Shown: positions 1 to 33,431 of the stretch, in pieces
Layout of the letters: each line of letters begins with the position of its first letter
Position numbering within the stretch: the first letter of the stretch is position 1
DNA from: Gammaproteobacteria bacterium
GTDB lineage: Bacteria; Pseudomonadota; Gammaproteobacteria; Steroidobacterales; Rariloculaceae
Reading direction: 5' to 3'
Assembly (NCBI GenBank): GCA_003155415.1
Contig: PMCP01000067.1
Span: forward strand, 54,421 to 87,851
DNA length: 33,431 nt
The notes under the pieces: model-generated
Databases searched by the model: none
The model's input: only the letters and a program-made list of their open reading frames with translations
What the model was told of the DNA's origin: nothing
Position numbers and translations under genes: made by a program

Positions 1-81
1 GTGCGTCACGCGCCTGTCATGGACGCGGTGCAATGTTCCTTGCCGAGCGGACCCCGCTCGATCAACACGAGGAATCAAACG

Positions 82-1185
82 ATGTTCGATGCGACGCTTA
101 CGCGCAGTTGGTCCGTTGTGGCTGGCGCCTTGCTGTGTGCGGTTGGGATGTCCTCGGCGTTTGCCGATGATAGTCGCGATGGCGCTGACCGTGACTCCTA
201 TGCCATCGGCCTATGGGGAGACTTGCCTTACAACGACGTGCAGGCGACGACGGGCGTGCCGAATCTGATCGCTGACATGAACTCCCAACGCCTCGCATTC
301 ACCGTGCACGACGGGGACTTGAAGGCCGGCAGCGGCATCTCCGGCAGCTCGACACCAACGGTGTGCTCGGATGCGATGTACGACCAGGCGCTCGCTTACC
401 TGAGCGCTCTGAAGGCGCCGGCCATGTTCACGCCGGGTGATAACGACTGGACGGATTGCGACCGGCCGGCCAACGGCGGATTCTCGCCAATCGAACGATT
501 GAATCACGAGCGGTCGCTGTTCTTCGCGACACCGTACTCTCTTGGCCAACGGAAACTCCGCCAGGAAGTAGCGCCCGCGCCTTACGTCGAAAATCGCCGT
601 TGGAATTATGGCGGCGTGATGTATGTGACGCTGAATGTGCAAGGCTCGTGTAACAATCTCTGCGACACCGGGCCGGACCCGGCCGAGTTTGCGGCGCGCA
701 ACGTCGCCAACATTGCTTGGCTGCACGACTCGTTCGTCGCGGCGAAGAGCGCCGGCGCTGCGGGTGTCATGATCGTCGCGCAGGCCGATCCCGGTTTCGA
801 CCTCTCTGATGCGACACGCACCTCGACTCGCAATCCGCGCACACTCGTCGAGACTGACGGGTTGCCGGACGGCTTCGCCGATTATCTGCTCGCGTTGCGC
901 GCCGAGGTCATTGCGTTTCAGCGGCCTGTGGCCTACGTGCACGGTGACTCACATTACTTCCGCATCGATAGGCCGTTCCTGGATGCGGCCGGTCGTCGGC
1001 TCGAGAACTTTACGCGCGTTGAAACGTTCGGCGACAACGCCGCGAACGGCAACAACGACGCCCAGTGGCTCAAGGTGCTCGTGGATCCGCGCAGCCGCGA
1101 AGTGTTTGCTTACCAGGCGCAGATCGTGCCGGCGAATCGTGTCGCGGTGCCGGCCCCGCCGCCGCTCTCGCACGATCGCGACTAG
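82..1185 (+). CDS. Secreted metallophosphoesterase-like protein
   Basis: The open frame reaches back to base 1, but I choose the ATG at 82. An AGGAA Shine-Dalgarno lies about 9 bases upstream and the protein then begins with a typical Sec signal peptide ending near the AFA-DD junction. The 367-residue product carries calcineurin-like phosphoesterase landmarks in order: a first Asp in GLWGDLPYND, a second in VHDGDLKAG, then TPGDNDWTDC and a late VHGDSHYFR. In the classical family these are DxH, GDxxD, GNH[DE] and GHxH, so this is a divergent subfamily in which GNH has become GDN. Export implies a periplasmic hydrolase of a phosphate ester, but the substrate cannot be inferred. It is followed on the same strand by the pterin dehydratase after about 130 bases, with no evident functional link. 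The fold is a reasonable call and the activity is unproven. Confidence 0.75.
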   Translation: MFDATLTRSWSVVAGALLCAVGMSSAFADDSRDGADRDSYAIGLWGDLPYNDVQATTGVPNLIADMNSQRLAFTVHDGDLKAGSGISGSSTPTVCSDAMYDQALAYLSALKAPAMFTPGDNDWTDCDRPANGGFSPIERLNHERSLFFATPYSLGQRKLRQEVAPAPYVENRRWNYGGVMYVTLNVQGSCNNLCDTGPDPAEFAARNVANIAWLHDSFVAAKSAGAAGVMIVAQADPGFDLSDATRTSTRNPRTLVETDGLPDGFADYLLALRAEVIAFQRPVAYVHGDSHYFRIDRPFLDAAGRRLENFTRVETFGDNAANGNNDAQWLKVLVDPRSREVFAYQAQIVPANRVAVPAPPPLSHDRD

Positions 1186-1316
1186 CGTATCGGGCATCGT
1201 CGCTGCGGGCCACACCCCGCAGCGACGCCAGCCTCGAGACACGCCGCTCTAAGCCGGGCTGGCACACGGTGCTCACGGCGGGCATCATGCACCGATTGGG
1301 TTTTCGAGGTTCCGGC

Positions 1317-1655
1317 GTGGGGTTGGCTGATCAACAATGCGTGCCGTGTCGCGGCGGAGTGCTGCCGCTGCCGCGCGAGCGAATCAAGGCGTTGCTCGGC
1401 GAGTTGGGTAGCGGCTGGGCATTGAACGCCGCAGGCCACCTGCTACGGAGTTACGAGTTTCGAGATTTCGCCGGCGCGATCGAGTTCGCGAACCGCGTGG
1501 GCGCGATCGCGGAACAGCAGGGACACCACCCGGACCTGCACGTGGGCTGGGGCCGCTGCGGCGTCGAGATCTGGACCCACAAGATCGATGGCCTGACAGA
1601 CAGCGATTTCTACCTCGCCGCCAAGGCCGATCGAGCGTTCACAGAACCGCGCTAA
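1317..1655 (+). CDS. phhB: Pterin-4a-carbinolamine dehydratase
   Basis: This cytosolic enzyme dehydrates 4a-hydroxytetrahydropterin, recycling the pterin cofactor of aromatic amino acid hydroxylases. The sequence shows the family N-terminus LADQQCVPCRGG, a central FANRVGAIAEQQ helix and the signature GHHPDLHVGW, followed by EIWTHKIDGLTDSDFYLAAKAD. The paired histidines are the family's catalytic residues. I chose the GTG at 1317 because GAGG sits 7 bases before it and it places the conserved CVPCRGG block close to the N-terminus as usual, giving 112 residues. An ATG at 1287 would add ten residues but has a poor ribosome-binding site. No phenylalanine hydroxylase gene is in the window, so its partner must be elsewhere, or the protein serves as a general pterin dehydratase. 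Confidence 0.9.
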   Translation: MGLADQQCVPCRGGVLPLPRERIKALLGELGSGWALNAAGHLLRSYEFRDFAGAIEFANRVGAIAEQQGHHPDLHVGWGRCGVEIWTHKIDGLTDSDFYLAAKADRAFTEPR

Positions 1656-1713
1656 CACCCCGCTCAAAGCTTGCCGCAAGCCGGCCCAGAACTTCTACGA
1701 AATCAGCGCCTAG

Positions 1714-3321
1714 CTACGCGTAGGCGTAGATCGTGGCGAGAACGCCGAGCACCGACGCGAGGAACACGCTGTGCTTCACGGTGAAGCGGAACAGCTTACC
1801 TTCCTCGGAGCGTGCCATGCCCGTGGCTGCGACGGCCACCGCGATGCTCGTCAGGCTGATCATCTTGCCCATGACGCCACCGGCCGAGTTCGATGCTGCC
1901 ATCATCGACGGATCGAGCCCCAGGCTCTTCGCCGTCACGACCTGCAGGTTGCCGAACAACGCGTTGGCCGACGTATCGCTGCCCGTCAGGAATACGCCGA
2001 GCCAGCCCAGCATGGCGCTGAAGTACGGGAACAGCGCACCCGTTTTCGCAAACGCTTCACCCAGCGTGACCGTGGCGCCGCTGTAGTTCATGACGTACGC
2101 GAGGCCCAGGACCATCGCAATCGTCGCGAGTGAGAACGCGAGCTGCTTGAGCACCTTGCCGAGGATGCCGAAGTACATGCCGATCGGAACGCGCAAAACA
2201 ATAGCCGACGCGACGGTGGCGAGCGCGCACGCGCTGCCCGCGGCCGCCAGCCAGTTGAACGTGAAGCGCGCGGCGTACGGCGAGGGCGCCGCGACGATTG
2301 GTGCGACGCGCGTGATCTGATTGTGCAGGCCCGGCCAGTCGAACACGATGTTCGTCGTCTCGAGCATGGCCTTCGTGACCGGGTATCCCCAAATCAGCAC
2401 GAAGATCACGAGGAATAGATACGGTGACCACGCGAGCAGCGTGGGGCTGAAGCCGTGCGACTTGGGTGTGAGGGTGGCCTGGTGCTCGCCTTCGAGCACG
2501 AAGTTATCTTTCGGCTGCCAGAATTTGAATAGCACCACGAGGCCGACGATGGCGGCGATCGCGGCCATGATGTCCACGAGCTGCGGCCCGACGAAGTTCG
2601 AGATCGTGAACTGCACGGAAGCGAAGCACACGCCGCACACGATCGCGGCCGGCAACACACCCTTCAACCCGCGGAAGCCGCCCATCACGAGAACCAGATA
2701 CGCAGGAATGAACAGCGAAATGGGCGCGCAGAGCCGGCCCACCCATGTGCTCAGCTCGAGCTCCGGGATGCCGGTAGTGCCGGCCAAGGTGACGACCGGC
2801 ACGCCGATCGAACCGAATGCCACCGGCGCCGTGTTCGCGAGCAGGCAGATGCCGGCCGCGAAGAATGGCGAGAAGCCCAAGCCGGCGAGCATCGCGGCAG
2901 CGACGGCTACCGGTGTGCCGAATCCGGCCGCGCCTTCGATGAACGCACCGAACGCGAAGGCGATCAGCATGGCCTGCAGGCGCCGATCGGACGTGAGGCC
3001 GCCGATCGAGTCCTTGATGATTTCGAACTTGCCGGTCTCGAGCGTTACCCGATACAGCACGACGGCCCAGTAGACGATCCAGCCGATCGGCAGCAAGCCG
3101 AACGCGGCGCCGTTGCCGGCCGAGCTCACCGCAAGGTTGGCCGGCATGCCGTAGATGCCGATGGCCACAAACAGTGCCGCGACGAGGCCTGCGAGCGCCG
3201 CGATCCACGCCGGCTTACGCAGGATGCCGATCAAGAGCAGCAGCACGAAGATCGGAATCGCCGCAGCCACCGTCGACAGGGCCAGGCTATCCGCGACAGG
3301 CACGTAATTCTGTTGCCACAT
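1714..3321 (-). CDS. lldP: L-lactate permease (LctP family)
   Basis: This is an inner-membrane secondary transporter of the LctP family, whose characterised members import L-lactate, D-lactate or glycolate with protons. The 535-residue protein is almost entirely hydrophobic helices. It matches the Escherichia coli permease from the first residues (MWQQNY) and keeps the blocks FGAFIEGAAGFGTPVA (about residues 123-138) and LLANTAPVAFGSIGVPV. The C-terminal part has the usual GSDTSANALFGNLQ motif. Length is slightly shorter than E. coli LldP. No lactate dehydrogenase (lldD, dld or lldEFG) is adjacent. Instead it is preceded, 17 bases away, by a small one-pass membrane protein, suggesting co-transcription. 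The true substrate may be another 2-hydroxy or short carboxylate. It is convergent with the pterin dehydratase gene. Confidence 0.93.
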   Translation of the reverse strand: MWQQNYVPVADSLALSTVAAAIPIFVLLLLIGILRKPAWIAALAGLVAALFVAIGIYGMPANLAVSSAGNGAAFGLLPIGWIVYWAVVLYRVTLETGKFEIIKDSIGGLTSDRRLQAMLIAFAFGAFIEGAAGFGTPVAVAAAMLAGLGFSPFFAAGICLLANTAPVAFGSIGVPVVTLAGTTGIPELELSTWVGRLCAPISLFIPAYLVLVMGGFRGLKGVLPAAIVCGVCFASVQFTISNFVGPQLVDIMAAIAAIVGLVVLFKFWQPKDNFVLEGEHQATLTPKSHGFSPTLLAWSPYLFLVIFVLIWGYPVTKAMLETTNIVFDWPGLHNQITRVAPIVAAPSPYAARFTFNWLAAAGSACALATVASAIVLRVPIGMYFGILGKVLKQLAFSLATIAMVLGLAYVMNYSGATVTLGEAFAKTGALFPYFSAMLGWLGVFLTGSDTSANALFGNLQVVTAKSLGLDPSMMAASNSAGGVMGKMISLTSIAVAVAATGMARSEEGKLFRFTVKHSVFLASVLGVLATIYAYA

Positions 3322-3338
3322 GAGGTCAGTTCTCTCGT

Positions 3339-3977
3339 TTAGTGGATTCCGTAGTCTTTGGTGTCGTCGAAGTAGCCGGTCAGGTTCAGTGTGACCGTGA
3401 CGGAGTTGTTGCTGACGTTCTTCCAGAACCAGCCGTGCTCACCACCGAAGGGTGCGACCAACGACCCGTCGCCGCCAGTCGCTTCCTGGTCCTCGCGATA
3501 GCGCACGAACGCGTCGCCCCCGACGGCGGGGTCGTGGCCGTGGAAGTCGCTGTACACTGTGCCGCCTTCGGCATGCCAGCTGTACAGCATGACCTTGGCC
3601 TCGCGCATGATGGCCTTGATCTCGGTTTCTTGATCGATGCCGAGCGTCAAGGTGACGGTCGCAGACTTCGGTGCCGCGGGTTCGTCCTGGTGCACGGCCG
3701 GATTCGGCAGCGGCGTGGGCTGACCGGGCTCCGGGATCGCGACTTCGCGAACGTGCTCGTTGCCGCCGATCACGTCTTTGACTGTGATCGACCGTACGGG
3801 CTGGTGCAGCTCGGTAAGGCCTAGCAGGCGGCCCACGCCCGTCGGATCGATGCCATATTCGGCCGGCAGCACCGCCGCTACGAGCACGACGGCAGCCACC
3901 GCGAGTGCGGCGATGACGCTGAGCGCAAGGCGCTTGCCGGACGGCGCTTGCCAGTCCGGTGACGGTTCCGTAGCCAA
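3339..3977 (-). CDS. One-pass membrane-anchored protein of unknown function
   Basis: I do not recognise a characterised family. The 212-residue protein has a short cytoplasmic N-terminus, a single transmembrane helix at about residues 17-40 (ALSVIAALAVAAVVLVAAVL), a proline-rich linker around residues 82-103 and a C-terminal extracytoplasmic domain of about 110 residues. That domain contains YSWHAEGGTVYSDFHGH and HGWFWKNVSNNSVTVTLNL, and looks like a compact beta-rich domain with conserved His and Trp. The start is a TTG at 3977, supported by GGGGGAA five bases upstream; no better ATG precedes the helix. It lies between the esterase and the lactate permease, 17 bases from the latter. A permease accessory or envelope sensor is conceivable from position alone. 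The gene is confident and its function is unknown. Confidence 0.8.
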   Translation of the reverse strand: MATEPSPDWQAPSGKRLALSVIAALAVAAVVLVAAVLPAEYGIDPTGVGRLLGLTELHQPVRSITVKDVIGGNEHVREVAIPEPGQPTPLPNPAVHQDEPAAPKSATVTLTLGIDQETEIKAIMREAKVMLYSWHAEGGTVYSDFHGHDPAVGGDAFVRYREDQEATGGDGSLVAPFGGEHGWFWKNVSNNSVTVTLNLTGYFDDTKDYGIH

Positions 3978-4016
3978 CGATTCCCCCGAGCCCCTTCTTC
4001 TTTTTTTAAGTCTACC

Positions 4017-5123
4017 TCACTCGAAAGCGAGGTGCGCCGAGAAGAACGGCAGCACCTTGCTGGCGAGGCGCTCATCGATACGATTCACGTGATTGCCGCT
4101 GTAGGTCTCGGCCGCGTGCGCGACGCCGTAGCTTACGAGGATCTGATCGAGCGTGCGCACGGTGCTCTCGATCGGCTGATCGTTGTCGCCGGCGTCGACC
4201 GCGATGGCCGCGTACTTGCGCAGGTTCGGGATGTACTGATGCACCATCGTGAGGGGCGCGTTGGCGGCCCAGCGTGCGACGACATCGGGCGCGATATTGC
4301 CGTCGGCTAGTGGCAGGTCGATATACAGCGGCGGCTTCTTCGGGTTCGCCGACCATGCGGCAGCCGAGGCGAGCATCGCTTTCGTGCCGAAGTCGGCTGG
4401 CGCGAGCGCCGCGATATCGGCGTCCGTCTTCACCTTCATTGCGCCAGCGAATTGCTGAGCCGACGGGTTCAGATTCGCGGCCATGCAGCATGGGCTCAAC
4501 GCGTACAGGCTCGAGAATACATCGGGGTACTTCATGCCGATGCGAATCGTGCCATAGCCGCCCATCGAGTGCCCCGCGAGGCCACGGCTCGTACGCTTTG
4601 CGAGCGTGCGGTAGTGGCTGTCGACGTAAGCCACTAGATCCTTCGCGACGAACGCTTCCCAGTCGCCCGTCGCAGCCGAGTTCGAGTACATGCTGCCGGC
4701 GAACTTCGTGAAAGCGTTCGGCATGACGATGATGACCTCGCGCGCGCCGGCGGCGTTCGCCCGGTCGGTGGCGCCCGGCACGTTGACGAAGTGCGCGCCG
4801 CTGAAGCCGAACCAGTTGGCGTCGGAGTCCGTAAAGCCGTGCAGCAGGTAGAGTACGGGATAGCGCCGCTGCGGTTGCGCCGCGTAGCTCGGCGGCAAAT
4901 AGACGGACACCAGCCGGTCCGGCGAGTCGCCGGATAAATTACCGACCAGCGCATCGCCGTGCACGGTGACGCGTTCGAGCTTGCCCGCGAGCTTCTCGGG
5001 CGGCTTGATCGTGGCGAACGACGGCGCCGCCGGGGTGGCGGGGCCGGCGGCGTTTTGCGCCATCGCGGTGAACGACAGGGCAGAGGCGAATACGACTAGC
5101 GGCAGGGCGCGTAAGGATTTCAT
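4017..5123 (-). CDS. Secreted alpha/beta-hydrolase, esterase D / putative esterase family
   Basis: This 368-residue exported serine esterase resembles the feruloyl esterase, S-formylglutathione hydrolase and antigen-85 group. A Sec signal peptide (MKSLRALPLVVFASALSFTAMAQ) precedes the domain. YPVLYLLHGFTDSD around residues 88-101 supplies the oxyanion HG. The nucleophile elbow GHSMGGYG places the catalytic serine near residue 186. Asp in VDAGDND near 310-313 and His in GNHVNR near 345 are likely completers of the triad. The ATG has GAGGGC upstream, located in the 7-base gap after the third SnoaL-like gene, so the four genes are probably one transcript. An enzyme acting on a periplasmic ester is a sound reading. 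The substrate is unknown; a feruloyl or xylan ester role is not shown by the sequence. Confidence 0.88.
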   Translation of the reverse strand: MKSLRALPLVVFASALSFTAMAQNAAGPATPAAPSFATIKPPEKLAGKLERVTVHGDALVGNLSGDSPDRLVSVYLPPSYAAQPQRRYPVLYLLHGFTDSDANWFGFSGAHFVNVPGATDRANAAGAREVIIVMPNAFTKFAGSMYSNSAATGDWEAFVAKDLVAYVDSHYRTLAKRTSRGLAGHSMGGYGTIRIGMKYPDVFSSLYALSPCCMAANLNPSAQQFAGAMKVKTDADIAALAPADFGTKAMLASAAAWSANPKKPPLYIDLPLADGNIAPDVVARWAANAPLTMVHQYIPNLRKYAAIAVDAGDNDQPIESTVRTLDQILVSYGVAHAAETYSGNHVNRIDERLASKVLPFFSAHLAFE

Positions 5124-5130
5124 CGTGCCC

Positions 5131-5892
5131 TCATTTCGGCTGCGTATCGTGCCACGTGGGGTCGGCGTAATGATCCGCGCGGCCGGACACCGGGTTCTTG
5201 TAGTGGAACGGGGGCGCGTATGCGGCGGGGTACGGATCGTACGGTACCGACTGCGGCCGATCCGGCGGCAGGCGGGCGTAGGGCGCGAATATGGCGGACG
5301 CTTTCTTCGCCCAGCCGTCTTCGTAGTTCGTGTAGAACGTCTGGTAGCCGTGCAGGTAGTCGAGCTTCCAGATGCCGTCCTGCTTCACGAACACGTTCTC
5401 GTAGATGCCGTCACCCCACTGCGCGTTGGTGTTCATGATGCCGAACATCACGAATAGCCGCGATCGTGCATACGCGGTTTTGCCATCGGGTGCGATGTCG
5501 ATGATCGGTTGCAGGTGCATGTGATTGAACAGCGAACCGTCGCGCGGGCCGACGTTGCCCGGCGTGAGGTTGCGCATGTACTCGCGCACGCGGTCTTGGC
5601 CGATGTAGACGCCGCGACCGAGGATCTCGACGACGCCGTTCGGTGCGAAGAGGTCAGCCACGTCGTCGTGGCGCGACTTATCGACGTAATGGCCATAGAT
5701 GCCGGCCAGATTCTCGAGGTCGTCGATGTCCTTGAGGCGCTGGACCTCGGCCTTGGCCGCTGCAACAGCGGTTTCGAGCTCGGCGATGGCTGCTTTCGTC
5801 TCCGCGTCGTTGCGTGACGAGGAGCAGGCGGCACAGGCGAGCGCAGCCGTGAGAAGAATGGCGGCGGTGCGGAACGGTTGCGTGGTGGTCAT
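5131..5892 (-). CDS. SnoaL-like (NTF2 fold) lipoprotein, copy 3 of a tandem array
   Basis: This 253-residue exported protein has a hydrophobic leader and a lipobox-like cluster (LACAAC, cysteines 20 and 23), so it is probably membrane-anchored in the periplasm. Residues 30-55 are an Ala/Glu-rich probable coiled coil. From residue 55 it has the SnoaL-like signature DIDDLENLAGIYGHYVDK, then DDVADLFAPNGVVEI and GVYIGQDRVREYM. The C-terminus contains PDRPQSVPYDPYP and PPFHYKNPVSGRAD. It shares this plan throughout with the next two genes upstream, so it is a duplicate. SnoaL-like proteins include polyketide cyclases, ketosteroid-isomerase relatives and dehydratases, but exported, coiled-coil-tethered members are uncharacterised as far as I know. 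It ends 7 bases before the esterase. Catalysis is not demonstrable from the sequence. Confidence 0.85.
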   Translation of the reverse strand: MTTTQPFRTAAILLTAALACAACSSSRNDAETKAAIAELETAVAAAKAEVQRLKDIDDLENLAGIYGHYVDKSRHDDVADLFAPNGVVEILGRGVYIGQDRVREYMRNLTPGNVGPRDGSLFNHMHLQPIIDIAPDGKTAYARSRLFVMFGIMNTNAQWGDGIYENVFVKQDGIWKLDYLHGYQTFYTNYEDGWAKKASAIFAPYARLPPDRPQSVPYDPYPAAYAPPFHYKNPVSGRADHYADPTWHDTQPK

Positions 5893-5903
5893 CGCAGCGC
5901 TCC

Positions 5904-6629
5904 TTACTGCCCGCTCACGGGGTTCTTGTAGTGAAACGGTGGCACGAAGACGCCGGGGTAGGGCTCGTAGCTCTCGCTTTGCGGGCGATCGGGCATGACG
6001 CCCTTGCCGAGCGCGTACTCATCGATCGCCTTCTTGTCCGCGTTCAGCCAGCCGCCCTCGTAGGGAGCGATGAAGTTCGCGTACCAGTGCAGCTTGCTGA
6101 TCTTCCAGACGCCGCCTTGTTTCAGGTACTCGTTCTCGTACACGCCTTCGCCCCAGTTGCCACCGGAGCCCGAGCCTGCCACGCCCGTCATCAGCATCAA
6201 ACGCCAGCGGCCTTTCGCCGACTGACCATCGGATGCGACCGTGACGATCGGCTGTTCCTCGAAATGGTCGTTCAGCACGCCGGGCAAGGGGCCCTGCTTG
6301 CCGCCGCTCAAGGAGAGCAGGTACTTGCGGATGCTGTCCTTACCGACATACACGCCGCTGGGTCCAATCTCGAGCGTGCCGCCGTCGGCGAACAGATCGA
6401 CGACCTCGTCCCACAGCATCTTGTCGGTGTAGTAGCCGTAGCTGCCCTGCAGGTTTTCGATTCGATTGATGTCGTCGACGCGCGTGGTACGTGTCGTGAC
6501 GTTCGCGAGCCGCGTGCGCAGCGCCGCGACACGCGCGGTGGAATCGCTGGCCGATTGCCCGAGCACGAGCGCCGCGAACGACGCGAGCGCGGCGGTGATT
6601 CCGAGGCAGGCGAAATGCTTACTGCGCAT
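5904..6629 (-). CDS. SnoaL-like (NTF2 fold) exported protein, copy 2 of a tandem array
   Basis: The frame opens at 6647, but I use the ATG at 6629. This gives a clean signal peptide (MRSKHFACLGITAALASFAALVLGQ) and an 11-base overlap with the end of the upstream paralogue. The 241-residue protein has a short predicted helix, then DDINRIENLQGSYGYYTDK, WDEVVDLFADGGTLEIG and GVYVGKDSIRKYL. A glycine-rich insertion (GVAGSGSGGNWGEG) follows, and the ending is PDRPQSESYEPYPGVFVPPFHYKNPVSGQ. The conserved tail shared with its neighbours suggests a common structural or docking element outside the NTF2 core. Unlike the following copy it has no lipobox, so it is probably a soluble periplasmic protein. 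Overlap and spacing indicate translational coupling with both flanking copies. Confidence 0.84.
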   Translation of the reverse strand: MRSKHFACLGITAALASFAALVLGQSASDSTARVAALRTRLANVTTRTTRVDDINRIENLQGSYGYYTDKMLWDEVVDLFADGGTLEIGPSGVYVGKDSIRKYLLSLSGGKQGPLPGVLNDHFEEQPIVTVASDGQSAKGRWRLMLMTGVAGSGSGGNWGEGVYENEYLKQGGVWKISKLHWYANFIAPYEGGWLNADKKAIDEYALGKGVMPDRPQSESYEPYPGVFVPPFHYKNPVSGQ

Positions 6630-7362
6630 TGCAAACCCCGGGCTCACAGCGACCAGACACGGGGTTCTTGTAGTGGTACGGCACCTGGTACGACGACGGA
6701 TACGACTTGTAGACCTCGGTCGGCGGTCGGTCCGGCGGGAAGTCCGCGTACGGTTCCGCCATGGGTTGAGGCGCTTTGTGCCACCCCGGTGAATAGGGTG
6801 CAGTGAACGTCTGGTACCAGTGCACCTTGCTGAACTTCCAGATGCCGTTTTCTTTGATGTACTCGTTCTCGTAGGGGCCTTCGGCCCACGTGGCGCTCTT
6901 GCCGTACTCGCCGAGCTCGATCAGCGCGCGCCAGCGGCCTTTGGCCGTGCGGCCGTCGTCGGCCACGTGCACCACGCCTTGCAGAATGATGTGGTTGTGC
7001 AGCTGGCCGGGTTTCATTTCGCCGCCCATGACGCGGTCGTAGAACTCGCCGATCCGGGCTTTGCCGACGTAGACGCCGAGGCCACCGAGCTCTGCCGACG
7101 TGGCGGGATCGTCCGCGAATAGCGTGCCGATCTCGCGGCTGAGTTTCTTGTCGACGTAATAGCCGTACGCGCGCTGCAGGCGTTTGATCGCCTTCGTGTC
7201 CTCGATCCGTCCGATCTGGGCCTCGAGCTGGCCGAGCTCGGTTTCGAGCGCCGCCATGCGCGCGGCGGGGTCAGCGGACGATTGGGCGCGGCTCGCGCCG
7301 ATCAGCAATACGGCAACCAACGCGGCGACGCAGGCCGCGCCGACGGTCTCGGTCAAGGACAT
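6619..7362 (-). CDS. SnoaL-like (NTF2 fold) exported protein, copy 1 of a tandem array
   Basis: First of three consecutive paralogues; 247 residues. A signal peptide (MSLTETVGAACVAALVAVLLIGASRAQ) precedes a heptad-like helix (AALETELGQLEAQIGRIEDTK). The NTF2-type core follows: AIKRLQRAYGYYVDKK, REIGTLFADDPATSAELGGLGVYVGKARIGEFY, HNHIILQGVVHVADDGRTAKGRWRAL. The tail PDRPPTEVYKSYPSSYQVPYHYKNPVSG matches its siblings. A small periplasmic binding or lyase function is a family-level guess only. The gene lies 78 bases downstream of the desaturase, on the same strand, so the array may be read from the desaturase promoter or from its own promoter in that gap. Its final codons overlap the start of the second copy by 11 bases. 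Confidence 0.85.
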   Translation of the reverse strand: MSLTETVGAACVAALVAVLLIGASRAQSSADPAARMAALETELGQLEAQIGRIEDTKAIKRLQRAYGYYVDKKLSREIGTLFADDPATSAELGGLGVYVGKARIGEFYDRVMGGEMKPGQLHNHIILQGVVHVADDGRTAKGRWRALIELGEYGKSATWAEGPYENEYIKENGIWKFSKVHWYQTFTAPYSPGWHKAPQPMAEPYADFPPDRPPTEVYKSYPSSYQVPYHYKNPVSGRCEPGVCNAQ

Positions 7363-7440
7363 CGCACTCCCCCTCGAATTCTTCGTCGCCGACGAGCGTT
7401 TGCGGCTCGACGGCGCCAGCGCGCTGCGCGCGCCGTCTCT

Positions 7441-8631
7441 TTATGCTGGCTGAGTGGTGTATGCCTGCAGCTGCAACGCGAATTCGCGCAACGAGCGAAT
7501 GCCGCTGGCTTCGGCTTCGGCGCACCACGCTTGCAGGCGCTTGAGGTCGCCTTCGTTCTTGCCGGTGGTTTCCCCGGACAGCGTGCGCAGTTGCTGCATG
7601 AACTGATACACCGTGCGCACCTTCGGGCTGCGTTCGAGTGTCGTTTCGAGCCATTGGCGCGTATGCGGGTCGGCCCGCAGCTGAGCGTCAGAGTCTTCGC
7701 GAATCATCAACCGGCGCACCCGGTCGAGCTGGCGGCGTGTGAACCCGGCGTCATCGCCGGTCTCGCCGTGCAGAACGGGAGACAGAACTCTGCGGCCGTA
7801 GAGCTTCAGCACGTGGAAGCGGTTCAGCACGACGGCGCGCAGCGTATCGAAGTCGATGCCGCTCGAGGCGCGCGAGAAAGACACCCGTGGCGCGACCTTC
7901 TTTACGCTCGCAAGACCCAGCGCCTCGAGGGTGCAAATGTAGACCCAGCCGATGTCGAGCTCCCACCATTTGTTCGCAAGCTTGGCCGACGAGCCGTATG
8001 CGTGGTGGTTGTTGTGGAACTCTTCGCCCCCGATCAGGATGCCGAGGGGCATGATGTTGCGTGAGGCGTCTTCCGTCTCGAAGTTGCGGTAACCCACATA
8101 GTGTCCGATGCCGTTGATGACGCCGGCGGCCCAAAACGGGATCCAGGCCACTTGCACGACAAAGATCACGATGCCAGGCAGGCCGAACACCACGAGGTCG
8201 ATCGCCAGCAACGTCAAGATGCCCAATACGTTGTGCGGCGTGTAGAGGTTGCGTTCGAGCCAGTCGTTCGGGGCGCCGCGGCCGTAGGTATCGAGCGTCG
8301 CTTCTTTCGCGGCTTCGTCTCTGTACAGGAAGGCGCCCCCGAACATCAGGCGCCAAATGCCATAGACCTGTGGGCTGTGCGGGTCCTCGGCAGTTTCGCA
8401 GCGCGCGTGGTGCTTGCGGTGCACCGCTATCCACTCGCGCGTGATCATGCCGGTCGTGAGCCAAAGCCAGAAGCGAAAGAAGTGGCTGACTGCCGGGTGC
8501 AGGGTCAGTGCGCGGTGCGCCTGATGGCGGTGCAGGTAGATCGTGACACTCGCGATCGTGATGTGCGTGAGGATCAGCGCAGCGCCGACGTACCCCCAAA
8601 ACGAGAGGTCCAACACCCCGTACAACGGCAT
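7441..8631 (-). CDS. Membrane acyl-CoA/fatty acid delta-9 desaturase (DesB/SCD-like)
   Basis: This integral-membrane di-iron enzyme introduces a double bond into saturated acyl chains, tuning membrane fluidity. All metal-binding histidine boxes of the stearoyl-CoA desaturase class are present: HRHQAH at residues 34-39, HRKHH at 71-75, the NGIGHY histidine near 177 and HNNHH at 206-210. Hydrophobic hairpins separate the first two and precede the third. A soluble helical C-terminal extension of about 150 residues, ending in LREFALQLQAYTT, gives 396 residues. That is close to Pseudomonas aeruginosa DesB (about 394), as I recall. GGGAGGA lies 10 bases before the ATG. A candidate promoter is at 8729-8757. 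No DesT-type TetR repressor gene is adjacent, in contrast to the Pseudomonas arrangement. Redox partners must be encoded elsewhere. Confidence 0.92.
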   Translation of the reverse strand: MPLYGVLDLSFWGYVGAALILTHITIASVTIYLHRHQAHRALTLHPAVSHFFRFWLWLTTGMITREWIAVHRKHHARCETAEDPHSPQVYGIWRLMFGGAFLYRDEAAKEATLDTYGRGAPNDWLERNLYTPHNVLGILTLLAIDLVVFGLPGIVIFVVQVAWIPFWAAGVINGIGHYVGYRNFETEDASRNIMPLGILIGGEEFHNNHHAYGSSAKLANKWWELDIGWVYICTLEALGLASVKKVAPRVSFSRASSGIDFDTLRAVVLNRFHVLKLYGRRVLSPVLHGETGDDAGFTRRQLDRVRRLMIREDSDAQLRADPHTRQWLETTLERSPKVRTVYQFMQQLRTLSGETTGKNEGDLKRLQAWCAEAEASGIRSLREFALQLQAYTTQPA

Positions 8632-8728
8632 AATTTGCGCTTCCTCCCGTTAGGACAGTCGTTCCCTGAGAACTCGGCGCGACTGACGGTCAATAGCCAC
8701 CCGCCAAGGGCAGCGTAACCGTGTCCGC

Positions 8729-8757
8729 ACTATGGTAGTGGATAGGTGATTTTGCAA
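8729..8757 (-). promoter_or_regulatory. Candidate sigma-70 promoter of the desaturase gene
   Basis: On the minus strand TTGCAA (8752-8757) and CATAGT (8729-8734) are separated by 17 bases. Each box matches four of six consensus positions. It lies about 95 bases upstream of the desaturase ATG in the only AT-richer part of the gap. This is pattern evidence only. Confidence 0.35.
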
Positions 8758-8772
8758 CTGTGCGAGTGGTCT

Positions 8773-8794
8773 CGGCCCGGCCGTTAGCGGGCCG
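8773..8794. terminator. Hairpin at the end of the ankyrin-protein gene
   Basis: CGGCCCG (8773-8779) and CGGGCCG (8788-8794) form a perfect 7-bp stem around an 8-base loop that contains the stop codon of the ankyrin gene. No U-tract follows on the minus strand, so it is at best a weak or Rho-assisted terminator. Confidence 0.3.
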
Positions 8795-10301
8795 CCGTGG
8801 CCCCAGAGGGCGCGCCACCACTCAGTTTGCGGATCAACGCGGCCGTCTCTTCCCGGTGCACGCCTTCCACGCCCGCGAAACCAAACCCGCCGGCTTTGCC
8901 GAGCGCCACGTCGAGCGGTGTGAAGCCCTTGTTGTCCTTGGCGTTGAACGCGGCGCCCTTGGAGGCCAAGAACTTGATCACGTCGTTGTACCCCTGCAAG
9001 GCGGCGCCATGCAGCGCGGTGCGTCCGTTGTTGTCCGGGGCGTTGAGGTCGAGACCGCGGTCTAGCAACAGCTGGAGCGCTGCGATGGCGTCCTGTTGCG
9101 TTTTCTGACGACCCGTCGAGTCCGATTCGTTCGTCCCGACGCCGGCTGCCGCCAGCAGGGGCGTGATGCCAGTGCGGTTCGTGCCGAGCCTGGCATCCGC
9201 GCCTCGCTCGAGGAGCAGCTTGATGGCCGGTAGGTCCGCTGTCTTGGACGCCCGCAACAGCGGTGTTGCGCCGGCCTGGAACATAAGGTCGTTACCGCGG
9301 TCGAGCTTGGCCCGATAGGGCGGCAAGGCGGTGAGCTGTGCGTTCACATTCGCGCCATGGTCGAGCAGTAGGCGGGCGACGTCGAGGGCGCTCAAATGAT
9401 TCTCGAGCACTTGAGGCGCAGGCCGGTTCGAGTTCGGCATCGTGCTGAAGTCGATGGCGGCGTATAGCCCGGTACGGCCTGTGTAGTCCGCCAGGTTCGG
9501 ATTCGTGCCGGCTTCAATCAGCGCGCCGGCCGTGTCGTAGTGACCGTTGATTAACGCCAGCACGATGCCGCTGATACCGTTCGGAGTGGTGGCGTTCACG
9601 TCGGCGCCGGCTTTGACCAGCACTGGGATGCAATCGGCGCGGCCTTCGCGAGCGGCGAACAACAGCGCCGAGAGCCCACCGGGCGGCAGCCATTTGTCGC
9701 GCGGCTCGGCGGTGACCTGGCGCTCCCAATGTTCGGTGGTCGAGCGTTCGTTGACGTTGGCTCCATGCGCGAGCAGTTCCGTCAGCATGGCCGCGTGCCC
9801 TTGTGCCGCCGCCCACATCAGTGCGGTCTGGCCGTGCCACGCTTCGCGTGCCTCGAGATTCGCGCCGCGCTCGATCAGCAAGCGGGCCGCTTCCACGTGG
9901 CCGCCACGGGCCACGGTCATGAGTGGCGTCTCGCCATCGGCGCCCAATGAGTTCACGTTCGCGCCCGCGTCGAGCAAGCGTTTGATCGTGGCGGCATCAC
10001 CGTTCACGGCCGCGAGATGCAGCGGGGTGACGCTGTAGCGATTCGCAGCGGCTACGTCTGCGCCAGCGTGCAGCAACCGGTCGACGATTTCGCCGTCGCC
10101 CTGACGAACGGCCCAATGGAGCGCGGTAGTGCCATCCGCCTCCGCAGCCACCGCTTCGTCATGCTGGGTTGCAAGAGCAAGTGCCGTGGTGCGATCGCCG
10201 TTCTTCAACGCTTGCACGAGGCGTGGTGCAGCCGCGCCGGCGGGTAGGGTGACGGCGATCAGCGCAGCGAGCGTTGTCGCGCGGAGCCACTGGGTCTGCA
10301 T
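8784..10301 (-). CDS. Exported ankyrin-repeat protein
   Basis: This 505-residue protein has a Sec signal peptide (MQTQWLRATTLAALIAVTLPAGAAA) followed almost entirely by ankyrin repeats. About nine can be read, with consensus pieces such as DGTTALHWAVRQGDGEIVDRLL, YSVTPLHLAAVNGDAATIKRLL, DGETPLMTVARGGHVEAARLL, NGRTALHGAALQGYNDVIKFL and KGFTPLDVAL. Two longer insertions interrupt the repeats, one near residues 188-205 (STTEHWERQVTAEPRDKW) and one near residues 300-350. Export makes a periplasmic protein-protein scaffold the natural inference. It begins 21 bases after the DUF1552 gene and is surely co-transcribed with it. I recall ankyrin proteins as frequent companions of DUF1552 and DUF1592 genes, but no biochemical role is known to me. 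GAGGAG precedes the ATG. Confidence 0.92.
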   Translation of the reverse strand: MQTQWLRATTLAALIAVTLPAGAAAPRLVQALKNGDRTTALALATQHDEAVAAEADGTTALHWAVRQGDGEIVDRLLHAGADVAAANRYSVTPLHLAAVNGDAATIKRLLDAGANVNSLGADGETPLMTVARGGHVEAARLLIERGANLEAREAWHGQTALMWAAAQGHAAMLTELLAHGANVNERSTTEHWERQVTAEPRDKWLPPGGLSALLFAAREGRADCIPVLVKAGADVNATTPNGISGIVLALINGHYDTAGALIEAGTNPNLADYTGRTGLYAAIDFSTMPNSNRPAPQVLENHLSALDVARLLLDHGANVNAQLTALPPYRAKLDRGNDLMFQAGATPLLRASKTADLPAIKLLLERGADARLGTNRTGITPLLAAAGVGTNESDSTGRQKTQQDAIAALQLLLDRGLDLNAPDNNGRTALHGAALQGYNDVIKFLASKGAAFNAKDNKGFTPLDVALGKAGGFGFAGVEGVHREETAALIRKLSGGAPSGATAAR

Positions 10302-10322
10302 TGCGAGCGCGCTCCTCGGCTC

Positions 10323-11645
10323 TTAGAGCTCGTGGATTCTGCCAGTGCTGTCGCCGAGCGTATCGACCTTGGCGTCGACCTTGTCGAGCAACGTCACGAG
10401 TAAGTTCGTCTGCGGCGTGTGCTCGGCGCACATGATGTGCTGGCCGCCCTTCAATTTGCCGCGACCGCCGCCGACCACCACGTTCGGCAACGGATAGTGA
10501 TCGTGCAGATTGCTGTTGCTCATGTTGCTGCCGTATAGCAGCACGGAGTGATCGAGCAGCGAGCCGTCACCGTCCTTCGTCTTGTCTAGCTTCGCCAGGA
10601 ATTCGCTGAACAGACCGATGTGGAACGACTGGATACGCGCCAGCATCTCGAGCTTCTCTGGCTTGTTCTGGTGGTGCGACGTCGCATGGTGGCCCTCGTT
10701 GACGCCCACCTGCGTGTAGGTGCGGTTGCTGACTTCACGCGCCATCATGAACGTGAACACGCGCGTAATGTCGGCGCGGTACGCGAGCGCGAGCAAGTCG
10801 TACATGAGCCGCACGTGCTCCGTGTACTCGAAAGGAATACCACCGGGCGCTTGTGGGATCTCGATGTCGGGATTAGACGCGACCTGCGACTCCGCGTGCT
10901 GCAGTCGACGCTCGATTTCGCGCACGCCTTCGAGGTAATCGTCGAGCATCTCTCGATCGTGTTGACCCAGGTTGCGCTGCAGGCCCCCGGCTTGCGCCGT
11001 CACGGCGTCGAGGATGCTCTGATCCTCACGCCGGCGAATCAGCCGCTGCGCGGCGTTGTCGCCCTGGCCAAACATCCGCTCGAATACCTTGCGCGGGTTG
11101 ATCTCCATCGGCATCGGCGTCGTCGGGGTGCGCCACGACAGCGTATTCATATATATACAGCCGTAATCGCGATCGCACGCGCCAATCAGGCCGGAGTGAT
11201 CCTCGGTCGCGAGCTCGATCGACGGCAGTAGTGTGTCCTGACCGATCGCAGCGGCGGCAACCTGATCGGCCGTCACTCCCGCGTAAGCGTCGACGCCTTG
11301 CGTCGGTTTCGGCCGCACGCCGGAGAGCCACGTCGTGGGGCTCAGCGAATGCACCGCGCTTGTATCGGCCGCGCGATGATGCAGCTGGCTCACGAAGTTC
11401 AGGCGGTTGCGGTAGGGCTCGAGCGACTTCCCGATATCGTTGAACGCGAACCCTTTGCCCGTGGTTTTCGGGGTGAACCGGCTCATGACCATGCCGTGCG
11501 GCACGTACACGAAGCCAATGCGCGGCGCCTGCGTCACGTTGCTTGCGAACGCCGGCACCATGGCGTCGAGCAGGGGGAGCGCCACGGTGGCGCCGAGCCC
11601 CTTTAAGAACGTGCGTCGAGCGAGGTGCTTCTTAGTGATGAACAT
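10323..11645 (-). CDS. DUF1552 family protein with Tat signal
   Basis: This 440-residue protein belongs to the DUF1552 family, an uncharacterised group distantly resembling DUF1501 and sulfatase-fold proteins. The N-terminus is a twin-arginine signal (ARRTFLKGLGATVALPLLDA), implying export in a folded and possibly metal-loaded state. Recognisable family segments are RIGFVYVPHGMVMSRF, FVSQLHHRAADTSAVHS, SIELATEDHSGLIGACD, YMNTLSWRTPTTPMP and the C-terminal LLDHSVLLYGSNMSNSNLHDHYPLPNVVVGG. In this last block His and Asp are suggestive of metal ligands. GGAGA lies 6 bases before the ATG, and a good candidate promoter is at 11692-11719. In many genomes it is paired with a large DUF1592/DUF1588/DUF1585 haem protein; that gene is absent here. 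Confidence 0.93.
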   Translation of the reverse strand: MFITKKHLARRTFLKGLGATVALPLLDAMVPAFASNVTQAPRIGFVYVPHGMVMSRFTPKTTGKGFAFNDIGKSLEPYRNRLNFVSQLHHRAADTSAVHSLSPTTWLSGVRPKPTQGVDAYAGVTADQVAAAAIGQDTLLPSIELATEDHSGLIGACDRDYGCIYMNTLSWRTPTTPMPMEINPRKVFERMFGQGDNAAQRLIRRREDQSILDAVTAQAGGLQRNLGQHDREMLDDYLEGVREIERRLQHAESQVASNPDIEIPQAPGGIPFEYTEHVRLMYDLLALAYRADITRVFTFMMAREVSNRTYTQVGVNEGHHATSHHQNKPEKLEMLARIQSFHIGLFSEFLAKLDKTKDGDGSLLDHSVLLYGSNMSNSNLHDHYPLPNVVVGGGRGKLKGGQHIMCAEHTPQTNLLVTLLDKVDAKVDTLGDSTGRIHEL

Positions 11646-11691
11646 CGCGTCTCCGCCAAGCGTCGGCGATCAACCTGTCGAACAATTAGCA

Positions 11692-11719
11692 ATTATCTTA
11701 CAGAACCGATTCACGGCAA
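11692..11719 (-). promoter_or_regulatory. Candidate sigma-70 promoter of the DUF1552-ankyrin operon
   Basis: On the minus strand TTGCCG (11714-11719) and GATAAT (11692-11697) are 16 bases apart. The -10 matches five of six consensus positions and sits about 47 bases before the DUF1552 start, in a locally AT-rich patch of the 188-base intergenic region. No other gene was seen in that gap. Confidence 0.45.
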
Positions 11720-11833
11720 CCACGCCGTACGGCACACATCCGCGCGTATTTGCCCGGAAGGCGGCCGCAATCTTAACGTAAGCGGGGCGCCGTGCCGCTC
11801 TCGGTTTCCCGCAGTGCCGCCGCGGTTGTCCTG

Positions 11834-12628
11834 TCACTTGGAAACTCGATTTTTCTCTAGTTCCTTCAGCCAGAGCTCGGTAGCACACGCGTATTCGAGG
11901 GTGGCCGTGTCCGCCATGCGCTGGTAGTAAGCCGTGCGTTTCTGCGGGCCGTCGTAAAGGCTTGGGTCAGTGATGGTGAGCTCGATCACCAGCACGTCAT
12001 CGTTGATGGGCTTTTCGACCGACGCGACGAACGCGTTGCTGGGTGCGGAAACGGCTGCCCGCTTCGTCAAGGAAAGCCGCTCGACGATGTGCGTCTGCTC
12101 AGTTCGCGGCCACGGTGGGAGCTGCCAGTCCTCGAGCAACGTCGTATCGATGAGGAGTTCGGTGCCCTCCCAGTGACCGACCGAATGGCCAACGCCGGTC
12201 GGGAGGTAGTCCGTGGGGTGCTCGCGGCCGTCCAAGAACACGCGGCGGACCTGCATCTCGAGCTCTGCCAGCATCACGAGCCGGCTCTGCGTTTGCACGA
12301 TCTCGATCGGGTACGACACGGTCGTGAGCATGACGCTCGGCATTCCGCCGGGGACGCAAAACGCACCGGTTTCGGGAATCTGCGTGAACTGGGACGAGAA
12401 CGCGTCGAGCGTGGCCTTACCAGCCGTCGAGTATTTCGGTGCGAACCCGCCGTCCGGTGAGACCGCTGCGAAGGCCATCCAAACCCCCGACAGGTCCGGG
12501 TGCGCGGTTGCGGCGGCAGGAGAAGCAGGAGGCGGGGAAGGGGGCGTACAGGCGCCGAGCAGGCCGAGTATTCCCAGCAGCAGAAACCGAGGCGCGGTCT
12601 GGCCGCTAGCGAAGTGGACGGGTCGCAT
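11834..12628 (-). CDS. Lipoprotein of unknown function (DGRxHP/WEG family)
   Basis: This 264-residue probable lipoprotein has a hydrophobic leader ending LLGAC (Cys 27) and a Pro/Ala-rich linker. I do not know a characterised homologue. The body contains HPDLSGVWMAF, PIEIVQTQSRLVMLAELEMQVRRVFLDGREHP and GHSVGHWEGTELLIDTTLL. The DGR-x-HP and G-S-x-G-x-WEG-x-L blocks recur in the exported protein at 29420-30304, so the two are distant paralogues. A strong GGGGAGGA ribosome-binding site precedes the ATG. Upstream is the ABC permease, separated by a strong hairpin at 12649-12689, so it probably starts its own transcript. A beta-rich ligand-binding or cell-surface role is plausible but unproven. 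Confidence 0.78.
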   Translation of the reverse strand: MRPVHFASGQTAPRFLLLGILGLLGACTPPSPPPASPAAATAHPDLSGVWMAFAAVSPDGGFAPKYSTAGKATLDAFSSQFTQIPETGAFCVPGGMPSVMLTTVSYPIEIVQTQSRLVMLAELEMQVRRVFLDGREHPTDYLPTGVGHSVGHWEGTELLIDTTLLEDWQLPPWPRTEQTHIVERLSLTKRAAVSAPSNAFVASVEKPINDDVLVIELTITDPSLYDGPQKRTAYYQRMADTATLEYACATELWLKELEKNRVSK

Positions 12629-12648
12629 CGTTCCTCCCCGAAACGCAG

Positions 12649-12689
12649 GCGCCGCGAAATCGCCGGTCAGTGTACCGGCGCTGCGGCGT
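12649..12689. terminator. Two-tier hairpin between the ABC permease and the lipoprotein gene
   Basis: The inner stem CGCCGG/CCGGCG (12661-12666 with 12675-12680, 8-base loop) is stacked on an outer 7-bp stem (12649-12655 with 12683-12689, one G-U pair). It is a likely transcript end for the ABC operon. It lacks a U-tract, so it could instead be a processing or mRNA-stability element in the leader of the lipoprotein gene. Confidence 0.4.
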
Positions 12690-12740
12690 CATTGCATGGT
12701 TCGCATGCTCGCAGCAGCGCGCCGGCGAGCGCGACCGCCG

Positions 12741-13622
12741 TCAGTGCTGCATGCCCCAGCGGCGGACCGTGCGCTGCTCGATCGTCCGGAAGATCACGTT
12801 CTCGACGAACAACCCGAATAGGATCACGGTCAGGAGCCCGGCGAAGACTTCTGGAATTCTGAGCTGGTTCTTGTTCTCGAAGATGTACCAGCCGAGCCCG
12901 CCCGACCCCGAGCTCACGCCGAAAACGAGTTCGGCCGCGATCAACGTGCGCCATGCGAACGCCCAGCCCACCTTGAGGCCGGTCAGGATGCTCGGAAACG
13001 CGCCGGGGATCAGGATGCGCACGATATAGCCGAAGCTCGTGAGGCCGTAATTCTGACCCACCATGCGCAACGTCGGAGACAGCGTGCGAAAGCCCGCGAA
13101 GGTATTCAGCGCTACGGCCCACAACACAGCGTGCACGAGCACGAAGATGACGCTGCCGTCGCCGAGGCCGAACCAGATCAGTGCGAGCGGGAGCAGTGCG
13201 ATCGAAGGTAGCGGGTTGAACATGGCGGTCAGCGTCTCGAGGAGGTCAGCGCCGATGCGCGACACGCTTGCGAACGCGGTGAGCAACGCTGCGAACACGA
13301 GGCCCGTGACGTAGCCCTTCAGCAGCAGAGACAGCGTGTACGCGCCGGCACGCGGAATCGCGCCCGTGCCTATTCCTTCGAATAGGGCGCCGACCGTGGA
13401 GCTGAACGTGGGGAACACCAGGGAGTTGTTCAATACGCGTGCGTAGATCTCCCACGCGGCTGCGAGCAATACGAGCAGCACTGATTTACGCACCGTGCCG
13501 TTCGCGTACACTTTTGCCCAGAACCCGAGCGGTGCCGCGGTGACGGCGAAACCCGCAGCATCGTTGCTCGGCGCATGCAGGATTTCCGGTCGCGTGACGT
13601 GCGCGGCATGGTTCTCAGACAT
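12741..13622 (-). CDS. ABC transporter permease, nitrate/sulfonate/taurine type (SsuC/TauC-like)
   Basis: This is the inner-membrane permease of a class of importers that take up small anions, sulfonates, pyrimidine precursors and similar organics. I chose the ATG at 13622, which has GGGGAG 8 bases upstream and overlaps the ATPase stop by 8 bases; a TTG six bases earlier is weaker. The 293-residue protein has about six hydrophobic helices. The EAA-type cytoplasmic loop is seen around YGLTSFGYIVRILIPGAFPSILTGLKVGWAFAWRTLIAAEL, and the family hallmark GLGWYIFENKNQL comes near the end. It forms one operon with the ATPase and the binding protein, ending at a strong hairpin. The cargo cannot be told from the permease. 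Confidence 0.92.
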   Translation of the reverse strand: MSENHAAHVTRPEILHAPSNDAAGFAVTAAPLGFWAKVYANGTVRKSVLLVLLAAAWEIYARVLNNSLVFPTFSSTVGALFEGIGTGAIPRAGAYTLSLLLKGYVTGLVFAALLTAFASVSRIGADLLETLTAMFNPLPSIALLPLALIWFGLGDGSVIFVLVHAVLWAVALNTFAGFRTLSPTLRMVGQNYGLTSFGYIVRILIPGAFPSILTGLKVGWAFAWRTLIAAELVFGVSSGSGGLGWYIFENKNQLRIPEVFAGLLTVILFGLFVENVIFRTIEQRTVRRWGMQH

Positions 13623-14424
13623 CGGCAATGCTCCCCGTGCGTTCGAACAACAAACGCTGAATGCGCGCCGACGTAAGTTCGCCGTCGGCCCCCAAGGTGT
13701 CGGTGCCCGCGCTGTTGATCTCGGCCTTAGTGCGGCCCGGGTGCGGAGTCAGCAGCAGAATCCGGTTGCCGATTCGAATGGCTTCCGGGATCGAGTGCGT
13801 GACGAACAGCACCGTGAACTTAGTATCTTCCCAAAGTTGCAGCAGATCGTCCTGCATCTTGCCGCGCGTCAGAGCGTCGAGCGCTGCGAACGGTTCGTCC
13901 ATCAGCAGGATCTGCGGCTCCATGGCCATCGCGCGCGCGATGGCAACGCGCTGCTTCATGCCGCCCGACAACGTGTGCGGAAAACTCCCGGCGAATTTCG
14001 CGAGCCCGACTTTGTCGATGAAGTGCAGCGAACGTTCGATTGCGTTGCGTTTGTCGAGCTTCCCGCTGGCCGTCAGCGCGAACACGATGTTGTCGCGCAC
14101 CGTTTTCCACGGCAGCAGCTGATCGAACTCCTGGAACACGAACGCGCGATCCGGCCCCGGTTTGCCGATCTTGGCGCCAGCGAGCAGCATCTCGCCCTCG
14201 ACGGGCTGCAGGTAGCCGCCGATTGCCTTCAGCAGCGTCGACTTACCGCAGCCCGACGGCCCGAGCAGCACGAACCGGTCCGACTTCAGCACGTCGAAAC
14301 TCACGCGGTACGTTGCCGTCACCATCTGCTCGCCCGTGCGGTACTGCAGCGTCACCCCCTTTACAGACAGCAGCGGCGCAATCGCGTGCGAGGTGCCTGA
14401 CGATGGCGCGGATGGGCTAACCAC
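13615..14424 (-). CDS. ABC transporter ATP-binding protein (SsuB/TauB-like)
   Basis: This 269-residue ATPase subunit has all nucleotide-binding motifs intact: Walker A GPSGCGKS at residues 55-62, Q-loop FQE near 97-99, signature LSGGMKQ beginning at 152, Walker B ILLMDEP at 172-178, D-loop ALDALTR and the switch histidine in VTHS near 210. This motif set, with GCGKSTLL and RVAIARAMAMEPQILLMDEPFAALDALTR, is typical of the nitrate/sulfonate/taurine group. It starts with GTG at 14424; no in-frame ATG precedes Walker A with better support. The C-terminal 45 residues (RTKAEINSAGTDTLGADGELTSAR) are as usual for this group. The gene overlaps the permease start by 8 bases and follows the binding protein by 32 bases. 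Confidence 0.95.
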   Translation of the reverse strand: MVSPSAPSSGTSHAIAPLLSVKGVTLQYRTGEQMVTATYRVSFDVLKSDRFVLLGPSGCGKSTLLKAIGGYLQPVEGEMLLAGAKIGKPGPDRAFVFQEFDQLLPWKTVRDNIVFALTASGKLDKRNAIERSLHFIDKVGLAKFAGSFPHTLSGGMKQRVAIARAMAMEPQILLMDEPFAALDALTRGKMQDDLLQLWEDTKFTVLFVTHSIPEAIRIGNRILLLTPHPGRTKAEINSAGTDTLGADGELTSARIQRLLFERTGSIADV

Positions 14425-14456
14425 GGACTGCCACTCGCGGCGTGATGACCCCGCTA

Positions 14457-15488
14457 CTACGACCCGGGGGCGCCATGAATCTCAGAGAAAAAGAGATCGC
14501 GCCACGACTCGGGTTTATGAGTGATGGAGCCGATCGTCTGCATGAACGCAGCATACTTCTCAGTGTTCTCCGGCGTAGTCGTGAATTTGATATCGGCTGA
14601 GCCGAGAACTTCGACCAGCTCCTCGACCGAAAACCCCGCGGTCGCCTCGGCCTTGAAAAGAATCTCCGCAGCCGCGCGCGGATCGCTGCGAATCAACTCG
14701 TTCGCTTCCTCGAGCGCACCGAGAACCGCCGCGTACGCCTGCGGATTGGCTTCGCGAAACTTCGCCGTCGTCGACAGCATTGTGAATGTCGTCGAGCCGC
14801 CCATGATGTCGTCGCTGTTGAGCACCGTGTGGACCTTCGCGTCCTTGATCTCGCGTTGGTGAAACGGCGGCGACGTGAAGTGCGCGTCGATCTGCCCGGA
14901 GCCGGCCATCATCGCGATTAGAGCGTCAGCGTGCGTCATCGTCACCGTATAGCGATCGAACCGAAACGCCTCGGCCACTCCGAACTTCTCGGCGGCGTGC
15001 ATCTGCATCACGATGGACGGGATCGACACCTTGACGGAAGTAACGGCGATCTTGTCCTGTGCGTTCAAGTCGTCGATCGACTTCAGCGCCGGGTTCGTGG
15101 TGTTCAAATACATCGGCAGCGAAGACATCGCTGCTACACCCCGCACGTCGGCGGAGCCGCGCGTGCGATCCCAGAGTGTGATGAACGCCGGTGGCCCGGC
15201 GGCGATGAAATCCACGGAGCCCGAGAGTAGCGCGTCGTTCATGACCGCCGGGCCGCCAAGCTCGATCCAACGCACCTTCAACTCGGAGAGGCCCGCGGCC
15301 TGCGCGTGCTTCTCGATCAGACTGCGGTCGCGCATCACGAGCAACGGCAGAAATCCGACGCCGCCGGCGCCGAGAGGAATTCGAATCTCTTTGGCCGGTC
15401 CGGCGGATTGTTGACCGCCGCAGCCCGTCACGAGCAGCGCGGCGAGCGCGAGGCTCGCAACCCGCATAAAGGCGCTTCGTGCGCGCAT
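14457..15488 (-). CDS. ABC transporter substrate-binding lipoprotein (NMT1/SsuA-like)
   Basis: This periplasmic binding protein delivers cargo to the adjacent permease. The leader ends LLVTGCGG, a clear lipobox, so it is tethered to the membrane. The mature part has the NMT1/THI5-like layout: RIPLGAGGVGFLPLLVMRDRSLIEKHA, then RWIELGGPAVMNDALLSGSVDFIAAGPPAFITLWDR. The hinge segment is IDDLNAQDKIAVTSVKVSIPSIVMQMHA. I take the ATG at 15488; a GTG immediately before it (15491) is equally possible. Only 4-7 bases separate it from the MmgE/PrpD stop, so the importer is translationally linked to that enzyme. This suggests the cargo is a substrate or relative of what MmgE/PrpD handles; that is inference from position. 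Confidence 0.92.
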   Translation of the reverse strand: MRARSAFMRVASLALAALLVTGCGGQQSAGPAKEIRIPLGAGGVGFLPLLVMRDRSLIEKHAQAAGLSELKVRWIELGGPAVMNDALLSGSVDFIAAGPPAFITLWDRTRGSADVRGVAAMSSLPMYLNTTNPALKSIDDLNAQDKIAVTSVKVSIPSIVMQMHAAEKFGVAEAFRFDRYTVTMTHADALIAMMAGSGQIDAHFTSPPFHQREIKDAKVHTVLNSDDIMGGSTTFTMLSTTAKFREANPQAYAAVLGALEEANELIRSDPRAAAEILFKAEATAGFSVEELVEVLGSADIKFTTTPENTEKYAAFMQTIGSITHKPESWRDLFFSEIHGAPGS

Positions 15489-15492
15489 CACG

Positions 15493-16863
15493 TCAGTGCG
15501 TGACGCGGCCGACGCGCGCCGTCGCCGTGCGCGGTACCGTGGCGCGCGCGAGATCGCCGGCGTCCTTCAACGCATCGATGCGCCAACACTGGTCGACGAC
15601 GGCATCGACCTGTGCTCGCGGCAGCGCGAGCACGGCCTGGTCGACGAATTTCTCGGTCAACTGCTCGTTGGTGAGTGGCCGATGCAGGTTGCCGAGCGAC
15701 TGCTCGACGAACTTGGTCAGCGTTCGCCCGTCGCGCAGCACGACTTCGATGTGCACCTGATCCTCGGTGATCGCGGTGTCGCCTACGGCGGTCGTCACGG
15801 CACGCACACGTTCGAGGTCGGGATCGCGGAGGGCGTCTTCGTTGAACTCCTGCAGCCCACCTTTGCCGCGTACTAGGCCGATCGCTGCGGCGTGATAGAT
15901 CGAGTACTTGCTCTCGAGTGCACGCTTCAAGTTGCTCTTGTTGCATAGATCGAGCACGAGCGGCGCAACGCGCAGGCGCACGCCAGCGATCGAGTCCGGC
16001 GCCGGATGAAATTCGCGATGCAGCTGACTACAACCGTCGATGGTGGGATGCACGACCAGACCGCAGGCGTAAGGCTTGTACGCGTTGTCACGCAGCTCGA
16101 AAGTCTTGCCGAGCCCGGAGGTGATTTTGTCGAGATCGTATTGCGCTGCTGTCACGGCAGCGAAGCCACGCGGGCCTTCGATCGAATGCTCGCCAGCAGT
16201 GAAGTCGGCGCGGCCAAGTAGCGCGGCGGTGTAGCCGTTCTGCGCGGCGCGGCCGGGTTGGAACGACTTCGCCATCGAGCCGAACATCTCGCGAAGACCG
16301 GCCGCTTGCGTGGCCGCCAGGCCGAACGCCCACACCATCTGTTTCGTAGAAAGGCCGAGCAGCTTGCCGATGGCGGCCGCGGCGCCGAACACGCCGGTGG
16401 TCGACGTGATGTGCCAGCCGGCCGCGTAGTGCGCTGGGTAGACGGCGTTGCCAATGCGCGACTCGACCTCGAAGCCCAGGATGAACGCGTGGACGAAGTC
16501 ACGGCCGGACACAGGATTTGCGCTTGCGTGAGCGAACAGCGCGGACGCCACCGGCACACTCGGATGGATGATGTTCTTCGGCAGCGTGTCGTCGTACTCG
16601 TGCACGTGCGAGCCGATGCCGTTCATCAGCGTCGCGTGCAACGCGTCGAAGCGTTCGGCGCGGCCGAGCACGCACGCAGTCGCATTGCCGGAATAGGGCG
16701 CGAGCGTGCGGATCGCCACGTCGAGCGCTGGCTCGATGCTGCCGCCGAGCGCGCAGCCCAAATAATTGAAGATGGCGCGCTTGGCTTCGTCTTGCGTCTC
16801 GCGCGGGATCGCTTCGAGCCTGCTGTCGACTACATAGGTCGCCAGCGCTTCGGTCACGGACAT
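15493..16863 (-). CDS. MmgE/PrpD family protein
   Basis: This family contains 2-methylcitrate dehydratase PrpD, MmgE, cis-aconitate decarboxylase and iminodisuccinate epimerase, so the reaction is probably on a di- or tricarboxylate. The frame opens at 16962, but the ATG at 16863 has AGGGGAA seven bases upstream and gives the standard start MSVTEALATYVVD; the result is 455 residues. Visible family blocks are FNYLGCALGGS, NGIGSHVHEYDDTLPKNIIHPSVPVASALFAHA (about residues 79-111), AGWHITSTTGVFGAAAAIGKLLGL, GLAATQAAGLREMFGSMAKSFQPGRAAQNG and KPYACGLVVHPTIDG. No prpB, prpC or acnB neighbour is present, so a methylcitrate role is not supported. It heads the ABC importer cluster. Confidence 0.93.
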   Translation of the reverse strand: MSVTEALATYVVDSRLEAIPRETQDEAKRAIFNYLGCALGGSIEPALDVAIRTLAPYSGNATACVLGRAERFDALHATLMNGIGSHVHEYDDTLPKNIIHPSVPVASALFAHASANPVSGRDFVHAFILGFEVESRIGNAVYPAHYAAGWHITSTTGVFGAAAAIGKLLGLSTKQMVWAFGLAATQAAGLREMFGSMAKSFQPGRAAQNGYTAALLGRADFTAGEHSIEGPRGFAAVTAAQYDLDKITSGLGKTFELRDNAYKPYACGLVVHPTIDGCSQLHREFHPAPDSIAGVRLRVAPLVLDLCNKSNLKRALESKYSIYHAAAIGLVRGKGGLQEFNEDALRDPDLERVRAVTTAVGDTAITEDQVHIEVVLRDGRTLTKFVEQSLGNLHRPLTNEQLTEKFVDQAVLALPRAQVDAVVDQCWRIDALKDAGDLARATVPRTATARVGRVTH

Positions 16864-16886
16864 CGCATTCCCCTGAATCGAACGTG

Positions 16887-16962
16887 GTGCCGGGCCTTGC
16901 AAAGTTGCGCAGAGTCCCCGGGCGTCGCGGCCCCACGCAATCAGCAGCGCAAGGCCTGGCAC
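16887..16962. repeat. 14-bp inverted repeat in the MmgE/PrpD leader
   Basis: GTGCCGGGCCTTGC (16887-16900) and GCAAGGCCTGGCAC (16949-16962) are complementary at 13 of 14 positions. The remaining pair is a G-U wobble in RNA of one strand. The 48-base loop is itself GC-rich. It occupies most of the 108-base gap between the beta-propeller gene and MmgE/PrpD. It may be a transcriptional boundary, a processing site or an operator. Confidence 0.6.
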
Positions 16963-16971
16963 TGTCTTTTG

Positions 16972-18075
16972 CTAGTTCACGAATCTTAGGCAGTAGATCG
17001 GCGGCAGATAGTGGCTGACATTCTGCCAGCTATCACCCTGGTTTTCGCTGACGAACAAGTTGCCGGTGGTGCTGCCGAACGCGAGTGTAGCGCCATCGGC
17101 ATCGATGTCGAGCCCATGGCGATACACGAGGTCATACGCATGTTGTTGCGGCAAGCCGTTGCGCAGGATCTCGAAGGTCTCGCCGCCATCCCGCGTGCGT
17201 GACACCACGAGCGCTCCATCCACGGGGTAGCGCCACTGATCTTTCTTGCCCGGCACAAACCATGCGGTCAGCGGGTCGCGGGGATGTGCCACCACTGGGA
17301 AGCCGAACACGGACGGCTGCGCGTTCGTGATCTCGGTGCACGTGAGGCCGCCGTCGGTACTCTTGAAGATACCGTTGTGATGCTGAATCCAAATGTGATC
17401 CGGCTGGGCGATGCACTGCGCGAGCCGATGCGCATCCTGTCCTCTGCGCTCGTACGCCTGATCGGGTGGGGCGTAGTCCGCGCGCAGACCCTGACCATAA
17501 CAGTCCCACGACGCGCCGCCGTCACGGCTCATCCAGAGTCCACCGCACGAGACGCCGATGCGTACGATGTCGGGATCCCGCGGGTCGACGAGCACCGAGT
17601 GGATGCCGGGATAGTCTGCGCCGCCGCCCACCCAAAACTTTCGGTCGGGGTGCTTCCAGAGGCTCTCGACGAGTTGCCACCGGTCGCCGCCGTCGCGCGA
17701 GTGGAATAGCCCCCCAGGGATAGTGCCGCACCAGAGCTCGCCGTCGCGTGGCGACCCTTCGAGCGCCCACACGCGCTTCGTGTCCCACGGGATCGGCGTG
17801 CCGCGCATTGGATCGAGATCGACAACGTCGTCCGGCTTCGGTGGAAATGCCGGCACCGGCCGCTCTTCCCATGTGCTGCCGCCGTCGCGCGAGCGTTTGA
17901 GCTTCACGCCGAAGTGGCCCATGTCCTGCGCCGCGTGGAGAGTGCCGTCGCGCTCGGCGAGCACCATTGTGACGGGGTCGCCCAACAGTTCGGCGCGATC
18001 GATACGCCACTCGCCGCCGTGACGACCGACCATGAACACGCCCTTACGCGTGCCGACCAGTAGCTTGCTCGCCAT
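16972..18075 (-). CDS. Cytoplasmic BNR/Asp-box beta-propeller protein
   Basis: This 367-residue protein has no signal peptide and six Asp boxes (S/T-x-D-x-G-x-x-W/F). They lie near residues 62-69, 126-133, 183-190, 239-246, 294-301 and 343-350: SRDGGSTW, SRDGGDRW, SRDGGASW, STDGGLTC, TRDGGETF and SENQGDSW. Such repeats make sialidase-like or Vps10/photosystem assembly-type beta-propellers. No sialidase catalytic arginine triad or FRIP motif is evident, so an exo-alpha-sialidase annotation would overreach. The ATG at 18075 has GGGGG six bases upstream. A second ATG at 18081 overlaps the stop of the MoaD/ThiS-like gene as ATGA, so the two are translationally coupled either way. A partner-binding or chaperone role with that small protein is my inference. 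Confidence 0.88.
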   Translation of the reverse strand: MASKLLVGTRKGVFMVGRHGGEWRIDRAELLGDPVTMVLAERDGTLHAAQDMGHFGVKLKRSRDGGSTWEERPVPAFPPKPDDVVDLDPMRGTPIPWDTKRVWALEGSPRDGELWCGTIPGGLFHSRDGGDRWQLVESLWKHPDRKFWVGGGADYPGIHSVLVDPRDPDIVRIGVSCGGLWMSRDGGASWDCYGQGLRADYAPPDQAYERRGQDAHRLAQCIAQPDHIWIQHHNGIFKSTDGGLTCTEITNAQPSVFGFPVVAHPRDPLTAWFVPGKKDQWRYPVDGALVVSRTRDGGETFEILRNGLPQQHAYDLVYRHGLDIDADGATLAFGSTTGNLFVSENQGDSWQNVSHYLPPIYCLRFVN

Positions 18076-18077
18076 TG

Positions 18078-18347
18078 TCATCCCCCAGAAAGTGACTGAA
18101 AAACATACACTTCGCTACTAGGTTGAAGGTCATCTGTAAGTTTTCGCCGGTCGCGCAGGTTGCGTCCGTCGATGAGCACCTTCACGTGATGGCGTACTTC
18201 GCCCTGGTTGTCGAGCACGTAGTCACGCACGCCAGGCCAGGTTGCGAAGTAGCGCTCGAGCAGTTCTGCCACGGTGCTCGCCGCTATTGCGGCCGTCGGG
18301 CACTCGGTATGGCGAGCCAGATTTTGGGTGAAGTGCAGGCTCGCCAC
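18078..18347 (-). CDS. MoaD/ThiS-like ubiquitin-fold protein with C-terminal Gly-Gly
   Basis: This 89-residue beta-grasp protein ends in FQSLSGG. The C-terminal diglycine is what E1-like enzymes adenylate in MoaD, ThiS and related sulfur carriers or protein modifiers. Other family features are TVAELLERYFATWPGVRDYVLDNQGEVRHHVKVLIDGRN and LQPSSEVYVFQSLSGG, the usual MoaD/ThiS strand order with the hydrophobic strand before the tail. No moaE, thiG, thiF or JAMM protease is adjacent, so a molybdopterin or thiamine role is not supported by context. Its stop overlaps the first possible ATG of the propeller gene, and it starts 10 bases after the Kdo hydroxylase gene. The partner of this carrier is unknown. 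Confidence 0.87.
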   Translation of the reverse strand: MASLHFTQNLARHTECPTAAIAASTVAELLERYFATWPGVRDYVLDNQGEVRHHVKVLIDGRNLRDRRKLTDDLQPSSEVYVFQSLSGG

Positions 18348-18357
18348 GGCCGGGGCC

Positions 18358-19266
18358 TCAGGCCGCGGAGCGCGCGAGCACGTGGTACGGCGTCAGTGCC
18401 GGCGTGCGGCAGTTAGCCAGCGGCACGAGGACGGTCGTCACGAGCGCGTACTGGCCCGTCAGCACCGAGTGGCTGATGCCGTCGGTGAATACCATCCAGG
18501 CCGATAACGGCGGAAAGTGGATCTCCTGATAGTTCTCACGACTATCACGGAACTCCGGGTTTTCTTTCATGAAATTGTGGATGCGCCGCATTGAGCGATC
18601 GTACGGGCTCGAGTCGAGCACTCGCGCGAGCGGGTACAGCTTCCCGACGGCGCTGACGAGACCGCTGTACAGCGCGTCGACCGGGCTCTTGTCGATGGTC
18701 ACTCGCGGCTTGCCGCCGCGCGCCGCCGTCCAGATCTCGGGGTGGCGGCCCATGATTGCGTTGAAGCTGCCCTTCGTGCCCCAGACGCGATTGCGGTCGG
18801 GGTGGATGTTGACGAAAAAACGCAGGATGCGTGCGCCATTCGTGGCGCCGTAAGCGCCCGCATCGATGTGCACGAGCTCGTTGCTCGAGCGTGGCTTGAG
18901 CTTGCGGCCGTGCTCTTCGATCGAGCGGAAGCTGGTGGTGCCGAGCGTCCAGTTCGGTACAAAGTCGGGGCAGCTCGCGCGTAGAAACGCCTCGACGCGT
19001 TGGCCGTGTGCTCGCAGGATTCGCTCGATGCGCTGTGCGACTTCGGGTGCCGCTTCGAATCGCGGAATTGAATCGGATTCAGGGTGATAGCTGATGTTCT
19101 TCACCTGCAATTCGCGCGGCAGGCCCGTGCGCATGAACTCCAAGTCGGCCGCGTTCGGCAACTCGAGCGGGCAGCGGTCGTAAAACACGACCTCGGCGCG
19201 TTCCATTGCGTCCTCGGTTTCGGCCGGGCTGGCTTTGGTGAAATCGCGAAGAGCGTAGCGTTCCAT
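18358..19266 (-). CDS. kdoO: Kdo hydroxylase family protein (Fe(II)/2-oxoglutarate dioxygenase)
   Basis: KdoO converts 3-deoxy-manno-octulosonic acid of the LPS inner core to the 3-hydroxy form (Ko), a non-haem iron reaction at the inner membrane or cytosol. The 302-residue product has the facial-triad motif HIDAGAYGATNGARILRFFVNIHPDRNRVW, with the His and Asp ligands near residues 120-122, and a distal His in GISHSVLTGQYALVTT. This matches the family as I remember it. The open frame extends far upstream within the glycosyltransferase gene. I use the ATG at 19266, with GAGG nine bases before it; an ATG at 19281 overlapping the upstream stop as ATGA is also possible. Its neighbour being a heptosyltransferase strongly supports the LPS-core assignment. 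Confidence 0.85.
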   Translation of the reverse strand: MERYALRDFTKASPAETEDAMERAEVVFYDRCPLELPNAADLEFMRTGLPRELQVKNISYHPESDSIPRFEAAPEVAQRIERILRAHGQRVEAFLRASCPDFVPNWTLGTTSFRSIEEHGRKLKPRSSNELVHIDAGAYGATNGARILRFFVNIHPDRNRVWGTKGSFNAIMGRHPEIWTAARGGKPRVTIDKSPVDALYSGLVSAVGKLYPLARVLDSSPYDRSMRRIHNFMKENPEFRDSRENYQEIHFPPLSAWMVFTDGISHSVLTGQYALVTTVLVPLANCRTPALTPYHVLARSAA

Positions 19267-19277
19267 GGTCGATGACC

Positions 19278-20357
19278 TCATTGACGGGGCTGTACGCCGC
19301 ACTCTACGAACGCGGCGTCGAGCTTCGAGACGACGTCCGGCACCGTGATCAGACTCATCGCGGCGGGATCGCGCACGCGTTGGCCCCAGCGCAGCGCCTC
19401 GATCGGCTTGCCGAACTCGCGTTCGACGGCCTCGGGGTATTTGTCGACGACGAGATGCTGGCTGAAGTACGGCCCTGTGCGATGGCGGTTCGACGTTGCA
19501 TACAGGCCCACGACGGGCGTGCCGACTGCAGTCGCCATGTGCGCGGGCCCGGAGTCCGGACACAGCACCACGGTTGCGCGCTGCAGAATGGCCAGCAGTT
19601 GCTTCAAGTTGGTCTTGCCGATCAGGTTGTGCGGTGGCGACTTGGCCATGGCGGTGATCTCGCGGCCATAGGTCTGTTCGATCGCGGTGTTGCCGCCGGT
19701 GAGCAGAACCCGGGCGCCGTAGCGCTTCGCCGCATAATCCGCGATCTCGGCATACCAGTCCACCCGCCAATTGCGGTAGTTGCGAAAGCGCTGCCCCGTG
19801 CACGGGCTGATCACGAGCGTGGGCGCGCCACCGGCAAAATGCGGCGCGACGGCCGCGACGTCGTCAGCGCCGATCGGGATTTCCCACCGCGGTGTGCCGT
19901 GCGGTACGCCGATGAGGTCCGCGAACTCGAACAACCCGTCCATGACGTGCCGCTCGCGCCGCGGCAGCAGCCGTGTGTTCGTGAACAGCCACTGGTGATC
20001 GCGTGCCCGCGCCTTGTCGAAGCCGATCCGAACTTTTGAGCGCACGGCGAGGCTCGCGATGTTGGCGCGGGCCGACGCGTGCATGTGCAGCAGTGCGTCG
20101 AAACGCTTACCGCCGAGCGCACGGCGCACCGCGCCGTAGCCACTCCAGCCGAGCGCCTTGTCGAGCACGACGAACTCAACGCCCTCGAGGCCCCTCAGTA
20201 ATGAGTGCTCCGTCTTGCCGATGATCCAGGTCAGGCTCGTGCTCGGCCATGCGCTCTGAATCGCGCGCACGACGGGAACCGTGTGACATGTATCGCCGAT
20301 CGCGGATAGCCGGATGATGCAGAGCGACGCGGGTGGTTGGCCGAAAGGCAGCTGCAT
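19278..20357 (-). CDS. Glycosyltransferase family 9 (LPS core heptosyltransferase-like)
   Basis: This 359-residue cytoplasmic GT-B enzyme transfers ADP-heptose, or a related sugar, to the growing LPS inner core. Family landmarks are the N-terminal CIIRLSAIGDTCHTVPVVRAIQ with its acceptor-side Gly-Asp, a mid segment LVISPCTGQRFRNYRNWRVDWY and the donor-site motif VLCPDSGPAHMATAVGTPVVGLYATSNRHRTGPY. A C-terminal helix completes the fold. It could be WaaC, WaaF or a WaaQ-like core transferase; the sequence alone does not choose, so I give no symbol. It is translationally linked to the Kdo hydroxylase gene downstream and lies 86 bases after trxA. No other LPS gene is in the window, so this is an isolated core-modification pair. 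Confidence 0.92.
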   Translation of the reverse strand: MQLPFGQPPASLCIIRLSAIGDTCHTVPVVRAIQSAWPSTSLTWIIGKTEHSLLRGLEGVEFVVLDKALGWSGYGAVRRALGGKRFDALLHMHASARANIASLAVRSKVRIGFDKARARDHQWLFTNTRLLPRRERHVMDGLFEFADLIGVPHGTPRWEIPIGADDVAAVAPHFAGGAPTLVISPCTGQRFRNYRNWRVDWYAEIADYAAKRYGARVLLTGGNTAIEQTYGREITAMAKSPPHNLIGKTNLKQLLAILQRATVVLCPDSGPAHMATAVGTPVVGLYATSNRHRTGPYFSQHLVVDKYPEAVEREFGKPIEALRWGQRVRDPAAMSLITVPDVVSKLDAAFVECGVQPRQ

Positions 20358-20443
20358 GCCGTGGGGCGGGGCTCGGGAGGACGAGCGCCATCGTACACGA
20401 TCGCCGCATGCAGGCGATCGCGGGGCTCTCGTGTGAGGCTGCG

Positions 20444-20800
20444 CTACGGTCTAGCGGCGATGCGTTCCGGTGTCGCCAGATGCGGTTCGACGAACGACGC
20501 GAGCTGAGCCTTGCTGATCGCTCCGACCTGTGTAGCCACTGGCACGCCGTCTTTGAACACCATCAGCGTCGGAATGCTGCGCACGCGGTAGCGGCTCGCG
20601 GCGGCGGGGTTCGCGTCGATGTCGAGTTTCACGACCTTGAGCCGGCCGGCATAGGTTTTCGCAGACTCGGCGACGAGCGGCCCGACCAATTTGCACGGAG
20701 TGCACCAGGTCGCCCAGAAGTCGACGAGCACCGGCTCCCTCGACGCCAGGACCTCGGCGCCGAAGCTCTGGTCAGTCACGTCGTGGGTAGCGTTTGCCAT
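20444..20800 (-). CDS. trxA: Thioredoxin with CTPC active site
   Basis: This 118-residue cytoplasmic dithiol-disulfide oxidoreductase has a full thioredoxin fold: VLVDFWATWCTPCK with Cys 33 and Cys 36, the buried Asp in VDFWA, VKLDIDANP and the cis-proline loop SIPTLMVFKDG near residue 77. The active site is CTPC rather than the CGPC of E. coli thioredoxin. The second residue affects redox potential in known variants, so a somewhat different potential is possible. There is a 10-residue C-terminal extension (TPERIAARP). GGAGAA precedes the ATG by six bases. It is divergent from the LysR gene, sharing a 100-base AT-rich control region, and lies 86 bases upstream of the glycosyltransferase. Confidence 0.95.
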   Translation of the reverse strand: MANATHDVTDQSFGAEVLASREPVLVDFWATWCTPCKLVGPLVAESAKTYAGRLKVVKLDIDANPAAASRYRVRSIPTLMVFKDGVPVATQVGAISKAQLASFVEPHLATPERIAARP

Positions 20801-20833
20801 GTGGTTCTCCGTCGGCGGTTTTTGTGAACCCGC

Positions 20834-20861
20834 ACTCTATTAGATACATAAAATAAGACAA
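20834..20861 (-). promoter_or_regulatory. Candidate promoter of trxA
   Basis: On the minus strand TTGTCT (20856-20861) and TAGAGT (20834-20839) are 16 bases apart, each matching four of six consensus positions. They lie in the AT-rich divergent region, with the -10 about 34 bases upstream of the trxA start. Confidence 0.3.
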
Positions 20862-20872
20862 ACTAGCAGAAT

Positions 20873-20889
20873 ATGAATTCACTGTTCAT
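20873..20889. promoter_or_regulatory. Inverted repeat, candidate LysR operator
   Basis: ATGAA (20873-20877) and TTCAT (20885-20889) are a perfect inverted repeat with a 7-base spacer, ending 11 bases before the LysR start codon in the divergent trxA-lysR region. LysR-type regulators typically bind imperfect palindromes of about this size near their own divergent promoters. No binding is shown. Confidence 0.4.
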
Positions 20890-20900
20890 TGGATGGAACA

Positions 20901-21860
20901 ATGGCACTCAATAAGCTGCTCGCGATGGAAGTGTTCGTCAGTGTTGTCGAGACGGGCGGCATCACGCGTGCGGCCGAGCGTCTGAAGCTGCCGAAGGCCA
21001 CTGTGACGACGCTTCTACAGAAGCTCGAAGCCACGCTGCACGTGAGGCTGCTGAATCGCACCACGCGCCACGTGAGCACCACTGCCGATGGCGCCGCTTA
21101 CTACGAGCGTTGCATCGGGATTTTGGCGTCGATTCGCGAAACGGAGGAAACACTCGCGAAGCAGCGCTCGACGCCGCGCGGTCGGTTACGCGTCGACGTG
21201 CCGACCTTGATGGCGCGCTCCGTGTTCGTGCCCGCGCTTCCGGACCTGTTCGCGCGGTATCCCGACATCGAGCTGGCCCTGGCGTGCAACGAACGCCGCG
21301 CCGATCTGCTCGAGGAGGGTATCGATTGCGCCGTCTGGAGCGGTGACATCGAAGACACGCGGCTCGTCGCCCGGCGCGCCGGGTTTCTCTACTTCGCAAC
21401 CTGCGCAGCGCCTTCCTACCTCGCGACGCATGGCCAGCCGCAGCATCCCCACGATCTCGCTCAGCATCGATGCATCAACCGGTTCGCGCCTGGCACGGGC
21501 GCCGTCGCGCCGTGGACGTTTTCGCGGGAAGGCGAGCGTGCCGAAGCCGTGTTTCCGAGTTACGTGGCGCTCGACGACGAGAACAGCTACGTAGCCGCAG
21601 CGGAGGCAGGGCTTGGCATCGCTCAGATTCCGGCGTTCGTTGCGAAGGAAGCTATCGAGCGCGGGGCTCTCGAGCTCGTGCTCGGAGACTGGTTTGCAGA
21701 ACCGGCGCCGCTCTCCATCGTCTATCCACAGAACCGCCACCTCTCTAACAAGGTGCGTGTGTTCGTTGACTGGGTGGCCGACCTGCTGCGACAGCACGAC
21801 GGTATCCAGCTGCGTTCGACGTTGCCGCAGATCAACCGGCTGCATGCGACTGCACACTGA
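20901..21860 (+). CDS. LysR-type transcriptional regulator
   Basis: This 320-residue activator/repressor has the family winged HTH at residues 1-60 (NKLLAMEVFVSVVETGGITRAAERLKLPKATVTTLLQKLEATLHVRLLNRTTRHVSTT). A LysR substrate-binding domain follows from about 90 (GRLRVDVPTLMARSVFVPALPDLFARYPDIELAL) to the end, including SYVAAAEAGLGIAQIPAFV. It belongs to the group with QRSTPRGRLRVDVP linkers, as in many LysRs that control efflux or quinone genes. I use the ATG at 20901; a TTG at 20889 would add four residues. It is divergent from trxA and 127 bases upstream of the RND operon on the same strand, so control of the pump is the simplest guess, as for MexT with MexEF-OprN. Confidence 0.95.
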   Translation: MALNKLLAMEVFVSVVETGGITRAAERLKLPKATVTTLLQKLEATLHVRLLNRTTRHVSTTADGAAYYERCIGILASIRETEETLAKQRSTPRGRLRVDVPTLMARSVFVPALPDLFARYPDIELALACNERRADLLEEGIDCAVWSGDIEDTRLVARRAGFLYFATCAAPSYLATHGQPQHPHDLAQHRCINRFAPGTGAVAPWTFSREGERAEAVFPSYVALDDENSYVAAAEAGLGIAQIPAFVAKEAIERGALELVLGDWFAEPAPLSIVYPQNRHLSNKVRVFVDWVADLLRQHDGIQLRSTLPQINRLHATAH

Positions 21861-21869
21861 TCGACGTCC

Positions 21870-21886
21870 GCCGATTCGCGATCGGC
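21870..21886. repeat. Perfect inverted repeat between lysR and the RND adaptor gene
   Basis: GCCGAT (21870-21875) and ATCGGC (21881-21886) form a 6-bp stem with a 5-base loop, 9 bases after the LysR stop. AAAA follows rather than a U-tract on the + strand. It could be a weak terminator of lysR or a regulator-binding palindrome upstream of the pump promoter. Confidence 0.4.
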
Positions 21887-21915
21887 AAAACGAGAACCGG
21901 CCGCGCGGTCTCCGG

Positions 21916-21921
21916 TACAAT
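21916..21921 (+). promoter_or_regulatory. Candidate -10 element of the RND operon
   Basis: TACAAT (21916-21921) matches five of six -10 positions and would start transcription about 60 bases before the adaptor GTG. No convincing -35 is present, as expected for an activator-dependent promoter. A partly symmetric GAGAACCG/CGGTCTC element immediately upstream could bind the activator. Confidence 0.25.
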
Positions 21922-21987
21922 TGCAGCTCCCCACGGAACCCGCGCGCGAACCTGGCGCGGCTTCCCCCGTCAGATGGAGCCGGATCC

Positions 21988-23154
21988 GTGCCAACCGCCA
22001 CAATCGCCCGCCGTGGGCGCAAGCCGTTACTGTCAGCTCTGCTAGCCGCCACTCTCGCGGCCTGCGGCGCTCCGCCGCCACCGCCCGCATTTCCGCCGAC
22101 GCAAGTCGGGACGCTCGAAGTCCAGCCGCGCGAGTTGCCTCTCGCGCTCGAATACGCCGCGCAGCTGCGTGGTATCCGCGAGGTGGAGGTGCGCGCGCGC
22201 GTGTCGGGCATCCTGCTGCAACGCCGCTACGAGGAAGGCCAACCAGTGAAGGCTGGCGACCTGCTATTTCGCATAGACCCGGCGCCGTTTCGGGCCGACG
22301 TGGATCGCGCGCGCGCGCAGGTGGGTGTGCAACAGGCGAGCCTGCAGCAGACGCGCCGTGATCACGAGCGGATTCTGACGCTGTTCGATCAGAAACTCGT
22401 GAGTCAGCGCGACCGCGATACGGCCGTCGCGGCGTTCGAGAGCGCGCAGGCGGCTGTAGCGGCCACCGACGCAGCGTTGAAGACCGCCGAGCTTTCGCTG
22501 TCGTACACCGACGTTCGCGCACCGATCAGCGGGCTTACGAGTCGCGAGGCGCGCTCCGAAGGCAGTCTCGTGACGGCCGGTGACGACACCGCGCTTCTGA
22601 CGCACATCGTTCAGGCGGACCGCCTGTACGTAGAGCTGTCGTTGCCGGAAGGCGATGCCGAGCTCGTACGCGCCGCAAGCGCCGCGCGCTCGGGCAACAT
22701 CGTCGTTCGCGTCGTTGATGCGCGCGGTGCGCAAATCGGTCCCGATGCGGCAATCGAGTTCATTGCGCCGCGTGTCGACGATTCGACCGGCACGGTCGGT
22801 GTGCGTGCTCTGCTGAACAACGCAGGTGACGTGCTGCGGCCAGGTCGTGTCGTGCGTGTCCGAGTCGACGGAGTCAACGTGCCGAGTTCGCTAGTAATCC
22901 CGAAGCGCGCTCTCATGCACGGGGCTCAGGGCGCCTTCGTCTGGGTCGTGGGCGCCGGGGAGCAGGTAGCCGTGCGGCCCGTGGAACTCGGCACATCCTC
23001 CGGCAATGATGTCGTGATCGCTAAGGGGCTCTCAGCCGGCGACCGCGTCGTCGTCGACGGAATACTCAAGGTTCAGCCCGGCGCTGCCGTTAGCGCGACG
23101 CCCATCGCGTTGGATGCTGTGCCGAGATCGAACCCGGTAGCGGTCGCGCCGTGA
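21988..23154 (+). CDS. RND efflux periplasmic adaptor lipoprotein (AcrA/MexA family)
   Basis: This membrane-fusion protein bridges an RND pump and an outer-membrane channel. The frame is open from 21613, but the real start is the GTG at 21988, with GGAG about 9 bases upstream. It gives a lipoprotein signal ending LAAC (Cys 26). The 388-residue protein has the lipoyl/HlyD halves (VRARVSGILLQRRYEEGQPVKAGDLLFRIDPAPF and LSYTDVRAPISGLTSREARSEGSLVTAGD). These flank an alpha-helical hairpin (FRADVDRARAQVGVQQASLQQTRRDHERILTLFDQKLVS) that contacts the channel. Beta-barrel and membrane-proximal domains (VIPKRALMHGAQGAFVWVV) follow. Its stop overlaps the pump start as GTGA, so expression is coupled. 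Substrates are unknown; multidrug or toxic organic efflux is typical. Confidence 0.94.
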   Translation: MPTATIARRGRKPLLSALLAATLAACGAPPPPPAFPPTQVGTLEVQPRELPLALEYAAQLRGIREVEVRARVSGILLQRRYEEGQPVKAGDLLFRIDPAPFRADVDRARAQVGVQQASLQQTRRDHERILTLFDQKLVSQRDRDTAVAAFESAQAAVAATDAALKTAELSLSYTDVRAPISGLTSREARSEGSLVTAGDDTALLTHIVQADRLYVELSLPEGDAELVRAASAARSGNIVVRVVDARGAQIGPDAAIEFIAPRVDDSTGTVGVRALLNNAGDVLRPGRVVRVRVDGVNVPSSLVIPKRALMHGAQGAFVWVVGAGEQVAVRPVELGTSSGNDVVIAKGLSAGDRVVVDGILKVQPGAAVSATPIALDAVPRSNPVAVAP

Positions 23155-26100
23155 TCTCGAACTTCTTCATCGACCGGCCGCTGTTCGCGACGGTGGTCTC
23201 GGCGTTCATCGTGATCGCAGGTATAGCGGCGTTTCGCGAGCTGCCAGTTGCGATGTACCCGAACGTCGCGCCGCCTCAGATCGCTGTGAGCACGGTCTAC
23301 CCCGGGGCAAGCGCCGATGTAATCGCGGAAACGGTCGCGGCGCCGCTCGAGCAGGCGCTGAACGGCGTTGAGAACATGTTGTACATGCGCTCAGGCAGTT
23401 CCTCGACTGGCTCGCTCCAGATCGCGCTGACATTTGCCGTTGGCACGAACCCCGACCTGTCCATGATCAATGTGCAGAACCGGGTGCAGAGCGCGGTGCA
23501 GCTCTTGCCGGAAGAAGTGCGCCGGCAGGGTGTGACCGTGCAAAAGTCACTGCCAAGCTTTCTGATGATCTTAAGTTTTGATTCCCCCGATGGACGTTAC
23601 GACAATCTGTTCGTTTCGAACTACGCCTCACTGAACGTAATCGACGAGATACGCCGCATTCCGGGCATGGGCAACGTCCAAGTGTTCGGGGCGCGCGACT
23701 ACTCGATCCGGATCTGGCTGAAGCCCGACCGCCTCGCGGAGCTCGGTCTCACGCCGGCCGATGTCGCGGCGGCGGTGCGCGAGCAGAACACTCAGTCGGC
23801 CGCCGGCCGCCTCGGTGACGAGCCGACCACGGACCGCATCGACCTCACGCTCAGTGTCACAACGCAGGCGCGACTCGCGAACCCCGAAGAGTTCGAACGC
23901 ATCATCGTGCGGGTCGGCGACAACGGCGAGATCGTGCGCTTGAAGGACGTCGCGCGCGTCGAGCTCGGCGCGCGCGACTACACGTTCGGCCTCACGCGAA
24001 AGGGCCGGCCGGTTACCGGCGCTGCCCTGCAACTCGCACCCAACGCGAACGCACTGCAAGTCTCCGCTGCGGTGTACGCGAAGATGGCAGAGCTTGGCGC
24101 CAAGTTTCCGGCGGGCCTCACGTGGTCGATTCCGTACGACACGAGCAAATACGTGCGTACGTCAATGCGCGAAGTCGCGTACACGTTTTTCGAGGCGCTC
24201 GTGCTGGTGTTCTTCGTGGTGTGGGTCTTCCTCCACAACCTGCGAGCGACCGTGATTCCGTCGGTGGCGGTGCCCGTGTCGCTGGTAGGCACGTTTGCCG
24301 GCATGTATCTGCTCGGCTTCTCGATCAACTCGCTGACCCTTTTCGGCATGGTGCTTGCGATTGGAATCGTCGTTGACGACGCAATCGTCGTGCTCGAGAA
24401 CGTCGAGCGGCACATGCGCGACGATCACGTGAGCGCGCGTGACGCAACGCGACGCGCGATGGGTGAAGTCAGCCGGCCCGTGATCGCTATCGTGCTGGTG
24501 CTGAATGCAGTGTTCCTGCCGGTAGCGTTCCTGGGCGGACTCGTGGGCGAGATGTACCGCCAATTCGCGATCACGATTGCAGTGTCTGTCACGATCTCGG
24601 GTTTCGTTGCGCTGACGCTCACTCCCGCGATGTGCGCGCTGTTGCTGAAGACGGGTGAGGTCGAGCCCACCGGTTTGCTGGCGCGTTTCGACGCAGGGTT
24701 CCTAAAGCTTACCCGTCTATATGTGGGCGGCGTGCGATGGACGATGCGCCATGGAGGCATCGCCCTGGCCGCGATGGCCCTCATGGGCGTCGCGATCTGG
24801 TTGCTCGCACGCGCGACGCCGAGCGCGCTGGCGCCAAGCGAGGATCAGGGCTATGTGATCGCAATTGCGGCGTTGCCGCCGGCGGCGTCGCTACAGCGCA
24901 CGCGCGCCGCGCTCGCGGAGTTCGACAAAGCGGCGTTCGCGCACCCGGCGTTTGACGACAACATCACGGTTGACGGTCTCGACGTGCAGACGAACGGCCA
25001 GCGCAGCAACGCGGGCGTGGCCTTTGTCTTGCTAAAGGACTGGTCAGAGCGCCGCGATCCGTCTCTGTCGGCCGACGCCGTGACCGGTGCGCTATTCGGG
25101 GCGACGGCGGGCATCAAGGACGCCTTCATCTTTCCCGTATCGCCGCCCGCCGTAGAAGGCATGTCGAATACCGGCGGCCTCGAGGGGTTCGTTCAGTCGC
25201 GCAGCAACGATTACGTGGCGCTCGAGCAGGCCACGCACACGTTAGTTGCTGCGGCTGCGAAGCGCCCCGAGCTCCAGGGTGTCGGCACGACCTACTCCGC
25301 GCAAGTTCCGCGTGTGAACGTCGCGCTCGACATCGAGAAGGCAAAACTTCTGCGCGTGAACCTGAACGACGTGAATCTCGCGTTGCAAAGCACGTTCGGT
25401 GCGCTCTACGTCAACGATTTCAACCGCGACGGCCGCGTGTATCGCGTGCTGATGCAATCGGACGCCAAGTTCCGAGCGCATCCGGAAGATCTGCGCAATG
25501 TATCCGTGCGCTCGGCGGACGGCTCGATGATTCCTCTGACGGCAATCGCTACCGTACGCGAAATCACTGGACCGGACTCGATCGAACGTTTCAATCTGTT
25601 CCCCTCTGCGCGATTGTTCGGTGGGCCAGCGCCCGGCTACAGCTCGGGCCAAGCACTGGCAGCCATGGAAGATCTGGCCACGAAAGTGCTTCCCGACGGT
25701 TACTCGCTGGCGTGGTCAGGCGAGTCGTATCAGGAGAAAACCAGCGGCCAAAACACGCTCGGCATCTTCGGGCTCGCCGTGCTCATGGTGTTCCTGATTC
25801 TCGCTGCGCAGTACGAAAGGATCAGCTTGCCGTTCGCCGTGATACTTGCAGTGCCGTTCGCGGTGTTCGGCGCGTTTCTCGCGGTGTGGCTGCGCGGCCT
25901 CTACAACGATCTGTACCTGCAGATCGGGCTCGTCACGCTCGTGGGGCTTGCGGCAAAAAATGCGATTCTGATCGTCGAATTTGCGTCGCACATGAACCGG
26001 GAGGAGGGCAAATCGCTGACAGAAGCGGCGATCGAGGCGGCACGCCTGCGCTTCCGGCCCATCGTCATGACTTCGCTGGCGTTCATCCTGGGCGTGTTGC

Positions 26101-26288
26101 CACTGGCGCTCTCGACGGGTGCAGGCGCCGGCAGCCGTCACTCGATCGGCACTGGCGTGATAGGTGGCATGCTCGCCGCCACATTCGTCGCGGTGCTGTT
26201 CATTCCATCGTTCTTCATCTGGACTTCGCGCATCGGTGATGTCGTGCGCCGCCGTTTTGGCGGAGGCCGCGCGTCGCCACGGCCTTAG
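23151..26288 (+). CDS. RND multidrug efflux pump, AcrB/MexB (HAE1) family
   Basis: This 1045-residue inner-membrane transporter exchanges protons for hydrophobic or amphiphilic substrates. It starts with GTG, overlapping the adaptor stop by four bases (GTGA). The protein opens ISNFFIDRPLFATVVSAFIVIAG and has the duplicated 6-TM plus porter-domain architecture. The proton-relay pair in TM4 is present (GIVVDDAIVVLENVER, Asp 409-410), as is the TM10 lysine in LVGLAAKNAILIVEF (Lys 936). Conserved porter blocks include AVQLLPEEVRRQGVTVQKS and GMGNVQVFGARDYSIRIWL. Length is the family norm. No outer-membrane factor gene follows, so a TolC-type channel must be borrowed. The acyl-CoA dehydrogenase begins 12 bases later, which is unusual for a pump operon. 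Confidence 0.96.
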   Translation: MISNFFIDRPLFATVVSAFIVIAGIAAFRELPVAMYPNVAPPQIAVSTVYPGASADVIAETVAAPLEQALNGVENMLYMRSGSSSTGSLQIALTFAVGTNPDLSMINVQNRVQSAVQLLPEEVRRQGVTVQKSLPSFLMILSFDSPDGRYDNLFVSNYASLNVIDEIRRIPGMGNVQVFGARDYSIRIWLKPDRLAELGLTPADVAAAVREQNTQSAAGRLGDEPTTDRIDLTLSVTTQARLANPEEFERIIVRVGDNGEIVRLKDVARVELGARDYTFGLTRKGRPVTGAALQLAPNANALQVSAAVYAKMAELGAKFPAGLTWSIPYDTSKYVRTSMREVAYTFFEALVLVFFVVWVFLHNLRATVIPSVAVPVSLVGTFAGMYLLGFSINSLTLFGMVLAIGIVVDDAIVVLENVERHMRDDHVSARDATRRAMGEVSRPVIAIVLVLNAVFLPVAFLGGLVGEMYRQFAITIAVSVTISGFVALTLTPAMCALLLKTGEVEPTGLLARFDAGFLKLTRLYVGGVRWTMRHGGIALAAMALMGVAIWLLARATPSALAPSEDQGYVIAIAALPPAASLQRTRAALAEFDKAAFAHPAFDDNITVDGLDVQTNGQRSNAGVAFVLLKDWSERRDPSLSADAVTGALFGATAGIKDAFIFPVSPPAVEGMSNTGGLEGFVQSRSNDYVALEQATHTLVAAAAKRPELQGVGTTYSAQVPRVNVALDIEKAKLLRVNLNDVNLALQSTFGALYVNDFNRDGRVYRVLMQSDAKFRAHPEDLRNVSVRSADGSMIPLTAIATVREITGPDSIERFNLFPSARLFGGPAPGYSSGQALAAMEDLATKVLPDGYSLAWSGESYQEKTSGQNTLGIFGLAVLMVFLILAAQYERISLPFAVILAVPFAVFGAFLAVWLRGLYNDLYLQIGLVTLVGLAAKNAILIVEFASHMNREEGKSLTEAAIEAARLRFRPIVMTSLAFILGVLPLALSTGAGAGSRHSIGTGVIGGMLAATFVAVLFIPSFFIWTSRIGDVVRRRFGGGRASPRP

Positions 26289-26300
26289 AAGGGGCGAATC

Positions 26301-27452
26301 ATGACCGCCGAGTTTGCCGAGATTCGCGAAGCCGTCGCGCGCCTCTGCGCCGACTTCCCGGGACGCTATTGGCGTGAACGAGATCGGGTCCGGGCGTATC
26401 CGAAGGAGTTCGTCGACGCACTGGCTGATTCCGGTTTCCTTGCGGTGCTGATCCCAGAGGAATACGGCGGGTCGGGGCTGGGTGTTCGGGCCGCGAGCGC
26501 CGTGCTCGAGGAAGTACATCGCTCCGGCTGTAACGGTGCCGCGTGTCACGCGCAGATGTACACGATGGGCACGCTGTTGAAGCACGGCAGCGACGCGCAG
26601 AAACGCCAATACTTGCCGCAGATCGCTTCGGGTGGGCTGCGGCTGCAGGCGTTCGGCGTCACGGAGCCTACGAGTGGCACCGATACGACGCGCATTCGCA
26701 CAACGGCCGTGCGCGATGGTGACTTCTACCGCGTTAGCGGCCAAAAGGTATTCATCTCACGCACCGAGCACTCGGATCTCATGCTGCTGCTCGCGCGTAC
26801 GACGCCGCGCGATCGGGTGGCGAAGCCAACGGACGGGATGTCCGTGTTCATCGTCGACTTGCGCACTGCCGTCGGCAATGGCCTCACGATCAAGCCTCTT
26901 GCGACGATGATGAATCACGCGACGACGGAGCTCTTCTTCGACAACCTCGCGGTGCCGGCAGAGAACCTCGTGGGACTGGAGGGCAAGGGCTTCGGCTACA
27001 TACTGGACAGCATGAACGTCGAACGCATCCTGATCGCTTCCGAGTGTATCGGCGATGCGCGCTGGTTCATCGCGAAGGCCACGGCATACGCAACGGAGCG
27101 GCAGGTATTCGGTCGGCCAATCGGCCAGAACCAGGGCATCCAGTTTCCGATCGCGCGCTCCTACGCGCAAACCGAGGCTGCGGCGCTAATGGTGCAGAAA
27201 GCGGCCGCATTGTTCGACGGAGGCGAGAAGTGCGGCGCCGAAGCCAACATGGCCAAGATGCTCGCCGCCGACGCATCGAAGGAAGCCGCCGACGTCTGCG
27301 TCCAGACACACGGCGGTTACGGTTTCGCGGAGGAATACGACGTCGAGCGCAAGTTCCGCGAGACGCGCCTCTACCAGGTTGCGCCCGTCTCCACGAACCT
27401 GATCCTCTCCTACATCGGCACGCACGTCCTCGGCATGCCGAAATCCTTTTAG
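26301..27452 (+). CDS. Acyl-CoA dehydrogenase family flavoprotein
   Basis: This 383-residue FAD enzyme catalyses alpha,beta-dehydrogenation of an acyl-CoA or acyl carrier. Signatures present: IPEEYGGSGLG (about 51-61), QAFGVTEPTSGTDTT and KVFISRTEHSDLMLLLART for the flavin- and acyl-binding central sheet, then ERQVFGRPIGQNQGIQFPIA and THGGYGFAEEYDVERKFRETR. At the position of the medium-chain enzyme's catalytic Glu 376 (YEGT) it has VAPVST, with proline 362. A glutamate stands at residue 241 in MNVERILIASECIG, the helix-G position used by isovaleryl- and long-chain-CoA dehydrogenases. AAGGGGC precedes the ATG. It follows the pump by 12 bases and is probably co-transcribed. A short or branched acyl substrate is plausible; none is proven. 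Confidence 0.93.
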   Translation: MTAEFAEIREAVARLCADFPGRYWRERDRVRAYPKEFVDALADSGFLAVLIPEEYGGSGLGVRAASAVLEEVHRSGCNGAACHAQMYTMGTLLKHGSDAQKRQYLPQIASGGLRLQAFGVTEPTSGTDTTRIRTTAVRDGDFYRVSGQKVFISRTEHSDLMLLLARTTPRDRVAKPTDGMSVFIVDLRTAVGNGLTIKPLATMMNHATTELFFDNLAVPAENLVGLEGKGFGYILDSMNVERILIASECIGDARWFIAKATAYATERQVFGRPIGQNQGIQFPIARSYAQTEAAALMVQKAAALFDGGEKCGAEANMAKMLAADASKEAADVCVQTHGGYGFAEEYDVERKFRETRLYQVAPVSTNLILSYIGTHVLGMPKSF

Positions 27453-27498
27453 AAGAAGCACCCCACGCCGCCGTGCACCGCGCCGGAGTGTGACCAAC

Positions 27499-28299
27499 CT
27501 AATTCGCAGAGCACGGCGTGGGATTGCGCTTCGAAGCGTCCCGTTCGCGTTTGAACTGCACCGTGCGTACCCAGTGCCCCGTCAGGTACTTCGGATCAGC
27601 GACGAACAGCTGCACCACGAGGTACTGGTTGCCGTCGTCCTCGACGACGAGGTTGTAGTACTCCGTCATGAAGGCGTTCTCGCTGAACGGCACACCGTTC
27701 TTGCGCAGATATCCGGCACGCAGATTGCTCGTGTCGACGCGCAGCACGCCCGCGCGCTTGATTTGCCCAAGCGACGTCGGCCCCGGGTAGAACTGCTCCG
27801 TCGTGCCAGAAAACTGCCACGAGGCGTTCGACCACCCCTGCCAGCTGCGCGCGCCTTGCGCGTCGCGCTGGTTGAAATGGAACAGCCGCGTCTGCATGCC
27901 CGTATCGATGTCGAGCTTCAGCGTGTTGTCGTCCTGCCAGCTGATTTGCAGGCGACTCGGCAGCCGCATGATCGAAGGCGCCGAGTAGCCTTTGCATTCC
28001 TCACCCGCCGCCTGGTCGCGCGCTGGATCCCAACCGTCGGCCGCGCGCTTGCCTTCCGCATTCAGCGGGATGTACGAGTAGTCGCCCTTCGCGGGCGTGA
28101 TCATGCGGTACACCCAGTCGTCGGTGATCAACGAAACCCAGTTACCGACAATGTCGATGGGTGCGCCCGCGCGCGGAGCAGGGGGCGGCCGTGGCGTCGT
28201 CGCACGTTGAGCTTGTGCTTGTGTGTGGTGGGACGGAACGACGCAGGCAGCGAGCGCCGCGCTCAACATGACTCCGAGTGTCTTCGTTCGCGTGATCAC
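27499..28299 (-). CDS. Exported protein of unknown function, partner of the MBL-like protein
   Basis: This 266-residue protein has an N-terminal leader with a possible lipobox (LAAC) and a Pro-rich linker (TTPRPPPAPRAG). I recognise the body only as a recurring uncharacterised exported family: GNWVSLITDDWVYRMITPAKGDYSYIPLNAEGKRAADGWDP, then RLQISWQDDNTLKLDIDTGMQTRLFHF. It starts with GTG at 28299, overlapping the stop of the MBL-like gene as GTGA, so the two are translationally coupled. A beta-rich periplasmic fold is suggested by the alternating polar/hydrophobic pattern. The start could be internal (an ATG ten residues in), but the coupling favours the GTG. No catalytic motif is evident. 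It is convergent with the acyl-CoA dehydrogenase. Confidence 0.8.
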   Translation of the reverse strand: MITRTKTLGVMLSAALAACVVPSHHTQAQAQRATTPRPPPAPRAGAPIDIVGNWVSLITDDWVYRMITPAKGDYSYIPLNAEGKRAADGWDPARDQAAGEECKGYSAPSIMRLPSRLQISWQDDNTLKLDIDTGMQTRLFHFNQRDAQGARSWQGWSNASWQFSGTTEQFYPGPTSLGQIKRAGVLRVDTSNLRAGYLRKNGVPFSENAFMTEYYNLVVEDDGNQYLVVQLFVADPKYLTGHWVRTVQFKRERDASKRNPTPCSAN

Positions 28300-29417
28300 T
28301 TCGGGTGTTCCTTCAGACTGCGATACACGGCTGTAATGAACATGTCCGTGGTCCAGGGACCCGTTTTTGTGCCGAAGCGGCCTTCGTAGCCGAACGTAGG
28401 CCGTTTCTCGAGGACTTGTTGCAACGTGAGGCCCTGATCGATCAGAGCCTTCGTCTGGTCGCGGATGATCGTCAGCATGTCGCGGTAGTAGCCGACGTCT
28501 GCCGAATCCCCGAGACGGCCATGCGCGGGCACGATCATCGTGCCGCCCTCAGTGCGGAACTCCGGGATGGCGAGCTTCAGGATCGTGTTCAGCGCGGCAA
28601 GCACGCCGTTGATGCTGCCACCGGAGTCCACGTCGATGATCGGAAAGGTGTCGAGATTGAGCACGTCGCCGGCCGCAATGACGTCCGCGCTGCGAAAGTA
28701 GACGAAGCTGTCACCGTCCGTTACCGCGTTCGGAATATGGATGATCTGCACGCCTTCGTCATTGAAGAACGTGCTGATCTTATAGTCCGCCGTGAAGTAG
28801 GTTTCGGTCGGCAGGGCTTCGAACGGCATGCCGCGGGCTTGCATGCGATTCAGCACGTTCTCATGCGCGAGCACGGCCGCGCCGTTCGATGAGTCAGCGA
28901 TCGTGCCGGCCACGTTGCCGCCGGTGTAGGTGGTGCCCGCGGCCGCAATCTTCTCGTTGCCGCCGACCGACGGCGGCAGCGAGTTCGTGTCGATGATGTA
29001 GCGGATCGGCTTCGGCGGTGCGTGCGTATTCACCGGGAAGCGCGACCGCGTCTCCGCGCCGCCGCGCGCCGGCGTCAGCACGTCGAGAAAACCAAACGCG
29101 TTCAGCTGCGCCTGCAGATCTTGTACAGCGGCCAGAACGCGCGGGGTCGACTGCGCATTGCCGGAGTTCACGAGCATAACGCCGTCCGGGCCCACCGACG
29201 CGGTGATGTTCGTGCCGGCGCCGACTAGCATCCAGATGTTCTTGCGGACCGGCCACCAGTGCACCTCGGCCGTCGCCTCGGCGGCACGCGCTGCGGCTCT
29301 TTGAGTCTGCGCGGAGGCTGGTGTGCTCCAAACGGTTGCGGCCAAGCAGGCCGTTGCGGTCGCGGCGCATGCGGCGGCTCGGTGGCGCGTTTTGCGGCGC
29401 GTCGTCGTCGGTGCCAT
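28296..29417 (-). CDS. Exported metallo-beta-lactamase-fold protein with degenerate metal site
   Basis: This 373-residue protein has an Arg-rich leader and Ala-rich signal (to about STPASAQ, residue 37). Overall it follows periplasmic MBL-fold hydrolases: NIWMLVGAGTNITASVGPDGVMLVNSGNAQ, then the GGN-containing loop DTNSLPPSVGGNEKI (143-157), LAHENVLNRM, HIPNAVTDGDSFVYF, AAGDVLN and IVPAHGRLGD. In active members the loop reads N-T-H-x-H-x-D-H-x-GGN. Here the aligned residues are Asn 145, Leu 147, Pro 149 and Ser 150, so all four ligands are gone, and the third histidine is Val 232. Asp 251 and His 299 survive. It is probably a binding or scaffold protein rather than a hydrolase. It follows the upstream exported gene by 2 bases. 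Confidence 0.87.
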   Translation of the reverse strand: MAPTTTRRKTRHRAAACAATATACLAATVWSTPASAQTQRAAARAAEATAEVHWWPVRKNIWMLVGAGTNITASVGPDGVMLVNSGNAQSTPRVLAAVQDLQAQLNAFGFLDVLTPARGGAETRSRFPVNTHAPPKPIRYIIDTNSLPPSVGGNEKIAAAGTTYTGGNVAGTIADSSNGAAVLAHENVLNRMQARGMPFEALPTETYFTADYKISTFFNDEGVQIIHIPNAVTDGDSFVYFRSADVIAAGDVLNLDTFPIIDVDSGGSINGVLAALNTILKLAIPEFRTEGGTMIVPAHGRLGDSADVGYYRDMLTIIRDQTKALIDQGLTLQQVLEKRPTFGYEGRFGTKTGPWTTDMFITAVYRSLKEHPK

Positions 29418-29419
29418 GG

Positions 29420-30304
29420 CTAGTGGTCCCGGCGCGGTGCTTGCCGTGCCGTCGTGCGTTCTTCGCGCTCGAGCTTCTGGCGATACTCGGGGTACATCGT
29501 CTCCGCGCCGTCGAAGTACAGCGAGCGCGGCAAGCCGTAGTAATCGGAGAAGCTGTAGATCTGATCGTTCTTACCCGGTAGCCAATTCGGCACGACGCCG
29601 TCCGGGCGTACGACCTCGGTGACGACCGTGCATGGATACGGCGGCACCTGTTGCGCTAGATTCAGTCGGTACTCAGTACTGCGAATCAGCGGCTCGGTCA
29701 GATACACGGGATCGGAGGCAACGGTGACCCAGGTCAGGTAATCCTGGTTGTCGAACCGGCGGCGCATCAGGTATTCGGTCATGGTGGTCTTGTCGCTCTG
29801 CGGCACGCCGTTGCGCCTGAAGTAGTCCTCTTTCAGGTGCGTAGTCTTCACGCGCAGACGATCACCTTCCCATGTTCCGGTGGAAAACCCGCCCCAGGTA
29901 TGCGCTGCGTACTCGGGCGGATGCGGTCGGCCGTCCATGTAGATCGGCGTGTTCGTCGAGCGTAACCACTCGGTCTGAAACGCGATGATCTGGCGCGAAG
30001 CGGGATCGATCTCCTTCCACATGCGGAGGTTCGAGGGGCCCCGCTTGATGTACACGCCGGAGTGCGGTCGGCACTGCCATTCTGGCAACGACTGGATCGA
30101 TGCGTCCCAGACTTCGGCGCGCCTGATCGCCTCGCGGCTCAATGGGATGCCGACGTATTCGCCGAGATGCGGGTTGTCGCTGTTGTCTTGCGAAAGGACG
30201 ACCGGCCATTCGCCGCTGAAGTCCATCTGAGCTGCCGCTGTGTCGCACAGGCTGGCCGCGACCAGGGTGATGGCGGCGAGTGCCGTTAGGTGAAGCGCGT
30301 TCAT
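29420..30304 (-). CDS. Exported protein of unknown function (DGRxHP/WEG family)
   Basis: The open frame begins at 30349, but the ATG at 30304 is preferred: GGAG lies seven bases upstream and a clean signal peptide follows (MNALHLTALAAITLVAASLCDTAAA). The 294-residue protein starts its mature part MDFSGEWPVVLSQDN and contains IYMDGRPHPPEYAAHTWGGFSTGTWEGDRLRVKTTHLKEDY, then VPPYPCTVVTEVVRPDGVVPNWLPGKND. The DGRPHP and GTWEGD blocks match the lipoprotein at 11834-12628, so the two belong to one family. I know no function for it. It is first in a three-gene operon with the MBL-like protein and the protein at 27499. A hairpin in its leader overlaps its ribosome-binding site. Confidence 0.82.
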   Translation of the reverse strand: MNALHLTALAAITLVAASLCDTAAAQMDFSGEWPVVLSQDNSDNPHLGEYVGIPLSREAIRRAEVWDASIQSLPEWQCRPHSGVYIKRGPSNLRMWKEIDPASRQIIAFQTEWLRSTNTPIYMDGRPHPPEYAAHTWGGFSTGTWEGDRLRVKTTHLKEDYFRRNGVPQSDKTTMTEYLMRRRFDNQDYLTWVTVASDPVYLTEPLIRSTEYRLNLAQQVPPYPCTVVTEVVRPDGVVPNWLPGKNDQIYSFSDYYGLPRSLYFDGAETMYPEYRQKLEREERTTARQAPRRDH

Positions 30305-30313
30305 AGTTGTGCT

Positions 30314-30354
30314 CCAACGAGCCGAGCGGCGTCGCTGCGTGCGACGCACGTTGG
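30314..30354 (-). promoter_or_regulatory. Leader hairpin overlapping a ribosome-binding site
   Basis: The outer stem pairs 30314-30319 with 30349-30354 (CCAACG/CGTTGG). The inner perfect 7-bp stem pairs 30329-30335 with 30341-30347 (GCGTCGC/GCGACGC). On the minus-strand mRNA the 3' arm of the outer stem contains the GG of the GGAG Shine-Dalgarno (30312-30315) of the gene starting at 30304, so folding would partly mask it. Confidence 0.45.
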
Positions 30355-30554
30355 CACGGTGGACATTTCCCCCCCTTCCGTCAGCGGTTGGCTGAGCAAC
30401 GCACTGTCGGTTTCATGGTAGCCGCGGCCTATTGACCCAGCAAGCAAGTCACGAGTGGTGGACGTGGCTGATCGCAATCGCTTGACCCGCCGTCGGCGGG
30501 AGTTCGCCCATGCGCACCGATTCGACATAGCCAGATCGTGGTGCCGGCGATACC

Positions 30555-30600
30555 TGTGGGATCTTGCCCACAATTCACTTGTCGGGGAAAAGTGGGCAGG
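30555..30600. repeat. Overlapping, mutually exclusive inverted repeats
   Basis: TGTGGG (30555-30560) pairs with CCCACA (30567-30572) around a 6-base loop. The same CCCAC can instead pair in a longer 9-bp stem, CTTGCCCAC (30563-30571) with GTGGGCAGG (30592-30600, one G-U). This could be an attenuator-like switch if transcribed, or an operator palindrome with a half-site repeat if it lies upstream of the start. Confidence 0.45.
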
Positions 30601-30607
30601 GGAGGAA

Positions 30608-30636
30608 TTGATTTGGATCCTTATCCGGCGTATCTT
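30608..30636 (+). promoter_or_regulatory. Candidate promoter of the methyltransferase-metF-metK operon
   Basis: TTGATT (30608-30613) and TATCTT (30631-30636) are separated by 17 bases and each matches four of six consensus positions. Transcription would begin about 45 bases before the GTG at 30689. It is pattern evidence only. Confidence 0.35.
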
Positions 30637-30688
30637 GCGGCGCCTGAAAAGTAGAACAAAAGCAGTTAGTCGGTCGGGGGTTCTCGGG

Positions 30689-32128
30689 GTGGTTCAAAAC
30701 TCGGCGGATTCTCTCCTCGCGGAGATCGAATCGTTCTGTCGCCGCACCGGGATTGCGGAGTCGACCTTCGGCCGGCAGGCAGTAAACGACGGCAAGCTCT
30801 GCGTTAGGCTGCGTAATGGTAAAGACGTCACCCTCGAGACCGCGGCCAAGATCCTCGGCTACATCGAGGTTCAGGCGCGACCGTCACCGCCAACGCTGAA
30901 CGGCACTGAACACCACGGGCAGAGCAATAAAAAGGGCACTACAACGATGAGCGGCGATACCAAGCGCAAAGTGGCGAAGAAGAATTCCCAACCGGCCGAC
31001 GGCTCAGCTGATCGGCCGTTTCGTTTTTATGACAACCGGCAAAAGTATCTGGCGTTCGTAAACACCACCAACGAGAAGTGGAAGGTTGCGCAGCGCGCCA
31101 CGCGTGAGCTCGCGCTGCTGAAGCCGAATCCGCCCGCGCTGCGTGTGTTCGACGCTGGCATGGGCGACGCCACCGTTCTGTCGCACATCATGCGTGCGAT
31201 GCACAAGAGCCACCCGACCATGCCGTTCCTGATCGTCGGCAAGGAGATCAGCCTCGAGGACGTTCGCCTGTCGCTCGAGAAGCTGCCTGATCGCCTCGTC
31301 GAGCATCCGGCCAGCGTTATCGTGATCACGAACCTGTACTACGCCGAAGCTCCGTGGCTGCGGCCGCGCGACGTGCAAATGGCCGCCGCGCTGAACTGGC
31401 GCGAAGTCGCGCTTGAAGGCGGCTCAGCCTATGAGTACGGCGAGCAGCTGCGCTCGCTCGATGAGTTCCTGGTCGACGGGTGGCAGGTCAAGTCGAGCGA
31501 GAAGACCGGCAACCCGATGTACGTGCGCCCGTCCGTGCTCGTGATCTACCGCAAGGACCATTCGTTCCTTCTCGACAGCGTGATTCCGAAGCCCGGCCAG
31601 TTCAGCGGCAACTACGATCTGGTGCTGGCATCGCAGCCGTGGCGTGCGCGCATGAGCGCCGAGTTCAAAGCCAAGAAGGTGCTGGGCCCGCTGGTGCGCA
31701 GCTTGGGCGCGTCTGGGCGTTTGCTCGCCGTGCAGTCGTGCGGTAACGACCCTGCGCTCGAGATGGTCAACGAGATCTGGCCCGACGAGGAGCCGTTCAA
31801 GGTCAACCGCCACGAGCTCATCAAGACGCTGCGCGCCGAGCTTGGCCGCGACGCGCGGAACTTCAACTTCGTTTCGGGCTCCGATGCGAAGTCGATCTTC
31901 CGGTACGAGATGCACACTCTCCCGAGCGAAGTGTCGCAGAGCATCGGCACATCGACGCTGTTCGCCGCGTGGAATGCTGCGAGTTACGTCGCCCAGATCG
32001 AGGACGAGCGCATCGAGAACGCCATGCGTGCGGGTGACCAATACCTCCAGGGCACGGCAAAGGTTCTGAAAAAGCACAAAGGATTGTGGTTCAACGACGA
32101 GAGTTTCGTCGTATCCCGGAAATCGTAG
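30689..32128 (+). CDS. HTH-domain / SAM-dependent methyltransferase-like fusion protein
   Basis: This 479-residue protein runs from the GTG at 30689, which has a CGGGGG run about 8 bases upstream. Residues 5-60 (LLAEIESFCRRTGIAESTFGRQAVNDGKLCVRLRNGKDVTLETAAKILGYI) match the short HTH proteins common in Proteobacteria. A basic, disordered linker (about 62-108) follows. The C-terminal 370 residues include a Rossmann SAM-binding motif RVFDAGMGDATVL (152-164) and VGKEISLEDVRLSLEKLPDRLVEHPASVIVITNLYYAEAPW, an uncharacterised methyltransferase-like family. An internal ATG at 30947 (residue 87, AAGGG ten bases before) could give a methyltransferase-only form. The frame is open upstream to 30455, but that part has no family character. 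It is 18 bases before the MetF-like gene and next to metK, which suggests a SAM-using or SAM-sensing role. Confidence 0.78.
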   Translation: MVQNSADSLLAEIESFCRRTGIAESTFGRQAVNDGKLCVRLRNGKDVTLETAAKILGYIEVQARPSPPTLNGTEHHGQSNKKGTTTMSGDTKRKVAKKNSQPADGSADRPFRFYDNRQKYLAFVNTTNEKWKVAQRATRELALLKPNPPALRVFDAGMGDATVLSHIMRAMHKSHPTMPFLIVGKEISLEDVRLSLEKLPDRLVEHPASVIVITNLYYAEAPWLRPRDVQMAAALNWREVALEGGSAYEYGEQLRSLDEFLVDGWQVKSSEKTGNPMYVRPSVLVIYRKDHSFLLDSVIPKPGQFSGNYDLVLASQPWRARMSAEFKAKKVLGPLVRSLGASGRLLAVQSCGNDPALEMVNEIWPDEEPFKVNRHELIKTLRAELGRDARNFNFVSGSDAKSIFRYEMHTLPSEVSQSIGTSTLFAAWNAASYVAQIEDERIENAMRAGDQYLQGTAKVLKKHKGLWFNDESFVVSRKS

Positions 32129-32146
32129 GCGCGCGCCGAGATCACG

Positions 32147-33055
32147 ATGACCAACGACGAACTGAAGAAGCACATAGCCGCGTTCATGCGCGACTATTCG
32201 ATCGAGATCACGCCGCACGACGCGGCGAAGCTCGATGCGATCCGTGCCGAACTCGCGCCGGGCACGGTCGTGTACGTCGCGCATCCGCCGGGTGTGCCGA
32301 TCGATGACATCGTGACGTTGGCGGGGCAGGTGCAGAAGCTCGGTTTGAAGGCTACGCCGCACGTCATCGCCCGCAAGCTCGAGAGCAAAGATCAGCTCGA
32401 GCGCGCGCTCGCACGGTGCCAGGAACTCGGCATCCACAACGCCCTGTGCGTGGCGGGTGACATCACGGCCGACAAGCCTGCGTTCAATAGCAGCCTCGAG
32501 GTGCTCCAGACCGGCTTGCTCGCAAAGTACGGCTTCCGCCAAGTCGGTGTCGCGGGGCACCCTGAGGGCAGCAAGGCCATCGGCGAGGAGCGCGTAGAGC
32601 AGGCGCTGCGCGGCAAAGCGGCGTTCGCCGCCACGGCCGGGTTCAACATGTATTTCGCCACGCAGTTTGGCTTCGAGCCGCAGCCCTTTATCGACTGGGA
32701 AGCTGCCACGAACGCGAAGGGCATCACGCTGCCGATCCACGTTGGCATGCCAGGCCCGGCAAAGCTGACCCAGCTCGCCAAGTTCGCAATGCTTTGCGGT
32801 GTGGGTGCTTCGATGCGTATGCTTACGACCCGCACGAGTGCGATGGCGAGTCTCCTGAGCGCGCAGGCCCCTGACGATATGGTGACGGCGCTGGCGAAGT
32901 ATCGGGGGAACAACCCGCAATCGCGATTCCAGAAGATGCATTTCTTCGCCTTCGGCGGTGTCGTCAAGACGGCGCGTTGGGCGAACGCTGTGATCTCAGG
33001 CCGGTTCGTCTTGAACAGCCAGGCAACTGGTTTCAAGGTTGAAGACGTCAACTGA
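32147..33055 (+). CDS. Methylenetetrahydrofolate reductase-like protein (MetF superfamily)
   Basis: MetF enzymes are FAD-dependent TIM barrels interconverting 5,10-methylene- and 5-methyltetrahydrofolate. The 302-residue protein aligns with the family at the key positions: SIEITPHD for the SFEFFPP motif (Glu 20 corresponds to the catalytic Glu 28 of E. coli MetF), NALCVAGD for the RGD segment (Asp 105), VAGHPEG for the yPevHpE loop and FATQFGFE with the folate-binding Gln 173. It diverges strongly elsewhere, so it may work in the methyl-oxidising direction, as in demethylation pathways, rather than for methionine synthesis. That is inference. It lies between the methyltransferase and metK genes, all on one strand with short gaps. 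Confidence 0.85.
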   Translation: MTNDELKKHIAAFMRDYSIEITPHDAAKLDAIRAELAPGTVVYVAHPPGVPIDDIVTLAGQVQKLGLKATPHVIARKLESKDQLERALARCQELGIHNALCVAGDITADKPAFNSSLEVLQTGLLAKYGFRQVGVAGHPEGSKAIGEERVEQALRGKAAFAATAGFNMYFATQFGFEPQPFIDWEAATNAKGITLPIHVGMPGPAKLTQLAKFAMLCGVGASMRMLTTRTSAMASLLSAQAPDDMVTALAKYRGNNPQSRFQKMHFFAFGGVVKTARWANAVISGRFVLNSQATGFKVEDVN

Positions 33056-33065
33056 TTCTTTTTTT
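33038..33065 (+). terminator. Weak hairpin and T-tract before metK
   Basis: GTTGA (33038-33042) and TCAAC (33048-33052) can form a 5-bp stem, followed after six bases by seven T (33059-33065), in the 41-base gap before metK. The stem is short and overlaps the reductase stop codon. Partial termination is possible but weakly supported. Confidence 0.22.
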
Positions 33066-33096
33066 GATCGTTCGAAAAACACTAGGGTAGGGAAAT

Positions 33097-33431
33097 ATGA
33101 GCAAGTCATATCTGTTTACGTCCGAGTCCGTGGGCGAGGGCCATCCGGACAAAATGGCGGATCAAATCTCGGACGCGATCCTCGACGCGATCCTGGCGCA
33201 GGAGCCGAAGAGCCGCGTGGCCTGCGAGACGATGACGAAGACCGGCATGGTCATCGTGGCCGGCGAGATCACGACGAACGCCGTGATCGAAGTCGAGCAC
33301 ATCGTGCGCGGCGTCGTTCTCGACATCGGCTACGATCATTCCGACAAGGGTTTCGACGGCACCACGTGCGCTGTCTTGAACGCACTCGGTAAGCAGTCCC
33401 AGGACATCGCTCAGGGCGTCGACCGTAAGGC
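33097..33431 (+). CDS. metK: S-adenosylmethionine synthetase, N-terminal part (runs off the window)
   Basis: MetK makes S-adenosylmethionine from methionine and ATP in the cytosol. The ATG at 33097 has a strong AGGGTAGGG ribosome-binding site. The first 111 residues are unmistakable: [20 protein letters not shown], with the ATP-binding GHPDK near residues 15-19, then [28 protein letters not shown] and [31 protein letters not shown]. The last motif carries the Gln and Asp of the catalytic loop. The gene is cut by the end of the window. It closes the one-carbon cluster started by the methyltransferase fusion and the MetF-like reductase. No SAM riboswitch is evident in the short upstream gap. 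Confidence 0.97.

Follow-up and report, generated by a model that had tools for sequence, protein, structure and literature searches.

The window analyzed here, a stretch of 33,431 nucleotides from a gammaproteobacterial assembly, carries on its minus strand two overlapping genes, one for a small ubiquitin-like beta-grasp protein (Ubl) and one for an Asp-box beta-propeller. The features of this pair are the following:

18078..18347, minus strand: Ubl, a SAMP1/CysO/MoaD-like beta-grasp protein of 89 aa (open reading frame, NF041918, AF2, Foldseek)
18081..18098, minus strand: codons of the free C-terminal tail Q84-S-L-S-G-G89 of the Ubl (alignment of 52 Ubls)
18078..18081, minus strand: ATGA, 4 nt shared by the stop codon of the Ubl gene and the first ATG of the propeller open reading frame (sequence)
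16972..18081, minus strand: cytoplasmic Asp-box beta-propeller of the 3b7f (Reut_B4987) family, 369 aa (open reading frame, phmmer, AF2, Foldseek)

The Ubl reading frame begins with a GTG start codon and ends with a TGA stop at positions 18080-18078, and its translation terminates in YVFQSLSGG. When 52 Ubls from many phyla were aligned, Q84, L86, S87, G88 and G89 were invariant, whereas the columns outside the tail averaged about 60%. Column 85 is occupied by alanine in 94% of these proteins, and the window protein has a serine there. Against the Pfam ThiS profile (PF02597), the window Ubl scored 19.2 bits, below the gathering cutoff of 22.5; its best named sequence family was the SAMP1 equivalog NF041918, with 45.8 bits, below the curated cutoff of 60. 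A Foldseek search with its AF2 model (mean pLDDT, 91.9) placed SAMP1, 1v8c and CysO on top and also recovered BexX/CysO, Urm1, MoaD and ThiS, the nearest structure being SAMP1 (3po0, E value of 3e-6, TM of 0.80; also 4hro). The predicted structure thus has the five-stranded beta-grasp fold of the ThiS/MoaD/SAMP superfamily, and the protein has the free C-terminal diglycine of that superfamily. The earlier note had described an 89-residue beta-grasp protein with a free SGG end, which the reading frame, the AF2 model and Foldseek bear out. Three other Ubls (loci L103, L113 and L155) run about 65, 7 and 2 residues beyond the diglycine, respectively, and either require trimming or reflect sequencing errors.

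The propeller is homologous over its full length to the protein of PDB entry 3b7f (Reut_B4987/YP_299179.1; phmmer, 7.9e-46; about 32% identity), and its AF2 model (pLDDT, 95.4) has the same fold (Foldseek, 2.2e-31; TM of 0.87), as expected for a member of the 3b7f Asp-box propeller family. 3b7f is a 7-bladed propeller from an uncharacterized family (PMC2716378). Six Asp-box-like motifs were found in the window protein, three strict and three degenerate, and no signal peptide was evident from its N-terminal sequence. The former description of a six-Asp-box cytoplasmic propeller is therefore right about the fold and the six motifs, but the number of motifs is not the number of blades, 3b7f being 7-bladed. 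The near-invariance of M3 in the alignment of homologs points to the second Met (residue 3, at 18075; ATG at 18075-18073) as the probable conserved start, with which the two genes would lie 2 nt apart. Translational coupling is plausible whether the start is the first or the second Met.

Upstream of the pair (window positions 18358-20357, minus strand) lie lipopolysaccharide core genes, namely, those for a Kdo hydroxylase (PF11004) and a heptosyltransferase-like GT9 protein. Downstream (12741-16962, minus strand) are an aliphatic-sulfonate/taurine-type ABC transporter (SsuA-like) and an MmgE/PrpD protein, neither of which is conserved next to other pairs.

The recurrence of the pair was investigated in two sets of genomes. 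A search with the propeller only, using one genome per species, retrieved more than 560 relatives, the best 80 loci of which were analyzed and had been picked without regard to the Ubl. These 80 loci span Gamma- and Alphaproteobacteria, Verrucomicrobiota, Planctomycetota, Acidobacteriota, Gemmatimonadota and Myxococcota, i.e., at least six phyla. Among these best 80 of more than 560, a Ubl was found directly upstream of the propeller and on the same strand at all 79 loci with upstream sequence, at a distance of 1 to 161 nt, and at 76 of the 79 it ended exactly in [A/S]LSGG, the other three carrying short or longer extensions. No conserved third gene was found near the pair, since no other neighbor recurred at more than 4 of the 80 loci. 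Thus, in the main lineage, the pair is a stand-alone two-gene unit.

The second set consisted of 369 genomes of the window's class and overlapped partially with the first, some contigs being identical. It contained 47 propeller loci in 44 genomes. Three of these were not counted as family members: the G262 propeller, which in full view lacks K13, H161 and Q233, and the G150 and G357 loci, which are weak relatives of G262 (31% identity). A Ubl adjoined the propeller at 39 of the 44 family loci. This count is made up of 37 loci, including two with yqeC in between (G266 and G155), and two loci with a divergent Ubl. The latter propellers (G085 and G332) had been candidates for lacking a Ubl until the divergent gene was found downstream (..AIAGG in G332; the same sequence family in G085). 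All five family loci without an adjacent Ubl have a tie to yqeC, either as members of a yqeC-linked clade or through a neighboring yqeC gene, and in one of them, G362, the operon ends at the contig end. Seen from the other side, all 35 Ubl matches of at least 79 bits in these 369 genomes adjoin a propeller, yqeC separating the two genes in two cases. As adjacency by chance is expected on the order of 2/3000 per locus, the recurrence is far beyond chance. The earlier note had offered as a vague memory that the pair recurs in other genomes and had proposed a co-occurrence search across genomes. The memory was right, and the pair is conserved in at least six phyla rather than limited to close relatives; the breadth of the pairing supports the note's further suggestion that the diglycine Ubl has a dedicated partner in the propeller.

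Mapped onto a propeller tree with 44 rows, the position of the Ubl (upstream or downstream of the propeller, in a yqeC operon, or absent) requires at least five changes, losses included. The Ubl lies upstream in the main clade; it is downstream in a sister clade (G010, G160 and G318) as well as in further deep clades, and the operon with yqeC arose once. The adjacency outlives REARRANGEMENT and is kept through several changes of gene order. Propellers without a neighboring Ubl occur in Streptomyces, Marivivens and Rhodobacter. Among the homologs examined, none was a Ubl-propeller fusion; reading frames of 480 to 640 aa with Ubl matches proved to be Ubl-rhodanese-E1 fusions or chance open frames. 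The distances among Ubls correlate with those among propellers (r of 0.52; 0.40 between phyla), a value to which we attach little weight because it is inseparable from shared descent. PADLOC matched neither protein to an anti-phage defense system. At one locus (L024, positions 571-2679, on contig C44 of G164), a Ser/Thr protein kinase domain is fused N-terminally to a family propeller, with a Ubl downstream; this contig is small and possibly foreign to the metagenome-assembled genome (MAG).

We then looked at the proteins with which Ubls of this superfamily usually work. No relative of an E1, a JAMM protease, CysM or YqeC was found in the window, and the window and the best 80 main-lineage loci together contained no relative of CysM, JAMM, YqeC or a molybdenum hydroxylase. 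Single rhodanese-like frames were present at 3 of these best 80 loci of more than 560. The window Ubl is linked neither to ThiG, as is typical of ThiS, nor to cysM and mec+, as is typical of CysO; linkage to cysM/mec+ was seen only for related Ubl fusions. The only MoaE of the genome is encoded on another contig (C66), in a moaACDE cluster with a different MoaD ending in ..FFPPVAGG, which rules out the window Ubl as the MoaD of the molybdenum cofactor pathway. The earlier note had named a functional pairing of the small protein with a moaE or thiG elsewhere in the genome as evidence against its idea; this objection does not hold, as the genome's moaE has its own moaD. ThiG was not found in this assembly, which is 82% complete, and no E1 over the cutoff was found in it either. 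We read the latter result as probable incompleteness of the assembly and not as proof of absence. Pairs were also present in a 96% complete genome in which MoaE was undetected (G310) and in a 98% complete genome in which ThiG was undetected (G354). An E1 over the cutoff was present in all 29 near-complete genomes tested, all of them pair carriers, which indicates compatibility and not dependence. JAMM is not needed by the pair, since strong matches were obtained in only about half of the pair genomes and none was found in G010.

One sub-clade departs from this picture. In G266 and G155, the gene order is propeller, YqeC, Ubl, JAMM and rhodanese-MoeB E1 (L160, 6845-10743, and L161, 8540-12546, respectively), with a cysteine synthase a few kilobases away. 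In these operons, YqeC (TIGR03172) and the E1 score over their cutoffs, and the best match of the JAMM is desampylase, below the cutoff. G362 has the same gene set, split across two contigs. The statement that no E1 or JAMM gene lies near the pair is thus correct locally and for the main lineage but not for the whole family, as this operon holds both an E1 and a JAMM. YqeC, annotated under "selenium cofactor biosynthesis," here shares an operon with a full Ubl activation set. Moreover, a related Ubl is fused to rhodanese-E1 in G061, G164, G011 and G028 (L063 to L066); G011, G028 and G164 carry propellers of the yqeC clade, and G061 has no propeller match. Among the three loci whose flanks were read, a cysteine synthase lies beside the fusion in L063 to L065 and a JAMM in L064 and L065. 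Judged from sequence, the gene set of these fusions and of the yqeC operon is that of CysO-type sulfur transfer. The E1/JAMM linkage and the fusions support E1/sulfur-carrier chemistry for the family, with the E1 probably acting in trans elsewhere, although the fused or operon Ubls are only distantly similar to the window Ubl (about 26 to 30% identity). Ubls were seen in other settings as well. A distant one, ending in ..VPAIGGG, immediately follows the gene for a molybdenum hydroxylase large subunit (L071, 1866-4458). Similar Ubls were read by eye directly beside a MoeB/ThiF-like E1 (L079, 3733-5152; L077, 3821-5197), and the L079 Ubl-E1 sits in a cluster resembling a natural-product locus.

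The propeller family has a conserved set of residues, which in the window protein are encoded as follows:

18043..18045, minus strand: K13, invariant, top face (loop 2-3)
17599..17601, minus strand: H161, invariant, top end of an inner strand
17428..17430, minus strand: H218, invariant, top end of an inner strand
17377..17385, minus strand: Q233-H234-H235, with Q233 invariant and H235 lost only in part of the yqeC clade
17230..17232, minus strand: R284, top face, Arg except for His in two of the family members compared
17119..17121, minus strand: R321, family-invariant, top face

K13, H161, H218, Q233 and R321 were retained by every family member compared, and the main clade additionally conserves H56, D216, H234, D281 and H322. 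The conserved residues are predicted to map to loop 2-3 or to the top ends of inner strands, a placement that follows the predicted strand order in the secondary-structure string and not coordinates. A related Asp-box propeller, Ycf48, binds the C-terminal tail of D1 (PMC10403576). Like the window protein, Ycf48/HCF136 is an Asp-box propeller; it has seven blades and grips the C-terminal tail of its partner with the help of a conserved Arg patch. In contrast, it is a photosystem II assembly factor without a Ubl, and its structural similarity to our model is weak (TM of about 0.5). The same top-face residues are retained in the propellers of Marivivens, Rhodobacter and Streptomyces that do not adjoin a Ubl. 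The site may therefore bind a small molecule or substrate instead of, or besides, the Ubl tail.

Taken together, these data fit a single functional unit: an E1 would activate the Ubl as a carrier, and the propeller would serve it as a dedicated acceptor or receptor. We favor this reading over the alternatives below and consider it evenly balanced between right and wrong. From the observed pairing and its wide distribution, the invariant tail, the top-face site, the separate MoaD/MoaE of the genome and the linkage or fusion of Ubls with E1, rhodanese and JAMM, we infer that an E1 activates the Ubl, that its tail docks in the pocket and that sulfur passes to a substrate. The diglycine carboxylate of the Ubl would be adenylated in trans by the shared MoeB/ThiF-type E1 of the cell and then thiocarboxylated by a rhodanese or desulfurase. 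The tail would enter the open top of the propeller tunnel, where K13, H161, H218, Q233, H235, R284 and R321 might hold it. At this site, sulfur could be handed to a small molecule, or the Ubl could be sensed or released. The propeller, with a new fold, would thereby stand to the Ubl as ThiG does to ThiS, MoaE to MoaD and CysM to CysO.

Known systems resemble the proposed one in part. Mycobacterial CysO/Mec+/CysM, which acts in cysteine biosynthesis, has the same Ubl fold (3dwg and 3dwm), and the related fusions lie beside a cysteine synthase, but the main-lineage pair has no linked CysM, JAMM or E1 and its partner is a propeller. SAMP1 of Haloferax volcanii, considered with the desampylase HvJAMM1, is the nearest structure and best named family, whereas the window Ubl is bacterial, scores below the cutoff and has as its partner a propeller rather than MoaE or JAMM. 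In molybdopterin synthase, the gene for the small diglycine carrier MoaD likewise lies beside that of its larger dedicated partner, MoaE; in contrast, our genome has a separate moaACDE cluster, and the propeller is a different partner fold. The BexX/CysO-type carrier of Amycolatopsis also shares the Ubl fold (4n6e). This carrier likewise has no known dedicated E1, and its acceptor is a thiazole-synthase-like enzyme and not a propeller. A narrower version of the carrier reading makes the propeller the sulfur-accepting enzyme of a Ubl thiocarboxylate carrier, with the tail threaded into the tunnel and the His/Gln/Arg/Lys site holding the substrate. This version we advance tentatively, as the less probable side of the question; if true, it would mean that at least six bacterial phyla share an acceptor fold, and probably a sulfur-transfer reaction, that are new.

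The Ubl might instead remain bound to the propeller, non-covalently and permanently, as a regulatory or structural subunit that no E1 ever activates, with the tail as a docking peptide. Such an arrangement is consistent with the general lack of linked E1, rhodanese and JAMM genes in the main lineage, with the plain-peptide binding of C-terminal tails by Asp-box propellers (Ycf48-D1; PMC10403576) and with the lack of an E1 over the cutoff in the MAG itself. We nevertheless consider it unlikely, given that related Ubls are fused to, or share an operon with, E1 and rhodanese, that the free terminal diglycine found at 76 of the 79 loci (best 80 of more than 560) is a requirement of E1-activated proteins and that all 29 near-complete pair genomes tested encode an E1.

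Conjugation in the manner of SAMP1, with the propeller as main target, reader or E3-like adaptor, appears quite unlikely to us. It would agree with SAMP1 as the nearest structural match, with the sequence similarity to the SAMP1 sub-family and with the desampylase-like JAMM in one sub-clade operon. However, about half of the pair genomes have no JAMM match or only a weak one, and a one-to-one pairing with a single protein fits a carrier and its acceptor better than general modification. In addition, SAMP-type systems are not known to have an E2, and no E2 was seen here.

The yqeC operon (TIGR03172) of one propeller clade, together with the distant Ubl directly downstream of the molybdenum hydroxylase subunit at L071, would suit a role in selenium or molybdenum-hydroxylase maturation, with S or Se carried on the Ubl and the propeller acting alongside YqeC-type factors; we regard such a role as improbable, since the window and the best 80 loci contain no relative of YqeC or of a molybdenum hydroxylase. 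Finally, a conventional glycosyl hydrolase or sialidase function for the propeller, with the Ubl gene as a bystander, is hardly credible: Asp boxes are frequent in glycosidases (PMC2716378), and relatives are annotated as "exo-alpha-sialidase" or "sialidase family protein," but the window protein lacks both the FRIP motif ([FYW]R[ILVM]P) expected of a GH33 sialidase and an evident signal peptide, its family has seven blades as opposed to the six of sialidases (PMC2716378), and adjacency to a Ubl is near-universal across at least six phyla.

What is understood of the known bacterial carrier-type Ubls comes through dedicated partners such as ThiG, MoaE, CysM and BexE. In the literature searched, the propeller is a fold unreported for the role of Ubl partner, here seen across at least six phyla; the same literature yielded no description of the pair itself, and no paper contained "MoaD" and "BNR" together. 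The words BNR, sialidase and propeller are absent from a 2006 survey of prokaryotic Ubls (PMC1779556) and from a 2010 archaeal survey (PMC2948915), and BNR is unmentioned in a 2007 survey of the beta-grasp fold (PMC1949818). The pair thus looks like an overlooked two-protein system. It provides a testable function for a propeller family whose structure, 3b7f, appeared in 2007 without one. Public annotation lists the two genes as "MoaD/ThiS family protein" and "exo-alpha-sialidase," for example, on a Pseudomonas aeruginosa plasmid and in Mitsuaria, and we caution against interpreting these propeller genes as sialidases. The pair occurs in tractable organisms, namely, Cupriavidus metallidurans CH34, Pseudomonas and Burkholderia. 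Inferred by synteny with the YbaK gene PA1357, the pair of strain PAO1 should be PA1355-PA1356, and PA1356 of P. aeruginosa has been discussed as a colonization and adhesion factor (PMC11538994).
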